This document shows positions 1-64,000 of a DNA stretch of 64,000 nucleotides, in pieces; positions within the stretch are counted from its first letter, which is position 1; the number at the start of each line of letters is the position of its first letter. The translations under genes and the position numbers were made by a program. Source of the stretch: Pseudarthrobacter sp. W1I19 (lineage in GTDB: Bacteria > Actinomycetota > Actinomycetes > Actinomycetales > Micrococcaceae); assembly GCF_030817835.1 (NCBI RefSeq), contig NZ_JAUSZR010000001.1:4464001-4528000 (forward strand). The letters are read 5' to 3'. The notes under the pieces are model-generated. The model ran no database searches and was not told the DNA's origin. It worked only from the letters and a program-made list of their open reading frames with translations.

Positions 1-927
1 TGCCGCGTACAGCCAGTCAAAGCCGGGGACCCGCAAAGTGTCATCGGTTTCTATCCAGTCACCTGGGATGAGACCAACAGTGTCGAGCCCAACGTCCCAG
101 GTATTCGGGGTCCGGCCCGTCGCGATGAGCACTTCCTGTGCTGCAATAGTGTTGCCGTCACCGGTTTCGATGGTGACGCCGGTAGCGGTGCGGTGGACGC
201 TGGTGGTTTTGGTGTCAAGCAGCAGGGTCACGTTTTGTTCACGGAGAGCCGTGGCAACGAGCTCTCCGGCAAACGGTTCCATGGCGGAGAGGAGGCCGCT
301 GCGGGCGATCAGGGTCACTGTCGTTCCGAATCCGGCGAAAGCTGTTGCTATCTCCGTGGCGACTACGCCTCCGCCGATGATGGCGAGGCTTTCCGGTGCG
401 GTCTTGATACTGGTCGCTTCCCTGCTGGTCCAGGCCCGGGCTTCGGCCAGCCCTTCGATGTCGGGCAGGAGCGAGGCTGAGCCTGTCGCCACCGCGACGG
501 CGTGCCGGGCGGTTAGCTCAGTCGTTGAGCCGTCTGCCGCGGTGACGGTGACTCTTTTGGTGCCTGTTATCCGGCCATGCCCTCGGACCAGGCCGATCCC
601 GGCACTGTTGAGCCACTGGACTTGTCCAGCGTCGGACCAGTTGCTGGTGTAGTAGTCCCGGCGTGCCAGTACTGCTTCGACGTTAAGTTGCCCTGTGACA
701 GCCTCGGCAGCGCCTGGGAGCCGGCGGGCTGCACGCAGTGCCTGGGCGGAACGCAGCAGGACTTTGGAGGGCATGCATGCCCAGTAGGAGCACTCTCCAC
801 CGACGAGTTCGTTCTCAACGATGACGGCGGTGAGGCCGCCCTGGACGGCGCGGTCGGCGATGTTTTCGCCAACTGCACCGCCGCCAAGGATGATCAGGTC
901 GTACTCTGCTGAACTGGGCCCGCTCAT
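1..927 (-). CDS. FAD-dependent pyridine nucleotide-disulfide oxidoreductase (C-terminus beyond window)
   Basis: Group I flavin disulfide reductase (dihydrolipoamide dehydrogenase / mercuric reductase-like); 309 residues are visible and the dimerisation domain lies outside the window. Seen: N-terminal FAD dinucleotide fold with GGGAVG near residue 15-20, the redox pair C46-x4-C51 in GGECSYWACMPSK, and a second NAD(P) fold with IIGGGVVATE near residue 180. The family moves electrons between NAD(P)H and a disulfide or other acceptor; the substrate here is unknown. Its ATG overlaps the stop of the upstream VOC gene by 4 bases (ATGA), so it is the last gene of the five-gene operon that begins at the hydrolase. 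It could in principle supply an E3 activity for the E3-less dehydrogenase at 21-24 kb, but its redox-loop sequence is not that of typical E3. Confidence 0.88.
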   Translation of the reverse strand, partial: MSGPSSAEYDLIILGGGAVGENIADRAVQGGLTAVIVENELVGGECSYWACMPSKVLLRSAQALRAARRLPGAAEAVTGQLNVEAVLARRDYYTSNWSDAGQVQWLNSAGIGLVRGHGRITGTKRVTVTAADGSTTELTARHAVAVATGSASLLPDIEGLAEARAWTSREATSIKTAPESLAIIGGGVVATEIATAFAGFGTTVTLIARSGLLSAMEPFAGELVATALREQNVTLLLDTKTTSVHRTATGVTIETGDGNTIAAQEVLIATGRTPNTWDVGLDTVGLIPGDWIETDDTLRVPGFDWLYAA

Positions 928-1598
928 CGTCCGGGCGCCCTGGTGACGACTTCCTGAAGGAACCAGCCGTTGCCGTCCGGATCACTGAAGGAAGCGAAGG
1001 AGCCGTAGTCAGCCCTGTCGGGGGAGGGGCCGCTGACCCGGTTTCGTCCGCCGGGCCTGTGGAAGAGCCCGTCGGCGTCATGCCAGACTTCGCTGATGTC
1101 GATCCCGCGGCTGTGCAGCTCTGCCTGCGCGGCGATAATGTCCGTCACGATCAGGTGAAGATTCTGGACCGACCCGGGCGTTGATTCGGTGACGCCCGTG
1201 CCGAAGATGATCGACATTTCCGAACCGGGAGGGGTGACCTGGATGATGCGAAGCTCCTCGCTGATGTTGAAGTCGGCGTCGAGGCGGAAACCGGCCTTCT
1301 CGTAGAAATCCTTTGCCCGGTCGACGTCGGAGACTGGGAGGACGAGGACTTCCAGCTTCAACTCCACGGTGCTTGCCAAAGCTGCTTCTGGTGCAGCCGC
1401 AGGCTGCTTATGGTCGCTTCCGACCGGCGCGTTGAGGCTGTAGCCCGCATCGGCAAGTGTTTGGGTCATGTGGTCCGCATACCAGGTGGGCCACTCGACA
1501 TCGTGTACGCCCCCGAGTACTTCGACTTCGTAGATTCCGTGGTCGGTTGCGGCCTGGTCCAGGGCGTTCTTCAGGATTTCTGTGGTGGGGATAGACAT
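924..1598 (-). CDS. VOC-family (glyoxalase/bleomycin-resistance fold) protein with N-terminal helical extension
   Basis: 224 residues from an ATG preceded by AAGGAG at good spacing; an upstream in-frame start at 1733 would run into the preceding gene and is rejected. Residues 1-55 form a predicted helical segment (ALDQAATDHGIYEVEVLGG). Residues of about 75-220 are a VOC domain with the typical opening (ELKLEVLVLPVSDVDRAKDF), a loop YEKAGFRLDADF and the ending FSDPDGNGWFLQEV. VOC proteins are metal-dependent lyases, dioxygenases or binding proteins; the ending is common in uncharacterised glyoxalase-like enzymes. It sits between the unknown protein upstream and the flavoprotein downstream, overlapping the latter by 4 bases. 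The substrate cannot be told from sequence. Confidence 0.85.
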   Translation of the reverse strand: MSIPTTEILKNALDQAATDHGIYEVEVLGGVHDVEWPTWYADHMTQTLADAGYSLNAPVGSDHKQPAAAPEAALASTVELKLEVLVLPVSDVDRAKDFYEKAGFRLDADFNISEELRIIQVTPPGSEMSIIFGTGVTESTPGSVQNLHLIVTDIIAAQAELHSRGIDISEVWHDADGLFHRPGGRNRVSGPSPDRADYGSFASFSDPDGNGWFLQEVVTRAPGR

Positions 1599-1644
1599 TT
1601 GGTTCTCCTTGGTGGGTGGTTGTTTTAGTGCCGGTAGGTGGTTG

Positions 1645-2373
1645 TCAGTTGGTGGGCCGCAGGTCCTGGAGGTCCAGGAGAATGGCGGCGAAGCTGTGGA
1701 TGCCGTTGTTGTCCTTGTCGCGAAGCAGGACACGGCGGCGGGTGGGAGCGGTTACTCCCTGGAAGTCTTTGTGCTCTGAGGTGTAATGGGCCACTTCGGC
1801 CCAGCCGTTGACTTCGACGTCGTAGTCCATCCGCCGCTGCAGCCCTGTTGCTGAGTCGAAGTAGTACGTCTGGACTTTGCTGTGGCTGTGGATGGAGTCC
1901 GGGAAAGTCACCTCGAGCCGGCGCCATGTCTCTCCGTCTTCGTCCCAGGGATCGATTTCGCGTGTCTCGACTCCTGGGAGCGTGAAGAGCAGCGGTTCGG
2001 CGAGATAGGTCCAGGTGGCGTAGGAAATGAAGTAGCCCATCTGGGCCGGTGACCACTGGGTGTCTCCCTGATATCCGGCCATGCTGCCGCGGGGCCCCGC
2101 GAGGCTGTCCAATACCGTGCCTGCACCATCGGTGATGGTGACCAGATCCTGGGCGGCGTCAAAGTGCAGGGTGCGTCCTGGCCCGAAAGGTGCGATGCTG
2201 ATTTGCTGTCGGGCGAGGTCGGCTGTCACTGCCACTTCGCCAAGCAGATCGGGCTGGCCTTTGAAGGGCCAGAAGACGCCGTGGACGCGGAGCTTTGCCG
2301 ACACGCCCCGGGCTCGTTCCCATGATTGAGCGGTGCCATGCTTGGCCAGGACAAAATCAACGAGATCGTTCAT
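1645..2373 (-). CDS. conserved protein of unknown function, third gene of the hydrolase operon
   Basis: 242 residues with no signal peptide and no membrane segment visible. The sequence alternates short beta-like stretches (VSAKLRVHGVFW, QISIAPFGPGRTLHF, RRLEVTFPDSIHSHSKVQTYYFD), ending in strands near a conserved-looking HYTSEHKDFQGVTAPTRR. That strand-rich layout recalls lipoprotein-carrier-like beta folds, but this is an impression, not an assignment. It begins with an ATG behind a purine-rich stretch and is followed 46 bases later by the VOC gene, so it is co-transcribed with EthD, hydrolase, VOC and flavoprotein genes. A role with the same unknown substrate is inferred from context only. 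Confidence 0.7.
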   Translation of the reverse strand: MNDLVDFVLAKHGTAQSWERARGVSAKLRVHGVFWPFKGQPDLLGEVAVTADLARQQISIAPFGPGRTLHFDAAQDLVTITDGAGTVLDSLAGPRGSMAGYQGDTQWSPAQMGYFISYATWTYLAEPLLFTLPGVETREIDPWDEDGETWRRLEVTFPDSIHSHSKVQTYYFDSATGLQRRMDYDVEVNGWAEVAHYTSEHKDFQGVTAPTRRRVLLRDKDNNGIHSFAAILLDLQDLRPTN

Positions 2374-2453
2374 GAACTTCTTCTTTCGGTCTTGTGGTGC
2401 TGGAGGAGGACGCCCGAACGGGACGCCCGGGTGACTTTGAGGCCGACTTGCTC

Positions 2454-2759
2454 TTACTGAGAGTCGAGTTGGGAGAACAGCCCGGTGAAGGTTCCGCCGG
2501 CGGTTGAAAGTTTTTCGAAGAACGCTCCGGCTTGAGGTGTAGCGACGGCCCGGGAAGCTGATTCGTAGTCGGCGAAGTAGAGGTCTAAAGTCCGGTGCGC
2601 GGGTGTCGGCGTGCCGTCCTCCTTTGGCCAGACTTTCGCGGACTCGATTCGGACTAGTTCCGGCAGGTCCTTGGCCAGGGCCAGGAGTGCGGATGCGTGT
2701 TGCTCGAAACTTTCCGGCGCCGTCGGGTTGTCAATGATGAGGGTAATTTTTGTCTGCAT
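2454..2759 (-). CDS. EthD-domain protein
   Basis: 101 residues, the usual length for a single EthD (dimeric alpha-beta barrel) domain. Seen: an opening beta strand ITLIIDNPTAPESFEQH, a central LPELVRIESAKVWP and the ending AGAFFEKLSTAGGTFTGLFSQ, the order found in EthD proteins. EthD-type proteins accompany monooxygenases or degradative enzymes and are of uncertain biochemical role. The start is an ATG after AAGGA. It lies 50 bases downstream of the alpha/beta hydrolase in the same TetR-controlled operon. Confidence 0.8.
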   Translation of the reverse strand: MQTKITLIIDNPTAPESFEQHASALLALAKDLPELVRIESAKVWPKEDGTPTPAHRTLDLYFADYESASRAVATPQAGAFFEKLSTAGGTFTGLFSQLDSQ

Positions 2760-2809
2760 TGTTTTGTCCTTGGTGGGTGGGGTTGGGTTGGGTTGGAAAA
2801 GAGCAGGCG

Positions 2810-3652
2810 TTAGTTTTTTGTGAGGAATGCCAGAACTTCAGCGGCGAATTCGTGCGGGTATTGAAAGAGGAACCCGTGGTTGGCGTTCGGGTAGATGATG
2901 AGTTCGGCGTTGGGGATGGTGCCGGCCAGAAGGTAGGAGTTGGCAGTGGGCACCATGATGTCCTTGTCGCCGTTGGCCACCAGCGTTGGCGCAGTGATCG
3001 AGGCCAGGCGGGCCAGTTTGGCCGGGTCAGGGATGCCCCATTCAATGTTGGCGGCGGCCAGTGCGTCCCGGGCGGCCAGGGAAACGTCCGCGTCCCGGCC
3101 TTCTATACGGGTGAAGATGCGGCTGACGAATTCATCACCCTTGCCTCTGCTCTCCTCCGAGGAGTTGAAGAAGAGGTAGTGGATGTCACCGGCGTCCTGG
3201 ATATCCTTCATGGCATGCGCCCGGGGCTCATCTGCCCAGCCGTGCATGTCCTGTCCTCCTTCAGGACCGGTGCCGGCGAGGATAATGCGGCGGACAAGGT
3301 TTGGGCGCTGCAGGGCGACCTCCTGGGCCACGAACCCGCCGATGGAGAAACCAAAGAGGTCCACCTCGTCCAAGCTGAGTGCGTCTATGAAGGTCAGCGC
3401 ATCGCGCCCGAACTCCTTGAAGGTCGTGGGTACAGTCCCAGTTGAAAGTGCCACGCCGCTGGCGTCGAACAGGATGACTTCCCGTTCGGCGGCGATGCTG
3501 TCAACAAGCGCAGGATCCCAGCTGTCGAGATTGCCCCGGAAATGCTGGAAAAAGACAATGGGCGTGGTTCCGGCTTTGCCGAACCGGCGGTAGGCGTAAG
3601 TCGTAGCGTTGCTTCCCTCGATAGCGAGGTTCGGAGCGGTGTATTGGGACAT
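2810..3652 (-). CDS. alpha/beta hydrolase, first gene of the TetR-controlled operon
   Basis: 280-residue alpha/beta hydrolase. The nucleophile elbow GFSIGG places Ser at about residue 103; the acid is likely the Asp in NGDKDIMVP and the base the His in PNANHGFLFQ near the end; the oxyanion region follows IVFFQHFRG. The family includes esterases, C-C hydrolases and haloperoxidase-like enzymes, and the substrate is unknown. It is the promoter-proximal gene. A palindromic site at 3671-3685, matching the one before the tetR gene, lies 19 bases upstream of the start, so repression by that TetR is likely. EthD, unknown, VOC and flavoprotein genes follow on the same strand. Confidence 0.9.
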   Translation of the reverse strand: MSQYTAPNLAIEGSNATTYAYRRFGKAGTTPIVFFQHFRGNLDSWDPALVDSIAAEREVILFDASGVALSTGTVPTTFKEFGRDALTFIDALSLDEVDLFGFSIGGFVAQEVALQRPNLVRRIILAGTGPEGGQDMHGWADEPRAHAMKDIQDAGDIHYLFFNSSEESRGKGDEFVSRIFTRIEGRDADVSLAARDALAAANIEWGIPDPAKLARLASITAPTLVANGDKDIMVPTANSYLLAGTIPNAELIIYPNANHGFLFQYPHEFAAEVLAFLTKN

Positions 3653-3670
3653 AGAGGAGCCTTCAAAAAG

Positions 3671-3685
3671 TAGACCGGTCGACTA
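3671..3685. promoter_or_regulatory. TetR operator candidate before the hydrolase operon
   Basis: TAGACCGGTCGACTA, an inverted repeat around ACCGGT. It matches the site at 4331-4345 at 14 of 15 bases. It lies between the tetR stop and the hydrolase start, where a repressor would block transcription. Confidence 0.7.
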
Positions 3686-3727
3686 CTGCAGAAAAATAAA
3701 AGAGTTGTCGTCTGGTTGGCCAGCGGT

Positions 3728-4297
3728 TTAGGTCAAGACGTCGGAGTAGACGGTTTCCAGGAACCCATCGAGCGGCGCCGGTGAACGGGTCAGCTTGGAT
3801 CGTGCGACGGCGCCTTCGAAGCCGGCGATAATGAAGCCGGCAAGCCGCCGTGGCTCGCTGTGGTTGGAGATCTCACCCTCATCTTGCGCTGCAGCGATGG
3901 CGGCGGCGAGCTTCGTTGTCCACAGATCGAGGGACTGTTCAACCACGGCCGTGACGGCCGCGCTCTGAGATGGCATCTCATTTGAAAAGTTACCCAGCAG
4001 ACATCCCCGCTGGAAGTTCTCCGCTTCTGCCATCTTCGTGATGTAGGACAGATGCGCCCGGATTCTTCCCAGGGGAGATGTGTCGGCATTATCGAGCAGT
4101 TCATATTTGACGGTTGCTTCGTAAAGTTTCACGGTTTCAACGGCAAGGGCTTCCTTGCTTTCAAAAAAGTGATAGAAGGAACCCTTGGGAACTCCGGCGG
4201 CCCGGGTGATGTCCAGTACGCCGGTTGCTGAATAGCCGTTGGCGTGGAAGAGATCGAGTGCGGTACTCGCAATTCGATCCTTGGTGCCGGTGCTCAT
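3728..4297 (-). CDS. TetR-family repressor, NemR/AcuR-like type
   Basis: 189 residues. The N-terminal helix-turn-helix is ITRAAGVPKGSFYHFFESKEAL, residues about 29-50. The C-terminal domain carries FQRGCLLGNFSNE, the signature of the TetR subgroup that includes NemR, where the cysteine in that loop senses electrophiles or reactive chlorine in E. coli. Here the Cys is present, which is suggestive only. Two matching palindromes, one before this gene (4331-4345) and one before the downstream hydrolase operon (3671-3685), indicate autoregulation plus control of the operon. An electrophile, quinone or aromatic aldehyde inducer is inferred from family and gene content. Confidence 0.9.
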   Translation of the reverse strand: MSTGTKDRIASTALDLFHANGYSATGVLDITRAAGVPKGSFYHFFESKEALAVETVKLYEATVKYELLDNADTSPLGRIRAHLSYITKMAEAENFQRGCLLGNFSNEMPSQSAAVTAVVEQSLDLWTTKLAAAIAAAQDEGEISNHSEPRRLAGFIIAGFEGAVARSKLTRSPAPLDGFLETVYSDVLT

Positions 4298-4330
4298 CTC
4301 TAGTCCTTCATTCGGGTGCTGGTTCCAGAT

Positions 4331-4345
4331 TAGACCGGTCGTCTA
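4331..4345. promoter_or_regulatory. TetR operator candidate before tetR
   Basis: TAGACCGGTCGTCTA, with half sites TAGAC and GTCTA separated by five bases, 34 bases upstream of the tetR start. It is nearly identical to the site at 3671-3685. Confidence 0.72.
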
Positions 4346-4553
4346 GGAAAAGCAATAGCCTTCCTGGAACCTTGGTGATCATAGCTTCCAATCCTTCCTT
4401 CCGTGAATGTCTCAGCGCTGGTTTCAGACTCCCGCCCCGGGCTATATCAGGGCCAAGGATTGAGACGAAATAGCCCCAATTGTTCCACAGAGGGGTGAAA
4501 CGACAGCGGGGAGAAGGCCGACACCACCAGGCGGGCTGGAACCTGCCTGCCGC

Positions 4554-5258
4554 TCACTCTCGGGCGTGGTAACTCTGCAGGTAGGACGGCGAGGCCGTTC
4601 CATCGATCGCGAACCGGGTGAGGTGCCGCAGGAAGGACCCATCAATGTCCTGTCCGGTAGCGACTAAGCGGTGGTGGATCGCACCGTAGACGGCATCGGT
4701 CACCATAACAAGATCGACATCCTCGCGGATTTGTCCGCGACGCTGCCCCTGATGCAGGATCGTGAGGAACCCCTCCCGGCGCTCCCGCAGCAATGTCTGC
4801 CGGAACTGTACAGCGAATTCCTCACTGCGGATCGCCTCGGCTAATAGATTTGCGACCGTCGACGCCGCCCCACCAACGTGTAGGCAATAGGTCAACGCGA
4901 CCAGGTAGGAGTGCAAATCACGCCCGACATCCCCCGTATCCTGCACGTGGGTCAGAAGGTTCGTCTTGAAGGTGAACGCCTCAAGCACGAGCAACTGACG
5001 CGATGGCCAATACCGGTACAAGGTCGACTTACTAACCCCAGACGCCCTTGCCACAGCATCCACTGTTACCCCGTCATAGTCCAGCCGATCGACCAGGACG
5101 CTCGCTGCCTTCAAAACACGCAAACGTACCTCCGCCTCATGTGAAGCGACCAAGGGATGCGCGGGATCTGCCCTGCTTCGCAGTGCCACATGCATGCCCG
5201 GCTGACCCCCACGGAAACCGGGTCTTGACTTGCTGAACGTGCTATCAGATAAGGCCAT
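4554..5258 (-). CDS. TetR-family regulator (intact paralogue of the pseudogene at 11.4-11.9 kb)
   Basis: About 234 residues from an ATG at 5258; no strong ribosome site marks the start and an internal start is possible because the first 40 residues look unstructured. The helix-turn-helix is VDAVARASGVSKSTLYRYW. The ligand domain has helices such as GGAASTVANLLAEAIRSEEF and the ending IDGTASPSYLQSYHARE. The ligand and target are unknown. The gene and about 170 bases downstream of it are clearly homologous to 11290-11946, where the second copy has lost its DNA-binding helices. It lies downstream of the glucosidase gene on the same strand, separated by 312 bases. Confidence 0.85.
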   Translation of the reverse strand: MALSDSTFSKSRPGFRGGQPGMHVALRSRADPAHPLVASHEAEVRLRVLKAASVLVDRLDYDGVTVDAVARASGVSKSTLYRYWPSRQLLVLEAFTFKTNLLTHVQDTGDVGRDLHSYLVALTYCLHVGGAASTVANLLAEAIRSEEFAVQFRQTLLRERREGFLTILHQGQRRGQIREDVDLVMVTDAVYGAIHHRLVATGQDIDGSFLRHLTRFAIDGTASPSYLQSYHARE

Positions 5259-5270
5259 CAGAAAACTCAA

Positions 5271-5582
5271 ATCTTAAACGTTTGGCGCTTGTAGTCGTGA
5301 AGCGTACACAGAAATTGAAACACCTTGTGCCTTCGGCGCACGATGGGCTGGAGCGAGGGGGCGAGGCCACCCACAATCAGTCACACTCCTGGGATTCGGT
5401 AGCGGCTTGAAGCAACCATTGTCGCCCCTGCCTCTGCCTTCGGACTCCTTTCCTGCTCGGTGGAATAGCACAGCTGCCGGGCCCTTGTCTTTACTGGGGC
5501 GTAGGACGACTGCTGCCCTCTCGAAAGGATCTCCTTGCCATGCGGGTACAAACAACTTAGAGGTTGCTGCCAGAGCAGCGGG
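5271..5582. other. intergenic stretch without a gene
   Basis: Spacer between the glucosidase stop and the TetR start on the minus strand. No coding frame with plausible composition or clear hairpin stands out. It presumably holds the promoter of the TetR gene. Confidence 0.5.
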
Positions 5583-7817
5583 TTATTGGCCATCGAGTCC
5601 GGGTTCCGGTGTCTTCCCTCTGCTCGCCGTATGGCTCCGCCTCGAGCCTGTGATGTCAAATAGTTCGGAAAGGGGTGGCCGCCCACCGAGCCGCAGCCCC
5701 ACATGTTTCGGGAGTCCGTGGACCTGGACCGAATCATTACGCATGTCGACGTCTAGGGAGATCCGCGCTTGACCGGCGAAGGGGACGTTGTCTAGGCGAA
5801 AATGCGTTCCGGGAGGCAGCGCTGGGGCGAGCCACAGTTCATTCCAGATGAGGATGGGGTCAAAACGCAGCAGCAGCCTGATGAGGTGGACCGGAGCGGC
5901 CGATGCCCAAGCCTGTGGGGAACATGATGCGGGATAGGGCACGGGTACTGGATAGCTGCGTCGGTCCAGTCCGCAGAACAATTCCGGCAGCCGTCCTCCG
6001 AAATAATCCGCCGCCTCCAAGAGGGCGTAAGCCACCTTCTGTGCTTGCTCAACGAAGCCGTATCTCATCATGCCGGCCGCGGCCAGCGTCGTATCATGAG
6101 GCCATACCGAGCCGTTGTGATAGCTGGCGGGGTTGTATGCCCCCATCGAGCTGGCGAGAGTGCGGATTCCCCAGCCGGTGAACATCTCGGGGGACATAAG
6201 GTGTTCCACCACGGAGGCAGCCTTGTCCTCGTCGATTATTCCCGTCCAAAGGCAGTGACCCATATTCGATGCGAGAGAGTCGACGGGTCGCTTGTCACCG
6301 TCCAGGGCGACTGCAAAGTAACCGCGGTCCGGAAGCCAGAAGCGGTCATTGAACGCCCGTTTCAGCGCATGAGCTTTGGCGGAACATCGTTCAGCCATAG
6401 CTGTATCTCCATTGGTCAGTGCGATCAGCGCGCGACCCAGGTACGCGCTGTAGCTGTACGCCTGGACTTCACACAGAGCTATCGGAGGTTCGGCGAGAGA
6501 CCCGTCCGCGAAATTTATCCCGTCCCATGAGTCTTTCCAGCCCTGGTTACGCAATCCCTGCTCGGTGTGGCGTTTATATTCAATGAATCCATCGCCGTCA
6601 CGGTCTCCATAGTTCTCCATCCATTCAAGCGCTTTGTCGGCGGCAGGCAGGAGTTCCTGAACCGCCTCCGCTTCAAGTCCCCACCGATTGAGTTCTCCCA
6701 ACCCTGCGACGAAGAGTGGGGTGGCGTCCGCAGTGCCGTAATAGATACCGCTGCCGGCCAGGTCTTCGGCGGTACTGACGCCGAGCCGGACTTCGTGGAG
6801 TATCCGCCCCGGCTCTTCCTCCGTGAGCGGGTTGACGGCCCTGCCCTGGTATTCAGCCAGGGTTCGTAGGGTGCCTAGTGCCAACGATGGATCCAGCAAG
6901 AGGGACATGTAAGAGGCAAAGAGACTGTCCCTTCCAAACAGGGCCATGAACCAAGGGGCACCGGCAGCTACTACGACCCTGTCAGGGTGAGCGGAGTCGA
7001 AGATTCGAAGGGAACCTAGGTCTTCCTGACTGCGCCGGATGACTCTTTCAACAGCGTCATCGCCCAGGTCGGCGACGGGCATAGCAGTCCGCCACTCGGT
7101 GATGCGACGAATAGAGGCGGAAGGTTCCGCGTCTGTGACGAGATTTAGCGTTTGTCCATGCTTCGTCCCTTCACTCGCTGAGTTGGCTGTAGCTGCCATT
7201 CCCGAATGGGGGGTGGCGCTGATCGTCCAGGCGCGCTCACCATGCGCTGGGACGACGAGATCAGCCGCCAGGCCTCGTCCCTGGACCTGCGCGTCCTTGC
7301 AAGTGACGACGAGACCCTGGCTGCGGCCATTCCACTTGGACTCAAGGATCAGATTGTCTCCCTCGCTCCGCCGGGACTGCGTCCAACTGCGGGATACCCG
7401 TCCTTCCTTGACTTCAAACAGATCGGCGAAGTCCGTATCGACAACCAAGACCAGGCGACACGCCGCTTCCACCCGAGAGTGGTTCCGCACGATAACCCGC
7501 TCAGTCAGGCCGTGCTCCAGGGACCGTTCCCGCTCTACAAGCAGGGTGCTCTCGGCATTGGCGGTTGCCGGAACCCGGCCGATGAAGCGTGCCCGGTATG
7601 GATCAGGAGTCACGGCGGACAGCGCTTCGATCGGGCTGCCATTGACGGTCAGATTCCACTCGCCAATGAACCGGGTGTCATTGAAGAACGCTCCTTGCGG
7701 GCTTCCGGGATCTATGTCACCGTTCGCAGACGAGATGCAGAAGGATGCCCCCTCAAGCAAAGTAACCGCACCTGGCGCCATGCGGCCGGCGGCATTGGCT
7801 GCATTCCACCCTGACAT
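5583..7817 (-). CDS. amylo-alpha-1,6-glucosidase / glycogen debranching-type enzyme
   Basis: 744 residues from the ATG at 7817, which has GGGAGG seven bases upstream; an in-frame ATG 15 bases earlier is less well placed. Residues about 20-215 form the N-terminal bis-type glycogen debranching domain (NGDIDPGSPQGAFFNDTRF). The rest is an (alpha/alpha)6 glucosidase fold with WFMALFGRDSLFASY, NQGWKDSWDGINF, YSYSAYLGRAL and GSVWPHDTTLAAAGM, the motifs seen in GH63/GH15-like debranchers. It probably removes alpha-1,6 or related alpha-glucosyl units from cytoplasmic oligo- or polysaccharides. No glycogen gene adjoins it. Confidence 0.88.
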   Translation of the reverse strand: MSGWNAANAAGRMAPGAVTLLEGASFCISSANGDIDPGSPQGAFFNDTRFIGEWNLTVNGSPIEALSAVTPDPYRARFIGRVPATANAESTLLVERERSLEHGLTERVIVRNHSRVEAACRLVLVVDTDFADLFEVKEGRVSRSWTQSRRSEGDNLILESKWNGRSQGLVVTCKDAQVQGRGLAADLVVPAHGERAWTISATPHSGMAATANSASEGTKHGQTLNLVTDAEPSASIRRITEWRTAMPVADLGDDAVERVIRRSQEDLGSLRIFDSAHPDRVVVAAGAPWFMALFGRDSLFASYMSLLLDPSLALGTLRTLAEYQGRAVNPLTEEEPGRILHEVRLGVSTAEDLAGSGIYYGTADATPLFVAGLGELNRWGLEAEAVQELLPAADKALEWMENYGDRDGDGFIEYKRHTEQGLRNQGWKDSWDGINFADGSLAEPPIALCEVQAYSYSAYLGRALIALTNGDTAMAERCSAKAHALKRAFNDRFWLPDRGYFAVALDGDKRPVDSLASNMGHCLWTGIIDEDKAASVVEHLMSPEMFTGWGIRTLASSMGAYNPASYHNGSVWPHDTTLAAAGMMRYGFVEQAQKVAYALLEAADYFGGRLPELFCGLDRRSYPVPVPYPASCSPQAWASAAPVHLIRLLLRFDPILIWNELWLAPALPPGTHFRLDNVPFAGQARISLDVDMRNDSVQVHGLPKHVGLRLGGRPPLSELFDITGSRRSHTASRGKTPEPGLDGQ

Positions 7818-8155
7818 GCCTGTACCTCCCATCCGGGGAACGGGGCCGCGGCGGGGAGGGGCCCGACTACCGATGTCCCCGATCAGTACTACGTACTATC
7901 CGGCGTGCCCAAGGCCATGGCAAGAGAAGTCTATTTCCCGGCACTATGCGCCCGACGGAAGACCGGGTTTCATCAGCCGGCAATTCCCAGAAGCTGAATG
8001 GCACTCTGTCTAGCCGTTCACGTACATCCGTTGCGCTTCTTTCAATAGAGTCGGGTCTTGCTCAGTGGCTGTGGAAATCGCCCCGGTTGAACTACACCCC
8101 AACCTGAATGCGTTCTTGATGGACCCACAGCCGGTTATCGGTCGCCAGTCGTGGG
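7818..8155. other. intergenic stretch upstream of the glucosidase
   Basis: About 340 bases between the MDR oxidoreductase stop and the glucosidase start, both on the minus strand. It carries the ribosome site of the glucosidase (GGGAGG) and presumably its promoter. No small gene or clear terminator is visible. Confidence 0.5.
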
Positions 8156-9196
8156 TTAATCCTTGATGGTCAGGACTACCCTGCCGGGCCGGCCAAGTCG
8201 CGGACCCTCGCTGTAGGCGCGGCGGCCTTCGGCCAGGGGATAGACCGCTGCGACTGTGGGGCGCAGCTGGTTGGCGTCGATCATGTCCGCGATGGTGCTC
8301 AGTTGCCGGCCGTCGGGTGTGACGATGAAGAAGAGGGCTTGGATGTTGCGGCCCTTGGTCAGCGCTTTTTCGACGGGTGCGCCTAATGTGATCAGCCGGG
8401 CCCCGTCATGCATCATCGTCGCGGCTTCTTGGAGCGCGGTTCCGCCGACAGTATCGATGACGACGTCCGCTTCTTGCAGGGCGGCTTGTAGCTTTCCAGT
8501 GCCTGTTTGAACGATTCGGTGGGCACCAAGACTCTCAGCGAAACCGTGGTGGACGGAGCGTATGACTCCGGTAACGATTGCCTGAAGGCTCTTTGCTACT
8601 TGTACCGCGTAGGAGCCGACGCCTCCGCTAGCGCCCAGGACCAGCACGTGTTCCCCCGGCAGGGTGCGTGCCTGCGTGGTCAGCGCCTGCAGTGCGGTCA
8701 ACGCGGCGAGGGGGACGGTTGCCGCTTCGTGATGAGTCAGCGACAGAGGGCGGTGCGCGATGCTTGTCTCCTCTGCCGCGACGTATTCTGCGGCGGCCCC
8801 GTCCCTGTCGAACCCGGGAATGCCGAAAACCTCGTCTCCAAGCACGAATCGCGTGACCTCGGACCCGATTGCTGCGACAACGCCGGAAAACTCGTGTGCG
8901 GGAATAGATGGTGTCCTGTCCTTCCCTTCAGCATTGACGTATGTTTCCGGCCACTGGAACTCGTGGAACGTGATCGCCGTGGCGTGGACTTCGATGAGAA
9001 CGTCCGTCGGGCCAAGCACTGGTAAAGACGCGTCTTCGTAAACAAGGTCATTGCTGCTCCCGGGGGCGTAAATCCGGAGAGCTTTCATGGTTGTCCTGCC
9101 CGCAGGGATGGCACTCCTCGAGATGATGCCGGTACCGGCAGCACTTCCGGGATTGATGGGGTAGGTGTTTGAGGGTTTGCTGGGGTTGGAGGCCAT
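8156..9196 (-). CDS. zinc-independent MDR oxidoreductase (quinone oxidoreductase-like)
   Basis: 346 residues if translation begins at 9196. A second start at 9088 (MKALRIYAPG), with AGGA upstream, would give the usual family length of about 310. Seen: GroES-like N-terminus (PAHEFSGVVAAIGSEV) and Rossmann motif GASGGVGSYAVQVAK. The catalytic zinc ligands of alcohol dehydrogenases are missing, so a quinone oxidoreductase or enoyl-reductase-like NADPH enzyme is likely. It starts 24 bases after the NDH-2 gene, so the two are probably co-transcribed and may share a redox role. Confidence 0.88.
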   Translation of the reverse strand: MASNPSKPSNTYPINPGSAAGTGIISRSAIPAGRTTMKALRIYAPGSSNDLVYEDASLPVLGPTDVLIEVHATAITFHEFQWPETYVNAEGKDRTPSIPAHEFSGVVAAIGSEVTRFVLGDEVFGIPGFDRDGAAAEYVAAEETSIAHRPLSLTHHEAATVPLAALTALQALTTQARTLPGEHVLVLGASGGVGSYAVQVAKSLQAIVTGVIRSVHHGFAESLGAHRIVQTGTGKLQAALQEADVVIDTVGGTALQEAATMMHDGARLITLGAPVEKALTKGRNIQALFFIVTPDGRQLSTIADMIDANQLRPTVAAVYPLAEGRRAYSEGPRLGRPGRVVLTIKD

Positions 9197-9220
9197 GGTC
9201 CTAATCCTCGTGCTTGGTTG

Positions 9221-10603
9221 TTACGCGGGCTGGTGCCCGCTCGGGATGGGCGGTGCAATACCAGTTGTCTCTGGTGATAGCGTGGGCTGGCTGTAGAAGG
9301 TGGCCTCCTTGAAGGTTGCCCGTGGTGTTTCCAGGCCCCGTAGTCCGGCTGTGTCGCGGCCTAGCCAAAAGTTGTTCCACCAGCCCCACAGAACCCGCCA
9401 CTTCCGTTCCCAGGTAGGGATGGCCAGCACATGGTAACCACGGTGGATGACCCAGGCGGGGTATCCCTTGATGACTACTGGCCCGGACTGGAACACGCCG
9501 GTGCCCAGGCCCAAGGTGGCCACGGCGCCCAGGTTGTGGTGGAAGTATTCCCGGGCTTCACCGCCACGCAGGGTATCCCGGATATTGCGGGCAAGCAGCT
9601 TGGCCTGCCTGATCGCATGCTGGGCGTTTGGGACGGTAAATCCTCCGACCCCACCGCCGGAAAGGTCGGGAATGGCCGCAATGTCCCCTGCAACCCATGC
9701 ATCGCGGACCGGGGCGTCGGGGGTGCCCACCCGCAGATCGGAGCGAGCTTTGACGCGGCCCCGCTCGTCGATGGGCAGGTCGGTGTTCCTGGTGATCGCG
9801 GGGTTCGCGATGACACCCGCTGTCCAGATGAGCAATCCTGCCTCAAGCGTCTCGCCGGTCGAAAGGCTGATGAGGCCATCTGCGGCGGATGTTAGCTGGG
9901 AGTTCAGGTGAATCTGGGCGCGGCGTGCGGCGAATTGCCGGAGGACCCACTGACTGGTTCTCTCAGACACTTCCGGCAAGATCCGGTTAGTCGCTTGGAT
10001 CAGATGGAAGTGGGTCTCCGGGAGGGACAGTTCGGGGTAATCGCTAAGTGTCGCGGTGGCAAGCGCCCGCAACTCGCCTAAGGTTTCAATGCCGGCGTAT
10101 CCGCCGCCCACGATTACAACCGTCAGCAGTTTCTCGCGGGCAGGCCCTGGGGGCAGGGCGGCCGCGGTGTCGATGTTGCGCAGCAGCGTGTCGCGGATGA
10201 AGACGGCCTCCTCGATGTTCTTCACCCCGATGGCCCGATCCGTGATACCGGGAACGGGGAATGAACGGGTCACTGCCCCGCTGGTGACCACGACGACGTC
10301 ATAGGTTTCCTGGCTTTGATGCCCGTCAGGGAAATTCAGGGTGGCGGTCTTCGTAGCGTGGTTCAAGTAGGTGACCTTGGCTGTGATGAGCCGGGTCTTC
10401 CTCAAGTGCCTGCGATGGACAATGACACTATGGCGAGCCTCGATCGATCCTGCCAGCACTTCGGGGAGGAACGGCTGATACGTCATATACGGCACGGGGT
10501 CCACCATGGTGACCTGCGCCTCGTCAGGACGCAGGTATTTTTCCAGCCGCCAAGCGGTGTAAAAGCCTGCGTAGCCGCCGCCGATGATGAGGATCTTGCG
10601 CAT
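9221..10603 (-). CDS. ndh: type II NADH dehydrogenase (NDH-2) or related NAD(P)/FAD oxidoreductase
   Basis: 460 residues with two dinucleotide folds: FAD motif GGGYAGFYTAWRLE at 8-21 and NAD motif IVGGGYAGIETLGEL near 165-180. Also seen are the quinone-side motif YMTYQPFLPEVLAG, AGDIAAIPD for FAD contact, and NAQHAIRQAKLLARNI. The C-terminal part (YHVLAIPTWERKWRVL, WWNNFWLGRD) is amphipathic and aromatic, as in membrane-anchored NDH-2 enzymes. NDH-2 oxidises NADH and reduces menaquinone at the inner face of the membrane without pumping protons. This is likely a second ndh copy in an accessory location, followed by an MDR oxidoreductase. Confidence 0.88.
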   Translation of the reverse strand: MRKILIIGGGYAGFYTAWRLEKYLRPDEAQVTMVDPVPYMTYQPFLPEVLAGSIEARHSVIVHRRHLRKTRLITAKVTYLNHATKTATLNFPDGHQSQETYDVVVVTSGAVTRSFPVPGITDRAIGVKNIEEAVFIRDTLLRNIDTAAALPPGPAREKLLTVVIVGGGYAGIETLGELRALATATLSDYPELSLPETHFHLIQATNRILPEVSERTSQWVLRQFAARRAQIHLNSQLTSAADGLISLSTGETLEAGLLIWTAGVIANPAITRNTDLPIDERGRVKARSDLRVGTPDAPVRDAWVAGDIAAIPDLSGGGVGGFTVPNAQHAIRQAKLLARNIRDTLRGGEAREYFHHNLGAVATLGLGTGVFQSGPVVIKGYPAWVIHRGYHVLAIPTWERKWRVLWGWWNNFWLGRDTAGLRGLETPRATFKEATFYSQPTLSPETTGIAPPIPSGHQPA

Positions 10604-10786
10604 CTTAATGCGCCTCCAAAGTTCTCTGGTACTGCTGCTGGTTTGGGATGCCTGCGGCCGATGTCAAGGGTGGACGAGCCACCCCAACGACGGCGAGGGA
10701 CGGCCCTTCCGGCTTTGCCGGGTGGAGCCTAAGAGACTGCATTGGTGAACCCGTTCCGGTGTTGAGCAACCTATGCCTGCCGGGGT

Positions 10787-11257
10787 TCAGTCAGGGGCCA
10801 CTGCGTACGCGCTGCTGATCGCAATGCGGTTGTAGGTGTTGATGACCATTACCACCCACGTCACTGCGGACACCTGCCCGGACGTCAGGTGCGCGACCGC
10901 GGACTCGTAAAGGCCTTTATTCCTGTGGGATTCGTAGATTAGAGTGATGTACTCGGCCAATGCGAGGGCGGAGCGTTCCTGCTCGTCGAAGTAGTTGCTC
11001 TCCCGCCACGCCGAGAGTACGTTCAGGCGCTCAGCGCTCTCACCCTTCTCTAAAGCATCCTTCGAGTGAAGGCGCAGGCAGAAAGCGCACCCATTGATCT
11101 GTGAGGCACGAAGCTTGACGAGCTCGAGGAGCAGTGGAGACAAGCCCTCCTCGAGAGCCGTCGCGTCCGCCAGCTTCGCCACTGGCATCAGGGCCCGATA
11201 AAGCTCCGGGTGCCTGCTTCCGACATTCGTCCGCTTAGTCTTTTCCTTCGTCGCCAT
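10787..11257 (-). CDS. carboxymuconolactone decarboxylase / AhpD-like protein
   Basis: 156 residues from an ATG with GGAGG upstream; longer in-frame starts to 11452 run back into duplicated flanking DNA and are rejected. The AhpD core QINGCAFCLRLH gives the peroxidatic pair C57 and C60 and His64. The later helix SAWRESNYFDEQERSALALAEY is typical. AhpD-like proteins act as disulfide reductants or alkylhydroperoxidases; some are decarboxylases. It is paralogous to the AhpD at 26909-27373 (INGCTYCMRLH) and to the fragment at about 12.3 kb. The decayed TetR lies directly upstream on the same strand, so it has probably lost its original regulator. Confidence 0.9.
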   Translation of the reverse strand: MATKEKTKRTNVGSRHPELYRALMPVAKLADATALEEGLSPLLLELVKLRASQINGCAFCLRLHSKDALEKGESAERLNVLSAWRESNYFDEQERSALALAEYITLIYESHRNKGLYESAVAHLTSGQVSAVTWVVMVINTYNRIAISSAYAVAPD

Positions 11258-11436
11258 GCTTTTCGATCCTCCGGTGGGTGGTATTTCAGCGCTTGTTCCT
11301 GCGCTGGTTCCAGCATCCCGCCACGGGCCATAACCGGGACAAGGAATGAAACGAAACGGTCCCGATCGTTCCACTGCAACTCGAGGCGGAGCCCACCAAA
11401 GCAACCGAGGGCGCCCAGGCGCCGGAAGTGCCCGTC

Positions 11437-11946
11437 TTAAGCTCGGGCGCATAGTTCTCGAGGTAGGACGGAGAGGCCGTTCCGTCGATCGCGAAACGGT
11501 TCAGGTGTCGCCCGCAACCGCCCGTCGATGTCCTCTCCGGTAGCAACTAATCGGTGGTGGATCGAGCCATAAACCGGATCGATGACCATCACAATGTCGA
11601 CATTGTCGCGGATCTGTCCTCGACGCTGCCCCAGTCGCAGGATCGTGAGGAACCCGCCGGCGCTCCCGCAGCAGTATCTGCCGAAAACTTGACCGCGAAT
11701 TTTCGCTGCGGATTGCCTCAGCCAACAAGTTGGCGGCTGTCGACGCCGCCCCACCAACCTTCAGGCAATAGGTCAAGGCAGCCAGGTGTGAGTGCAAATA
11801 CATGGTCGACCAGGACGCTGGCTGCCTTCAATATGCGCGTACGCACCTCAGCTTTGTGGAAGCAATCAAGGGATGCGCCGGGTCTGCACTACAACGCGGC
11901 GCCACGTGGACACCGGGCCCAAACCGCGGAGCGTTCACCCGCAATT
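11437..11946 (-). pseudogene. decayed TetR regulator lacking its DNA-binding helices
   Basis: Broken copy of the TetR at 4554-5258. Pieces in different frames match it: RFGPGVHVAPRCSADPAHP (N-terminal), GGAASTAANLLAEAIRSE, GFLTILRLGQRRGQIRDNVD, then RFAIDGTASPSYLENYAPE at the C-terminus. At least two frameshifts lie near 11515-11525 and 11665-11690. An internal deletion of about 165 bases near 11801 joins sequence equal to 4921 and 5090 of the intact copy and removes exactly the helix-turn-helix coding part. The region downstream (to about 11290) also matches DNA downstream of the intact gene, so the unit arose by segmental duplication. Confidence 0.85.
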
Positions 11947-11999
11947 CTCCTGAAGACCGGATACCCGCACTGCTGCTTGGTGGCTCGAAGCACCAACAG

Positions 12000-12245
12000 C
12001 TAAATTTTTCTGAAAGGAAGCCCGTAGGGGCCACCGGCATAAACAAGCCTATACACCGTAGAAGCCTGAACGTCGATTAACTTACGGTCACCTGCCAAGG
12101 TGCGTATCCAAAATATGCCAAGGTCGCGCGCAACTGTTTCCACGGTTCCTTGCCAGACGACGCCCGCTCCGCTGAAGGCCTCCACCTGATCTCCAGGTGT
12201 GAGCAGGGGCAGGGCTTGCACCTGGATTCTTGAGATTCGGTCCAT
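12000..12245 (-). CDS. small protein of unknown function
   Basis: 81 residues, not recognised. The core (LTPGDQVEAFSGAGVVWQGT, LGIFWIRTLAGDRKLIDV) looks like a small beta-barrel, with a charged C-terminus. There is no signal peptide or membrane segment. A purine-rich AAAGGAAAG lies about 13 bases before the ATG, a little far. It sits between the TetR pseudogene and the AhpD remnant. Its composition and strand pattern look coding, but support is modest. Confidence 0.5.
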   Translation of the reverse strand: MDRISRIQVQALPLLTPGDQVEAFSGAGVVWQGTVETVARDLGIFWIRTLAGDRKLIDVQASTVYRLVYAGGPYGLPFRKI

Positions 12246-12289
12246 CAGCGTGGCTGCTTTCCTTTGCTTTTAGACTGTCACGGCTTTGT

Positions 12290-12470
12290 CAGTGAGCCGC
12301 TGCTGGCTGCGGTGATCCCAGCCTCCTCGGCGGCAGCCTCGGCCAGTTTCGACTGCATGATAGCCGTCTTGTACAACTCCGCATTTTCTTTACCTACGTT
12401 GATGGATATGACAGACAGTGGGTCAAGTGTCCTGTTCAGTTGTGCACGGAAGGTGAAGGTAACGCATGGG
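12290..12470 (-). pseudogene. AhpD 5'-end remnant
   Basis: The frame reads VGKENAELYKTAIMQSKLAE, nearly the N-terminus of the intact AhpD at 26909 (VGKEHGELYKTAIMQSKQAE), then loses the match after AAAEEAGI. About 40 bases upstream of the start also match DNA just before the 26909 gene. The CxxC core is absent. It is a third, truncated member of the AhpD family in this window. Confidence 0.75.
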
Positions 12471-12667
12471 GATATAACGAGGTTGGCGGGAATTTTGAGT
12501 TCTACTTCGATGACAAAGGGGCGCAGCAAGTGGCCGACCTGTGCATCAGCAATACACCGGCCAGTTTGCGGACTACTTCGGGAACGCCTAACTTGCTGGG
12601 GCGGAGACGAAAGGGCGGGTCAGAGGGCATTCCCAACCTCAAGGCCTCCCAAGTAGGCGGCAGCCCG

Positions 12668-13426
12668 TCAGATCCAGGCCGGTGCCGGGGGCGTCGGGGT
12701 GGCCGGTCCGCCGTCGTGCCGTGCAGTGGTTCCGTCCGTCCCCCGCCCGGTCGCCCACTGAGCAATGGCAGGCAGCGAACCTGACACCACCGTGGGTGAC
12801 ATGCCCGCGCTGTCGCCGAATGTCAGCGGCGAAGTCCCGCCGGTGATCTCGACCACCAGGCCCTTGTCCGTTCCGCGGGCGTGCCAAGCGCTCGTGATGT
12901 CGGTGAGGAGGCGTTCCAGGACGGGTGCGGGGATGTCCTTGAACGTGGCGCCGTTGTTCAGGTCCACCGCATGCACCCAGACCTCGCGGGTGCGCATCCA
13001 GACGGTCTCCTCCGCCGGGACGGTCCTGCCCTGGACGGTCTTAACCTTGTGGTGCCAGGAGTCCGCGGCCAGGTCGCGCCATTCGACGTTCAGGTGCACG
13101 GCGGAATGGTCGAAGAGGTTCCGTAGGGCGATGGGGCTGAGCGTGGCACCAAAACCGATCTCATGGTTGCGCACCTCAACGGAAGGGTACATCGGGGTCT
13201 CAACTCCGGTGGCCGCCCATTCGATCAGCCGGGCGATGGCGCGGGCGTTGTAGCCCACGTGGGCCACAACGTGCCGGCGGGTCCAGCCGGGCAGCAGCGA
13301 GTCGTCGTCGAGTTCTGCGTCGGTGAGCTCGTTGAGCTTGCGGGCGAAGAACGCGGTGCCCCGGCGCGCCTGCAGGAGTTGTTCCTGCAGGCGCGGGTCG
13401 GTGGTCTGGTCGTGGCGGGCAACCAT
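12668..13426 (-). CDS. mycothiol-dependent maleylpyruvate isomerase
   Basis: 252 residues from the ATG that overlaps the fumarylpyruvate hydrolase stop (TGATG); longer upstream starts are out of the question because they read through that gene. The N-terminal MDMPI domain includes LPGWTRRHVVAHVGYNARAI with the first metal His, and later helices with EWRD and MRTREVWVHAVDL. The protein isomerises maleylpyruvate to fumarylpyruvate using mycothiol, the actinobacterial thiol, with a divalent metal. Its position after fumarylpyruvate hydrolase and gentisate dioxygenase makes the assignment firm at pathway level. Confidence 0.88.
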   Translation of the reverse strand: MVARHDQTTDPRLQEQLLQARRGTAFFARKLNELTDAELDDDSLLPGWTRRHVVAHVGYNARAIARLIEWAATGVETPMYPSVEVRNHEIGFGATLSPIALRNLFDHSAVHLNVEWRDLAADSWHHKVKTVQGRTVPAEETVWMRTREVWVHAVDLNNGATFKDIPAPVLERLLTDITSAWHARGTDKGLVVEITGGTSPLTFGDSAGMSPTVVSGSLPAIAQWATGRGTDGTTARHDGGPATPTPPAPAWI

Positions 13427-14265
13427 CAGGCTTCCTTGATGACGCGGTTCTTCAGCTGGCCCAGGCCCTCGATGGTGGTGACCAGGATCTGGCCTTCCTG
13501 CAGGTACCGTTTGGGGTCCTGCGCGTGGCCCACACCGCCGGGGGTGCCGGTGGCGATCACGTCGCCCGGGTTCAGGGTGATGATGGTGGAGATGTAGGAG
13601 ACGAGGAATTCCGGGGTGAAGACCAGGTCCGAGGTAGGGGTGGACTGCTGGAGGTCCCCGTCCACGGCCGAAGTCATGAGCGGACCCGCAGTGAATTCGT
13701 CTTTGGTGACCAGGGCGGGGCCGAAGGGGGTGGACTTTTCCCAGGTTTTGCCCTGCAGCCACTGGATGGTGCGGAACTGGTAGTCCCGCATGGACACGTC
13801 GTTGAGGACGGCGTAGCCGGCGATGTGGTCCGCAGCGTCTGCTTCAGCGATGCGGCGGCCCTGTTTGCCGATGATGACGGCGAGTTCGGCTTCCCAGTCC
13901 ACAGTGTCGGATTCCTGGGGAAGGGCCAGGTCGTCGTTGGGGCCGATCAGGGATTCGGCGTACTTGGCGAACAGGGTGGGGTACTCGGGGACTTCCCGGC
14001 CCATTTCCTTGATGTGGTTGCGGTAGTTGTGCCCCACGCAGATGATTTTGCCGGGGGCGGGTACGACGGCGGCAAGGTCCGCGCCGTCGAGGGCGTGCGT
14101 TGCGCCGTTGGCCGCCTTCGCCGTGGCTTCCCAAGCGGGGTCCTGCAGCAGGGCGCCGACGTCGGCGAAGCCGGGGATCTCGGTGAGGGTGTCGCCGTCC
14201 TGGCGCACCGCCACGGTGCCCTTGGTTCCGGCGCCGTCGGAAGTTCGGAGGGTGAGGAGTTTCAT
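13426..14265 (-). CDS. fumarylpyruvate hydrolase (FAH family)
   Basis: 279 residues of the fumarylacetoacetate hydrolase family. Seen: GKIICVGHNYRNHIKEMG, the metal ligands in DTVDWEAELAVIIGK, then AGYAVLNDVSMRDYQ and the end GDVIATGTPGGVG. It would split fumarylpyruvate into fumarate and pyruvate, the last step of the gentisate route. The start overlaps the gentisate dioxygenase stop by one base (TAATG) and its own stop overlaps the isomerase start, so the three genes are translationally coupled. A generic 2-keto-4-pentenoate-type FAH hydrolase is the alternative, but context favours fumarylpyruvate. Confidence 0.9.
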   Translation of the reverse strand: MKLLTLRTSDGAGTKGTVAVRQDGDTLTEIPGFADVGALLQDPAWEATAKAANGATHALDGADLAAVVPAPGKIICVGHNYRNHIKEMGREVPEYPTLFAKYAESLIGPNDDLALPQESDTVDWEAELAVIIGKQGRRIAEADAADHIAGYAVLNDVSMRDYQFRTIQWLQGKTWEKSTPFGPALVTKDEFTAGPLMTSAVDGDLQQSTPTSDLVFTPEFLVSYISTIITLNPGDVIATGTPGGVGHAQDPKRYLQEGQILVTTIEGLGQLKNRVIKEA

Positions 14266-15395
14266 TACTTGGTGCGTCCTTCGATGTAGGTGCGGTTGAA
14301 GTTCAGGCGCTCGAAAATGGGGGCGTCGCTGAAGCGGAAAAGATCGAATTCCGTCTCGGCGTGGAGTGACCAGGCGGCCCAGGACGGGACCACGAACAGG
14401 TCGCCCTTGGCCAGCTGCCTGGTTTCGCCGTTCAGGACCACAGAGCCGGTGCCTTCGAAGACCTGCCAGACGCTGGAGCCCACCTCGTGGACGGTGTCCG
14501 TGGCGGCGCCGGCGCGGAGGCGGTGGAACTCGGCCCGGATGGTGGGCATCACGTCCCCGCCGGTGGTGGGGTTGGTGAACCGGACGGCGGCGTGGCCCTG
14601 CGAGACGGTGGCGGGGTGCCCCTCGTCCTCCAGGAGCAACTGCTCACGCAGCGCGGCGTCCGTGTGATTCCACCGGTAGGCAGCGATCGGGGAACTGGCG
14701 GTGTCATCCAGGCCCGAGAGCGGGCGCAGGCCGGGGTGCGCCCAGAGCCGCTCGGAGCGGGAGATGTCCGGGGTCGCTTCGTCGGTGACGCGCTCGGTGC
14801 CGAACTCGAAGAACGCGGCGTCGACGTAGTGCACAAACGGAATGTCCAGGCCGTCGATCCAGGCCATCGGCTGATCGGTGTCGTTGTGGTGCCCGTGGAA
14901 GTTCCACCCCGGGGTGAGCAGGAAATCCCCGCGGGACATCCGCACCGGGTCCCCGTTCACCACGGTCCACACGCCCTCGCCCTCCACCACGAACCGGAAC
15001 GCGTTCTGCGAATGCCGGTGTTCCGGTGCTGTTTCCCGGCCGCCCAGGTACTGGATCGCCGCCCACAACGTCGGGGTGGCGTATGGGGTGCCGGCCAGGC
15101 CGGGGTTCGCCAACGCAATCGCCCGGCGTTCCCCGCCGCGGCCCACCGGAACCAAGTCCCCGGCCCGGGCCGCCAACGGATACAGATCACTCCACCGCCA
15201 CACATGCGGCACAGCCTTCGGGCTCGGAACCATCGGCATCAAATCACCGATCTCCGTCCACAACGGAACCAGGTTCTCCTTCCCGAAATCCTTATACAAC
15301 TGCTCCAGCTGCGCAGCCTCCTCCGGAGTGGGCTCCGGCATGACGTGGCTGGCGGCGACTGATTCGTGGGTCGCATTCTCGGCGCTGATGGACAC
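14265..15395 (-). CDS. gentisate 1,2-dioxygenase
   Basis: 376-residue bicupin. The first cupin carries the iron ligands in APEHRHSQNAFRFVVEGEG and PGWNFHGHHN; the second, degenerate cupin spans HEVGSSVWQVFEGTGSVVL to WAAWSLHAETEFDLF. The N-terminal helix region (EEAAQLEQLYKDFGKENLVP) is typical. It opens the ring of gentisate with O2 between C1 and C2 to give maleylpyruvate. It is the first gene of the gentisate operon and lies downstream of the IclR gene, on the same strand, 98 bases away. The substituted 1-hydroxy-2-naphthoate dioxygenases are the nearest alternative. Confidence 0.93.
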   Translation of the reverse strand: MSISAENATHESVAASHVMPEPTPEEAAQLEQLYKDFGKENLVPLWTEIGDLMPMVPSPKAVPHVWRWSDLYPLAARAGDLVPVGRGGERRAIALANPGLAGTPYATPTLWAAIQYLGGRETAPEHRHSQNAFRFVVEGEGVWTVVNGDPVRMSRGDFLLTPGWNFHGHHNDTDQPMAWIDGLDIPFVHYVDAAFFEFGTERVTDEATPDISRSERLWAHPGLRPLSGLDDTASSPIAAYRWNHTDAALREQLLLEDEGHPATVSQGHAAVRFTNPTTGGDVMPTIRAEFHRLRAGAATDTVHEVGSSVWQVFEGTGSVVLNGETRQLAKGDLFVVPSWAAWSLHAETEFDLFRFSDAPIFERLNFNRTYIEGRTK

Positions 15396-15493
15396 GTGGG
15401 CCTCCTGGTATGAACAAGCTAGATCGGCTTGTCAAAGGCTAGGCAGCCCATCAGGTTTTTCACAGTCTTTTCTGGCCTGTAGAAATTCTGGTT

Positions 15494-16291
15494 CTAAGTA
15501 GCATCGGACGGGTTGGCTGCGATGTCAATCTCAAGCTGACGGCGGGTCTCGTCCATGATGTGCACCAGGCCAGCGTCGAACAATGGTCGGATACGCGCGA
15601 CGGGAGTGGCGACACTGAACGCCCCTACGACATCCCCACTGGCATTGTGAAGAGCCATTCCCAAGGCGCCTATTCCGTCTTCTGTGCCTTCGAAGTTCGC
15701 GGCGAAGCCATTCCTCCGAATCGTTTCCAGCTCGTGGAGGAATGCAGGGTATTCCGAATCCAGGATGTGGTCACCCCCGATTTCAGCGCTGCTGGTGCTG
15801 AAGAGTTTCCTGACCATTTCGGGGTCGAGCTCGGCCAGCATTGCCTTACCCCCCGACGCCTTGTTGGCTGGCATAACGCTGCCCTGTCGGTCGCCGACCC
15901 GCAACGCATTTTTTCCTTCCACGGTGGCCAAGAACCTCACCTTAGTGCCGACTCGAACCATCAGGTTGACGGTTTCATTGACACGTCCTGCGAGAATCTC
16001 CATGTGCGGCTGGGCAACCGTTCGGAGCAGCCTGGTCCAACCCAACCCCGCGGGCCCAACCCCGATGGCTACTCCGGGGACGTAACTGCGTGATTCGTCC
16101 TGAACAGCGAACCCCCGATAGACCAGCATGGCCAGCAAGCGGTGGGCGGTGGAAGGCGCCACACCGAGCTCCTTGGCGGCATCCTTGAGCCGCAAACTGC
16201 CGCCATCCCGAAGCAGCTGCAACAGGCGCAACGCATTGTCCACGGCCTCTATGGGATACATGGGCTTCTTCTGCAAGGGAGGGTTCTGCAT
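15494..16291 (-). CDS. IclR-family regulator of the gentisate genes
   Basis: 265 residues. Winged helix near the N-terminus (LRLKDAAKELGVAPSTAHRLLAML), followed by the IclR effector domain (MVRVGTKVRFLATVEG, GSVMPANKASGGKAMLAEL). No clear ribosome site precedes 16291; a start at 16261 (MYPIEAVDN) is equally plausible. It is divergent from the 3-hydroxybenzoate hydroxylase gene with an 85-base shared promoter region and lies upstream of the gentisate operon. It therefore most likely controls both, with 3-hydroxybenzoate or gentisate as inducer (inference). Confidence 0.9.
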   Translation of the reverse strand: MQNPPLQKKPMYPIEAVDNALRLLQLLRDGGSLRLKDAAKELGVAPSTAHRLLAMLVYRGFAVQDESRSYVPGVAIGVGPAGLGWTRLLRTVAQPHMEILAGRVNETVNLMVRVGTKVRFLATVEGKNALRVGDRQGSVMPANKASGGKAMLAELDPEMVRKLFSTSSAEIGGDHILDSEYPAFLHELETIRRNGFAANFEGTEDGIGALGMALHNASGDVVGAFSVATPVARIRPLFDAGLVHIMDETRRQLEIDIAANPSDAT

Positions 16292-16376
16292 ATCAGAATT
16301 GTATTGCTACTAGATGGAAGTGTCAGGGAAGTTTGGTCTTAACGAACACAACTGATCTACTTTTTTAGGAGTCTGC

Positions 16377-17639
16377 ATGTCTGATTACCCATCTTCAACT
16401 GACGTTCTGGTGGTCGGCGGGGGCATGGCCGGCTTGGCCGGCGCGTTGGTTCTCAGGGAAAACGGTGCGGCCGTAACGCTCGTTGAGGTTGCGCCAGAGT
16501 TCGGCGAGATCGGTGCCGGGCTTCAAATGGCACCTAACGCTTCCCGCGCACTCAAGCGCTGGGGTCTTTTGGAAAAAGCCTTGGAAATAGGCGTACAGCC
16601 GAAACATCTCGTGTTCCGTGACGCTGTCAGCGGGGAAGAACTCACGCGCCAGAGTCTGGGCGGTGAGTTTGAGCAGCGGTACGGTGCGCCCTATGTTGTA
16701 ATACATCGCAGTGACCTCCACCGAATTCTGTTGGAGGCATGTCAAGAAGCGGGGGTCACTTTGGTTAATGACGTCCGCGTCCAAAGGGTGGAGACCGAAG
16801 GAAACAAGGCTCGTGCCTATACATCCGCCGGCGAGGTCTTCGAAGCCGACGCAATCCTGGCCGCAGACGGGCTGAAATCCACCCTTCGCAGCACGATCTC
16901 CACCGATTCGCCTGTGCCGTCGGCTTACGTCGCCTACCGGGGTACGGTGCCCATCACGGCGGAAACCCCGGCGACGGATCTAGAGGACGTGATCGTATAC
17001 TTGGGGCCAAATTGCCATCTGGTCCAATACCCACTACGCAAGGGAAAGCTCCTGAACACCGTCGCGGTGTTCAAGTCGCCCTCATTCGAACGCGGTGAAG
17101 AGCAATACGGCGGTGTTGATGAACTCGAGGACGCTTATCGGGATTGTGTCCCGGCTGTGCAGAACGCTTTGAAAAACCTCTCGACGGCTATGCGCTGGCC
17201 GATGTATGACCGCGATCCTATTGAAAACTGGGTCACAGGGCGAATGACACTAATCGGTGATTCAGCTCATCCCATGCTTCAGTACCTGGCACAAGGTGCT
17301 TGTCAGGCGCTGGAAGATGCCGCTGTTCTTCAGGACGTCACTCTAGAGCACGTCTTTACTCCGGAAGGTGTCGATTCAGGGGCTTGGCCCGCGGCGTTCA
17401 AAGAATTTAATGACACCAGGGCCGGTCGAACGGCAAGGGTTCAGCGGACTGCCCGGATTTGGGGGGAGTCGTGGCACGTGTCCGGGGTCGCCAGGATTCT
17501 AAGGAACATGTTGTTCAAGAGTCGTGGTGACGGAAATTTTGAGTACAACGATTGGTTGTACGGCAAAGGCGAACCCGGTGTCCCGGCGGACGCGCGTCGG
17601 GCAGCCGTACCGATGCTCGAAAGCGGAGCACCCGACTAA
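16377..17639 (+). CDS. 3-hydroxybenzoate 6-monooxygenase
   Basis: 420-residue class A flavoprotein hydroxylase. Seen: FAD motif VVGGGMAGLAGALVLRENG at 11-30, the middle motif ILAADGLKSTLR, and the second FAD motif TLIGDSAHPMLQYLAQGAC followed by QALEDAAVL, a form typical of 3-hydroxybenzoate 6-hydroxylases rather than salicylate 1-hydroxylases. With NADH and O2 it would make gentisate from 3-hydroxybenzoate. It has AGGAG upstream of the ATG, is divergent from the IclR gene, and completes the pathway encoded by the minus-strand operon. Salicylate 5-hydroxylation would need a different enzyme class, so it is not a good alternative. Confidence 0.9.
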   Translation: MSDYPSSTDVLVVGGGMAGLAGALVLRENGAAVTLVEVAPEFGEIGAGLQMAPNASRALKRWGLLEKALEIGVQPKHLVFRDAVSGEELTRQSLGGEFEQRYGAPYVVIHRSDLHRILLEACQEAGVTLVNDVRVQRVETEGNKARAYTSAGEVFEADAILAADGLKSTLRSTISTDSPVPSAYVAYRGTVPITAETPATDLEDVIVYLGPNCHLVQYPLRKGKLLNTVAVFKSPSFERGEEQYGGVDELEDAYRDCVPAVQNALKNLSTAMRWPMYDRDPIENWVTGRMTLIGDSAHPMLQYLAQGACQALEDAAVLQDVTLEHVFTPEGVDSGAWPAAFKEFNDTRAGRTARVQRTARIWGESWHVSGVARILRNMLFKSRGDGNFEYNDWLYGKGEPGVPADARRAAVPMLESGAPD

Positions 17640-18985
17640 CAAGACGGCGGGTTCCGACGTACGCCTTGTCTAGTCGTGGAGACTTCCATCCACTTCCTGG
17701 TGTCAATCCAGCTCGCAGCCAGCAGAAAGCCATCGATATGGAGAATCAACTGCAAGACGACACGTGATAAGAGTCGTCGCCGAAGCAGCCCAGCTGCAAG
17801 AGCAGTTCTCCGAAGCTGAGGCCGCTCTCCGTCTGACCTCCATTGCTGAAAGGGAAACACGCATGAATACAGTGTTGAAGAAGCTTATGAGCTTTTTGGC
17901 GGATCCAGTCAGCCGGGACTTCGCGGCCTGGGAAAATGAGCTAGCCGCCGTGGACATCCGCCTCACTTCGGCGGCGTGGGTCGGGTGGTACGAAGAATGA
18001 CTTAGCCTGACCCGCGCTTCACCGATCCAAAGCTTTTCTGATGCTGCTGCGGCCTTGTGGCTCTTGAGCCGGCCGCGGGGCGCACGCACCACGGCGACAG
18101 GTGTATTCGTGGGACTGGTAGCGAGTCTGCATGGCTGCGCTTTTCCGGTAAGCAGAATAGACAATCAAGAGGTCGGCTTTTCAATGGCTCTACTGACAGT
18201 CGGCGTTATAACCTTCTCAGCACACGCGTTCGCTCCTTGGGCTGGAAGACGCGAAATGCGGCGGTGGGCTGCGAGTTTACGATTCATCACACGAATCATC
18301 TCTTTAGTTCAGAAGTGCAAGTCGGTTAGATATGAAGGTGTCTACTTCACGTAGACGGATGTAGTGCTTGTGACTGCCTACTACTAACCTCGCTGACGTC
18401 CGGAAGGGCGGCAACATAATTCTTGTTAGTAGAACGGGCTCGTTTCCATCCAGAAATCGGCGGAATCGGGTGAGACGTTGAGTGGCATTTCGTCCCAGAT
18501 TCTGGCCTCTGTTACCGGGCCCGAGCCATAGTTGAAGCATCGCCGGAACAGGCGCTGCGAGACCCAACAAACGGATCGGAAGCCATGACCGTCACCACAA
18601 CGCCGGTGCAAACAAACCCTTCGCTGACGCTAGGTCGGCTGCCCGGTGATCGGCTCCGGCGCGGCTTCCTGCGCTAACCCCAACCACGACTGGTCAGCCC
18701 TCCTCTTGAGAGATTCGGCTGGCGGGACTCCAGGACCTCACAATGTCCCTGCATGCTTGCACTTACTGAGGGCAGCAATCCGACCTGCCCGTAGGAGGTT
18801 GCATACCCAAATCCCGGTATCCGGCAATCAAGAGGCCAGGTTCCCTTCGTGTTACTCGCAAGTTTCTGGCTGCGCTCACGCCGACGCTATACCTCGCTTC
18901 GGCGGAGCATCTGACCGGGAACCCAACATATTGTCCTAGTCATTTCACATAAGGCGCCCCCGCTATCGCCAAAAGGAGAACCATC
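17640..18985. other. long stretch without a convincing gene
   Basis: 1.35 kb between the hydroxylase and the flavoprotein. Only weak short frames are present: a 46-residue frame from 17863 (MNTVLKKLMSFLADPVSRDF) behind AAAGGGAAA, and a 30-residue frame from 18585 that ends early. The composition is less biased than in neighbouring genes. It looks like decayed DNA plus the promoter region of the flavoprotein gene; no transposase trace was recognised. Confidence 0.5.
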
Positions 18986-20716
18986 ATGAACAGCAGTGAA
19001 CGTCGTCTCGCGACTGGCGTCCTAGTCATCGGTACGGGTGGCTCTGGCCTCCGCGCGGCAATCGAACTCGCCGAGGCCGGCGTCGATGTGATCGCTGTTG
19101 GAAAGCGGTCGCGTCTGGATGCGCATACATCATTAGCAGCTGGCGGTATCAACGCTGCCCTCGGAACTGAGGACCCTCTCGACTCTTGGCAGCAGCACGC
19201 CGCGGACACGATCAAAGAGAGCTACTTTCTGGCCAATCCACACACCGTGGAGGTCGTCACCAGCGGAGCGGAGGAAGGCATTCGAGATCTGGAAAGATAC
19301 GGGATGTCATTCGCACGAACCGCGGATGGGCGCATCTCACAACGCTTCTTTGGAGCCCACACCTGGCGCCGCACCGCGTTCGCCGGAGACTATACCGGGC
19401 TGGAGATCCAACGTACACTCGTCTCCCGAGCTGAACAGCTAGAGGTACCCATCCTCGATGGCATCTACATCACCCGTCTTCTGGTTAACGACAACCGGGT
19501 GTTCGGGGCGTACGGCTTCGACATCAACGATGGTACGCGCTACCTCATCCATGCTGATGCGGTCATTCTCGCCGCGGGCGGCCACAACCGCATTTGGCGG
19601 CAAACAACTTCCCGTCGGGACGAAAACACCGGCGACTCGTTCCGTCTGGCCGTCGAGGCCGGCGCACGCCTGCGGGACGCTGAACTCGTGCAATTCCACC
19701 CCTCCGGGGTTCTGGAGCCGGAAAACGCGGCTGGCACGCTGATATCCGAAGCCGCACGCGGAGAGGGCGGCATACTGCGTAACGCACTTGGTGAACGCTT
19801 CATGGAACGCTACGACCCTGACCGAATGGAACTGTCCACCCGCGACCGCGTCGCCCTCGCCGCATATACCGAGATTCAGGAGGGCCGCGGAACTGAAAAG
19901 GGCGGAGTCTGGCTGGACGTATCGCATCTCCCCCGCGAAACCATCATGCAACGGCTTCCGCGGGTTTATCAGACGATGCTGGAGTTGCAGATGCTCGACA
20001 TCACACGCGACCCAATCGAGATTGCCCCAACCGCTCACTATTCCATGGGTGGGGTCTGGGTGCGTCCCGAGGACCACGGCACGGACGTCGACGGACTGTA
20101 CGCCATTGGTGAAGCGTCGAGTGGACTCCACGGAGCGAACCGGCTTGGCGGCAACTCACTCATCGAGCTCCTCGTCTACGGACGGATCGTGGGCCAGGCC
20201 GCGGCCCGCTACTCTGCCGGACTGACCAATCACCGGAGGTCTTCAGCGGCGATAACAGAAGCGCGTGCCGAAGTTGACGCCCTGCTCACCGCTGACGGCC
20301 GAGAGAACGTTCGAGTGCTCCAACGGGCGATCCGCAACACCATGACGAAGCATGCCGGCGTAGTCCGGGATGAGAAGGGCCTCAGGGCCGGCCTGGACGA
20401 GATCACACATATTGGCCAAAGGGTAGAGAACATAGGAATCCACCCCGACATCGCCGGCTTCCAAGACCTCGCCCATGCGTTCGACCTCAAGGCTTCCCTG
20501 ATCGCGGCTCAAGCAACTTTGGAGTCTGCGCTGGAGCGGCGCGAAACTCGAGGCTGCCACAACCGTAGCGACTATCCGGACTTAGACCCGAAGCTCCAGG
20601 TCAACCTCGTCTGGTCCCCCACCACAGGTGTCGTCCGAGAAGACATACCCCCTGTGCCTGATGAAATCGCCAAACTCATTCAGGACGTTTCAACCAACGG
20701 GAAGCTCGTCGAGTAG
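18986..20716 (+). CDS. stand-alone fumarate reductase / succinate dehydrogenase-like flavoprotein
   Basis: 576 residues of the SdhA/FrdA/L-aspartate oxidase family. Seen: FAD motif VIGTGGSGLRAAIELAEAG, HTSLAAGGINAALG for flavin binding, the substrate region LISEAARGEGGILRNALG, the base-bearing STRDRVALAAYTEI, TAHYSMGGVW, and GLHGANRLGGNSLIELLVYG. No iron-sulfur or membrane subunit adjoins it, so it is either a soluble fumarate reductase or L-aspartate oxidase-like enzyme, or borrows subunits encoded elsewhere. AAAGGAG precedes the ATG. It lies between the gentisate pathway, which yields fumarate, and a 2-oxoacid dehydrogenase, so handling fumarate is a reasonable inference. Confidence 0.85.
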   Translation: MNSSERRLATGVLVIGTGGSGLRAAIELAEAGVDVIAVGKRSRLDAHTSLAAGGINAALGTEDPLDSWQQHAADTIKESYFLANPHTVEVVTSGAEEGIRDLERYGMSFARTADGRISQRFFGAHTWRRTAFAGDYTGLEIQRTLVSRAEQLEVPILDGIYITRLLVNDNRVFGAYGFDINDGTRYLIHADAVILAAGGHNRIWRQTTSRRDENTGDSFRLAVEAGARLRDAELVQFHPSGVLEPENAAGTLISEAARGEGGILRNALGERFMERYDPDRMELSTRDRVALAAYTEIQEGRGTEKGGVWLDVSHLPRETIMQRLPRVYQTMLELQMLDITRDPIEIAPTAHYSMGGVWVRPEDHGTDVDGLYAIGEASSGLHGANRLGGNSLIELLVYGRIVGQAAARYSAGLTNHRRSSAAITEARAEVDALLTADGRENVRVLQRAIRNTMTKHAGVVRDEKGLRAGLDEITHIGQRVENIGIHPDIAGFQDLAHAFDLKASLIAAQATLESALERRETRGCHNRSDYPDLDPKLQVNLVWSPTTGVVREDIPPVPDEIAKLIQDVSTNGKLVE

Positions 20717-20905
20717 GGGCTTGGTGAATCGCTGAAGTGAACTTGATGTTTTTGACGGCGCCCCGCCCGCCCCGTGCTTAGAGAAAGCGCAACTTAGACA
20801 CCCAAACTGTTGGTGCTCAAGCGACCCCGCAACAGCCCCGCGCCTGCGAACCGTCGCTTGATCCTCCCGCAGCTGTGGTTCGTCGACGTGAGAAGGAGAA
20901 TCTAC

Positions 20906-22069
20906 ATGTCCACCACTAGCAAGGCTCGCGCTCCGAAGAGCCCGGCCGCAAAAGTCACTGCCGACAGCAGTGCGCCGCCATCATCGGTTGGCCGATCGTC
21001 AGTCGGACCGCTATTGCCTGGTCCTCCGAATGAGCTGCTGCTCAGCTTCTATCGGCAAATGGTGTTGATACGACGTTTTGAAGAGCGTGCCGCCCGGGCA
21101 TACACCGAGGCGAAGATCGGTGGCTACTGCCACTTGAACCTCGGGGAGGAGGCCACGGTTTCCGGCCTCATGGCCGCAATGCGGGCCGAGGACTACGTGT
21201 TTACAAATTACCGAGAGCACGGGTATGCCTTGGCGCGAGGCATTACGCCAGAGCGGGTTATGGCTGAGTTGTTTGGCCGCTCCGAGGGTGTGTCGAAGGG
21301 GTGGGGTGGATCAATGCATATGTTCGACATCGACTCCCGCTTCATGGGCGGGTACGGAATCGTCGGTGGCCAGGTACCGCTGGCGACCGGAGCGGCACTC
21401 GCGATCCACTACCGGGGCGGGTCCGAGGCCGTGGTGTGTTTGATGGGCGATGGGACGACGAATATTGGTGCATTTCATGAGTCCCTGAACATCGCCGCAC
21501 TGTGGGACTTGCCAATCGTGTATGTGGTCGTCAACAACGGACTTGGTATGGGCACCACGGTGGAACAATCCTCTGCTGAACCAGAGCTGCACAAGCGTGC
21601 CGCGGCTTATCGAATGGCTTCCACCCGCGTTGACGGCAACGATCCAGTTGCCGTGCACGAGGCGGCCCAAGCGGCGCTGGCCAGCGCCCGGGAGGGCAAA
21701 CCATTCCTGCTGGAAACTGTGTCAGGGAGAATGAAGGGGCACTCGGTAGTCGACCCTGCCCGCTACCGCAGCCGCGAAGAGGCGGAGGCATTGAAGGCTG
21801 CAGATCCCCTCGCGGCATACTCGGTACACCTGCAGCAGCGGGGGTTGCTGACCGATGACCTGATTGCACGAATCGACACCCAGGCTAGGGAGGCTGTCGC
21901 CGCTGCGGTCGAGTTTGCCGAGGCGAGCCCCCACCCGGACGTGGCGACACTGTTCGATTACACTTACGCCACCCCCGTGGCAAACGACTCCCGCCGCTTG
22001 CCAGGGGATGCCCTGTTCCCTGCGGCACCCCGACCGAACACGGATGGGTTCATGGAGGTGACGGCATGA
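20906..22069 (+). CDS. pdhA: 2-oxoacid (pyruvate-type) dehydrogenase E1 alpha subunit
   Basis: 387 residues from an ATG with AGAAGGAG upstream; an earlier in-frame start at 20810 has no such site. Residues 1-35 are Ala/Ser/Pro-rich and probably flexible. Seen: QMVLIRRFEERAARAYTEAK and GGYCHLNLGEEATVSGL, then the thiamine diphosphate motif from GDGTTNIGAFHESLN to VVVNN, and phosphorylation-loop-like GHSVVDPARYRSREE. E1 decarboxylates the 2-oxoacid and loads the lipoyl arm of E2. The most likely substrates are pyruvate or acetoin; branched-chain acids are less likely. It overlaps the E1 beta gene by four bases (ATGA). Confidence 0.9.
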   Translation: MSTTSKARAPKSPAAKVTADSSAPPSSVGRSSVGPLLPGPPNELLLSFYRQMVLIRRFEERAARAYTEAKIGGYCHLNLGEEATVSGLMAAMRAEDYVFTNYREHGYALARGITPERVMAELFGRSEGVSKGWGGSMHMFDIDSRFMGGYGIVGGQVPLATGAALAIHYRGGSEAVVCLMGDGTTNIGAFHESLNIAALWDLPIVYVVVNNGLGMGTTVEQSSAEPELHKRAAAYRMASTRVDGNDPVAVHEAAQAALASAREGKPFLLETVSGRMKGHSVVDPARYRSREEAEALKAADPLAAYSVHLQQRGLLTDDLIARIDTQAREAVAAAVEFAEASPHPDVATLFDYTYATPVANDSRRLPGDALFPAAPRPNTDGFMEVTA

Positions 22070-23058
22070 GTGTTATCAGTTATCGGCAGGCCCTGCATGA
22101 CGCGTTGCGTTCCGAACTTCTGCGCGATGAGAACGTGTTTCTGATGGGTGAGGAAATTGGTCTTTTCGAAGGCTCCTACAAGATCACCGCGGGGCTCCTA
22201 GCTGAGTTCGGCCCCAAACGGGTCCGTGATACGCCAATCGCGGAGGAGGGATTTACCGGCGCCGCGATCGGCGCTGCGATGTTGGGTCTGCGGCCTGTGG
22301 TGGAGATCATGACGATCAACTTTTCGCTGCTGGCTCTGGACCAGATCGTTAACCACGCCGCGAAAATCTACGGCATGTTCGGTGGGCAAGCTCGAGTCCC
22401 CCTTGTTATCCGCACCCCAGGTGGGGGTGGGCAGCAGCTTGGTGCCACGCATTCGCAGAACATTGAGCTCTACTATGCGTTTGTACCAGGGATGAAAGTT
22501 GTCGCACCCTCAAGCCCAAGGGATGCGAAGGCCCTCATGCTGGCCGCGATCCGCGACGATGACCCCGTGCTCGTCCTGGAAAACCTTGCCCTCTACAACA
22601 CCACCGGTGAAGTGCCAGATGACATTGAACCTGCAGAGATCGGCAAGGCCGCCATTACCCGCGAAGGCAGCGACATCACCGTAGTCGCGTACTCGCGGAT
22701 GGCGGTGGTCGCCCTCCAAGTCGCCGAACAACTCGCGCCCGAAGGGATCGAGGTCGAAGTCATTGACCTGCGTAGTCTCCGACCGCTGGACCGCGAAACG
22801 GTTATTTCCTCCGTCAAGAAGACCAACTGCGCCGTCGTGCTTGAAGACGACTGGCTCACATACGGAATCGGCGCCGAGATCGCAGCGACCATCAGTGACG
22901 GTGCCTTCGATTGGCTCGACGCACCCGTCCGCCGCGTAGCCATGGCTGAAGTACCGATGCCCTACGCCAAGTCCTTGGAAACCGCCGCGCTGCCCTCGGC
23001 AAACGACGCCAAGACCGCCATACGTGAAACCCTTGACGCCGTTTCCCGGCGTCGCTGA
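22066..23058 (+). CDS. pdhB: 2-oxoacid (pyruvate-type) dehydrogenase E1 beta subunit
   Basis: 330 residues, the usual E1 beta length. Seen: YRQALHDALRSELLRDENVF and MGEEIGLFEGSYKIT at the thiamine site, then VRDTPIAEEGFTGAAIGAAM, GGGGQQLGATHSQNIEL and the C-terminal transketolase domain (EVEVIDLRSLRPLDRETV). It forms the alpha2beta2 E1 with the preceding gene product. Translation is coupled to E1 alpha by an ATGA overlap, and E2 follows 14 bases downstream. Confidence 0.92.
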   Translation: MSVISYRQALHDALRSELLRDENVFLMGEEIGLFEGSYKITAGLLAEFGPKRVRDTPIAEEGFTGAAIGAAMLGLRPVVEIMTINFSLLALDQIVNHAAKIYGMFGGQARVPLVIRTPGGGGQQLGATHSQNIELYYAFVPGMKVVAPSSPRDAKALMLAAIRDDDPVLVLENLALYNTTGEVPDDIEPAEIGKAAITREGSDITVVAYSRMAVVALQVAEQLAPEGIEVEVIDLRSLRPLDRETVISSVKKTNCAVVLEDDWLTYGIGAEIAATISDGAFDWLDAPVRRVAMAEVPMPYAKSLETAALPSANDAKTAIRETLDAVSRRR

Positions 23059-23072
23059 GAAGAGCAAATACC

Positions 23073-24356
23073 ATGATCGATATCCTCATGCCACGCCTGT
23101 CCGACACCATGACCGAGGGCGCTATTGCTACTTGGCACAAGAAGCCCGGCGATTCTGTCGCGCCGGGTGATCTGCTCGTCGAGATCGAAACTGACAAGGC
23201 ACTCATGGAGCAGGAGGCCTATGACACCGGAATCCTCGCCGAGATCCTCGTCCAAGAGGGCGAGAACGCCGCTATCGGCACTCCGATAGCGCGCCTCGAT
23301 AACGGCGCCGGCGATAAAACGGTGAACGTATCCGCCGCGTCCGCACCGACGTTTGTGCCAGACGCGGAGGTCACGGCGGCGGCTCCCAATGTGGAGATGG
23401 CGGCACCTGCTCGGGCGGCAGTCGTAGCCGACGAACAACCCACACGTCCCGCAGCCACGCCGCTGGTCCGTCGGCTCGCGCGGGAACGCAGCATCGATTT
23501 GACCATAGTCGAAGGCACTGGACCCGGCGGCCGGATCGTCCGCGCCGATCTGGACGCCGTCGCTGGCACCCCCAACACCTCGTTCCAGGCCGAGAGGACG
23601 AACCCCGTTCCCGTCATGCCATCTGAAGAAGCAGTGCAGGTGAATACGACGGATACACGCGAACCGCACCCGGTGCCGTTCGATGCGATCCGTCAGGCTC
23701 TCGCTGCCCGACTGACCGAGAGCAGCACCACCACCCCCGCTTTTACGGCTACCGCCTCCGCCGATGTGGTGGAGCTGCTCTCACTGCGCGCACAAATCAA
23801 CCAAGCCTCTGCTGAAACCGGGGTAAAGATCAGCGTCAATGACCTCCTTGTCCGCGCGGTCGCGCTTGCCCTTCGCGTCCACCCAGGACTCAACGCTTCG
23901 TACGCCGCCGACGGGCGGGGACAAACAATCATCCACGGGCGAGTCCACGTCGGCATCGCCGTTGCTTCACCGGCAGGTCTAGTCGTCCCCGTTATCCGAG
24001 ATGCAGACAAGGCGGCTGTCAGCGCAATCTCAACGACAGCCCGTGACCTCGTCGCTAAAGCGACCGACAGGAAGCTTACAGCCGTGGAGATGAGCGATGG
24101 CACGTTCACCATTAGCAATCTCGGCATGTATGGCATCGAACACTTCACCGCGATCATCAACCCACCTCAAGGCGCCATCCTCGCAGTCGGCGCTGCACGC
24201 GACGAGTTGACCCTCGTCGACGATAGTGTCGTCGCACGCAAACGGCTTCGCTACACACTTACTGCAGACCATCGAATCATCGATGGTGCCCTCGCCGCAC
24301 AGTTCCTCGCTACGCTCACGGAACTACTTCAGAACCCACTGCAGATCGTGGCTTGA
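23073..24356 (+). CDS. pdhC: 2-oxoacid dehydrogenase E2 (dihydrolipoamide acyltransferase)
   Basis: 427 residues. A single lipoyl domain at 1-77 has the lipoyl-lysine K42 in EIETDKALMEQEA. A hinge follows, then the peripheral subunit-binding domain (ATPLVRRLARERSIDL to GPGGRIVRADL) and a C-terminal catalytic domain ending in LTADHRIIDGALAAQFL with the DHRxxDG active site. It transfers the acyl group to CoA. No E3 gene follows, so lipoamide dehydrogenase must come from elsewhere. A strong terminator-like hairpin at 24509 ends the operon. Whether the complex acts on pyruvate or acetoin is not decidable here; no acetoin regulator or acoX is present. Confidence 0.92.
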   Translation: MIDILMPRLSDTMTEGAIATWHKKPGDSVAPGDLLVEIETDKALMEQEAYDTGILAEILVQEGENAAIGTPIARLDNGAGDKTVNVSAASAPTFVPDAEVTAAAPNVEMAAPARAAVVADEQPTRPAATPLVRRLARERSIDLTIVEGTGPGGRIVRADLDAVAGTPNTSFQAERTNPVPVMPSEEAVQVNTTDTREPHPVPFDAIRQALAARLTESSTTTPAFTATASADVVELLSLRAQINQASAETGVKISVNDLLVRAVALALRVHPGLNASYAADGRGQTIIHGRVHVGIAVASPAGLVVPVIRDADKAAVSAISTTARDLVAKATDRKLTAVEMSDGTFTISNLGMYGIEHFTAIINPPQGAILAVGAARDELTLVDDSVVARKRLRYTLTADHRIIDGALAAQFLATLTELLQNPLQIVA

Positions 24357-24508
24357 CCATACGCCGCTCTGGCGGGGTCCGTGGCGCGGCGCAGTCTTGC
24401 CGGACGGTCGCAGATTCCGGAATTCTGCAGCTGACCACCACGACGTCAGCGCAGATACCACTGCTGATGACGCAGGCGTTGATTGGCGGCAGCTCTGAAT
24501 ACGTTTGA

Positions 24509-24549
24509 ATGAGCAGCCTCTGGATCGTTTCCGGGGGCTGCTCATTTTG
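24509..24549 (+). terminator. rho-independent terminator after the dehydrogenase operon
   Basis: A perfect 10-bp stem, ATGAGCAGCC with GGCTGCTCAT, loop of 17, followed by a short T stretch. Confidence 0.75.
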
Positions 24550-24734
24550 TGCTGCCCGATTATGCCGTGGTTGTGGGGTCAAATCCTTTTCGATGTGGGC
24601 ATTTCCGGGGTCCAGCTACCCCGATTCAGCTTGTCCTTTTGCCACTCCCGGAAACGAAATCTGCATGGCATGAATGCTTTCTGATGAGCAGAAAGTTCTA
24701 TCTCTGCAGTCAGGTAAGTCGTAGGTTCGATGTA

Positions 24735-24757
24735 GCCGACATCACACTTCTGTCGGC
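24735..24757. promoter_or_regulatory. inverted repeat upstream of the MFS gene
   Basis: GCCGACA and TGTCGGC separated by nine bases, 65 bases before the chosen MFS start. It is a candidate operator; no regulator gene adjoins it. Confidence 0.35.
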
Positions 24758-24821
24758 CAGATCTTTCTCATTCGAGTCTCAGACGGACACGTGGATGTGC
24801 CCTCCCTGGGAAGCCCCCCAC

Positions 24822-26264
24822 ATGGAAAGTAGCAACAAGGCAATGACTACATTAACTACCGGTGACGTGGACAAGAAGATGTCGCCGCAAGGACGGAAGG
24901 CGATGTTCGGTGCGCAGGGTGGTCTGTTCGTGGACATGTTCGATGTCTACTTGCCGATCATCGTTATGGCACCGGCAGCCATCTATTTTCAGGCGACAGG
25001 CATCTCCGACTCCGCGAGCCGGATTCTGACTGCTGTTGTCTTTGTTGCGACGATGCTCGGACGGCCCCTGGGAGCACTCATTTTCGGTAACCTCAGCGAC
25101 CGAACGGGGCGACGCCGGACAACCCTGATTTCCCTGATCGGGTTCGGGTTTACGACCCTGCTCATTGCCTCGCTACCCGGCAATGAGCAAATTGGAGTAT
25201 GGGCGATTATTCTCCTGATCACTCTGCGCTTCGTAGATGGCGTCTTTCTCGGGGGCCAGTACACGGCGTCAGCTCCGCTTGCGCTGGAGACCAGCCCGCA
25301 CCATAAGCGCGGCCTGATTGGCTCGTTCATCATGACCGGATTTCCCTTGGCCTACTGCGCTACCGGTCTCATCACCTTTGGTCTGCTCCAAATCATTCCC
25401 GCAGGCAGTTTGCACTCACCCTACGTTCAGTGGGGTTGGCGGCTTCCCTTCGTCCTTGGTGGCCTCATGGCGCTGGTCTTCGCATGGTGGTACGCCCGAA
25501 ACGTCAAAGAATCAGCCGTTTGGGAAAAGACAGTCCGCACTGGCCCCTCCCCCATCGTGCAGCTGTTCAGAGGGTCCAACCTCCGCGGCTTCCTTCAAGT
25601 GTTCCTCCTCATGTCCGGAAACTACATGTCCTTCAACATGGTCGGCGCAGTACTTCCAGGAGTGCTAAAGCAATACGCGGGGCTGAAGGATACTGAAGTC
25701 ACCATGGTGATGATCATCGCGTACGCCCTTCTGGCTCTCACCTATTTGGGTGCTGGCCTATTTAGTCAGCGTGCAGGAAGGCGACCGTTCTTCATGATCC
25801 AAGGTGTTATGACGGCGACAGTGGCCCCTGTTCTGTACTGGTTGGTGGCATCGAAGACAGTGACCGGCCTTCCGGCTGTCGGGCTCGTAACCGTTGCCTT
25901 GATCCTTGTTGTCGTTACGACATGGGGAGTAGTCACTACGTACATCATTGAACGCTTCCACACCGGTGTACGCTCTAGCGGCTACGGCCTGGGCTACTCC
26001 CTGGCCGTTGTTATCCCCTCGTTCTACGCCTTCTACCAAGCCGGACTGACCAGCTTCATGCCCTTTGAGTACACGCCGCTTGTGCTGCTGGTTTTGGGCG
26101 GGATCCTGCTGTTTGTTGGGGCGGCAATTGGACCGGAGACCAAGGACGTAGACCTTGCCTCGGGTGCAGAAGTCAAGGCTGTTGACGGAGATGCACTCGC
26201 TGGCTCCCTTGTCGGTGTTCCATACGCCCACGACAAGAATGATTCAGAAAAAAAGGGAAAGTAA
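24822..26264 (+). CDS. MFS transporter (metabolite:H+ symporter-like)
   Basis: About 480 residues with 12 predicted membrane helices; starts at 24822 or 24843 are both possible, while the longer frame from 24549 begins inside the terminator region and is rejected. Seen: the MFS loop 2-3 motif GNLSDRTGRRRTTL, the helix-4 stretch RFVDGVFLGGQYTASAP, and a second half beginning IVQLFRGSNLRGFLQV. The overall pattern matches the sugar/metabolite:proton symporter branch. The substrate is unknown; uptake of an aromatic acid for the nearby gentisate pathway is possible but only contextual. It is followed after 4 bases by the split-barrel gene, so they are co-transcribed. Its last 49 codons are duplicated at 27562-27708. 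Confidence 0.85.
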   Translation: MESSNKAMTTLTTGDVDKKMSPQGRKAMFGAQGGLFVDMFDVYLPIIVMAPAAIYFQATGISDSASRILTAVVFVATMLGRPLGALIFGNLSDRTGRRRTTLISLIGFGFTTLLIASLPGNEQIGVWAIILLITLRFVDGVFLGGQYTASAPLALETSPHHKRGLIGSFIMTGFPLAYCATGLITFGLLQIIPAGSLHSPYVQWGWRLPFVLGGLMALVFAWWYARNVKESAVWEKTVRTGPSPIVQLFRGSNLRGFLQVFLLMSGNYMSFNMVGAVLPGVLKQYAGLKDTEVTMVMIIAYALLALTYLGAGLFSQRAGRRPFFMIQGVMTATVAPVLYWLVASKTVTGLPAVGLVTVALILVVVTTWGVVTTYIIERFHTGVRSSGYGLGYSLAVVIPSFYAFYQAGLTSFMPFEYTPLVLLVLGGILLFVGAAIGPETKDVDLASGAEVKAVDGDALAGSLVGVPYAHDKNDSEKKGK

Positions 26265-26858
26265 GACAATGGCTCTGATCACTGATGACATGCGAGACAT
26301 CATCGCCAGCGCGATGCTCTCGTACGCAGCAACTACTTGTCCTGATGGGACACCCAACCTGTCGCCGAAGGGTTCCGTACGCGCCTACGACGACGAGCAC
26401 CTGATCTTCATGGACATCGCGTCCCCCAACACGATCGCCAACCTGAAGGCGAACCCAAGCATCGAAATCAACTCCGTGGACGTTTTCAAGCGCCGTGGAT
26501 ACCGGTTCAAGGGCACGGCGGAACTGCTGCAGCCCGGGCATGCCGCCTATGAATGGTTGAACTCATGGCTTCTCGACCTCAACGGTCCCGGATACCCTGC
26601 ACACCAGGCCGTGCTCGTGCACGTTGACAGGGTGTTGCCCATCGATTCGCCGGCATATACCTTCGGCGGCGCTGAAGAAAAAGAACTTTCCGACACTTGG
26701 TTCAGCCGTTATGAGGCAGTACATAATGCCCGCGCAGGGCAGGGCTCCGTGGGAGAAATTCAATGAACGATCTTCCCACCACGATGCGGGCGGCCTTCAT
26801 TCGTGAACCAGGCCCCGCCGAAGCCATCGAGATCGGCATACTCCCAATCCCCGACCTT
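26118..26858. repeat. 741-bp direct repeat, copy 1
   Basis: Covers the 3' end of the MFS gene, the whole split-barrel gene and the first 32 codons of the quinone oxidoreductase. It matches 27562-28302 with an offset of 1444 and encoded proteins that are identical throughout. The boundaries are abrupt on both sides. Confidence 0.95.
26269..26766 (+). CDS. pyridoxamine 5'-phosphate oxidase-family FMN split-barrel protein, copy 1
   Basis: 165 residues from the ATG four bases after the MFS stop. It has the flavin split-barrel pattern: MLSYAATTCPDGTPNLSPKG, DDEHLIFMDIASPNTIANL, IEINSVDVFKRRGYRFKG. Such proteins bind FMN or F420 and act as oxidoreductases or pyridoxamine-phosphate oxidase-like enzymes; the reaction is not known. 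Its neighbour downstream was a quinone oxidoreductase start that is now cut off at 26858. An identical second copy lies at 27713-28210. Confidence 0.88.
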   Translation: MALITDDMRDIIASAMLSYAATTCPDGTPNLSPKGSVRAYDDEHLIFMDIASPNTIANLKANPSIEINSVDVFKRRGYRFKGTAELLQPGHAAYEWLNSWLLDLNGPGYPAHQAVLVHVDRVLPIDSPAYTFGGAEEKELSDTWFSRYEAVHNARAGQGSVGEIQ

Positions 26859-26920
26859 CGGCCTGCTGCGCTTCACCTTCCCTGCACAACAGAACAGGAC
26901 AGTAACCAATGTCTGTCATG
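26763..26920 (+). pseudogene. truncated quinone oxidoreductase 5' end
   Basis: The frame starts exactly as the intact gene at 28207 (MNDLPTTMRAAFIREPGPAE) and matches it for 32 codons. At 26858 it crosses into AhpD upstream DNA and stops 20 codons later, overlapping the AhpD start. It is a by-product of the duplication or insertion event. Confidence 0.9.
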
Positions 26921-27373
26921 ACTTCCACCAACGTAGGTAAAGAACATGGCGAGTTATACAAGACGGCTATCATGCAGTCGAAACAGGCCGAGGCTGCCGC
27001 CCAAGAGGCAGGCCTGTCGACGTTGCTGATCGAGCTGGTAAAGATCAGGACATCACAGATCAACGGCTGCACCTACTGCATGCGTCTTCACACTGGAGAT
27101 GCCATTAAATACGGCGAATCCATCGACCGCCTTGCGGTACTCTCTGCCTGGCGGGAGACCTCGTATTTCAACGAACAGGAACAGGCCGCGCTCAGCCTCA
27201 GCGAGTACGTCACTGGCATCCCGAACGCCCACGCGAACAAGAGCCTCTATGAGGAGGCTACAGCAGTACTCACGCCTCAGCAACTGTCCGCCATCACCTG
27301 GATGACGATCAGCGTCAACACCCTGAACCGAGTCGCCATCACCAGTTCCTACCCCGTAAAGCCAAAAGAATAA
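26909..27373 (+). CDS. carboxymuconolactone decarboxylase / AhpD-like protein inside a duplicated cassette
   Basis: 154 residues, preceded by AGGA nine bases before the ATG. The AhpD motif INGCTYCMRLH gives C54, C57 and His61. The second half (SAWRETSYFNEQEQAALSLSEY) parallels the paralogue at 10787. It sits in a 703-base island between two copies of a 741-bp direct repeat and is followed by its own terminator-like hairpin, so it looks like a moveable cassette with its own leader and end. A thiol-peroxidase or disulfide reductant role in oxidative stress is the family expectation. Confidence 0.9.
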   Translation: MSVMTSTNVGKEHGELYKTAIMQSKQAEAAAQEAGLSTLLIELVKIRTSQINGCTYCMRLHTGDAIKYGESIDRLAVLSAWRETSYFNEQEQAALSLSEYVTGIPNAHANKSLYEEATAVLTPQQLSAITWMTISVNTLNRVAITSSYPVKPKE

Positions 27374-27405
27374 CCGCAGCAGACAGGCCGGTAGGACCAA
27401 GCAAA

Positions 27406-27442
27406 CAGCAGGAGGGCCGGTTTCCGGTCCTCCTGCTGCTGT
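27406..27442 (+). terminator. terminator after the AhpD cassette
   Basis: CAGCAGGAGG pairs with CCTCCTGCTG around an inner GCCGG-TTT-CCGG, followed by a short CTGTTT run. Confidence 0.75.
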
Positions 27443-27561
27443 TTCCGGCACCGGTTTCAACCAACGTCGCATTCACGAGATCCGGAGCCACCCAAGGATT
27501 CTGATATCCAGAAACTCCTAGCACTTGAATTGTCTGCGGCCGTATCTTTGAGGCAGTCGTC

Positions 27562-27708
27562 GGGGCGGCAATTGGACCGGAGACCAAGGACGTAGACCTT
27601 GCCTCGGGTGCAGAAGTCAAGGCTGTTGACGGAGATGCACTCGCTGGCTCCCTTGTCGGTGTTCCATACGCCCACGACAAGAATGATTCAGAAAAAAAGG
27701 GAAAGTAA
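27562..27708 (+). pseudogene. MFS transporter 3' fragment
   Basis: The last 49 codons and stop of the MFS gene at 24822-26264, identical in sequence, without a start or any membrane helices beyond part of the last one. It marks the left end of repeat copy 2. Confidence 0.9.
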
Positions 27709-27712
27709 GACA

Positions 27713-28210
27713 ATGGCTCTGATCACTGATGACATGCGAGACATCATCGCCAGCGCGATGCTCTCGTACGCAGCAACTACTTGTCCTGATGGGACACCCA
27801 ACCTGTCGCCGAAGGGTTCCGTACGCGCCTACGACGACGAGCACCTGATCTTCATGGACATCGCGTCCCCCAACACGATCGCCAACCTGAAGGCGAACCC
27901 AAGCATCGAAATCAACTCCGTGGACGTTTTCAAGCGCCGTGGATACCGGTTCAAGGGCACGGCGGAACTGCTGCAGCCCGGGCATGCCGCCTATGAATGG
28001 TTGAACTCATGGCTTCTCGACCTCAACGGTCCCGGATACCCTGCACACCAGGCCGTGCTCGTGCACGTTGACAGGGTGTTGCCCATCGATTCGCCGGCAT
28101 ATACCTTCGGCGGCGCTGAAGAAAAAGAACTTTCCGACACTTGGTTCAGCCGTTATGAGGCAGTACATAATGCCCGCGCAGGGCAGGGCTCCGTGGGAGA
28201 AATTCAATGA
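27713..28210 (+). CDS. pyridoxamine 5'-phosphate oxidase-family FMN split-barrel protein, copy 2
   Basis: 165 residues, identical to the copy at 26269-26766. This copy keeps the presumed original downstream arrangement: its stop overlaps the start of the intact quinone oxidoreductase by four bases (ATGA). Its upstream context is only an MFS fragment, so unless transcription passes the hairpin at 27406 or a new promoter exists, expression may differ from copy 1. Confidence 0.88.
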   Translation: MALITDDMRDIIASAMLSYAATTCPDGTPNLSPKGSVRAYDDEHLIFMDIASPNTIANLKANPSIEINSVDVFKRRGYRFKGTAELLQPGHAAYEWLNSWLLDLNGPGYPAHQAVLVHVDRVLPIDSPAYTFGGAEEKELSDTWFSRYEAVHNARAGQGSVGEIQ

Positions 28211-29199
28211 ACGATCTTCCCACCACGATGCGGGCGGCCTTCATTCGTGAACCAGGCCCCGCCGAAGCCATCGAGATCGGCATACTCCCAATCCCCGACC
28301 TTGGACCCACCGACATTTTGGTGAAGAACATTGCGATGGCAGTCAACCACGTGGATACGTTCGTTCGTTCCGGTGCCTACAAGACCCACACGCCGTTTCC
28401 ATTCATCGTAGGACGTGATCTGGTTGGGACGGTCGCTGCAACTGGGCCAGGTGTAACAACGTTCCAGCCCGGCGACTCGGTCTGGTGCAACAGCTTGGGG
28501 CACGACGGTCGTCAGGGATCGTTCGCCGAATACGCCGTAGTCGCCTCCGATCGTCTCTACAATCTCCCTGAAACGGTCAATCCACTCGACGCTGTCGGAA
28601 TACTTCACACAGCAGCTACCGCGCATATTGGGTTGTTTCGCGAGGCGAAAATCAAACCAGGGGAAACCATTTTTGTCGCAGGAGCAGCGGGAGGAGTAGG
28701 TAGCGCTGTGGTCCAAATGGCCGCCGCTGCAGGTGCGCGAGTGATTGCCTCCGCTTCCGACCGGGACGTCCAGTGGTGCCTGAGCTGTGGAGCAGACGAA
28801 GTTATCGACTATCGCGATCCGCAACTATGGAAGCGGATCGCCGACGCAGCACCTCAAGGCGTGGACATCTGGTGGGACAACTCCGGTCATCATGAGTTCG
28901 ACCTGCTCTTCCCACTGCTTAGTAAGGGCGCCCGCGTTATCGTGATGGCAGGCCTTGGGGCCAAGCCGGTATTGCCTGTCGGCGGTCTCTATACCCGAGA
29001 CGCGAGCCTCCACGGATTCGTCATCAGTAACGCGTCGACCAGCGAGCTGGCCGACGCGGCAACCATGATAAATCACCTATTGCAAAGCAAGCGGCTGGCT
29101 AGTCGCGTCGGAGTAACTTTGCCACTCAACGAGACCGTTCAAGCGCATCGGAAGATGGAAAATCATGCGCCTGGCGGCCGGATCGTAGTAATCCCTTGA
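28207..29199 (+). CDS. NADPH:quinone oxidoreductase-like MDR enzyme
   Basis: 330 residues. It has a GroES-like N-terminal domain (FIVGRDLVGTVAATGPGV) and a Rossmann domain with VAGAAGGVGSAVVQMAAAAG. The catalytic and structural zinc cysteine clusters of alcohol dehydrogenases are absent. The family reduces quinones or enones with NADPH. It overlaps the split-barrel gene by four bases and the GNAT gene follows with an overlap, so the three form one unit. The first 32 codons are repeated at 26763. Confidence 0.88.
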   Translation: MNDLPTTMRAAFIREPGPAEAIEIGILPIPDLGPTDILVKNIAMAVNHVDTFVRSGAYKTHTPFPFIVGRDLVGTVAATGPGVTTFQPGDSVWCNSLGHDGRQGSFAEYAVVASDRLYNLPETVNPLDAVGILHTAATAHIGLFREAKIKPGETIFVAGAAGGVGSAVVQMAAAAGARVIASASDRDVQWCLSCGADEVIDYRDPQLWKRIADAAPQGVDIWWDNSGHHEFDLLFPLLSKGARVIVMAGLGAKPVLPVGGLYTRDASLHGFVISNASTSELADAATMINHLLQSKRLASRVGVTLPLNETVQAHRKMENHAPGGRIVVIP

Positions 29200-29657
29200 C
29201 GGTCTCTGACCGGGCACTAGTGTTCCTGGAGATTCACCCTAGCGACCCCCGGGTTGAGCTTGAGATAGCACCTCTACTTCGATCCCTCCGCCCGGAGCTT
29301 ACGCCGGAGAGGGCAAGAGCATTTCTGCGCGAGGCACATACCGAGGGATACGTCCTCACTATCGCCACCGACGCAGACAACAGGTGCTGTGGATTGGCGG
29401 GCCATCGTGTATTGACGACCAGCCGCGGAAGGATCCTTTTTCTTGAGGATTTGGCTGTGGCTGCGGACATGCGGGAGGCGGGGATTGGTGGCAAAATCAT
29501 GCACTACCTCGAGCGGAGGGCTGAGCTCGCCGGCTGCGACAGACTCGAACTCGACACAGGAATCGGCAACCACGTGGCTCAGCGCTTCTATCGAAAAAAT
29601 CAGCTGGAGTGGGCTGCGTTGCATTTTTCAAAGAATATTGAAACCGAAGCGATTTGA
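29196..29657 (+). CDS. GNAT-family N-acetyltransferase
   Basis: 153 residues if the TTG overlapping the quinone oxidoreductase stop is used; a GTG at 29220 is an alternative. Core GNAT features: the strand GRILFLEDLAVAADMREAGI with the acetyl-CoA loop as AGIGGKIMHYLERRA, then GCDRLELDTGIGNHVAQRFY. The substrate is unknown. Transcription likely continues from the quinone oxidoreductase and ends at the hairpin at 29700. Confidence 0.85.
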   Translation: MTVSDRALVFLEIHPSDPRVELEIAPLLRSLRPELTPERARAFLREAHTEGYVLTIATDADNRCCGLAGHRVLTTSRGRILFLEDLAVAADMREAGIGGKIMHYLERRAELAGCDRLELDTGIGNHVAQRFYRKNQLEWAALHFSKNIETEAI

Positions 29658-29699
29658 GTGCTCATGAGGTCTGAAATCAACGAACACTATTGCTGACAA

Positions 29700-29733
29700 G
29701 GAAAGCTCGCCGGCCTTCAACGGCGGGCTTTCC
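29700..29733 (+). terminator. terminator-like hairpin after the GNAT gene
   Basis: GGAAAGCTCGCCG pairs with CGGCGGGCTTTCC (one G-T pair) around an eight-base loop. The T tract is weak. Confidence 0.55.
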
Positions 29734-29839
29734 TCGCAGCGGTCGTGCAGACCATTGCTTAGTGATTGCCAAGCGTTATCAAATTTGTCTTATAGGGCGT
29801 GGTATCGGGTGTTCTACCCATGCAGAGGAAAACAACCAG

Positions 29840-30010
29840 ATGAGTGATACATGGTTCACCGTGGAGGACAACAACGGGAGGATATTCTCCGTGGACGAGG
29901 TAAGGGTCTCTTTCAGGAAAGATCCGCAAGTCGGAAGGGTGTGGACCATGTCGCATCTCCAGTTGGCCGACCTCCAAAAGGCAATCGAGGCCTACCAAGC
30001 GATGAACTGA
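29840..30010 (+). CDS. small acidic protein of unknown function
   Basis: 56 residues from an ATG with AGAGGAAA upstream; the longer frame from 29690 starts inside the preceding hairpin. The sequence (MSDTWFTVEDNNGRIFSVDE, then VRVSFRKDPQ, ADLQKAIEAYQAMN) reads like a compact soluble domain with a C-terminal helix. It is not recognised. The 52-residue helix-turn-helix gene follows 31 bases later and may be co-transcribed. Confidence 0.55.
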   Translation: MSDTWFTVEDNNGRIFSVDEVRVSFRKDPQVGRVWTMSHLQLADLQKAIEAYQAMN

Positions 30011-30041
30011 GTAGGGACCGCCGCCAGGTCTGGAAAGCTCG

Positions 30042-30200
30042 ATGGCTACTTCTAGGCGGAAAAGGACCCTCACACCGGAACGGGCTGCCGAAATGGTCCA
30101 GCGCGCCGGCAACGGAATTCCGAAAGCCGTCCTTGCCCGGGATTACGGAATCAGCCGGGAGACCGTGTACCAGTACCTTCGCCACGCCAAGCTTTGCTGA
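30042..30200 (+). CDS. 52-residue helix-turn-helix protein (recombinase-type HTH)
   Basis: ATG to TGA, 52 residues, beginning MATSRRKRTLTPERAAEMVQ, followed by GIPKAVLARDYGISRETVYQYL. The second half is the helix-turn-helix seen at the C-terminus of serine resolvases/invertases (Hin type) and in small orphan regulators. The basic N-terminal arm fits minor-groove binding. There is no catalytic domain upstream, so it is either a small free-standing DNA-binding protein or the surviving end of a recombinase. It is short enough to be missed by automated calling. Confidence 0.65.
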   Translation: MATSRRKRTLTPERAAEMVQRAGNGIPKAVLARDYGISRETVYQYLRHAKLC

Positions 30201-30804
30201 AGCACTCCCCTGCCGACGCCGTCCTTGTGCCGTAACCCCGTGACCGTAGCTTGACGAAAGATCAATTATCGGCGTTCGGTCTGGCCGTGAGTGGACGCGG
30301 GAATCGCTTACAGGTCTGTGGTTGGGCAGCGTTAATTCCGACGCTACGCAGAAGTGGCATCAGTCGGGACGACGACATCTGCCCGGGCACACGCCACGTC
30401 TTCGTGTCCGGCGGCGGAGGCCCCCGTACAGTCTCCAATCCGTTTCCTCTCCGGGCGGGCAACGGCAGTCGGTGGTCACGGTGCTTCCGCCCCGGGAACT
30501 GAGGTCACGTGCCGGATGTTCAGCTTGCATAGCAGGGCCTGGATCATGGCAGCCTCCGATTCAAATCGCAGCGCTCTGTACTCCAATGATGGCCTTCGCC
30601 CCCTCCCGGGGGAACTGGCATTTTGTCAGGTGGGGGCGTGCCGCATCACGACGACCTGATCGAGTGATCTGGTGCCATCACCAGCGTTCTCTTTCGGTCG
30701 ATGGGGCAATCTGTTGTCTAGACGACATAGGGCGAAGTCGAAAGGATGGACTCGTCAGGAGAAGCCAGTCCTGACGATTTCCTCGGGAAGGCAGGAACCA
30801 GGGA
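30201..30804. other. gene-free stretch
   Basis: About 600 bases with only weak overlapping frames in several phases and no recognisable motif. It presumably holds the promoter of the HA-domain gene at its right end. Confidence 0.45.
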
Positions 30805-31512
30805 GTGGAGAAATTGGAATCCACTAGGGGCTCAGGCCGAGGCCCGGACGTGGTTCCTCGGCGTGATTGGGACGAACAGCTCGATCACTATGTTCGCTTC
30901 GTTAGGGAGCACAACAGGGTTCCTTCCCAATACGCCGAAGACCCGGGCGAGCGAATGCTGACTTTCTGGCTCAGGCATCAGAAGGCCAGCTTGCGGAACG
31001 GGCTACTCCTGCCGGAAAGGTTCGAAAAGTTGGAAAGGCAGCTGCCCGGCTGGAGCTCGCCCTACCGGGTACATCCCAGCTGGGATCAGATGCTGGCCCT
31101 TGTGGTTCAATTCAAAACCGATCATGGTAGGTGGCCGTCGAGCACGTCTGCCGACGACGCCGAACGTAGCTTGGCTAATTGGCTGTACCGACAAGCTGCA
31201 ACCAGGACGGCCAGCCGGGACCGCCAGCATGCGGAACGCATGGCCACGCTGAACAACGTGTTGCCGGGCTGGCGCCGGCGCCCCTCCGGTCACGCCGAAC
31301 GGTGGAAGAGCCGGTTGGAACAAATCCTGGAACACGTGCGGACGTACGGCAGGCTTCCAACCATGGGGTCAACCACCTCACCTGAGGAATACGCGCTGGG
31401 CAAGTGGCTATCAATTCAGCGGTACGCCCTGAAGAAGGGCACACTTTACCCGGAACGCCTGACGAAGTTGGATGAGCTGCTGCCGGGGTGGAGGCCAGCG
31501 GCTGCCCCCTAG
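30805..31512 (+). CDS. orphan protein with three helicase-associated (HA) domains
   Basis: 235 residues from a GTG behind AGGAACCAGGG. Three repeats of about 65 residues follow one pattern: W near the start, a helix, a loop ending in R-x-P, a conserved x-L-x-x-W-L, then R-x-x-x-L-x-x-x-LPGW. The repeat ends read KLERQLPGW, TLNNVLPGW and KLDELLPGW. This matches the HA domain found after superfamily 2 helicases in actinobacteria and in eukaryotes; it probably binds nucleic acid. There is no helicase motor here, so it is a free-standing array. Function and target are unknown. Confidence 0.8.
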   Translation: MEKLESTRGSGRGPDVVPRRDWDEQLDHYVRFVREHNRVPSQYAEDPGERMLTFWLRHQKASLRNGLLLPERFEKLERQLPGWSSPYRVHPSWDQMLALVVQFKTDHGRWPSSTSADDAERSLANWLYRQAATRTASRDRQHAERMATLNNVLPGWRRRPSGHAERWKSRLEQILEHVRTYGRLPTMGSTTSPEEYALGKWLSIQRYALKKGTLYPERLTKLDELLPGWRPAAAP

Positions 31513-31540
31513 ACAGAGGCTCCCCCCAGCAGGGAGTCGA

Positions 31541-31750
31541 TCAGCCGCTGGCTTCCAGAAGAAGCTCGTCCAGTGCAAAGCCGAGAGCTTCTGTATCAAA
31601 CCAGGTAGCCGACAACGCGTCATGAATGATGGCGTCGAACTCAAAGGGGTGACAGCGTCCTCCGTTGTTCCAGTACAGGATCCAGACATCGATCAGAGCC
31701 ACGGATTTCCCCTGGAGCAGAATTCTGGCTGTCAGTCGCAAGTCCCTCAT
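31541..31750 (-). CDS. small protein of unknown function
   Basis: 69 residues from an ATG with AAGGA six bases upstream. The start reads MRDLRLTARILLQGKSVALI, followed by WILYWNNGGRCHPFEFDAII and a C-terminal helix DTEALGFALDELLLEASG. It resembles small plausibly folded actinobacterial proteins but is not assigned to a family. It is convergent with the HA-domain gene. Confidence 0.55.
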   Translation of the reverse strand: MRDLRLTARILLQGKSVALIDVWILYWNNGGRCHPFEFDAIIHDALSATWFDTEALGFALDELLLEASG

Positions 31751-32335
31751 GACCAATCCTTGCTTCTGCTACCCGCGTCCGGCAAGACCAGCAAAAGCGC
31801 CGATATCGAAACCGGAATCAGCATCCTCTGTCGCTCATGCAGGCCATTTTTTCAGGCACTCCAAGCAAGGACTGGCCACAGTCCTTGCTCTTGTCGATAG
31901 CGAGCAGTTAAAGGAGTATCTCGCAATGGCGGTGTTCTACCTGCTGGGGAGGGTTCCTTCCAGCCTTCGCGGGGCTGGCTCTCTGGTCTCAGGAACTCTT
32001 CAGGAGCCAGCCCTGCCTGCAGCGCCGTGACGTTGGCAGAGTCAGGGGGAGTCGGTAGTGCGCCGCCGCCAACGCAGCGTAGCGCCTTTAGACGGCGCAT
32101 TATTCCGGACTTTGGGGCATACAGCGCAGTGCACATGCGCGAAAGTTCTACTGACAAGTAACTGATGTGCCGCGTACCTTTGGCGAAGACGGACATGCAG
32201 GGCCCCGTATCACCGTGATTGCGTCCTTTGCATCCGATAGACCGTCCGGATGGCAGCCCAACGACGTGCTGTCATTCTGACGATAAGCACCAAGACCAGC
32301 GGCAGCGGCCGTCCGGGAGGAGACTCATTTCAGGA
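31751..32335. other. gene-free stretch
   Basis: About 585 bases between two weakly supported small genes. No frame has convincing start signals or protein-like content. Confidence 0.4.
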
Positions 32336-32548
32336 ATGTTCGAACTCTTCAATGACGAAGACTCGAACTTCAGGTTCAGAATCAAAGGTCCTGATGGTGC
32401 AGTGATGGCCACCTCCCGCGCTTTCCCCGACAAAGTGTCTGCCGTGGCAGGGATTCGGGACACACGCGAGTCGGCGGAATGGGCCCCGTCACTGACATGT
32501 GCCTGCCACGGGTGGCTGATGCGGTCGCTGAGCGGGTGGGCCCGTTAG
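32336..32548 (+). pseudogene. DUF1508 (YegP-like) protein, probably frameshifted
   Basis: The frame begins MFELFNDEDSNFRFRIKGPD and continues GAVMATSRAFPDKVSAVAGI, the YegP/DUF1508 pattern. After RDTRESAEW the reading leaves the family pattern, while the +1 frame continues GMGPVTDMCLP, which is what such proteins usually show next. A one-base shift near 32470-32485 is therefore likely, unless it is a sequencing error. The family is small and of unknown function. Confidence 0.6.
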
Positions 32549-32955
32549 CCGGGGAACCCGACTCCGGTCCTGAATGTGCCAGCCACCGGTCTGGGTCGTC
32601 TGCACCTCCCAGACGGATATCCCGGACCGTGTCGGCAGCCTGACGGTGCACCGAGAACCGCTGCACGCAAAACGAGGCGATGAGAATCCTGGCCGCCTCC
32701 AGCACCCGGAACCAATAGCTCCGCGACTTCGCCCTCAGAGATAGACGAAATATCAACCATCAGCTATTAGAATCCGGAAGTGGAAGTAGCTGCGAGCGCT
32801 CAGTACCTGCCCCAGCGAGTCCGAGTAGCCATCCGCCGCGCTAGAACCTGTGCTTGCCCAGTGATCAGGTCTAGATACGTAGCAGGGATTCCAAGGCTTC
32901 CAGCCGGCGAGCTGACCTCAAGTCCGCTCAGATTGCGGTTGCGTTGGCAACTGAA
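32549..32955. other. stretch without a supported gene
   Basis: Holds a minus-strand frame from 32760 (MVDISSISEGEVAELL) that changes to a second frame with protein-like content (WFRVLEAARILIASF). This may be a frameshifted small gene, but neither part has a ribosome site or a known motif. Confidence 0.35.
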
Positions 32956-32985
32956 AGTGCCCGTCCAAAATGTTGGACGGGCACT
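32956..32985 (-). terminator. hairpin ending the TM2 operon
   Basis: A perfect 13-bp stem, AGTGCCCGTCCAA with TTGGACGGGCACT, four-base loop. On the minus strand it follows the 76-residue gene and is trailed by TTTC. Confidence 0.7.
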
Positions 32986-33002
32986 AAACCCGGGGATTTG
33001 AC

Positions 33003-33233
33003 CTAGCTACCCAGTACGTCCCGGGCCAGCTGTAACAGCTGCGGGCGGGGCAATGGAAAACCTGGGCCGATCTCGCTTCGGATCCTGATTTCGAGCTCGT
33101 CTGCGAGCTGGTCCTCAGTGAGGCCCTGGTTCCTGTTCCGAAGGTCGTGCATCGCCTTGGCGCTGGCCAACGTGAACGTGCGGACAAACGCCGCCCGCTC
33201 GTCGTGGTCTGGAATCAGGTTTTCCAAGCTCAC
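33003..33233 (-). CDS. small protein of unknown function downstream of the TM2 gene
   Basis: 76 residues from a GTG ten bases after the TM2 stop. Helical and charged: LIPDHDERAAFVRTFTLASA, LTEDQLADELEIRIRSEIG, LPRPQLLQLARDVLGS. No family is recognised. The spacing and the hairpin right after its stop indicate that it is co-transcribed with the TM2 gene. Confidence 0.6.
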   Translation of the reverse strand: MSLENLIPDHDERAAFVRTFTLASAKAMHDLRNRNQGLTEDQLADELEIRIRSEIGPGFPLPRPQLLQLARDVLGS

Positions 33234-33242
33234 CTCGTGGCT

Positions 33243-34010
33243 CTACTTCTTCTCTTCGACGGTGATAGTCCAGGAACCGAAGTTGGCTGCCTTCACGTCC
33301 AGGTAGTAGTTGCCTGCTCCCTTGTGGATCGCGGTCTCGCCGGCTTCGTCCTTCTGAAGCATCTTGATGGGGATTCCACCATCCTTAGTGATGTCCACGC
33401 CTTCCTTCTCCAGGTAGATGGCACCGACGGCCATTGACTGGCCATTCATCTGCTGGGCACCAGTGAAGGAGTAAACGAGACGTGTGCTCTTGCCGGATAG
33501 CGCGAACGCCTGGCTTGCCATGTCACTTGATCCGGTCAGCTCCGCTACCTTGGTCCAGGTTGCCTCCGCTGCGGGTGCGGCCGGTTCAGCAGCTGCAGGG
33601 GCCGCGGGAGCTGCCACCACGGGGGCCGCGGCGTCATTTGCGGGAGCTGTGGCCGGTGCAGCGCCGCCACGTGCGGCGTTGATGATGATGCTCAGGACGA
33701 TGAAGGCAGCCGTAACGATGAAGGCAATCTTCTTGTGCTTGTCGTAGCCCTCCAGAGGGAGGCCTTGCTTGTCCCGGGCCTTGTTGGTGAGGATCAGGAT
33801 GAGGTCGATAAGTGCCCAGATACCGAAGCCGCCGATGGTGACGAGCTTGAGGATGCCTGTGCCGATTTTGCCGAGGTAGAAACGGTCAACGCCGAGGACG
33901 CCGAGCAGAAGGGCCAGCAGCCATGTGGTGAGGAATGACTTGGAGCTCACCTGGGGCGGGCCATATGTCTGGGCCGGAGGATACGGGGCGAGGTGGGGGT
34001 TGTGGCTCAT
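33243..34010 (-). CDS. TM2-domain membrane protein with Ala/Pro linker and C-terminal sensor-like domain
   Basis: 255 residues from an ATG with AAAGGA upstream; longer frames to 34115 lack this. Residues about 23-78 form a TM2 domain with two helices and the loop GVDRFYLGKIGTG. A third helix follows (KIAFIVTAAFIVLSIIINAA), then an Ala/Pro-rich linker of about 45 residues and a beta-rich extracytoplasmic domain of about 100 residues (WTKVAELTGSSDMASQAFAL to AANFGSWTITVEEKK). TM2 proteins are widespread and mostly uncharacterised. The C-terminal domain resembles small exported ligand-binding folds by strand pattern only. Confidence 0.82.
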   Translation of the reverse strand: MSHNPHLAPYPPAQTYGPPQVSSKSFLTTWLLALLLGVLGVDRFYLGKIGTGILKLVTIGGFGIWALIDLILILTNKARDKQGLPLEGYDKHKKIAFIVTAAFIVLSIIINAARGGAAPATAPANDAAAPVVAAPAAPAAAEPAAPAAEATWTKVAELTGSSDMASQAFALSGKSTRLVYSFTGAQQMNGQSMAVGAIYLEKEGVDITKDGGIPIKMLQKDEAGETAIHKGAGNYYLDVKAANFGSWTITVEEKK

Positions 34011-34867
34011 GAGAGTCCTTTCAGAGGACACCCGGCCGCGGAGCGATGCGAAGCGTGCGGAGTGGGTGCGGTGATGGACGTCCATTGAGGGAACCCGGGC
34101 ACGTTTGCTTGGCAAGCGGTTATACGGACAGAGCAGCGGCGTGCGAACACCACATGATCACTTCCCCCAATAGCGTCACGGGTTTGTTGCCCGTGTTTCG
34201 GATGCTACACCCGGGATGCGACGAGGAACATTTTTCGCCCGAAGATTACCGCTGACGGCTGCTCTTTCTAGGTGCTGTGGTCCCCCGGACATGAGCCTGT
34301 CCAGCTTTTCCTCGACTTTGTCGACCTTGAATTCGGGGCCGGACATTTCCGTGCAGGGCTGCGCTTTACCTCGTCTGTGATGTCGCTGCGGGTCAGCCCG
34401 TGCCAGGGTCCCGCTTATCTCGGTCAGGGCCCTTACTCACGTGGTTTTCGACGATCTGCGTATCCTTTGATCGACGCCCGCGTGAGTGAAGGAGATTGAG
34501 CTCGCCGTGAAACGCTCTGGTCTCGCCCACCACCACGCGCGGAATCTTGAAGTGGATGATGGTTCCGGCAGCTCCTCTGGCGCCCGGCAGCCCGAAGCGC
34601 GGACATCCCGCCGTGGCCGTGGCCGATTGGGTCCCCGTGCTGGACGCGCCGGTAGTGGCCGTTGGCAATCACTCCCCCATTAGGGGCCCAAAGCAGCGCC
34701 GATCTGGATCCCGCCCTCTCGGAGCCTTTTCTGTGCGGCGTCATGGGCAAGCTTTGAAAACTGGATCTGTGTGGCTCGTTGGGGTTCGGGTATTGATGCA
34801 GTCTGAAATGGCATGCCTTCCCTCTGCCGGTTCACCAGGCTCAGTCTGCTGAAGAAGCGCTACCGGC
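34011..34867. other. stretch without a supported gene
   Basis: About 850 bases between the TM2 gene and the micro-membrane genes. Several overlapping frames exist on both strands; none has family motifs or good start signals. The left part must contain the TM2 promoter. Confidence 0.45.
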
Positions 34868-34987
34868 CTAATTCGCGGTGAGGGCAGCGATGATGACGGT
34901 TGCGGTTAGGACTGCCAGGACGGCCAGTATGAGGTAGCCGAGCCATTTCGGTCGTTGTCGATGAGGGTTTATGTCGATGTATGGCAT
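34868..34987 (-). CDS. 39-residue single-pass membrane protein
   Basis: Begins MPYIDINPHRQRPKWLGYLI, followed by a helix of about 20 hydrophobic residues ending TATVIIAALTAN. The basic segment before the helix suggests the N-terminus stays in the cytoplasm. It starts three bases after the stop of another small membrane gene, so the two are probably made together. It is not recognised; small membrane partners of respiratory or transport complexes look like this. Confidence 0.55.
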   Translation of the reverse strand: MPYIDINPHRQRPKWLGYLILAVLAVLTATVIIAALTAN

Positions 34988-34990
34988 CGT

Positions 34991-35125
34991 CTATTGCTCC
35001 CGGTTTGAGAGTGCGGCGTTTTTTCGCTTTGTCCGCCGTATCAGGATCAGGTGGGCGGTAAAAGCGAGGACAAGTGATGATCCGAGGAAGACCAGCAGGC
35101 CGGTCAGATAGTGGACAAAGTCCAA
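34991..35125 (-). CDS. 44-residue single-pass membrane protein
   Basis: From a TTG with AAAGG about ten bases upstream: MDFVHYLTGLLVFLGSSLVL, then AFTAHLILIRRTKRKNAALS. One membrane helix is followed by a strongly basic tail, giving an N-out, C-in orientation by the positive-inside rule, opposite to its downstream partner. It overlaps no longer gene in a better frame. Function unknown; the tandem arrangement with the 39-residue protein suggests a pair. Confidence 0.5.
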   Translation of the reverse strand: MDFVHYLTGLLVFLGSSLVLAFTAHLILIRRTKRKNAALSNREQ

Positions 35126-35319
35126 GAAAGGCGCCTTTCATAGGCCATTTTCGCTGATCCTAGCGCGACGAGGAGTAGATTACACAGTCAAGCTCAAAGT
35201 ATGCCGTTAGGATCCTCAAGACTTAATCAAGCTTTTCCGCCTGTTCCTTGTACCTTAGTGGTGGGTTTGAATACCGGCTGGCGCTGGGCCAGTGCGGAGT
35301 CAACCAAAACGGGGGGGCC

Positions 35320-36102
35320 GTGGGCGACCTGGGTGTGGCTGTAATCATTGAAGATGACCTGGATCTGCGCAATCTCGTGGAGGGGGTCTTCCTTCAATCC
35401 GGCTTTATCGTGCATACGGCCGAGGACGGCCGACATGGTGTGGAGGTGGTGCGGGACAAGCGGCCCGATGTGGTGACCCTGGATGTCGGGCTGCCTGATA
35501 TTGACGGCTTCGAGGTGCTGCGAAGGATTCGCCGGTTCAGCAACGCGTATGTCGTGATGCTGACGGGAAGGACCGAGGAACCTGATCTGCTGGCCGCTCT
35601 TCAGGGCGGGGCGGATGACTACATCACCAAGCCGTTCCGGCCCCGGGAAATGCGGGCACGTGTCGCGGCGATGATGCGCAGGCCAAGGAACACAAACGTT
35701 GAACCCGAGGAAGACCCGCAGCCGCTGCCGCCCGCGCCCCTGGCTGTTACCGGCGGCCCGGTCCTCGACCATGACGGGTTGAGGTTGAACCCCAGGACCC
35801 GTATCGCCACGCTGGGAGGGGCACCGCTGCAGTTGACGCGGAGCGAATTCGACCTTCTGCACGAGCTGCTCCGCGCTTCCGGTGCCGTCCTGTCACGCGC
35901 TGACCTCATTCGCGCGGTCCGGGGGAACAATTACCCCGAGGATGCTTATATCAGCGACTCCGATGAGCGCGCGGTCGAGGTGCATATCGGTAATCTTCGC
36001 CGGAAGCTCCGGGACGATCCCGAATCGCCGCGGTGGCTGCAAACGGTTCGCGGCGCCGGCTATCGGCTGGCCGCCCGCCGGCTTCCGGACGCGCCGGACT
36101 GA
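35320..36102 (+). CDS. OmpR-family response regulator
   Basis: 260 residues from the GTG at 35320, which has GGGGGG just upstream; GTG at 35335 is another option. The receiver domain (residues 5-120) has the acidic pair in IEDD, phospho-acceptor D55 in LDVGLPD, and K104 in ITKPFRP. An acidic/proline-rich linker follows. The C-terminal winged helix (LTRSEFDLLHELLRASGAVL to NLRRKLRDD and VRGAGYRLA) is OmpR-type. No histidine kinase is adjacent; the convergent neighbour is an Hpt-like protein without its histidine. The kinase must be elsewhere. Confidence 0.92.
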   Translation: MGDLGVAVIIEDDLDLRNLVEGVFLQSGFIVHTAEDGRHGVEVVRDKRPDVVTLDVGLPDIDGFEVLRRIRRFSNAYVVMLTGRTEEPDLLAALQGGADDYITKPFRPREMRARVAAMMRRPRNTNVEPEEDPQPLPPAPLAVTGGPVLDHDGLRLNPRTRIATLGGAPLQLTRSEFDLLHELLRASGAVLSRADLIRAVRGNNYPEDAYISDSDERAVEVHIGNLRRKLRDDPESPRWLQTVRGAGYRLAARRLPDAPD

Positions 36103-36125
36103 CCCCGTCTAGGTTGTGACAAGTT

Positions 36126-36587
36126 CTATCCGCGGTGCTGGAGATACTGTGCCTGAAGTTCTTCCACGGTGGCTCGCCCGTGAACTGAAATCAGCTCCCG
36201 GACCGATCCTCCGCTGAGGTCGCCCCCACGAACCGCGGACTCCAAGGCCTGCGCCAGGCCTGCCAGGCGCCGCGCCCCCACCATGGTGGAAGAGACCTTC
36301 AGGCTGATGGCCGCATCCAGCGCTGCGGCACGGTCCTCATGTGCAAGTGATGCCATGAGGCGGCGCTCCCGCTGTTCCCACAGCCCCACGTAGTCCTTCG
36401 CGAAATTCGTGGCCAGGTCCGGCTGTCCGAGCTGGTGTTCGAGATCCTGCAGCACCACTGGATCCACCAGCGGCACATTAGAGCTGCCGTCGGATGGCAC
36501 GGCCGAAGCGGGTGTCTGCGGTTCGCTTGTCGCCGCTGTTGATTTTTCACCGCCTGACGGTGTCTGTGGTGATGCTGAAATGACCAT
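36126..36587 (-). CDS. Hpt-like protein lacking the phospho-accepting histidine
   Basis: 153 residues. Residues 1-40 are Ser/Thr/Pro-rich; residues about 42-150 form an Hpt four-helix bundle (LVDPVVLQDLEHQLGQPDLA, ALDAAISLKVSSTMVGARRL, AGLAQALESAVRGG). In active Hpt domains the core reads A-A-H-S-L-K-G-S; here it is AAISLKVSS, with Ile94 in place of His, so classic phosphotransfer is not possible through this residue. It is convergent with the OmpR-type regulator. It may act as a binding decoy or structural partner for a receiver domain (inference). Confidence 0.75.
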   Translation of the reverse strand: MVISASPQTPSGGEKSTAATSEPQTPASAVPSDGSSNVPLVDPVVLQDLEHQLGQPDLATNFAKDYVGLWEQRERRLMASLAHEDRAAALDAAISLKVSSTMVGARRLAGLAQALESAVRGGDLSGGSVRELISVHGRATVEELQAQYLQHRG

Positions 36588-36984
36588 GTTTTGAGGCTAC
36601 GTCCCTTCATGATTCCAATGCCCTGTCTTCGGCGGATCCTGCGCAAACCTTGGCGCCGCCTTGATCGGGCCCGGCCGGGAGTGCGAGCACTGGCTGAGCC
36701 GCCCGTTTGCGGGGAGGTCCGTGGGCCTGCCCGTTGTTTTCCCAGTTTTCTTTGGGCATTGCCGCTGTTTCCCTTGATTCTCCCTAGCTTTCCAAGGGTT
36801 CCCCGAAGTTAATCCAAGGAACGGATTTTTATGGTTTTGCCGCTGTTAGCTTCGAGATGTCGATGTGATGCGGACGGAGTTTCGGTCCGTGTCCGTTGGC
36901 AGCGGCATCCAGTTGTACCTGGGGGTTGCAACCGCCGCGGAGCCCGCTCAGGGGCTGCCGGGCTTCCTACCTGAAAGAGAAACC
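36588..36984. promoter_or_regulatory. long leader region before the exported protein
   Basis: About 400 bases without a gene. Within it GCCGCTG at 36839 can pair with CAGCGGC at 36900, enclosing a hairpin built on ACGGA/TCCGT at 36874-36890. GGTTGCAACC, a ten-base palindrome, follows at about 36924. A folded 5' leader is plausible; no known riboswitch consensus was recognised. Confidence 0.35.
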
Positions 36985-37383
36985 ATGCGCACTTCTGCAA
37001 AGATCGTCACCGCCCTGTCCGTCACCGGCCTGGCCCTCGCCGCCGGCTCCGCCTTCACCGGCGCCGGCCTCGTCAACGCCGCCGGATCAAGCCAGTTCGT
37101 CGGCGGTACCGTGACCCAGAGCGTTACCGGCGCGACCCTGACCAACCTGGAATATGGCTTCACCAACGCCACGAACTCGGACGCCGTCAACAAGGTCACC
37201 CTGACCTTCGCACCAGGCGCCACAGGCAAGGCCGTCAACATTTCCCTGGCCGGTGGCACCCCCGCCGACTTTACCTGCACCGACATCGACGTCGACGGAC
37301 TCTCCATCTGTGACCCCACCGTTCCGGGAACGAGCCAGAGCGGCGTTACCAACGCGTCTGTCACCGTCACGGACGCCGTCTAA
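36985..37383 (+). CDS. small exported protein, likely SipW-type signal peptidase substrate
   Basis: 132 residues from an ATG behind GAAAGAG. The signal peptide is MRTSAKIVTALSVTGLALAA followed by GSAFTGAGLVNAAGS, with a cleavage-like VNAAG. The mature part is about 95 residues, Thr/Val/Gly-rich and acidic, of beta character (GGTVTQSVTGATLTNLEYGF, KVTLTFAPGA), with two cysteines (CTDIDVDGLSIC) that could form a disulfide. The location directly before a SipW-like signal peptidase gene and the beta-rich mature domain recall TasA/camelysin-type matrix proteins, though the sequence is not clearly that family. A strong hairpin separates the two genes. Confidence 0.7.
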   Translation: MRTSAKIVTALSVTGLALAAGSAFTGAGLVNAAGSSQFVGGTVTQSVTGATLTNLEYGFTNATNSDAVNKVTLTFAPGATGKAVNISLAGGTPADFTCTDIDVDGLSICDPTVPGTSQSGVTNASVTVTDAV

Positions 37384-37393
37384 CAATGAGCGT

Positions 37394-37436
37394 GTGAGTG
37401 GCCGGTCCGCCGGGGTGCCGGCCACTCACCCTTTTC
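37394..37436 (+). terminator. hairpin between cargo and signal peptidase genes
   Basis: GTGAGTGGCCGG pairs with CCGGCCACTCAC (12 bp), followed by CCCTTTTCTCTT. It could terminate most transcripts and let only some continue into the peptidase gene, giving far more cargo than enzyme. Confidence 0.75.
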
Positions 37437-37446
37437 TCTTCGAGCC

Positions 37447-39015
37447 ATGTCCGTCCGTTCCCGAGAGGGGTTCGCCTTGCCACAGCGGCTGACGCACCGC
37501 CTCCGCGCCGTCGTCCTTGCTGTCATCGCGATTCTGGGAGCGTGCGTTGGGGTTGTTCTGGCCAGCGGCCAGGCCGGTATCGTCATCACCCATGGCGTCA
37601 GCATGAACCCGCTCTACCACCAGGGCGATCTTGTCATCATCGCCCGTGCCTCCTCCTATGCGGTCGGCGATATCGCCGCGTATAACCTTCCGGGCCGGGA
37701 CGAGGTGGCGCTGCACCGCATTATCGGTGGCAGCGACGGGGCTTTCGTCTTCAAAGGCGACAACAACCAGTCCGTTGACCCCATCACCCCCCGCGCCGCT
37801 GATCTCGTGGGACGGGCGCTCGTCCATGTCCCCCAGGGCGGGCTGTGGTTGGGAACCCTGACCAGTCCCCCGGTCTTGGGCCTGCTGGCTTTCGCGCTGC
37901 TGGCCGGCGGGAGCGCGGCAACGACAAGGCGCCGCCGTAAACGAAGGAGAGCATCCATGTCCCGCCACATCAGTACGCGTCCCTCCACCCGGCAGGGCCT
38001 GGTCGGCCTGCCGCCCTCGCTGCGGATTTCCACGGCACTTGCCGTGGTCTTCGGCGTCGCCGGGGTTACCCTCGGTGCTTTGGCGTGGTCCGGTCCGTTG
38101 GAGGAAACGGCCGCCTCACAGGTCAAGAGCGGCACGCGGATGGACTTCTCCTACACCGCGGACGTCGGGCAAAGCGCGGCCTACGACGGGACCACGGCCA
38201 AATCACCGGACCCGGTCTTCCGGAAACTCGCCAAGACTGTCGATGTCGGTTTCAGCTATCACGGCGAGCCCGGAACGATGACCGTGACAGCGGAGTTGTC
38301 CACCCCGGGAGGCTGGCATTCCACGCTTCCCCTTACCGGCCCGGTGGATTTTGAGAGCAACGACTGCGAGGGCACGGCGCGGCTGGACCTGGCAAGCCTG
38401 GATGCCAAAGCCCAGGCCGCGTCAGCGGTCACAGGTCTTCCGGCCGGACCTGTTTCCGTCGCCCTGACCCCGGCCGTTCGGACCGCGGAGGGCGTGGAAT
38501 TCCGGCCTGAACTCAAACTCGAGCTCACACCCCTGCAGCTCACCCTCGCCGGTGGGCCGGGCACCTTGTCTGTCACTGATTCGGCCACCCATCAGCACAC
38601 CGCCATGGTGCCCCGCATGATCGGTATCAACGGGTTGTCGGTGACTGCGGCCGCTACCCGTATCATCTCGTCAGTGTTCCTGCTCGCTGCCCTGGCCACC
38701 GGAATCATCATCATCGTTTTCGCCGGCCGCTCCACCCTCGGGGACGAGGCGGCGGTGATCCGCCGCCGCTACGCAGCGTTGCTGGTGCGGGTCCACCCGA
38801 TGCCGGCGCCCCAAGGCAGGCCCGTCATCGATGTCACGACGTTCCCGACCCTGGCCAAACTGGCCGAACGCTACGGCCTGCTCGTCCTTCACTGGTCCCG
38901 CAGCGGTGTGGAAACCTTCGTGGTCCAGGACGAGAACATCACCTACCGTTACCGGGCAGGGTCAGAGCCTGCCCCCGCCGAACCCCAGCCCCAACCGGCC
39001 GACACACAGGCATAA
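37447..39015 (+). CDS. sipW: SipW-like type I signal peptidase fused to a DUF5305-like domain
   Basis: 522 residues; ATG at 37447, or TTG at 37477 with a better ribosome site (GAGAGGGG). Residues 1-150 form an S26B signal peptidase: helix AVVLAVIAILGACVGVVL, catalytic Ser52 in GVSMNPLYHQGD, and His90 in VALHRIIGG in the place where bacterial Lep has Lys, as in SipW and the eukaryotic ER enzyme. Helix 2 (PPVLGLLAFALLAGG) and a basic patch (RRRRKRRR) follow. A third helix (ISTALAVVFGVAGVTLGALA) leads to a beta-rich extracytoplasmic region of about 200 residues and a fourth helix (ISSVFLLAALATGIIIIVF). The second half looks like DUF5305. Placing it after a small exported protein suggests a dedicated processing pair. 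Confidence 0.82.
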   Translation: MSVRSREGFALPQRLTHRLRAVVLAVIAILGACVGVVLASGQAGIVITHGVSMNPLYHQGDLVIIARASSYAVGDIAAYNLPGRDEVALHRIIGGSDGAFVFKGDNNQSVDPITPRAADLVGRALVHVPQGGLWLGTLTSPPVLGLLAFALLAGGSAATTRRRRKRRRASMSRHISTRPSTRQGLVGLPPSLRISTALAVVFGVAGVTLGALAWSGPLEETAASQVKSGTRMDFSYTADVGQSAAYDGTTAKSPDPVFRKLAKTVDVGFSYHGEPGTMTVTAELSTPGGWHSTLPLTGPVDFESNDCEGTARLDLASLDAKAQAASAVTGLPAGPVSVALTPAVRTAEGVEFRPELKLELTPLQLTLAGGPGTLSVTDSATHQHTAMVPRMIGINGLSVTAAATRIISSVFLLAALATGIIIIVFAGRSTLGDEAAVIRRRYAALLVRVHPMPAPQGRPVIDVTTFPTLAKLAERYGLLVLHWSRSGVETFVVQDENITYRYRAGSEPAPAEPQPQPADTQA

Positions 39016-39134
39016 CCGGACATGTCCAGGCAGGCGTCACACCGCGGCCTTCTAACAGCCGGTCCAGTACCGGCCCCTGACGACCGCAACACTTCCCTGC
39101 TGCCGGGAGGGTAATCGGACGGCCAGGGGGCCGG

Positions 39135-39845
39135 TTGGGGGTGCGCGTATTCATCGGCAGCCGCCTTCTGCTGTGTGTGCTCGCCGCGCAGGCAGCCTTC
39201 GTCCTTGCCCTCACTGCATGGCTGCATTTCCTGGCTCCCCGCGTCCAGGAGCCGGCCGTCCTGACCGGCGTGCTCGCTTCCTTCGCCGCAGGCATGATCC
39301 TTGTGGCCGGCTGGACCCCATACCGCGGCGTGCGGGGGCACAGTGAGGAACGGAACCGGAACAACATCACTTCAAGCCTGATGGACACGGTGCTGGACAC
39401 CAGCCAGGAATGGCTCTGGGCGGTGGACGGTGCCGGAACCTTCACTTTCTCCAGCAGTGCCAGCACCACCTTGCTCGGTTACGAACCCCGCGAATTGGTG
39501 GGCAGGCCTTTCAGCCAGCATCACGGGCGATCACTTGTCCAAGGCCCGAGAGGCAGTCAACGTGGCCTTGAACGCCGCTCAGGGCTGGACAGCTGTCACT
39601 GTCTGCTGCAGGCACCGGGACGGCAGCCCGGTCCTCATGGAGATGTCCGGCAGGTCGTACCCGGCGTTGGACGGGACCGGCCGGCGATTTGAAGGGACCA
39701 ACCGCCTGCTGCCTTCCCAGGTCACGGAAACCCAGGTGGAACAGCGGGTGCGGGAACACATCCGCAGCACCGTCAAAGACGGACTGATCCTCACCGCGTT
39801 CCAGCCCATCCATGACCTGTCCGGCGGGGCCATCGGCGGGATCTC
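39135..39845 (+). pseudogene. broken membrane PAS-EAL sensor
   Basis: Begins with two membrane helices (LLLCVLAAQAAFVLALTAWL; LTGVLASFAAGMILVAGW), then a PAS domain (EWLWAVDGAGTFTFSSSAS to TLLGYEPRELVGRPFS). A frameshift near 39525-39535 moves the rest into another frame: DHLSKAREAVNVALNAAQGW, then TVKDGLILTAFQPIHDLSGG, which is the start of an EAL domain very like the one at 42710-43456. The match ends abruptly at about 39845, and unrelated DNA, coding on the other strand, follows. It is dead as a c-di-GMP enzyme. Confidence 0.75.
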
Positions 39846-40079
39846 CGGCATTTCATCAAGGCGCCTGCGGACATTGGAGAGGATGAAGGGTCGGATATAA
39901 GCGGTCACAGCATGCGAGGTAAGGGGTATCCACAACTCCGACCCCTCCCCTGCGCCCAGGGCGCAGGCGAGGGCATGGGAGGCCTCGGAAAGGTCGCTGG
40001 CGTGGCTGGTGAGCTCGGTCAATAATCTCGTATCTGGTGTATCGGGCAGGACGGCCAGGGGCTGACGGGAGATTGTCAC
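39579..40079 (-). CDS. protein of unknown function, C-terminal part probably replaced
   Basis: 166 residues from a GTG with GAGGAG upstream, 18 bases after the stop of the GGDEF-EAL gene, so likely in its operon. Residues 1-80 (LPDTPDTRLLTELTSHASDL, SEASHALACALGAGE, SHAVTAYIRPFILSNVRRRL) look like a genuine helical protein. Beyond about residue 80 the frame runs antisense to the broken PAS-EAL gene and has low-quality content, so the original gene was probably cut at about 39846 by the same rearrangement. Function unknown. Confidence 0.5.
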   Translation of the reverse strand: MTISRQPLAVLPDTPDTRLLTELTSHASDLSEASHALACALGAGEGSELWIPLTSHAVTAYIRPFILSNVRRRLDEMPEIPPMAPPDRSWMGWNAVRISPSLTVLRMCSRTRCSTWVSVTWEGSRRLVPSNRRPVPSNAGYDLPDISMRTGLPSRCLQQTVTAVQP

Positions 40080-40097
40080 GGCGATTAGTGCTCCTCT

Positions 40098-42155
40098 TCA
40101 TTGAATTGGCACCCTGGCGTCATCGCCACTGTTGCGCCGGCTTGCGTAGGTGCCGCTAAGCCACGCGGGGACGAGTTCTGAGGGAATGGGTTTGCTCCAG
40201 AGGTAACCCTGCGCCCGGGTGACGCCCATCCGTCGGAGTTCATTGAGCTGGGCGAGGGTTTCAACGCCTTCGGCGATGACGTCGAGTTTGAGGCTTTTCG
40301 CCATCCCCACGACGAGTTCGATGACGGTGCCGCTGTGGGGATCGTCGCCGAGTTCCTGGATGAAGATGCGGTCAATTTTCAACGTCCGGGCGGAAAGCCA
40401 CTTCAGATAGCTCAGCGAGGAGTAGCCGGTGCCGAAGTCGTCGATGGAGAGGCCAACGCGCAGACGGGAAAGACGCTGCAGGGTTTCCCTGGGCAGGTCC
40501 GGTTCGTCCATGAGCACTGTTTCTGTCACTTCCAGATGTACCGCTGCCGGATCTATCCCGGAGGCCAGGATCGCTGCCTCCACGATGTCCGGGAAATCCT
40601 TGGCCACCAGCTGACGCCCGGAGATGTTCACGGCCGCCGCAAGCTCCTCCGCTCCCTCCACCTGGTCACGCCACTGCTGGATCTGGCGCAGGGTTTCCTG
40701 AAGGACCCAGGCTCCAATCGGAACAATCAGGCCGGTTTCCTCGGCGACAGGGATGAACGTCTCCGGGGGAATGACCCCATGATCCGGGTGGTTCCACCGC
40801 AGGAGCGCCTCGAACCCCAGCGGGGTCTCCGTGGTCAGGTCGATGATGGGCTGGTAATGCAGGCACATCTCCTCCCTGTCGAGGGCCAGGCGCAGGTCTG
40901 ATTCCAGGTCCAACCGGCCGCTGGCCCGTCGGGTCATCCTGGAGTGGTAGACCACCGATGCGTCCCCGCCGGCCGATTTTGCCCGGTACATCGCGGTGTC
41001 CGCGCCGCCGAGTATCGACTCTGCTGTGTCCTCGGGTCCGGCCAAGGCGATGCCGACACTGACGTTGAGGAAAATCTGCCGCTCTTCGACCTCGAACGGT
41101 GCCCTGATGCATGCACGGATCCGCCCGGCGAGGACCTTAGCTGCCCACATGCCCATGTTCTCGCAGACGATGATGAATTCATCGCCGCCGAAGCGGCCCA
41201 CGGTGTCACCGGGCCTGACGGCGTTCGTCAGGCGTTCACTCAGGAGCATCAGGATTCTGTCCCCGCCACTATGGCCCATGCCGTCATTGACCAGTTTGAA
41301 CCGGTCGATGTCAACGAACATCACCGCGGGCCGGGAACTATGGTCCAGGAAACCCTGCAGTACCTCGGTGATCCGGTACCTGTTGGGCAGACCTGTCAGG
41401 GCGTCGTGGCGGGCCTGCCACTCCAGGACCTGCTCGGCGTTCTTGTGCTCTGTATTGTCCAGCACCGTGTCCAGGAACTGCAGGGGTTTCCCGTCAGGAC
41501 CATCCACGCTTCGAATTCTCGAATGCAGCCACCGCTGCCCGCCATCGAGCCGGATGAGCCGGTATTCGATGTCTTCGAAACCCGAACCGGCATACAAGCT
41601 CCGCCACACCTGCCGGACCCGGTCCCTGTCCTCAGGGTGGGTCCGCTCCAGCATCCATTCCCACGATAAAGACTCCCCGGCCCCCAAGCCTACGATGCGG
41701 GCGAACTCCTCTGAGTGCCACGTCGCCTCTGTGGTGGCCGAGTATTCAAGGCTGCCCACATGTGCCATCTCCTGGGCTGCCAGCAGGCGGCGGCGTTCCG
41801 CGGCCGCTTCTGACCGCAGCCGTTTGATTTCGGTGATGTCCCTGGCGATTCCGGACGCTCCGGCCAGCTTCCCGTCCTGCCCGTAGACCGGGGACACCGT
41901 CAGTTCCACATCGATGAAGGATCCGTCCTTAGGCCGCCACCGTGCTTCCAGGCCGGGGACGAAGGCGCCGCTGCGGATCCGCTCAGCGACGCGCTCGTTG
42001 GCGTCCTCGGGCGGACTGGTCGTGAAAAGGTCAGGGTTTCGGCCGATGGCCTCTGCCGCGCTCCAGCCGAGCATCCTGACCGCGCCTGCGTTCCAGCTGG
42101 TGATCTTTCCATCCATGTCAGCGCCGATTATCGCATCCCCGGAGGACTCCACCAT
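40098..42155 (-). CDS. PAS-PAS-GGDEF-EAL c-di-GMP enzyme (larger part of a split gene)
   Basis: 685 residues: PAS 1 at 1-110 (DAIIGADMDGKITSWNAGAV), PAS 2 with PAC at about 125-250 (MAHVGSLEYSATTEATWHSE), GGDEF at 255-420 with intact RFGGDEF, and EAL at 430-675 with FEALLRWNHP, NISGRQL, EVTETVL, IDDFGTGYSS and IAEGVET. Both catalytic domains keep their key residues, so synthesis and breakdown of c-di-GMP are both possible. There is no ribosome site before the first ATG. The frame upstream continues the preceding PAS gene after a one-base shift near 42185, so this is probably one PAS-PAS-PAS-GGDEF-EAL gene split by a frameshift. Confidence 0.85.
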   Translation of the reverse strand: MVESSGDAIIGADMDGKITSWNAGAVRMLGWSAAEAIGRNPDLFTTSPPEDANERVAERIRSGAFVPGLEARWRPKDGSFIDVELTVSPVYGQDGKLAGASGIARDITEIKRLRSEAAAERRRLLAAQEMAHVGSLEYSATTEATWHSEEFARIVGLGAGESLSWEWMLERTHPEDRDRVRQVWRSLYAGSGFEDIEYRLIRLDGGQRWLHSRIRSVDGPDGKPLQFLDTVLDNTEHKNAEQVLEWQARHDALTGLPNRYRITEVLQGFLDHSSRPAVMFVDIDRFKLVNDGMGHSGGDRILMLLSERLTNAVRPGDTVGRFGGDEFIIVCENMGMWAAKVLAGRIRACIRAPFEVEERQIFLNVSVGIALAGPEDTAESILGGADTAMYRAKSAGGDASVVYHSRMTRRASGRLDLESDLRLALDREEMCLHYQPIIDLTTETPLGFEALLRWNHPDHGVIPPETFIPVAEETGLIVPIGAWVLQETLRQIQQWRDQVEGAEELAAAVNISGRQLVAKDFPDIVEAAILASGIDPAAVHLEVTETVLMDEPDLPRETLQRLSRLRVGLSIDDFGTGYSSLSYLKWLSARTLKIDRIFIQELGDDPHSGTVIELVVGMAKSLKLDVIAEGVETLAQLNELRRMGVTRAQGYLWSKPIPSELVPAWLSGTYASRRNSGDDARVPIQ

Positions 42156-42577
42156 CGCCGAGAGCCTGCGCAGAACCGCCTCAGTATGTTCCGGTCGGTA
42201 ATGTCCTTCGAAATGGCCACGATGTCCACCGGCGCGGTGTGGCGGGCCCTGATCGGGCTGATCGTCCCATGGACCGGGAACTCCCTCCCGGCCCGGGCCC
42301 GCACCCAGAATTCGCCCGACCAGTCCTTGCCGCCGGCGACCCTCTCGGCGATCTCCTCCCCCGTCGGCCCGGGCCCGACTGTCTGGAACTGACCGACGAC
42401 ACCCAGATCAACAGGCGTCTTCCCCAGAACCTCGGAGGCGGAAAAACCATACAAACGCTCCGAGGCACGGTTCCAGTAAGTGATCCGCCAACGGTTGTCC
42501 ATGCCGATCACAGACTGGCCGATTTCATCGAGCAGCAGCGACTGCGTCAGCAGGTCATCCTGTTGTTCCCACGCCAT
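42128..42577 (-). CDS. PAS-domain N-terminal part of the split GGDEF-EAL gene
   Basis: 149 residues from an ATG with GGGGGA upstream. A PAS domain (SLLLDEIGQSVIGMDNRWRI, TYWNRASERLYGFSASEVLG) ends in the PAC motif DIVAISKDITDRN. The frame then degenerates (ILRRFCAGSRRW) and stops, while the neighbouring frame continues TEAVLRRLSAMVESSGDA into the next PAS. A single-base indel near 42180-42195 explains this. Translation would give a lone PAS protein unless the shift is a sequencing error or is bypassed. Confidence 0.75.
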   Translation of the reverse strand: MAWEQQDDLLTQSLLLDEIGQSVIGMDNRWRITYWNRASERLYGFSASEVLGKTPVDLGVVGQFQTVGPGPTGEEIAERVAGGKDWSGEFWVRARAGREFPVHGTISPIRARHTAPVDIVAISKDITDRNILRRFCAGSRRWWSPPGMR

Positions 42578-42709
42578 TTGATCCCCCGAGATGTCCTCGA
42601 TCAGGCCTGCCCAGTGTTTCAGTTGCTGAAGTATATGATGGGCCTGGTTTCCCCGGATTCCACTGCCAGTTCCAGCCAATTATTGGTGGAGGAGCACGCT
42701 GGGCTGCTG

Positions 42710-43456
42710 CTATGGCTCAACGGTGACCCCGACGGCCGGTTGGATCACCCATGACGACCAGTCCAGCGGATGCACGGACGGCCGTCCCATCAGATAGCCC
42801 TGGCCTGCAGTCAGGCCGGCCTCGATGACCGCTGCAAGCTCGGTTTCTGTTTCGATGCCTTCGGCTGCCAGGACCGCTCCAACTTCCCGGGCCAGAGCTA
42901 TCACGGCCGGCTCATCCGGCTCTGGTCCTTCCAGGATCCCATTGATGAATGTTCGGTCGAGTTTGATGATGTCCGGGCGGAGGCTAAGAATTCGGTCGAC
43001 CGGGGTGAAGCCCGGGCCGGAACCGTCGACGGCTACCCGCAATCCCCTTCGGCGGAGCGGTTTCAGCGACCGGGTAACCCTGCCCCATTGTTTGTCATCT
43101 GTTTGGCCCCGGAGTTCAACGACAATCCTGTCCATCGCCAGCCCGGAGTTCTTTAGCAGGTCCTGGGTAAGGCTCTCCGTCAATGTCGTGGGGGTCAGGT
43201 TGAATGCGACGAAGAGATGGGAAGGGACCATCCCCGCCGCGGACACGGCGCACTGCAGTGCGGCTATCTCCAGCTCGATGCCAAGACCTGCAATCTCCGC
43301 TTCCCGGAACCAGGTGTCAGCGTCGGCGCCGTCGCTGCTGACAAAGCGGGTAAGGGCTTCGACCCCGGCGACTCCTCCTTCCGGCAATTTGTAGATTGGC
43401 TGGAACGCCGTAAGCAACAGCCTGCTGCCCAGGACGGACTTGATCCTCTTCGTCAT
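42710..43456 (-). CDS. degenerate EAL-domain protein
   Basis: 248 residues, EAL fold only. The EAL motif itself is present (GVEALTRF), as are KLDRTFI and AEGIETETEL, but the metal-binding DDFGTGY loop is changed to VDGSGPGF, the N of the NIS motif is in NLTP, and ELTE is changed to ELRGQ. Loss of the second Asp in the DDF loop argues against phosphodiesterase activity. It may instead bind c-di-GMP or a protein partner. It overlaps the upstream 114-residue gene by four bases. Its closest relative here is the broken EAL at 39.7 kb. Confidence 0.82.
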   Translation of the reverse strand: MTKRIKSVLGSRLLLTAFQPIYKLPEGGVAGVEALTRFVSSDGADADTWFREAEIAGLGIELEIAALQCAVSAAGMVPSHLFVAFNLTPTTLTESLTQDLLKNSGLAMDRIVVELRGQTDDKQWGRVTRSLKPLRRRGLRVAVDGSGPGFTPVDRILSLRPDIIKLDRTFINGILEGPEPDEPAVIALAREVGAVLAAEGIETETELAAVIEAGLTAGQGYLMGRPSVHPLDWSSWVIQPAVGVTVEP

Positions 43457-43797
43457 TCCACTGTCCTGAGCGCCCTGATCAACAGGGCGACCTGCAGGGG
43501 CAATCCGTGCACTGTCAGGAAGAGGCCGCTGCCCGGTGCTGTGCTTCCGCGTCCGATCAGATGCTCAAGCAACGCCCGCTCGGGGTTATCCGGATGCGAG
43601 GCCAGAAGCGTCCGCAGCTGGCTTCTGGCCCATTCTGAATCGGGCTCAGGGTCGGAGAGGACATCATTGATCAGCTCCATCACCTGGGACCTCAGAGAAG
43701 TACCCTCCGCCGCCTGCGGCGGAGAATCAGGTCCCCCCAGACCCGGTGTGTCCTCTGCGCCGGTGACCGCTGGGAGAGAAAACTCATCCCTAGACAT
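43453..43797 (-). CDS. protein of unknown function upstream of the EAL gene
   Basis: 114 residues. Residues 1-35 are flexible and Pro/Gly-rich; then helices SLRSQVMELINDVLSDPEPD, SEWARSQLRTLLASHPDNPE and RALLEHLIGRG, ending in a hydrophobic LTVHGLPLQVALLIRALRTV. It has no recognised family. It is coupled to the degenerate EAL gene by an ATGA overlap, so a common role with that protein is likely. Confidence 0.65.
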   Translation of the reverse strand: MSRDEFSLPAVTGAEDTPGLGGPDSPPQAAEGTSLRSQVMELINDVLSDPEPDSEWARSQLRTLLASHPDNPERALLEHLIGRGSTAPGSGLFLTVHGLPLQVALLIRALRTVE

Positions 43798-44165
43798 CGG
43801 CTATTCCTTTTTTGACTGGAAGTGCCGGCTGAGCCCGGCACCTTGGCTTTACCGCGATTCTCCCCAATAGTGCGAAAAGTGCAGCGTCAGCCTGAACAAA
43901 GAATACAACCAGAAAGAATCGAATTTCTGGTTCGGATGAACAAGTAACCAAGCGGACTGATATTAGGCAATCAACATCGCACGAAAGACCGGTACGACCA
44001 GCCTTGTTGCAGCGACCCAGCCATCTCCTAGCCGCGCCATCGTCTGCTGCTTTCCCATCTTGTTAAATCCTGCCCAAACCCTGCACGGGAGCTATGGAAA
44101 AGCACCGGAACCCTTGATGCTGACCGGGCACCATCGATACAACAGCCAGACCACGGGAACCAGCC
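43798..44165. promoter_or_regulatory. divergent promoter region with an inverted repeat
   Basis: 368 bases between the divergent EAL operon and the HATPase gene, locally AT-rich. It contains AACCAGAAA and TTTCTGGTT at 43907 and 43924, a perfect 9-bp inverted repeat with eight bases between, a candidate operator. No small gene was recognised. Confidence 0.45.
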
Positions 44166-44687
44166 ATGGCGATGGCAATGCCGACAACGGAAAAAGCAGC
44201 GGAAGCAGGAACGGCTATGTCTCAAGCACCAGCTCTGGATGAAGTATCTGTCATCGGCGGCATCATCACAGATCACCGCCCCCTGGACCTCCATGCCCTG
44301 GGCGTCGCCGGCTGCATTGACCGACTAGCGGACCCTCTGCGCCATCAGGGAACCCTGGTCCGATGGGACACCCCGCATCACGGCATCGAAATAACGGCAA
44401 GCTCCGCGGCCCTTCTCTACCACGCAGCCCAGGAAGCACTCAGCAACGCCCTTAAGTACGCACAGGCCTCCGAAATCACCATCCGGCTCGCCGCCGTCTA
44501 CCACGGCATCCGCCTGACCGTCACCGACAATGGCAACGGCTTCGACAGTACAGCGAACGACGACCGGAACCGCGGGTTCGGGCTCTGTCTGATGTCCATC
44601 GCCGTGCACGAAGCCGGGGGCACCATCACCATCGATTCCAGCCCGGGCAACGGCGTTCGCCTCGCCGTCACACTCCCGCTGGACTAG
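44166..44687 (+). CDS. lone histidine-kinase-type ATPase domain protein
   Basis: 173 residues. The C-terminal 110 residues form a HATPase domain: N box in LLYHAAQEALSNALKYAQAS, G1 box VTDNGNGFDS, G2 box RGFGLCLMS, and the end SSPGNGVRLAVTLPLD, closest to NarX/DesK-type kinases. The short N-terminus has no membrane helix, no dimerisation histidine of the usual kind and no sensor. No response regulator adjoins it. It may be a truncated kinase, an anti-sigma-type kinase or a catalytic partner; its own activity as an autokinase is doubtful. Confidence 0.75.
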   Translation: MAMAMPTTEKAAEAGTAMSQAPALDEVSVIGGIITDHRPLDLHALGVAGCIDRLADPLRHQGTLVRWDTPHHGIEITASSAALLYHAAQEALSNALKYAQASEITIRLAAVYHGIRLTVTDNGNGFDSTANDDRNRGFGLCLMSIAVHEAGGTITIDSSPGNGVRLAVTLPLD

Positions 44688-44763
44688 CTAGGGGAGGGAC
44701 CCGCGCGCTGCCCGTGTCTCCGAAGGCAGGCTGGATGTCGTTGCCTAAGAAGTCCGGGCCCTG

Positions 44764-44952
44764 GTGGAACAATGCCAGCAGCGCGCCTTGGCACTCCTGC
44801 AGGAAAACCGCTGGCGCTTGGACAACCTAGCCCAACGACTCCTGGATAAAGAAATAGTCGTACTCGATGGGCAGCACTATCTGCAGTGGACCCAGTCAAA
44901 AGTCATGGCAGATAAAATCAGAGAATTTTTAGGCAAAATCGACGGGAACTAG
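44764..44952 (+). CDS. small FtsH-C-terminus-like protein or remnant
   Basis: 62 residues from a GTG: MEQCQQRALALLQENRWRLD, then NLAQRLLDKEIVVLDGQHYL. The pattern resembles the helical end of FtsH-type peptidase domains (ALxLLxxNRxxLDxLAxxLLxKExLxG). The frame upstream continues the same similarity (EVRALVEQC) back to a TAA five codons before the GTG. It is either a decayed fragment or a small free-standing domain. Confidence 0.4.
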   Translation: MEQCQQRALALLQENRWRLDNLAQRLLDKEIVVLDGQHYLQWTQSKVMADKIREFLGKIDGN

Positions 44953-45008
44953 GCCCGACAGACAGATCAGTCGTACTTTGCTCACGAATACTCAGACAGG
45001 GGGGCCGC

Positions 45009-45608
45009 GTGCCTGAGGTACAGAAACAACGCAATAAGCGGGCGGACGCTGTTCGAAACAGAGACGCCATCATTGATGCCGGGCTGAAGTGCCTGAGTCA
45101 CAATCCCGCAGCAAGCATGTCAGAAATAGCACGGGTTGCAGGAGTCGGCAGAGTGACCCTCTATGGCCACTTCACCACCAGGGAAGACCTGGTAAGCGCC
45201 GTATTTGAGGCGACAATGGACCGGGCAGAGTCCGAAGTGGCTGCCGTAAACATCGACCAGGACACCTGGACATCCCTGAACGAACTTGTGGAGTCATCAT
45301 GGCTGGCCCTGTTCCACTTCAACGCACTTTTAGCGGCCGCGGAACCCTACCTCTTATCAGAGCAAATACGAGCTCACCACGATAAACCTCTCGCCCCGCT
45401 AATTGCAGTGTTGCAAAAGGGCCGTTCGGAAGGGGCCTTCCGCAGCGACCATACGCTGGAATGGCAGGTAGCGTGCTTTTACGCAATTCTTCACAGTGCC
45501 GCCGCGGAGATACGGGCAGGCCGCCTCAGGGAAGCAGATGCTCCAAAGATCCTTCCGACAACCGTCCGCGCCCTCCTAAGTTCGCCGGCCAGAATGGCCC
45601 GAACATAG
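45009..45608 (+). CDS. TetR-family regulator
   Basis: 199 residues from a GTG behind GGGGGG. The helix-turn-helix (MSEIARVAGVGRVTLYGHFT, residues about 37-56) is typical. The C-terminal domain (LVESSWLALFHFNALLAAAE; WQVACFYAILHSAAAEI) belongs to the common TetR C-terminal type with unknown ligands. It stands alone between the FtsH-like fragment and the convergent winged-helix gene; the target is unknown. Confidence 0.88.
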   Translation: MPEVQKQRNKRADAVRNRDAIIDAGLKCLSHNPAASMSEIARVAGVGRVTLYGHFTTREDLVSAVFEATMDRAESEVAAVNIDQDTWTSLNELVESSWLALFHFNALLAAAEPYLLSEQIRAHHDKPLAPLIAVLQKGRSEGAFRSDHTLEWQVACFYAILHSAAAEIRAGRLREADAPKILPTTVRALLSSPARMART

Positions 45609-45666
45609 CGGATCCGGGAGCGTCGTTCAGCGGGACGCGTTCAGGGCGGGTGTGGTTGCCTTCTTC

Positions 45667-45945
45667 TCACTCGCGCCTGAGGAGGACGTCGAGAATTTCA
45701 CCGACCGCGACCTCGTCCAAGCCTTCCCGGCGGATCGGCTGGTTCGGATGCAGCTCATAGAAGTTGCGGCTCCCGACCCGCTTGCGGGTTAAGTAACCGC
45801 CCTCGACCAAATCCGCAACGAGGCGGTGCGCCGCCCGCTCCTGAACCCCCACACTTTCAGCGATCTCACGGATCCGGATCCCGGGGTGGCGCGCGACGCA
45901 GTAAAGCGCATGCAGGTGATTAGTGAGGAAGCCCCATTCAGCCAT
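45667..45945 (-). CDS. small winged-helix (MarR-like) regulator, likely leaderless
   Basis: 92 residues from the ATG at 45945; a GTG at 45951 is also in frame. The winged-helix pattern covers the whole protein: ALYCVARHPGIRIREIAESV, GVQERAAHRLVADLVEGGYL, TRKRVGSRNFYELHP. A perfect TATAAT lies at 45952-45957, so transcription should begin at or next to the ATG, giving a leaderless mRNA, common in actinobacteria. A palindrome between this promoter and the divergent DUF4389 promoter makes autorepression and control of the DUF4389 gene likely. Confidence 0.82.
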   Translation of the reverse strand: MAEWGFLTNHLHALYCVARHPGIRIREIAESVGVQERAAHRLVADLVEGGYLTRKRVGSRNFYELHPNQPIRREGLDEVAVGEILDVLLRRE

Positions 45946-45951
45946 AACCAC

Positions 45952-45957
45952 ATTATA
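45952..45957 (-). promoter_or_regulatory. -10 element of the winged-helix regulator
   Basis: TATAAT on the minus strand, placing the start of transcription close to the ATG at 45945. Confidence 0.6.
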
Positions 45958-45964
45958 GCTGTCG

Positions 45965-45982
45965 TATAGGACATGTCCCTAT
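45965..45982. promoter_or_regulatory. candidate operator between divergent promoters
   Basis: A ten-base palindrome GGACATGTCC at 45969-45978 within TATAGGACATGTCCCTAT. It overlaps the upstream edge of both the minus-strand promoter and the plus-strand -35 element. Confidence 0.55.
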
Positions 45983-46010
45983 TGACCTGTCTGGTAAAGC
46001 GGCCTACCGT
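45982..46010 (+). promoter_or_regulatory. promoter of the DUF4389 gene
   Basis: TTGACC and TACCGT separated by 17 bases, about 135 bases before the DUF4389 start. Confidence 0.5.
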
Positions 46011-46145
46011 TGCGGGTATCGGCGCAAGAACGCCCCATCGCCGATAGAGGCGCGGACCTGGCCGCATAAGAGAGACCCCGCCCGCCGCTGTAACGCCGAC
46101 GCCCCCGTTCGGGCAAGGGTTTACAGCTCAAGGAAGGACTTCTCA

Positions 46146-46865
46146 ATGGCACAGCTGACTTCGTACCCGCTCGTTCTCGACGGCGGGCAATCCCCAAACC
46201 TGAGCCGTTGGCTGTGGCTCGTCAAATGGTTGCTGATCATCCCCCACATCGTGGTTTTGTTCTTCCTGTGGATCGTTTTCCTGGTGCTGTCGGTGGTGGC
46301 GTTCTTCGCGATCTTGTTCACCGGACGCTATCCGCGGGCAATTTTTGACTTCAACGTCGGCGTGATGCGCTGGACGTGGCGGGTCAGCTTCTACTCCTAC
46401 AGTGCGCTGGGCACCGACGCCTATCCGCCGTTCACGCTGGCCGACGACCCGGACTATCCGGCCCGGCTGTCCGTTGAATACCCGCAATCGCTTTCACGCG
46501 GACTCGTGTTGGTGAAATGGTGGCTGCTCGCGCTCCCGCATTACCTGATCATCGGTGTGTTCACTGGAGCCGCCTTCGCCGGCTATAACCAGGTGCGGGA
46601 TGGCAACGCCTGGGCCTACGGCAGCGGCCTGATCGGCCTGCTGGTCTGCATCGCCGGACTCGTCCTGCTGTTCGCTGGCCGCTACCCCCGTGGAGTCTTC
46701 GACCTCCTTATGGGTATGAACCGCTGGGTGTTCCGCGTCACCGCCTACGCAGCGCTGATGACCGACCAATACCCGCCACTCCGGCTGGACATGGGCGGCA
46801 GCGAATCACCACCCAGCCCTGACGCCCCCATCATAATCGGGCCGAATCCGCTGCCGACGACCTAA
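46146..46865 (+). CDS. DUF4389 membrane protein
   Basis: 239 residues with an internal repeat: each half has a membrane helix pair ending in the motif F-T/A-G-R-Y-P-R-x-x-F-D, then M-x-R-W-x-x-R-V and Y-P-P (FTGRYPRAIFDFNVGVMRW; FAGRYPRGVFDLLMGMNRW). This is the DUF4389 family, integral membrane proteins of unknown function. AAGGA precedes the ATG. It is divergent from the winged-helix regulator with a shared operator-like palindrome. Two DUF4386 genes follow on the same strand with separate leaders. Confidence 0.88.
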   Translation: MAQLTSYPLVLDGGQSPNLSRWLWLVKWLLIIPHIVVLFFLWIVFLVLSVVAFFAILFTGRYPRAIFDFNVGVMRWTWRVSFYSYSALGTDAYPPFTLADDPDYPARLSVEYPQSLSRGLVLVKWWLLALPHYLIIGVFTGAAFAGYNQVRDGNAWAYGSGLIGLLVCIAGLVLLFAGRYPRGVFDLLMGMNRWVFRVTAYAALMTDQYPPLRLDMGGSESPPSPDAPIIIGPNPLPTT

Positions 46866-47040
46866 ACGGTCCAAACACGGTGGAAATGGCGGGCGCCGAC
46901 AGGCCAGGAGTGAACAGCTTCACCATCGCTCGAACCTGAATGACGTTGGCTTGCCGCCCATCATTTTCTCGCATCACGCCCGGCTCCGGGCAGCCCGATT
47001 CATCACAGCGGGGCGCAAACCGCCTTCGAAGGAGTACGTC

Positions 47041-47793
47041 ATGACTGCCAACACCAATATCAACCCGCCGGTCCGAGGACCCGCTCAGCAGCGCCGAATG
47101 CACCCGACGAGGCGGATCTCGCTGGCCGCGGGCATCCTGTACGTGCTCACGTTTGTTTCCATCCCCACCCTCGCGCTCTACAAAGCGGTGAAGGATGACG
47201 CAGGTGCTTTCGTATTGGGCGCCGGCAGTGCCACCGGGGTGCAGTGGGGAGCCCTGTCCGAGGTCATCGTTGCCCTGGCCGGCATCAGCACTGCCGTAGT
47301 GCTGTACCCGGTCCTGAAGCGAGTCAGCCAAACCGCGGCCCTGGGGTTGGTGGCCGCCCGACTCCTGGAAACCTGCCTCATCTTCGTCAGCGTCGTCAGC
47401 CTGCTCACGATCCTCACCCTGAGGAACGACGTTGCCGGCACCGCCGGCACGGACTCCGCCTCGCTGGTCACAATGAGCCACAGCTTGATCGCAACCTACA
47501 ACTGGATATTCCTGCTCTCCCAAAGCCTGATGCCCGTCGCCTGCGACCTGCTCCTGGGCTACATGCTCTACCGCTCCGCCCTGGTGCCCCGGATCCTGCC
47601 GATCATCGCACTCATCGGCGCACCGCTGCTCCTTGCCTCTGACATCGCGGTCTACTTCGGCGCCTACCCCCAGATATCCCCGATCGGCGCTCTTGCCGCA
47701 GTGCCCGTCGCCGTGTTCGAACTGTCCCTGGGCATCTATCTGATCGTCAAAGGCTTCAAGCCAACCCCTCTGACTACGGGCCACAACACATAG
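47041..47793 (+). CDS. DUF4386 membrane protein
   Basis: 250 residues from an ATG with GAAGGAG upstream. About six membrane helices (RISLAAGILYVLTFVSIPTL; WGALSEVIVALAGISTAVVL; LLETCLIFVSVVSLLTIL; YNWIFLLSQSLMPVACDLLL; ILPIIALIGAPLLLASDIAV; VFELSLGIYLIVKGFKP). This is the DUF4386 pattern, with the typical end ELSLGIYLIVKGF. The function is unknown. The frameshifted paralogue follows at 48018. Confidence 0.85.
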   Translation: MTANTNINPPVRGPAQQRRMHPTRRISLAAGILYVLTFVSIPTLALYKAVKDDAGAFVLGAGSATGVQWGALSEVIVALAGISTAVVLYPVLKRVSQTAALGLVAARLLETCLIFVSVVSLLTILTLRNDVAGTAGTDSASLVTMSHSLIATYNWIFLLSQSLMPVACDLLLGYMLYRSALVPRILPIIALIGAPLLLASDIAVYFGAYPQISPIGALAAVPVAVFELSLGIYLIVKGFKPTPLTTGHNT

Positions 47794-48017
47794 ACCGGCA
47801 ACGAGGACCCCTAAACCCAAACAACGGTTCAACCATAAACACCGCATCGTGAAGATTCCCGTGCCCTGGCTTGACTTCCCTCAGTGAATCGACCCAGTAA
47901 CAGCTGAAGGACAGTGGACTGAATGCTCCCCGCCACACTTGCTGGCCCGCAATTGAATCCATACCGCCCGGCACGAGTCTTTTCAACTGGACCAACTCAA
48001 CTTTGAAGGAGCACGTC

Positions 48018-48688
48018 ATGGCCACCACCACCCACACCACTCCGGGTTCCCGGGCTGAGCGAGGCCGGCCAGCGACAGCCTGGATCATCGGGACGCTGTT
48101 CCTTGCAGGATTCCTGACATATGGAGTCGGCAACGCCATCGCTACGACCACTGCAGGCTCTGCCGACCCAGGCTCTCGAGGCTTCCTCCTCCTGGGCGCA
48201 TTGCTCATGCTCATCAATTCAGCAGTCGTCATCTGCATCGGCGTTCTAATGCGCCCGTTCCTGCAACCGCACAACAAGGCCGTGGCTCTCGGCTACCTGG
48301 CCACCAGGGTCTTCGAGGGCCTTGGCCTGGCGTAGGTGTTGGCTGCCTGCTTTTGCTGAGCGGCGTCATTGCGGTTACCGGCAATTTCATCGCCTACAAC
48401 ATCGCCATGGCCGGGCTCGGAATCGGCAGCCTGTTCTTCTGCGCGTTACTCTTCCGCTCAGGCCTGACTCCACTCCACGATTCCTGGCGGTTGTGGGGCT
48501 TTGTCGGGTACGCGTTCTTTGCTTTAGGCTCGCTGCTGGAGCTGTTCGGCTTCAAAGGTGCCGGCTTCGTCGGGGCTGTTCCTGGCGGCCTCTTCGAATT
48601 GACCTTCGGCATCTGGCTAATCATCCGCGGGTTCCGTCCCACCTTGATGGTCACAGCTCGACGTGGGTTGCAGGAGCGCACCCTGTAA
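48018..48688 (+). pseudogene. DUF4386 membrane protein interrupted by a frameshift
   Basis: Starts well (GAAGGAG, then ATG; WIIGTLFLAGFLTYGVGNAI, PHNKAVALGYLATRVFEGLG) but stops at TAG 48333. The adjacent frame continues LLLLSGVIAVTGNFIAYNIA to ELTFGIWLIIRGFRP, the normal DUF4386 end. Restoring one base near 48330 would give a full protein of about 224 residues (FEGLGLAVGVGCLLLL). It is either a recent loss or a base-call error. Confidence 0.8.
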
Positions 48689-49294
48689 ACACCCCTCATA
48701 GGAAGTGGCCCCCAAGCTGGGCCAGCGTACCCGGCAGTACGTGTCCCGGAAGTCTGACCATGGACCGCTCAAGCGACAAGGGGCGGGTTGCACGGGCGTG
48801 AATGCTGGCTCTACTGGTAAGCGTGCATATTCGATTTCGAACTATTCGCACCACCGTCGTGTTAGGGCACACCCCAACCTGACGTCGGGGGCGCCTGGCC
48901 AGGCAGGATTCGCCTGTCGGTGGAGCTCGGATCGTGTACTCAAACACTTATCGACCCTCAAGAGGTAACATCGCAGCCGCTGCACGAAGCAATTTCTATC
49001 GAGTCCCGATTCTTTGGACTTTTTCGATGATTCTCGGGCTACCGCACCCCGGTTCGCTGCCCCTCCCACTGTCAGGCTGGGATCTGAGAACATCATGAGC
49101 CACTGCCAATAAAACAGAATTTCGAGCTGTTCTGACACCAACCGAGATCTCCTACAATTTCTGCTCCCGTTAGCATAACTCGATGGCTACTTGACCGAAT
49201 GTCCGTTATAGGCGTTCGAAAATGGGCGGGGGGTGCCGCAGAAGAGCTGTTTCCGGCATCAGGACCGGAGTATTTCACCCCCCAAATCCTGCAG
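48689..49294. other. stretch without a supported gene
   Basis: About 600 bases, less GC-rich than its surroundings, with no convincing frame. It may be debris together with the downstream mobile-element fragment. Confidence 0.45.
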
Positions 49295-49470
49295 TCAGAA
49301 CTGGTCTGTCACCGCCCGGTTCACGGCGGCGACGTCGAGAAAAGCAGGGTCGAAAGGCCCATCCGATCCGGTCATTTCGGCCACTCAGGAGGCTTGTTCG
49401 GCGTGGTTCGGATGCGACGGATCGGCCAGGAGGTCCATGATCTCCTCATATCCAGGAACTCCTCCGGAGG
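49295..49470 (-). pseudogene. pRiA4b ORF-3-like C-terminal remnant
   Basis: Minus-strand frame GGVPGYEEIMDLLADPSHPNHAEQAS, stop, then VAEMTGSDGPFDPAFLDV and AAVNRAV. Written without the stop, this is the typical C-terminus of pRiA4b ORF-3-like proteins (G-Y-x-E, L-A-D-P-x-H-x-E-H, F-D-P-x-x-F-D-x-x-x-V-N). These genes often travel with IS1096-type and other mobile elements. Only about 55 codons remain, with an internal stop at 49385, next to the ROK gene. Confidence 0.7.
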
Positions 49471-49495
49471 TCCTATTGGGTGAGAGTCGAGAGGG

Positions 49496-50701
49496 TCAGG
49501 ATCGGGCGGCCCGCGGGAGGAACGCGTTAGGTTCGGCCTTGACTTGTGTCAGTGCGGACTCGATGGCGCCTTTGACCACGACCTCGGCCCCGAAGGTGCT
49601 CGCAATGAGTTCCGGGAGCGGTAAACCGGTGTCGGTGGGAAGCAGGCTGCGTGCGTGTTCCAGGACAGGTTCGATGGCCAGTGAGATGCCGCCCGCGATG
49701 ACTACCCGCTCAATGTCCAGGAGGCTGGAGAGCACCACCGCAATCCGCGCCAGCCGGGCGCCGAGCCGGGCGATGATGTCCTCGGCAAACGGATCCCCCT
49801 CACGGGCGGCCTGGAACACGTCCTCCGCGTTGATTTCCCCCTCGGGCATCTGCCGCAGCATGGTTTGTCCCTCGTAGGAATGAATCCGCGAGCGTGCCCA
49901 CTTCCGGGCAAGTGCTCCAAACCCGTCCGCACCCCCTTCGTCGGGCACGAACTTGCCGGCGGTCAGCGTATCGAGGAACCGCATTTCCCCAGCGCCGCCC
50001 CGAGGCCCCCGCAGCAAGCGCCCATCGACAATCAGGCCAGCACCGAACCGCTCCCCCGTCAACAGTGTTGCCTGGTTGGCTGACGGCTCGTGTGCGCGTT
50101 CGGCAACAGCCGCCAGGTTGGCATCATTCTCGACGACGACCCTTCCGTGAAGATGCGACGCAAAGCCGGAATTCATCAAGTGCCAGAATTCTCCCTCAGG
50201 AGACATGCCGTCAGCGTCGATCGGAGCGGGAACGCCGACGACTGTCAGTAAGACGTCGTCGAGGTCGCGACCGACGTCGTGGAGGGTCAGACGGATCAGC
50301 TCCCGTGCACTCTCACCGCGGCCCGCGCGTCCCAGCGCATGCGAGTCAACGCTCTGGCGACGGGTGCCCAGCTCACGACCCCGCAGGTCCGCGACCGTGG
50401 CTGTGAAGGAGGTCTCCCCGGCGTCCAGCCCGACAACAACACCGGCAGCCTCGCGCAATTGGTAGCGCCGGGCCGGGCGGCCCTTGTACGTGCTGCCCGC
50501 AGCCGGAGCGTCATCCACTTCCTCCAGCCATCCGGCGTCAACCAGGCCATCGCAAACGCCGAGCACCGTGGCGCGCGTCAGCCCAGTCACGGCCATGGCC
50601 TCTCCAGCTGTGAACACTTGCTCCTGGAGAGCGAAGCGCAGCAACGCATTGGAGTTGATCTGCCGCAAAAGCTGCGTCGATCTCGCCGTGGTCTCATTCA
50701 T
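49496..50701 (-). CDS. ROK-family transcriptional repressor of the sugar operon
   Basis: 401 residues. N-terminal winged helix (NALLRFALQEQVFTAGEAMA, VTGLTRATVLGVCDGLVDAG), then a ROK fold with the sugar/ATP-site motifs VVVGLDAGETSFTATVADL, VENDANLAAVAER and GAGLIVDGRLLRGPRGGAGE. The zinc-site cysteines typical of active ROK kinases are not seen, as is usual in ROK regulators. It is divergent from the ABC importer operon with a 90-base promoter region and should repress it until a sugar or sugar phosphate binds. Confidence 0.9.
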   Translation of the reverse strand: MNETTARSTQLLRQINSNALLRFALQEQVFTAGEAMAVTGLTRATVLGVCDGLVDAGWLEEVDDAPAAGSTYKGRPARRYQLREAAGVVVGLDAGETSFTATVADLRGRELGTRRQSVDSHALGRAGRGESARELIRLTLHDVGRDLDDVLLTVVGVPAPIDADGMSPEGEFWHLMNSGFASHLHGRVVVENDANLAAVAERAHEPSANQATLLTGERFGAGLIVDGRLLRGPRGGAGEMRFLDTLTAGKFVPDEGGADGFGALARKWARSRIHSYEGQTMLRQMPEGEINAEDVFQAAREGDPFAEDIIARLGARLARIAVVLSSLLDIERVVIAGGISLAIEPVLEHARSLLPTDTGLPLPELIASTFGAEVVVKGAIESALTQVKAEPNAFLPRAARS

Positions 50702-50733
50702 CCCTTGACGATATCGCCTCTATCCCTCATCCT

Positions 50734-50769
50734 CGTATAGGACCTAAATATAAGATCCATATAAATACG
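50734..50769. promoter_or_regulatory. AT-rich imperfect palindrome between the ROK and ABC genes
   Basis: CGTAT ... ATACG flank AGGACCT-AAATATA-AGATCC. It lies centrally between the divergent starts, where a ROK operator with an AT-rich centre is expected. Confidence 0.45.
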
Positions 50770-50791
50770 AAGTGAGACCCTTGAGGAGCCG

Positions 50792-52069
50792 ATGTTGCCA
50801 CCTTTGACGTCCATAGGGACGCGAGTCTCCCGAAGGACTTTCCTTACTGTTGCCGGAGGCGCATTGACCGCTTTCGGCTTGGCCGGTTGTGCCCCGGGAG
50901 GTACACGTCCCACCGTTACGTTCCACCAGTCAAAACCGGAAGCGGTGCCCTACTTCCGCGATCTGGCAGCGGAATTTTCCGCTTCGCAGGACCGGGTCCG
51001 CGTTCTGCACGACATGGCGACAAATCTTTCCGCCAGCTTTGTGCGCAGCAGCCCGCCCGATCTCGGTTGCCTCAACTACAACCTTGAGATGGCCCGATTC
51101 ATGGAGCGCGGGGCACTCTCGGACCTTTCCGACCTCCCGGCAGCAGCTTCCATCCGGGACGACGTTCTGGACCTCACGAACTGGTACCCCACCTACCCAG
51201 GCCGTACGAGCGTCATCCCCTACTCGGTCATGGCCGCCTCCGTCATCTACAACCGCCGCATCTTCGAGCAGAACGGGCTGGCCGTCCCGACCACCTGGGA
51301 AGAACTGATCGAGGTATGTGAGGTACTCAAAGCAGCCGGCATCACTCCGATCTACGGCACTTTCCGCGACCCCTGGACGATCGCGCAGGGCCTGTTCGAC
51401 TACACGGTGGGCGGCATGGTCAACGTGCGCGACTTCTACAAGAAAATGCATGAGATTGGCGAGAAGGTCGGACCGGATTCCGAAGTATCGTTCCAGAAAA
51501 CGATGCTTGAGCCGGTGCAGCGCATGGTCCAGCTGACGAAATACATCAACCCCGATGCATCCAGCCGCGGCTATGGGGACGGCAACACTGCCATGGCCCA
51601 GGGGCAGGCGGCAATGTACTTCCAGGGGCCGTGGGCCTTCGGGGAAATTGAAAAGGCCGGCACGGATGTGGATCTCGGCACCTTCCCGCTGCCGATGACC
51701 AGCGACCCCGCCGACCTGAAGGTCCGCGTCAACATCGACCTTTCGCTGTGGGTTCCCGAAGTCGCCAACGCCCAGGAAGGCGCCCGGAACTTCCTTCAAT
51801 ACCTCATGCAGCCGGAGATCCAGAACTCCTACAACGCAGAATTCCTGGGATTCGGCACGACCAAGGACGCACCCACGGTGACAGACCCCCGAATCGTCGA
51901 GATGCAGAAGTACTACGACGAGGGCCGCTTCTACATGGGCGCCTCACAGTTCATACCGAACTCGATTCCCGCCGCCAACTACCTCCAGTCGATCATCGGT
52001 GGCGCCGACGCCGAAAGCACGTTGCGCCGGATCGACGCCGACTGGGCGCGACTGGCCTTCCGCGCGTGA
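50792..52069 (+). CDS. ABC transporter sugar-binding lipoprotein
   Basis: 425 residues. The N-terminus has a twin-arginine-like SRRTFLTVAGGALTAFG followed by lipobox LAGC, so export through Tat and lipid anchoring are likely. The rest follows family 1 extracellular solute-binding proteins (YFRDLAAEFSASQDRVRVLH, YNRRIFEQNGLAVPTTWEEL, GNTAMAQGQAAMYFQGPWAF). It delivers a sugar to the two permeases encoded next. The ATG at 50792 has GAGGAG upstream. The downstream GH13 enzyme suggests an alpha-glucoside ligand. Confidence 0.9.
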   Translation: MLPPLTSIGTRVSRRTFLTVAGGALTAFGLAGCAPGGTRPTVTFHQSKPEAVPYFRDLAAEFSASQDRVRVLHDMATNLSASFVRSSPPDLGCLNYNLEMARFMERGALSDLSDLPAAASIRDDVLDLTNWYPTYPGRTSVIPYSVMAASVIYNRRIFEQNGLAVPTTWEELIEVCEVLKAAGITPIYGTFRDPWTIAQGLFDYTVGGMVNVRDFYKKMHEIGEKVGPDSEVSFQKTMLEPVQRMVQLTKYINPDASSRGYGDGNTAMAQGQAAMYFQGPWAFGEIEKAGTDVDLGTFPLPMTSDPADLKVRVNIDLSLWVPEVANAQEGARNFLQYLMQPEIQNSYNAEFLGFGTTKDAPTVTDPRIVEMQKYYDEGRFYMGASQFIPNSIPAANYLQSIIGGADAESTLRRIDADWARLAFRA

Positions 52070-52105
52070 TCACTTCCGTTCCAATGCACGAAACGAGGAC
52101 CCTTC

Positions 52106-53044
52106 ATGTCATCGACGACTAAGCCTTCCACTGGAGCGGTGGTGACGGCCCCGGCAGCGCCCAGAGCGACAAAAGCGCGCAAGAGCCGCCTCGATCCGCT
52201 CTACTACTTTTTCCTGTTCCCCGCGCTGGCGATTTTCACCCTCGCCGTCACACTGCCGGCCGTACTTGGGTTCGTCTACAGCTTCACAAACTCTGTTGGC
52301 TTCGGCGACTTCGACTTCATCGGCATCCGAAACTTCATCGCTGTCTTCCAGGATGAGGGAGTCCTCAGCGCCTACAGCTTCACGCTCGGCTTTGCGCTCG
52401 TGACCGTCATCGTCGTCAACGCCCTGGCCTTCCTCCTGGCGCTGGGACTCACATCCCGTGTCCGCTTCCGCGCTGCACTGCGCACGGTATTCGTGATCCC
52501 CATGGTGATCTCCGGCATCGTCATCGCGTTCGTCTTCCAATACCTCTTCTCCAACTCGCTGCCACTCCTGGGCCAAAACCTTGGAATCGAACCGCTGGCG
52601 ACAAGCATCCTTGCCAACCCCGACCTGGCGTGGCTGGCGATCGTCGTCGTCACCGCGTGGCAGTCCATTCCGAGTGCGATGCTGATCTACATCGCAGGGC
52701 TCCTCACGGTTCCCGCCGAGGTTTACGAGGCAAGCTCCCTCGACGGAGCATCGCCCTGGCACAACCTGCGGCACATCACCCTGCCGCTCGTGGCCGGGTA
52801 CGCAGTGATCAATATGGTCCTTGGCTTCAAGAACTACCTCAACGCCTACGACATCATCGTCGGCCTTACCGACGGCGGCCCCGGCGTCGCCACACGCAGC
52901 GTTGCGATGTCGATCTTCCGCGGCTTTGAAGGCGGAGACTACGCATACCAGATGGCCAACGCCGTGATCTTCTTCCTCATCAGCATCGTTATCGCACTTA
53001 TCCAGCTTCGCTTCACACGTGGCAAAGGAGGGATCGCAGCATGA
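52106..53044 (+). CDS. ABC sugar permease (MalF type)
   Basis: 312 residues with six predicted helices. The EAA loop reads AEVYEASSLDGASPWHNLRH followed by ITLPLV. The N-terminus is cytoplasmic and basic (RATKARKSRLDPLYYF). It forms the channel with the next gene product. Its end overlaps the start of that gene by four bases (ATGA). The ATP-binding subunit is not encoded here, so a shared MsiK-like ATPase is presumed, as in many actinobacteria. Confidence 0.92.
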   Translation: MSSTTKPSTGAVVTAPAAPRATKARKSRLDPLYYFFLFPALAIFTLAVTLPAVLGFVYSFTNSVGFGDFDFIGIRNFIAVFQDEGVLSAYSFTLGFALVTVIVVNALAFLLALGLTSRVRFRAALRTVFVIPMVISGIVIAFVFQYLFSNSLPLLGQNLGIEPLATSILANPDLAWLAIVVVTAWQSIPSAMLIYIAGLLTVPAEVYEASSLDGASPWHNLRHITLPLVAGYAVINMVLGFKNYLNAYDIIVGLTDGGPGVATRSVAMSIFRGFEGGDYAYQMANAVIFFLISIVIALIQLRFTRGKGGIAA

Positions 53045-53931
53045 GCAGCGCACCCAGCACTATCCCGGCAGGACCCACGGCAGCGGGGAAGAAACATCGG
53101 GTCCGCGGCCACCAGGAGCGCAGCAACTGGCCCGCCACCATCGTCCTCATCGTCTGCACGCTCAGCGTGCTCGTCCCGCTCTACGTCACTATCAGCATGG
53201 CGTTCAAAACCACCGGCCAGGCGGTGGACGGCAACGCCTTCTCGCTGCCCAGCCCCCTGACCTTCGATAGTTTCGTCCAGGCATGGACGCTCACCAACTT
53301 CCCCCGCGGCTTCGCGATCTCCGTATTCGTGTCCGTGACCGCCGTCGCGGGGGAAATTATCGTGTCGGCGCTGGCAGCCTACGCGATCGTCCGCAACTGG
53401 GACCGCCGGCTCTTCCGCTGGTCCTTCTTCTACCTGCTCGCGGCAATGTTCATCCCGTTCCCCGTGGTGGCACTACCGCAGATCCAGCTCACCGGCCTCC
53501 TCGGGCTGGACAACCCACTCGGAGTCGCAATCCTGCACATCGTGTTTGCCCTGGCGTTCAACACCATGCTTTTTACCGCATTCCTGCGCTCCATCCCGCT
53601 GGAACTGGAGGAAAGCATGCGCATCGACGGCGCCGGCACGTGGCAGGTGTTTTGGCGGCTCATCTTCCCCCTGCTGGGACCCATGAGTGCAACGGTGGGC
53701 ATCTTCGCTTTCATCGCCTCCTGGAACGACTTCATGATGCCGTCACTCATCATCTCCGACCCGGAACTGCAGACGCTCCCGGTGCTGCAGAAGATCTTCC
53801 AGACACAGTTCAGCAACAGCTACAACGTCGCCTTCGCCTCGTACCTGATGGCCATGGCGCCCGCAATTGTCGTCTACCTGTTTACCCAGCGCTGGGTCAT
53901 GTCCGGCCTGACCCAGGGCGCCGTCAAGTGA
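53041..53931 (+). CDS. ABC sugar permease (MalG type)
   Basis: 296 residues with six predicted helices and the EAA loop ELEESMRIDGAGTWQVFWRL followed by IFPLLGP. The C-terminal end (FTQRWVMSGLTQGAVK) is the usual MalG-like tail. It pairs with the preceding permease. Its stop is overlapped by, or close to, the start of the glucosidase gene, so the operon continues without a gap. Confidence 0.92.
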   Translation: MSSAPSTIPAGPTAAGKKHRVRGHQERSNWPATIVLIVCTLSVLVPLYVTISMAFKTTGQAVDGNAFSLPSPLTFDSFVQAWTLTNFPRGFAISVFVSVTAVAGEIIVSALAAYAIVRNWDRRLFRWSFFYLLAAMFIPFPVVALPQIQLTGLLGLDNPLGVAILHIVFALAFNTMLFTAFLRSIPLELEESMRIDGAGTWQVFWRLIFPLLGPMSATVGIFAFIASWNDFMMPSLIISDPELQTLPVLQKIFQTQFSNSYNVAFASYLMAMAPAIVVYLFTQRWVMSGLTQGAVK

Positions 53932-53978
53932 CCCAAGCCGCGAACCCCACCACTCAGAAAAAAGTAAAGGACCCAGTC

Positions 53979-55697
53979 TTGCCCTCCATCATTACCAAGG
54001 CAACCAGCACCGAGCCCAAGAACATGGCCGACCCCACCTGGTGGCGCCAGGCCTCGGTCTACCAGATCTACCCCCGCAGCTTCTCAGACTCCAACGGCGA
54101 CGGCATCGGCGACATCAACGGCATCACCGCCAAGGTCCCATACCTGAAGTCCCTAGGTATCGACGCGGTCTGGCTGAGCCCCTTCTACCCTTCAGCCCTC
54201 GCCGACGGCGGCTACGACGTGGACGAGTACCGTAACGTTGATCCGCGGCTCGGCACGCTGGAGGACTTCAACGACATGGCTTGCGCCCTGCACGCCGCGG
54301 GCATCAAGCTGATTGTGGACATCGTCCCCAACCACTCCTCGAACCGCCACGATTGGTTCCGGGAAGCCCTCGCCTCGCCCAAGGGATCCCCGGCCCGCGA
54401 CCGCTACATCTTCCGGGACGGGCTCGGCGAAAACGGTGCACTGCCGCCGTCGGACTGGGACTCCGTGTTCGGGGGGCCCGCGTGGGAACGCGTCACAGAA
54501 TCCGACGGAACCCCGGGGCAGTGGTACATGCACATCTTCGCCAAGGAACAGCCGGACTTTAACTGGGACAACCCCGAGATCCGCGAGGACTTCCTGAAGA
54601 CCCTGCGCTTTTGGTCCGACCGGGGCGTGGACGGTTTCCGCATCGACGTCGCCCATGCCTTGACCAAGAACCTCGAAGAGTCCCTGCCCACCAAGGCTGA
54701 TCTCGAAGCCCAGGGCGAGGCGCTCTACCTTGCCGGTGCGCATCCGTACTGGGACCGCGACGAAGTCCACGAGATCTACGCCGAGTGGCGCAAGGTCTTC
54801 AACGAATACAACCCGCCGCGCACCGCCGTTGCCGAAGCCTGGGTCCACTCGGACCGCCGCGCCCGCTACGCCAGCCCGGAGGGCCTTGGCCAGGCGTTCA
54901 ACTTCGACCTGCTCCAAGCAGACTTCGACGGCGCCCAGTTCCGGAAAATAATCACCAAGAACCTCGCCGAGGCTGACGCCTCAGGCGCTTCCTCCACCTG
55001 GGTGTTCTCCAACCACGACGTCGTCCGGCACGCCACCCGCTACGGGCTTCCCGTATCCGGGCCTTCGGCCGAGGGCGAGATCATGGCCGGCCAAGCCGGT
55101 CAGAAGTGGCTGCTCGCCGGCGGCAAGCAGGAAGACGTCGACGTCGAACTCGGCCTGCGCCGCGCCCGCGCCGCATCTTTGCTGATGTTCGCCCTTCCAG
55201 GCTCCGCGTACCTCTACCAAGGCGAGGAACTGGGCCTGCAGGAAGTCGGCAGCGAAATCCCCGACTCCGAGCGTCAAGACCCGGCCTTCTTCCGCAACAA
55301 AGGCGTGGAAATCGGCCGCGACGGCTGCCGCGTCCCGTTACCCTGGACAGCCTCGGGCAACTCGTTCGGATTCGGCACAGGTGGCGCCCACTTGCCGCAG
55401 CCCGAATGGTTCGCCAGCTACTCAGTGGAAGCCCAGGAAGCTCAGGAAGACTCAACTCTATCCCTCTACCGCCAGGCGCTGACCCTACGGTCACATCTGC
55501 AAACAACCGAAGCGCTGGAATGGCTGGAGACCGGCCGGACCGACGTCGTAGCCTTCCGGCGCCCCAACGGCTGGGCCTCCGTAACGAACTTCGGCACGGA
55601 AGCCTTCGAACTGCCCGCCGGCAAGGTACTGGTCTCCAGTTCACCGCTCAAGGCAGATTCCCTGCCCGGAGCGACCACTGCCTGGCTCCAGGCCTAG
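53979..55697 (+). CDS. GH13 alpha-glucosidase
   Basis: About 572 residues from a TTG with AAAGGA eight bases upstream; GTG 53928 and ATG 54024 are alternatives. The TIM barrel carries all GH13 regions: VDIVPNHSS (I), GFRIDVAHA with the nucleophile Asp (II), VAEAWV with the acid Glu (III) and FSNHDVVRH (IV). The opening WWRQASVYQIYPRSFSDSNG is typical of oligo-1,6-/alpha-glucosidases. There is no signal peptide, so it acts in the cytoplasm on sugars taken up by the preceding ABC importer, releasing glucose. The frame extends far upstream, antisense-like, into the permease gene, which is not coding. Confidence 0.9.
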   Translation: MPSIITKATSTEPKNMADPTWWRQASVYQIYPRSFSDSNGDGIGDINGITAKVPYLKSLGIDAVWLSPFYPSALADGGYDVDEYRNVDPRLGTLEDFNDMACALHAAGIKLIVDIVPNHSSNRHDWFREALASPKGSPARDRYIFRDGLGENGALPPSDWDSVFGGPAWERVTESDGTPGQWYMHIFAKEQPDFNWDNPEIREDFLKTLRFWSDRGVDGFRIDVAHALTKNLEESLPTKADLEAQGEALYLAGAHPYWDRDEVHEIYAEWRKVFNEYNPPRTAVAEAWVHSDRRARYASPEGLGQAFNFDLLQADFDGAQFRKIITKNLAEADASGASSTWVFSNHDVVRHATRYGLPVSGPSAEGEIMAGQAGQKWLLAGGKQEDVDVELGLRRARAASLLMFALPGSAYLYQGEELGLQEVGSEIPDSERQDPAFFRNKGVEIGRDGCRVPLPWTASGNSFGFGTGGAHLPQPEWFASYSVEAQEAQEDSTLSLYRQALTLRSHLQTTEALEWLETGRTDVVAFRRPNGWASVTNFGTEAFELPAGKVLVSSSPLKADSLPGATTAWLQA

Positions 55698-55710
55698 CTT
55701 GACCCTGCAA

Positions 55711-55748
55711 GGAGATGCCCCAGGCGCTCGGGCGCCGGGGGCATCTCC
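55711..55748 (+). terminator. terminator of the sugar operon
   Basis: GGAGATGCCCC pairs with GGGGCATCTCC, with an inner GGCGC-TCG-GCGCC; a strong hairpin 14 bases after the glucosidase stop. Confidence 0.8.
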
Positions 55749-55907
55749 CTGGTAATCAGCACATCGATCGGGCTTGCATCACTCGCAGATTCTCCCCTTC
55801 ACAGACCATTGCGGCTTGCTGCTCGTCGAGTTTGAAAGTTCGACGCCCCGACTCCGCGGAACTGGGCCCCTCCGGTCATGACCCCATAACTATGCAAAGG
55901 AAACGTG

Positions 55908-56814
55908 ATGACACGACCCGCGACCGCTACCACCAACGTGCCGTCCGGACTGAATTTCCGGATAGGAATCGATGTCGGCGGTACGTGGATCAAGGGTGCA
56001 ACCATCAACATGAGGAGCGGTACCCCGGTCGGCGGCGTCCGTCACCTCCGGACCTGCCTCCGGCACGGTGGATGCAGTCGCAGACACCCTGAAGCAGCTC
56101 ATCGATGAGCTCGGATCCGAAAGCATTGGGCATACCGACCCTGCTGTCGGGGTGGCTATACCTTCGATAGTCCAGCATGGAGTGGCCATGTCGGCAGCAA
56201 ACATGGACGACACCTGGATCGGACTGGATGTTCAGGCTTACCTGCGGGAACGTCTTGGTCGACCTGTTTGCGTGGTGAATGACGCTGACGCAGCTGGTAT
56301 GGCAGAAACCCATTACGGCGTTGGGAAGGACAAACACGGCGTTGTCCTGGTCCTAACGTTGGGAACAGGCATCGGATCAGCACTCGTAGTTGATGGAAAG
56401 CTAATACCCAATTTTGAGCTGGGACATCTGGAAATCGACGGCTATAAAGCAGAATCCCGGGCATCGGCACTCGCCCGCGAAAATGAAGGCCTTAGCTGGA
56501 TGGAGTACGCCGACCGGCTGCAACAGTACCTGTCACATGTGGAGTTCCTCTTCTCACCTGACCTGATCATCATCGGTGGGGGAATTTCAGCATGCAGCAA
56601 CGAATACCTGCCACACCTGTCACTACGCGCCCCGGTGATCCCGGCCAGCTTGGAAAACTCTGCGGGCGTCGTGGGTGCTGCCTTACAAGCAACGATAACC
56701 AGCCACCCCAATCACTTCGGCAACCCAGGCCGAAGGACCCGGCTGAACTCCACCGCAACGCCTCCAGCACCCCGGCTGCTGCCAGCCTGTTCTCTGACCT
56801 TCCCATCAGCCTGA
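55908..56814 (+). pseudogene. polyphosphate-glucokinase-like ROK kinase, frameshifted
   Basis: Starts with AAAGGAAA and ATG, then FRIGIDVGGTWIKGATINMR (ROK phosphate-binding motif). The first frame ends at 56108. The second frame, from about 56050, continues SGTVDAVADTLKQLIDEL, AVGVAIPSIVQHGVAMSAAN, VCVVNDADAAGMAETHYG, LTLGTGIGSALVVDGKLIPN, GHLEIDGYKAESRASALARE and FSPDLIIIGGGIS, the body of a PPGK. A one-base change near 56030-56050 breaks it. PPGK phosphorylates glucose with polyphosphate or ATP, fitting the preceding glucosidase operon. Confidence 0.8.
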
Positions 56815-57134
56815 GCTACACCCAACCTGACGTCAGGCGAGCAGCGAGCCAACGTCAGAATAGGACCCATTCGCGAGTTTCCAGACAGAGCACTTACGGG
56901 GTCATAGGACCCATCCTGACAACGGTCGGCACAGGAGGCTTGAGTGGCGGATGAACAGATGGGTTCCACCAGGGGTCAGCGCGCGCGCCTGGATTTGAGA
57001 GTGCCTTTAATTAGGAACGTCAGTGCGGGCATCACATCGGCCAGGCAACTCCTACGGGAATCAGCTGGGAAGGCCGTACATCGGCTCCCCCGCCAGCCAG
57101 AGGTTGGGGTGAGCCGCTCCGGGAAAACACAACC
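56815..57134. other. gene-free stretch
   Basis: About 320 bases after the glucokinase-like gene; no frame is convincing. The promoter of the dehydratase lies at its right end. Confidence 0.45.
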
Positions 57135-57149
57135 ACTTGTAATACAAGT
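57135..57149. promoter_or_regulatory. FadR-type operator before the dehydratase
   Basis: ACTTGTAATACAAGT, a perfect palindrome that contains TTGTAATACAA and fits the FadR-subfamily consensus TNGTNNNACNA. It lies 60 bases before the dehydratase start, and a FadR-type regulator is encoded downstream. Confidence 0.78.
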
Positions 57150-57209
57150 AAGCAACTTATATCCTAAGACTGTGGGCGAAGGAGCCCAGCCCCGCCTTTA
57201 GGAGAATCC

Positions 57210-58337
57210 ATGAGCAGCGTCGATCTGATCCGGCACGTCAAACTGTCCACCGCCCGCCTTCCCCTCTCAGTCCCCATCAGCGATGCCAAAGTCTTCACGG
57301 GCCGGCAGAAGCCCATGACGGAGGTGGTTTTCCTCTTTGCCGAGATCACCACCGAACTGGGACACACCGGCGTCGGCTTCAGCTACTCCAAGCGCGCCGG
57401 CGGCCCCGCCCAGTACGCCCACGCCAAGGAAGTGGCCGAGGGCGTCATCGGCGAGGACCCCAACGACATCGCCAAGATCTATACCAAACTGCTCTGGGCA
57501 GGCGCCTCGGTGGGCCGTTCCGGCGTCGCCACCCAGGCCCTCGCCGCCATCGACATCGCCCTCTACGACCTCAAAGCCAAACGGGCGGGCCTGTCCCTGG
57601 CCAAGTTCCTCGGCTCCCACCGTGACTCGGTCCAGACCTACAACACCTCCGGCGGCTTCCTCAACGCCAGCCTCGAAGAGGTCAAGGCCCGCGCCACCCA
57701 GTCCCTCGAAGAAGGCATTGGCGGCATCAAGATCAAGGTCGGCCTCCCGGACAGCAAAGAAGACCTGCGCCGGGTCGCCGGCATCCGCGAACACATCGGC
57801 TGGGACGTCCCGCTCATGGTGGATGCCAACCAGCAGTGGGACCGCGCCACCGCCCTGCGGATGGGTCGACAGCTCGAGGAATTCAACCTCATCTGGATCG
57901 AAGAACCCCTGGACGCCTACGACTTCGAAGGCCACGCACACCTGGCCAACGTCCTGGACACCCCCATCGCCACCGGCGAAATGCTCGCCTCCGTGGCCGA
58001 ACACAAGGGCCTCATCAACGCCAACGGCTGCGACATCATCCAGCCCGACGCACCCCGCGTCGGCGGCATCACCCAGTTCCTCCGCCTCGCAGCCCTCGCC
58101 GACGAACGTGGGCTGGGCCTTGCCCCGCACTTCGCCATGGAAATCCACCTCCACCTCGCCGCCGCCTACCCGCGCGAGCCCTGGGTGGAGCACTTCGACT
58201 GGCTGGACCCGCTGTTCAACGAGCGCCTCGAAACCAAGGACGGCCGCATGATCGTTCCGGACCGCCCGGGCCTCGGCGTTACCCTCAGCGACCAGGCACG
58301 CGCCTGGACCACCGAGTCCGTGGAGTTCGGCGCGTAA
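57210..58337 (+). CDS. enolase-superfamily sugar-acid dehydratase (talarate/galactarate type)
   Basis: 375 residues. The capping domain is followed by the barrel with KIKVG (KxK bases), the metal ligands VDANQQW, IEEPLD and TGEML, the QPDAPRVGGI stretch, and APHFAMEIHLHLAAA with the His of the His-Asp dyad. The end (VEHFDWLDPLFNE) is like L-talarate/galactarate dehydratases of the mandelate racemase subgroup. It would dehydrate a C6 aldaric acid, or another sugar acid, to a 2-keto-3-deoxy product. AGGAG precedes the ATG. A FadR-type operator lies upstream and the FadR-type gene follows 24 bases downstream. Confidence 0.85.
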   Translation: MSSVDLIRHVKLSTARLPLSVPISDAKVFTGRQKPMTEVVFLFAEITTELGHTGVGFSYSKRAGGPAQYAHAKEVAEGVIGEDPNDIAKIYTKLLWAGASVGRSGVATQALAAIDIALYDLKAKRAGLSLAKFLGSHRDSVQTYNTSGGFLNASLEEVKARATQSLEEGIGGIKIKVGLPDSKEDLRRVAGIREHIGWDVPLMVDANQQWDRATALRMGRQLEEFNLIWIEEPLDAYDFEGHAHLANVLDTPIATGEMLASVAEHKGLINANGCDIIQPDAPRVGGITQFLRLAALADERGLGLAPHFAMEIHLHLAAAYPREPWVEHFDWLDPLFNERLETKDGRMIVPDRPGLGVTLSDQARAWTTESVEFGA

Positions 58338-58361
58338 CCCCGAAGCCGTAACCTTGAAACC

Positions 58362-59060
58362 ATGAGCCGGAACCTCACCGCGGACCTCGCCGCTGACCTT
58401 CGCACCCGCATCGTCGACGGCGTCATCCAGCCAGGTGAGAAGCTCCCCAGCGAGAACACCCTCATCAGCGACTTCGGCGTCAGCCGGACGGTTGTCCGCG
58501 CGGCGCTGACCCGGCTACAGGCCGAGGGACTTGTGGAAACCGAACGGGGGCGCGGCAGCTTCGCCCTCACCCCGCCGTCGGACGGGCCCCAGGCAGCACC
58601 CGGGGCCCGTCCTGTGGCCAGCATGGAGGACCGCCTCCACCTGCTTGAGTTCCGCATGGGCGTGGAAACCGAGGCGGCCGCACTTGCCGCCCGCAACCAC
58701 ACCGAGCGGCAACTGAGGGCGGTCACCGCAGCGCTGGAGGAATTCACAGCCAGCGCCGGCCACCCGGCCCACGCCATGAAGTCCGATTTTGAGTTCCACC
58801 GCGCCGTGGCAGCTGCCTCCGGCAACCCCTACTACTCGGACTGCCTCGCTGCCCTGGGCCAGACGATGATCGCGATGCCGCGCACCCGCTTGATGACCGG
58901 CGTCGAGCATTACGCCCGGGACCACTTCGACCAGGTGGTCCAGGAGCACCGCTCCATCTCGGACGCCATCGCCGACGGTGACGAGGCTGCCGCGGCCGCC
59001 GCCATGCGCAGCCACCTGGCCAACTCACGACGACGCTTCAAGGCTTCCGCGCGCCCGTAA
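58362..59060 (+). CDS. FadR-subfamily GntR regulator
   Basis: 232 residues. N-terminal winged helix (IVDGVIQPGEKLPSENTLIS, DFGVSRTVVRAALTRLQAEG) and a helical FCD effector domain with metal-site histidines (DFEFHRAVAAASGN; QEHRSISDAIADGD). FCD regulators bind sugar acids or other carboxylates. It is co-transcribed with the dehydratase and most likely represses it through the palindrome at 57135-57149. Confidence 0.9.
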   Translation: MSRNLTADLAADLRTRIVDGVIQPGEKLPSENTLISDFGVSRTVVRAALTRLQAEGLVETERGRGSFALTPPSDGPQAAPGARPVASMEDRLHLLEFRMGVETEAAALAARNHTERQLRAVTAALEEFTASAGHPAHAMKSDFEFHRAVAAASGNPYYSDCLAALGQTMIAMPRTRLMTGVEHYARDHFDQVVQEHRSISDAIADGDEAAAAAAMRSHLANSRRRFKASARP

Positions 59061-59093
59061 CCTCGGGCTCGTCCCGGCAGGGCGAGACCCAAC

Positions 59094-59138
59094 CTTGTTC
59101 GCGGATCCGAACCTTTATGGCCAGGATTCGCGAACAAG
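59094..59138. repeat. 15-bp inverted repeat after the FadR-type gene
   Basis: CTTGTTCGCGGATCC and GGATTCGCGAACAAG (one G-T pair) with a 15-base loop. It lies between the regulator stop and the tRNA on the opposite strand. A terminator without a T tract is one reading. Confidence 0.6.
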
Positions 59139-59170
59139 CCCAGGATCCGTGGCCAGAGGTTAAACAGAAG

Positions 59171-59194
59171 AGCCCCGGTCCTAAGACCGGGGCT
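59171..59194 (-). terminator. terminator of the tRNA-Leu gene
   Basis: AGCCCCGGTC pairs with GACCGGGGCT over four loop bases; on the minus strand it follows the tRNA by about 12 bases and is trailed by a pyrimidine-rich stretch. Confidence 0.7.
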
Positions 59195-59205
59195 CCTCAT
59201 TTGCG

Positions 59206-59288
59206 TGCGCGAGGGGGGATTTGAACCCCCACGCCCTTTCGGACACTGGCACCTGAAGCCAGCGCGTCTGCCGTTCCGCCACTCGCGC
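59206..59288 (-). tRNA. tRNA-Leu (anticodon CAG)
   Basis: 83 nt. The acceptor stem GCGCGAG/CTCGCGC is perfect, discriminator A, CCA not encoded. U8 follows the acceptor stem. The anticodon stem CTGGC/GCCAG encloses the loop TTCAGGT with anticodon CAG. A long variable arm (GTCC-GAAA-GGGC) marks a class II tRNA, and the T arm is GGGGG-TTCAAAT-CCCCC. Confidence 0.95.
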
Positions 59289-59663
59289 GCAACTTCCTTC
59301 ACTGAATTCCGGCAGGTTTCCCTGATCCGCAACCCTGTGAAAGCAGCGAGATCAAGCATAACGGACATTGCAGGGAAAATACCAATTGGGCTCCAGAGCG
59401 GCGGTGGATGCCCGCAAGTACGTGCCACTTGGGCCAAGCCGAAGAGCTGGGACCAACGCCCCCCACGGCACCACAGGCAACTGCAAACCGAACTTTTGGC
59501 GGCGCCCGGCCGTTGTGAATTAGGGTCATTCACAGGCCTGCCCAGTAGTATCGGATGTAGGAGTGGCTGCTGCATGCGGGCACACCGGAGGCCTGGCAAC
59601 ACCACTGCAAGTGAACTTACGGAACGATAACTGCCCCGCAGCCGGGGGGAAAGGAGAAGAACC
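59289..59663. other. intergenic stretch between tRNA-Leu and fhaA
   Basis: 375 bases holding the divergent promoters of the tRNA and the fhaA operon. No small gene is supported. AAGGAGAAG just before 59664 is the fhaA ribosome site. Confidence 0.6.
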
Positions 59664-60395
59664 ATGGGTCTGCTGGACAAGGTGGAGCGCGGCATCGAAA
59701 AAGCCGTCCGGGGCGTCTTCTCCACCGGCTCGCGCGCCCAGGTGGAACCCGTGGAGATCGCCAGCCGGCTCCGGCGCGAAGTTGACCACAAATCCCTCAC
59801 CGTTGCCGCCGGCCGCACCCTGGTGCCCAACGTTTTTGACGTCCAGCTCAGCGATGACGACTTCAAGCGGGCCCAGGAGTGGGGCACGGCCCTGGCCGAG
59901 GAACTGTGCGACGTGGTGATCAACCACGTCCGCAGCCAGGGCTACATCCTGCAGGGCCCGGTGCGAATTTCCTTCCGGCGCGAGTCCGAACTGCGGCCCG
60001 GCGACTTCGAGATCGTTTCCACAACAGAGAAGTCCGGTTCCGCGCCTGCCCGTCCCAACGTGCCGGCTGCTCCCAACCGCCGGCCAGTCCGCCTGCAGCC
60101 TGTCCTGGACATTGACGGCCAGCGGTACTCACTGAATGCACCGTCGATCGTTCTGGGCCGGTCTTCAGAAGCTGACATTCACATCGAGGACACAGGAGTT
60201 TCACGGCGCCACCTCGAGATCCGGACCCTCAACGGCGTCACCAGCGCCGTGGACATGGGCTCCACCAATGGCAGCTATGTCAACGGACACAAAGTTTCCG
60301 GAAGCACCGAACTCACCGACGGCTCCACCATCACGATGGGACGGACAAAGATCATCTTCCGCCTGCTCCCCGCCAGCCCGGGTGGCTCCGTATGA
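59664..60395 (+). CDS. fhaA: FhaA: DUF3662 and FHA-domain protein
   Basis: 243 residues. N-terminal DUF3662 (MGLLDKVERGIEKAVRGVFS, LVPNVFDVQLSDDDFKRAQE, GPVRISFRRES), a short linker, and a C-terminal FHA domain (LGRSSEADIHIEDTGVSRRH, DMGSTNGSYVNGHKV) that keeps the phosphothreonine-binding Arg, Ser and Asn. In mycobacteria the homologue acts with Ser/Thr kinases in control of peptidoglycan synthesis. This copy is much shorter than the mycobacterial one because the central linker is small. It overlaps fhaB by four bases. Confidence 0.95.
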   Translation: MGLLDKVERGIEKAVRGVFSTGSRAQVEPVEIASRLRREVDHKSLTVAAGRTLVPNVFDVQLSDDDFKRAQEWGTALAEELCDVVINHVRSQGYILQGPVRISFRRESELRPGDFEIVSTTEKSGSAPARPNVPAAPNRRPVRLQPVLDIDGQRYSLNAPSIVLGRSSEADIHIEDTGVSRRHLEIRTLNGVTSAVDMGSTNGSYVNGHKVSGSTELTDGSTITMGRTKIIFRLLPASPGGSV

Positions 60396-60874
60396 GCGAA
60401 CTGACCATCACCGCCCTGCGGTTCGGCTTCCTGCTGCTGCTGTGGGTGCTGATCTTCAGCATTGTCTCCGCCATGCGCCGCGACCTCATGGTGGGCCGCA
60501 AGGCAGCCGCCGGCGCACCCACCGCCCGCCAGGTCCGCAAAAACCCGAACCTGGCCGATGCGCCGCCGCAGCCGGTGAAACAGCACGCCAGGCAGCTGGT
60601 AGTGGTTGAAGGCCCTCTCAAGGGAACAACCCTTCCCCTCGCCGCAAGCCCCATTCTCCTCGGCCGCGCCCAGGAGGCCACCCTGGTCCTGGAAGACGAC
60701 TACGCCTCCGGCCGCCACGCCAGGCTCTTTCCCCAGGGCAGCCGCTGGTTCATTGAAGACCTCGGCTCCACCAACGGCACCTACCTGGGCGATCAGCAAC
60801 TGACCCGCGCCCTGCCCGTTGAACCTGGTGTTCCCGTGAGAATCGGCAAGACGGTCATCGAATTGAGGCCATAG
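60392..60874 (+). CDS. fhaB: FhaB (FipA): membrane-anchored FHA protein
   Basis: 160 residues: a membrane helix at 9-28 (LRFGFLLLLWVLIFSIVSAM), a basic linker, and a C-terminal FHA domain (LLGRAQEATLVLEDDYASGR, DLGSTNGTYLGDQQ). It binds phosphorylated proteins at the membrane; the mycobacterial homologue contributes to divisome assembly. ATGA overlaps with fhaA upstream; pstP starts two bases after its stop. Confidence 0.95.
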   Translation: MSELTITALRFGFLLLLWVLIFSIVSAMRRDLMVGRKAAAGAPTARQVRKNPNLADAPPQPVKQHARQLVVVEGPLKGTTLPLAASPILLGRAQEATLVLEDDYASGRHARLFPQGSRWFIEDLGSTNGTYLGDQQLTRALPVEPGVPVRIGKTVIELRP

Positions 60875-60876
60875 GC

Positions 60877-62685
60877 GTGGCCGAACCGCAAACCCCCGCA
60901 ACCGACCCCAAGCCGGTGGAGCGGCCCCTCATCATGCGCTTTGCCGCGCGCTCCGACGTCGGAAAAATCCGCGCCAAAAACGATGACTCCGCCTATGCGG
61001 GACGCCACCTGGCCGTGGTGGCCGACGGCATGGGCGGCCACGCGGGTGGCGACGTTGCGTCCGCGGCCACCGTGTTGGACATGATCCACCTGGACCATGA
61101 CGATTACGACGGGGACGCTGCCACCACTTTGGCGGACGAGATCCAGACCGCCAACTCGCTGCTGTCCGAACTGGTGCATATCAACCCAAAGCTCGCCGGA
61201 ATGGGCACCACGGTCACCGCGCTGCTGCTCGCCGAAGGAAAGCTCCACTTCGCCCACATCGGCGATTCACGCGCCTACCGCCTGAGAGATGGCAAGTTCG
61301 AGCAGGTCAGCGTTGACCACACCTTTGTGCAGCGGCTCATCGACGAGGGACGGCTCCGCCCCGAAGAGGCCGAAACCCATCCGCACAAAAACGTCCTGAT
61401 GCGTGTCCTGGGCGACGTGGACGCCAGCCCCGAACTGGACCTGGACAGCCTTGACGTCAGGCCGGGTGAGCGCTGGCTCCTCTGCTCCGACGGGCTCAAC
61501 TACGTGGCCGGCCACGCCGTGGAACGCACCGTGCGCGAGACCAGGGACCTGGGTGAATGCGCGGAAATCCTGGTGGAGCTCACCCTTGAGGCAGGCTCCC
61601 CGGACAACGTCACCGTGGTGATGGTGGACATCGTTGAGGAAACGCCCGACGACGTCAATACCGCCGCCGTCGACGTCATTCCTTCCCCCGGGGCCACCAA
61701 AGCCCCTGCCGCGGCAAAGGACGCGCAGCCTCTAGCCGCCGTGCCACCGGAAGGAAAGGGCTCCGGCAAGGCTGCCGCCTCCCTGCCAGGCGCAGCAGCC
61801 CCGGCAGCCAAAACACCCGCAGCAACGGAAGCTCAGAATGCCGGCGCTGATGGTGGCCCGGACACCCCGAAAACTGGCAATGGCACCGGCAAAGCAGACT
61901 CGGAGGCAGACTCCGAGTCTGGTTCGCCCGGGTCGGATTCGTCTGAGCAGGACCCCTCTCACGCCGGTTCAACAGACCCGCACCTCGGCGAACACCTCAC
62001 CGCCGAAGTACTGCGCGAAGAACTTTCGTCACGCCCGCATGAACTGGTGGGCGCGGCAGCAACAGCCGCAGAGACCGGATCCATTCCCACCATCGCCGGC
62101 CGCACTGTTGCACGGCGCGCCGCCACCCTCCTCACGCACAAGGCTGAACCGCAGCCCGGCGATGCTGAAGACAACCTCGTCCCGCTCAAGCCACGCCGGT
62201 GGGTCACCTGGTCCATCGCCGCGCTGGTGCTGGTGGTCCTGACGGCGGCGCTCTGGCTCGGCTACGCGTGGACCCAGACCCGCTACTACGTCGGCGAGTT
62301 CGACGCCCGGGTGGCCATCTACAATGGCGTCTCCCAGCGGCTCGGACCCATCCAGCTTTCCACCCTTGAGACGGTTACCGAGATCCGGATGGACTCGCTC
62401 CCCCCGTTCTCGCAGCAGCGGGTACGCCAGACCGTCCCCGCCCAGGACCTCTACGACGCCCAGCGCATCGTCAAGAACCTCGAACTCACCGGCACCACGT
62501 CACCCGAAGAGGGGTGCCCGTCCCCGTCGGCATCGCCCGCCACGTCCCCGGTTCCGGCCAGCCCGCCGCCGTCGACAGATGCCCCAGCGCCGGCACCCGA
62601 TACCTCAACCGCCCCGGCATCGCCGACACCCTCAGCACCGTCCCCCACACCCAGTCCCACGATCTCCTGTGAGGTGGGCCAATGA
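60877..62685 (+). CDS. pstP: PstP: membrane Ser/Thr protein phosphatase (PP2C)
   Basis: 602 residues from a GTG. The PP2C domain spans about 18-255 with the metal-binding motifs NDDSAYAGRHLAVVADGMGG, AHIGDSRAYRLR, LLCSDGLNY and SPDNVTVVMVD. A long low-complexity linker rich in Ala, Pro, Ser and Asp follows (about 265-430), then one membrane helix near 441-463 and an outer domain ending in a Pro/Ser/Thr-rich tail. It reverses phosphorylation by PknA/PknB-type kinases. The linker is longer than in many relatives. It overlaps rodA by four bases. Confidence 0.95.
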   Translation: MAEPQTPATDPKPVERPLIMRFAARSDVGKIRAKNDDSAYAGRHLAVVADGMGGHAGGDVASAATVLDMIHLDHDDYDGDAATTLADEIQTANSLLSELVHINPKLAGMGTTVTALLLAEGKLHFAHIGDSRAYRLRDGKFEQVSVDHTFVQRLIDEGRLRPEEAETHPHKNVLMRVLGDVDASPELDLDSLDVRPGERWLLCSDGLNYVAGHAVERTVRETRDLGECAEILVELTLEAGSPDNVTVVMVDIVEETPDDVNTAAVDVIPSPGATKAPAAAKDAQPLAAVPPEGKGSGKAAASLPGAAAPAAKTPAATEAQNAGADGGPDTPKTGNGTGKADSEADSESGSPGSDSSEQDPSHAGSTDPHLGEHLTAEVLREELSSRPHELVGAAATAAETGSIPTIAGRTVARRAATLLTHKAEPQPGDAEDNLVPLKPRRWVTWSIAALVLVVLTAALWLGYAWTQTRYYVGEFDARVAIYNGVSQRLGPIQLSTLETVTEIRMDSLPPFSQQRVRQTVPAQDLYDAQRIVKNLELTGTTSPEEGCPSPSASPATSPVPASPPPSTDAPAPAPDTSTAPASPTPSAPSPTPSPTISCEVGQ

Positions 62686-64000
62686 CCCAGCCCAGTACCG
62701 CGCCCAAGCCACGACGCAACGTGGAGCTCGCCTTGCTCCTGCTTGCCCTCTGCGTGGGCATCGGCGCCAACATGCTGGTTGGCGTGGACAAGGAAAAGGC
62801 CTTCGATTCGGACTTCTGGTTCCAGTCCAGCCTCCTCGCTGTTGCGGCCCTGGTATTCCACGGGGTCCTCCGCTTCCGGGCCAAATATGCTGATCCAGTA
62901 ATACTTCCCGTGGTTGTGGCCCTCAACGGCATTGGCCTGGCCATGATCCACCGCCTGGACGCGCCCGGCGATGACACCGGCAACAACCAACTCCGGTGGA
63001 CCCTCATCGCCATGGCCGTGGCCATCGCGGTGATCTGGTTCCTCAAAGACCACCGGGTCCTGCGCAAATTCACCTTCATCTCACTTGCCGCCAGCGCCCT
63101 GCTCCTGTTGCTGCCCCTGATCCCCGGGATCAGCGCCGGGGAGATCCTGGGCGCGCGCGTGTGGATCCGGCTCGGCCCCATGACCTTCCAGCCCGGCGAA
63201 GTCGCAAAGATCACCCTCGCAATATTCTTTGCAGGGTATCTGTCGTCCAACCGGGACCTCATCCTGCTGGCCGGCCGGAAAATCGGCCCGATGCAGTTCC
63301 CCCGCTTCAAGGACATGGGACCCATGATCACTGCCTGGCTGGTCAGCATCGGCGTGCTCATCTTCCAGCGTGACCTGGGCTCCTCGGTCCTGTTCTTCGG
63401 CCTCTTCATCGTGATGATCTACGTTGCCACCAGCCGCATCAGCTGGGTGGTCATCGGCCTGGCCCTCATCCTTGGCGGCGGCTTCGTGGCAGCGCAGGTG
63501 TTTTCCCACGTCCAGCAGCGCGTGTTCGGATGGCTCAATGCCTTTTCCCCTGAGGTCTACGAAAACGGCAGCCGGCAGGTAATCCAGGGCCTCTTCGGCA
63601 TGGCCAACGGCGGCCTGGTGGGAACGGGGCTGGGCCAGGGCCGTCCGGATCTGGTGCCCTTTGCCAACAGCGACATGATCATCGCCTCCCTCGGCGAGGA
63701 GCTGGGGCTGATCGGACTGTTCGCCATCGTCCTGATGTACCTGCTGCTCTTCACCCGGGGTTTCCGGGCCGCCCTCGGCACCCGCGACGCGTTCGGAAAG
63801 CTGCTGGCCTGCGGCCTGTCCTTCGCCGTCGCGCTGCAGTGCTTTGTGGTGATCGGCGGCGTCACCCGGCTCATCCCCTTGACCGGCCTCACCACCCCAT
63901 TCCTGGCCGCCGGCGGCTCATCGCTGTTGGCCAACTGGATCATCGTGGGCCTGCTCCTGTTGATTTCCCATACCGCCCGCGGACCGGTGGATACCACTCC
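62682..64000 (+). CDS. rodA: RodA/FtsW-family SEDS glycosyltransferase (C-terminus beyond window)
   Basis: At least 439 residues, open at the window edge. Repeated membrane helices (LALLLLALCVGIGANMLVGV; LLAVAALVFHGVLRF; WTLIAMAVAIAVIWFL) and the SEDS motifs GARVWIRLGPMTFQPGEVAK, QRDLGSSVLFFGLF, TGLGQGRPDLVPFANSDMII and LPLTG-like IPLTGLTTPFLAAGGSS. It polymerises lipid II into glycan strands during growth, normally with a class B penicillin-binding protein that should follow just outside the window. Start by ATGA overlap with pstP. Confidence 0.95.
   Translation, partial: MTQPSTAPKPRRNVELALLLLALCVGIGANMLVGVDKEKAFDSDFWFQSSLLAVAALVFHGVLRFRAKYADPVILPVVVALNGIGLAMIHRLDAPGDDTGNNQLRWTLIAMAVAIAVIWFLKDHRVLRKFTFISLAASALLLLLPLIPGISAGEILGARVWIRLGPMTFQPGEVAKITLAIFFAGYLSSNRDLILLAGRKIGPMQFPRFKDMGPMITAWLVSIGVLIFQRDLGSSVLFFGLFIVMIYVATSRISWVVIGLALILGGGFVAAQVFSHVQQRVFGWLNAFSPEVYENGSRQVIQGLFGMANGGLVGTGLGQGRPDLVPFANSDMIIASLGEELGLIGLFAIVLMYLLLFTRGFRAALGTRDAFGKLLACGLSFAVALQCFVVIGGVTRLIPLTGLTTPFLAAGGSSLLANWIIVGLLLLISHTARGPVDTT

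Follow-up and report, generated by a model that had tools for sequence, protein, structure and literature searches.

A conserved cargo and SipW-DUF5305 cassette in Pseudarthrobacter as a candidate c-di-GMP-linked surface-fibre system

In the parts of the published accounts drawn on here, SipW signal peptidases serve filament-forming proteins (PMC9674648, PMC10151520, PMC7395162). TasA is cut by SipW and carries a Phe at P2′, and the usual signal peptidase of E. coli cuts it poorly (PMC10269814); its polymerisation is described as proceeding by donor strands, with TapA as the starter (PMC9674648, PMC10151520). In Clostridium perfringens, BsaA export needs SipW and BsaA forms filaments, and the account of the bsa locus includes a predicted terminator that is read through, together with regulation by a two-component system (PMC7395162). 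In archaeal threads and bundling pili, too, donor strands are described as linking the subunits (PMC9715654).

The locus analysed here lies in a 64,000-nt stretch of DNA from Pseudarthrobacter sp. W1I19 (the window), whose genome is 4.81 Mb on a single contig. Like Bacillus subtilis tapA-sipW-tasA, it pairs an ER-type signal peptidase with an adjoining exported protein, which we call the cargo. In contrast to that system, the window peptidase belongs to Actinomycetota, is fused to DUF5305, and has a candidate internal start and a riboswitch-type leader, and the cassette holds no TasA or TapA family match. Like C. perfringens sipW-bsaABCRSD, it combines SipW and an exported protein with adjoining two-component genes, and the hairpin described below recalls the predicted terminator with read-through of that system; sipW comes first there, however, and the parts of that report drawn on here describe neither DUF5305 nor a riboswitch (PMC7395162). 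Family searches gave no link between BsaA and the cargo. An earlier sequence-only reading of this DNA had placed a small secreted protein directly before a SipW-type enzyme, an arrangement borne out by two plus-strand genes (36985-37383, then 37447-39015) with a 63-nt gap between them. The features of the region are as follows.

35248..36102, plus strand: OmpR-family response regulator (family match), kept in nine distinct related loci
36126..36587, minus strand: Hpt-like protein (22.3 bits against a cut-off of 24.6), kept in the same nine loci as the regulator
36895..36968, plus strand: leader RNA, an apparent diverged relative of c-di-GMP-I (GEMM-I) riboswitches (identity, model R1)
36985..37383, plus strand: cargo, a small exported protein of 132 aa, predicted all-beta, with two invariant Cys (sequence, alignment, model)
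37394..37429, plus strand: hairpin between cargo and enzyme (folding)
37447..39015, plus strand: SipW/ER-type signal peptidase fused to DUF5305, 522 aa (families, model, Foldseek)
37600..37602, plus strand: Ser52 codon (invariant in 14 of 14 aligned copies)
37714..37716, plus strand: His90 codon (invariant in 14 of 14 aligned copies)
37944..37950, plus strand: candidate internal ribosome-binding sequence AAGGAGA, in Arg codons that are rare in the fusion gene
37957..39015, plus strand: putative second product, a separate DUF5305 protein of 352 aa from an internal ATG (synonymous constraint)
39126..39819, plus strand: remnant of a PAS-EAL gene (two frames, EAL shortened), the intact version of which follows the cassette in some relatives

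The order regulator, Hpt (on the opposite strand), cargo and fusion recurs in nine loci besides the window (L015, L018, L019, L096, L097, L098, L103, L104 and L105), four of which (L015, L018, L096 and L097) have the PAS-EAL gene directly after the fusion. In other loci, the regulator, Hpt and PAS-EAL neighbours are absent or placed elsewhere. The window also holds an EAL homologue on the minus strand at 42710-43456.

The cargo has a positive N-terminal start, a hydrophobic core and then A-F-T at the likely cleavage site. Its putative cleavage region, A-G-S-A-F-T, has a layout resembling that of TasA. The fold model, of a monomer only, is short and all-beta with a conserved Cys pair, and leaves the first 45 residues unplaced at low confidence. 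In Pfam (E ≤ 1), the window cargo has no TasA/camelysin match and a single sub-threshold family (E 0.058); NCBIfam (E ≤ 10), searched with 14 cargos, likewise gave no such match and returned chance hits only. A cargo profile searched against the sequences of solved structures gave two matches, neither credible (E 3.3 and 3.7), and a Foldseek search of the PDB gave none at E ≤ 0.001, the best being CopC (E 0.09). Thus, neither sequence nor fold search credibly links the cargo with TasA, camelysin or any pilin.

The Ser52/His90 dyad named in the sequence-only reading is invariant in all 14 aligned copies of the fusion, which scores above the cut-offs of TIGR02228 (archaeal/ER-type signal peptidase; 56.5 against 51.85 bits) and Peptidase_S24 (29.1 against 23.3). 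The Bacillus SipW equivalog model NF046067 reaches 12.4 against a cut-off of 190. The structures ranked highest by Foldseek come from the human signal peptidase complex (chains at E 3.0e-5 and 5.2e-5). The same reading had proposed a DUF5305 (PF17231) domain. In the window protein alone the match stays under the cut-off (21.1 against 29 bits), whereas the domain is recognised at E ≤ 0.01 in every one of the 14 aligned copies (4e-9 at best), a weak but consistent assignment of the C-terminal half. The fusion model (mean pLDDT 71.9, pTM 0.35) has helices at 11-39, 141-167, 190-214 and 401-429; because of these helices, the beta-rich part (216-398) would lie outside, in agreement with the large extracytoplasmic part proposed earlier, and a C-terminal domain (430-505) would lie inside. 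This inner domain is the most conserved segment of the protein: its mean is 0.83 and 30 of its 78 positions are invariant, whereas the peptidase core averages 0.71 and the outer domain 0.67. Together with the leader RNA and the internal start, it goes beyond what the sequence-only reading had described.

To our knowledge, DUF5305 is a family without an assigned function. A profile of the DUF5305 half found no match among the sequences of solved structures, and the word DUF5305 was not found in the literature searched, a search that most subscription papers lie outside. The sequence-only reading had suggested that the fused domain may chaperone or hold the cargo. By analogy, DUF5305 is most likely a membrane assembly or anchoring partner that plays a TapA-like part. 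A signalling function of its inner domain is also possible; SipW of Bacillus is reportedly the subject of a paper on such a role, to judge from the title. In the literature searched, papers that mention SipW together with Arthrobacter are catalogued under other topics.

That the small protein is dedicated to the enzyme had also been proposed, and the two genes prove to be consistently associated; the lack of association that the sequence-only reading had named as counting against the pair was looked for and not observed. A whole-protein search of 101 genus genomes gave matches in 14, which comprise seven full-length copies (the window's own included), one shortened copy and six matches over the peptidase half only; the cargo profile is found in seven of the 101, exactly those with the full-length enzyme. 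At family level, 36 of the 197 genomes sampled have matches, and full-length fusions occur in six genomes besides the window's own, one of which has two; all seven of these copies have a cargo directly upstream. In the order sample, the DUF5305 half is found in at least 4 of 297 genomes, namely the window's own, one weak case and two of another family, both with cargo and fusion. Misses are possible in these large searches because only part of the candidates was scored (six per genome in the order search, 48 in the genus search with the leader model). Across the phylum, DUF5305 exceeds its cut-off in 5 of 346 genomes and is fused to a peptidase in all five, at a cut-off that missed the window's own copy. 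A cargo is readable at two of these five loci (L090 and L091), and one has three tandem cargos; L089 has just 81 nt upstream of the frame, and at L092 and L093 the cargo was not resolved. Two loci with PF17231 below the cut-off (L094 and L095) were rejected: one holds a signal peptidase of ordinary appearance, the other a protein with no relation to the family.

Among 43 named relatives, a cargo lies directly upstream in all 38 loci that could be judged, from Arthrobacter, Pseudarthrobacter, Sinomonas, Paeniglutamicibacter, Actinoplanes, Paractinoplanes, Nocardioides, Glaciibacter and metagenome bins. The five left out are broken copies (L108, L130 and L138) or have too little upstream sequence (L110 and L137). 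Of the 38 cargos, 30 were found by a first motif rule, four by a looser rule and four by reading frames, the last including the partly masked L135. The locus sets overlap, in that some named loci are the same contigs as loci of the genome searches (for example, L097 and L017). A search of plasmid records gave no match.

Cargo and peptidase also appear to change together. In the Arthrobacter loci L018 and L019, the DUF5305 half is 71% and 68% identical to that of the window, against 41% and 44% for the peptidase and 37% and 31% for the cargo. These loci carry another type of cargo and SipW on the usual DUF5305 half, and similar cargo and peptidase types are found together in other lineages too. 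Over 37 loci, cargo and SipW identity show a partial rank correlation of 0.57 beyond DUF5305, a value reached by none of 2000 permutations; for cargo and DUF5305 given SipW it is 0.42. Among 37 typed loci, SM[NQL]P peptidases accompany all 24 G-type cargos and SMEP peptidases accompany other cargos in five of five cases, while seven other cargos stand with SM[NQL]P and one is untyped. The loci with motif failures in the correlation (L102, L118, L120, L128, L132 and L136) are consistent with the pairing when read by eye; a first version of the comparison had covered 29 loci, with motif failure in eight. This co-change, as seen in the sequences, suggests that cargo and peptidase are matched. Specific recognition would be expected to produce it, and joint transfer of adjoining genes would yield it too.

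The 12-bp hairpin between the two genes had been taken for a terminator. Its arms are exact over 12 bases (37394-37405 and 37418-37429) and it folds at -31.4 kcal/mol (z -3.2, and all 200 dinucleotide shuffles did worse; with 60 simple shuffles as the background, z is -1.8). A scan for consensus terminators gave two, against 2.0 expected by chance. Of the 39 stretches folded, 32 have a stem of at least 13 pairs after the cargo, or 30 if L079 and L080, whose stretches are mostly enzyme-coding, are set aside; it is missing in L117, L118, L120, L123, L128, L136 and L090, several of which are Actinoplanes-group loci. The earlier claim is thus supported in part; a U-rich tail (at least five T among the next eight bases) occurs in only two of the 39 stretches, the window (5/8) and L102 (6/8). 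Because of this distribution, a partial barrier or an mRNA stabiliser suits the relatives better than a plain terminator, and we read the hairpin as a partial barrier or as a stabiliser of the cargo message.

Within the fusion gene, the second membrane helix is followed by an Arg-rich linker and then by M or V-S-R-H (with T for S in one copy). The start residue at this junction is encoded by ATG in 8 of the 14 copies and GTG in 6, with no other Val codon, and AGG-AGA or a similar sequence lies just ahead of it, AGG occupying one column in 13 of 14. When synonymous identity was scanned in nine-codon windows, that of the internal start ranked first of 416, with 0.87 observed against 0.33 expected; the whole gene gives 0.54 against 0.45. 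The set for the wider count was 44 sequences, the window and the 43 named loci, eight of which (L108, L125, L127, L128, L130, L133, L136 and L138) gave no frame or landmarks. A ribosome site and start occur in the linker at 23 of the other 36 loci, where shuffling the codons of each gene would give 3.6, and 22 of the 23 positives (all except L120) are at the junction. The nominal P of 2e-19 presumes an independence that does not hold, because the genes are related. Ten of the 13 loci lacking a strict site keep the junction ATG with a weaker site; this ATG is absent in L129, L131 and L137. Seven more distant fusions have the junction site in two cases (L090 and L092) and lack it in five. These sequence patterns suggest that the fusion gene probably also yields a separate 352-aa protein, which would be a complete DUF5305 protein. 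L108 (Arthrobacter sp. Soil762), examined as a natural experiment on the internal start, was set aside as a decaying remnant, since its ribosome site is changed and its third membrane helix is cut; it keeps the regulator, Hpt and leader and has lost the cargo and nearly all of SipW.

Upstream of the cargo, a leader of 72 to 74 nt is common to the window, L015, L018, L019, L096, L098, L103 and L108, with a mean column identity of 95%. The window leader, which ends 16 nt before the cargo start, is 88 to 96% identical to that of three relatives, against 65 to 75% for the fusion gene and 51 to 70% for the DNA further upstream. Rfam gave no match to it at E ≤ 1 and, at E ≤ 10, just the gyrA RNA (12.4 bits). 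None of the 22 pairs covaries among the leader copies, because these are too alike. A model built on the leader, R1, is found in at least 5 of 101 genus genomes, once each and always ahead of a cassette cargo. R1 also recovers the canonical c-di-GMP-I riboswitches of L099, L100 and L109 at their Rfam coordinates (rough E values of 1.7e-4, 3.6e-3 and 3.9e-3); weaker matches mix with chance, as L102 5555-5623 (E 0.028) ranks beside L102 3422-3490 (E 0.030).

The core of a c-di-GMP-I riboswitch (RF01051, RF03167) is visible upstream of the cargo in many relatives. Of the 40 named loci scanned (the 43 minus L108, L130 and L138), 11 have a riboswitch at or above the Rfam gathering score that ends no more than about 25 nt ahead of the cargo start (L099, L100, L102, L106, L109, L114, L117, L118, L120, L123 and L133); L007 has one too. 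At L113 the riboswitch lies downstream of the fusion instead, and L093 has a copy truncated where its contig begins. Such riboswitches are rare, with 5 of 59 genomes positive around G064 and 3 of 37 in the genus; of the latter three, one is at a cassette locus and the other two precede different kinds of open frame. No canonical copy was found in the window genome, nor in the control genomes of the same scan, although 5 of 59 genomes are positive for the family in another scan. Canonical copies thus precede the cargo in relatives, whereas the window version, which lacks the canonical core letters, falls below Rfam detection. From this comparison of sequences, our reading is that the window leader belongs to the c-di-GMP-I riboswitch lineage in diverged form, and that its ligand may be c-di-GMP.

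Each of these three elements can be explained otherwise. The leader could be a normal 5′ UTR that folds or binds a protein and has no relation to riboswitches, as the empty Rfam search, the lack of covariation and the chance matches that R1 returns beside canonical riboswitches would allow. Its position, size and 3′ motif are nevertheless those of the relatives' canonical riboswitches, three of which R1 finds, and we consider an unrelated UTR distinctly unlikely. The internal AGGAGA-ATG could be kept without a second protein, either because it encodes the Arg-rich linker in the cytoplasm or because it makes translation pause locally: following the second helix, one would expect a positive-inside linker rich in Arg, internal sequences resembling ribosome sites can slow ribosomes, and 13 of 36 loci lack a strict site. 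What has been kept, however, is codon choice and not residues alone (AGG in 13 of 14 copies, ATG or GTG in all 14, the top rank of 416), and the sites outnumber expectation, in counts that are not independent because the genes are related; a fusion without a second product is, in our judgement, quite improbable. As for the hairpin, a full terminator followed by a promoter for the enzyme would create two separate transcription units. The U-rich tails of the window and L102 fit this view, but the gap of only 63 nt and the 37 stretches without such a tail make it very improbable. A promoter scan of 36500 to 39200 found none anywhere, the region upstream of the cargo included, and is uninformative on this point because none was detected even before the cargo.

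A broader alternative concerns the cargo itself, which could be a soluble or wall-bound secreted protein (a signal, an adhesin monomer or an inhibitor), the dedicated peptidase serving just an unusual cleavage site. It resembled no fibre protein in the searches above, and its model is short and all-beta with a conserved Cys pair. On the other hand, the SipW substrates studied, in the parts of the reports drawn on here, form filaments (PMC9674648, PMC7395162), riboswitches for c-di-GMP ahead of the relatives' cargos suit matrix genes, and the 45 unplaced N-terminal residues of the model are what a donor strand would look like, although low confidence proves nothing. We regard a non-fibre cargo as rather unlikely. 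The surface or matrix role suggested by the sequence-only reading is favoured by the riboswitches before the relatives' cargos and by the EAL genes nearby.

The best reading of the locus, which we hold with moderate confidence, is therefore a self-contained, c-di-GMP-linked surface-fibre cassette of the TasA/BsaA kind with a substrate-matched peptidase; within it, we infer the processing, the polymer, the second protein, the role of DUF5305 and the control in the window. A leader of the c-di-GMP-I riboswitch lineage would couple production of the cassette to c-di-GMP, presumed to be the ligand in the window too. The cargo would be exported by Sec, with a TasA-like cleavage site that places a Phe just after the cut and that an ordinary signal peptidase would handle poorly. 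The SipW half of the next gene, apparently matched to the cargo by co-change, would make this cut. The hairpin would lower or separate the transcript that reaches the enzyme, and the cargo would be in excess because enzyme transcript is so limited. Translation of the enzyme gene from two starts would give the SipW-DUF5305 fusion and DUF5305 alone, and DUF5305, with its outer beta domain, two membrane helices and conserved inner domain, may pass the mature cargo into the polymer. Several observations weigh against this reading: the cargo searches gave no credible relative among fibre proteins, the window leader escapes Rfam and its copies show none of the covariation looked for, the PAS-EAL neighbour in the window is broken, no canonical riboswitch turned up in the window genome, DUF5305 is a family without an assigned function, the junction site is absent in five of the seven more distant fusions, and several Actinoplanes-group loci lack the hairpin. 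A more far-reaching version is possible, and we offer it tentatively: one gene would make two proteins by design in an undescribed actinobacterial fibre system, the riboswitch of the window clade would be a new variant class, possibly with another ligand, and cargo and peptidase would be exchanged between lineages as a matched module.

The cassette is a real and conserved variant of SipW-dependent surface-protein systems. It suggests an Actinomycetota counterpart, linked to c-di-GMP, of the TasA and BsaA matrix systems. Its internal start is a well-supported candidate for the production of two proteins from one frame, and its diverged leader is a candidate variant riboswitch that brings its own control, because in relatives the canonical form still occupies that position. 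DUF5305 itself gains a concrete context: among the intact copies read it is accompanied by a dedicated signal peptidase, and wherever upstream sequence allowed a judgement, a small exported cargo is present as well.

In the cassette, a gene for a small exported protein (the cargo) precedes a fusion of a SipW-type signal peptidase with DUF5305. In L090, a locus from a distant actinobacterium, a single SipW-DUF5305 fusion is preceded by three cargo-like genes in tandem; their upstream stretch begins about 2085 nt before the fusion and stops 10 nt short of it. The open frames that hold the fusion in four Actinoplanes loci (L114, L117, L118, and L123) are 888 to 1111 residues long, far exceeding the other copies.

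A match to the c-di-GMP-I riboswitch in Arthrobacter mobilis is located 3′ of the fusion instead of 5′ of the cargo, as seen in the following two loci.

L113:5710-5797, c-di-GMP-I riboswitch match
L028:3208-3295, c-di-GMP-I riboswitch match

The remaining two c-di-GMP-I riboswitches detected in the genus (L144 and L148) are followed by open frames of 494 and 387 residues, respectively, neither of which is a cargo.

Some relatives have a PAS-EAL gene directly after the cassette; its counterpart in the window (39126-39819) is broken, and an EAL homologue is present further downstream on the opposite strand (42710-43456). The remnant locus of Arthrobacter sp. Soil762 (L108:2325-5250) retains the response regulator, the Hpt-like gene, and the RNA leader, but the cargo and most of the peptidase are gone. 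Close to this remnant, and sharing its contig, is an intact cassette with a different cargo type (L102).
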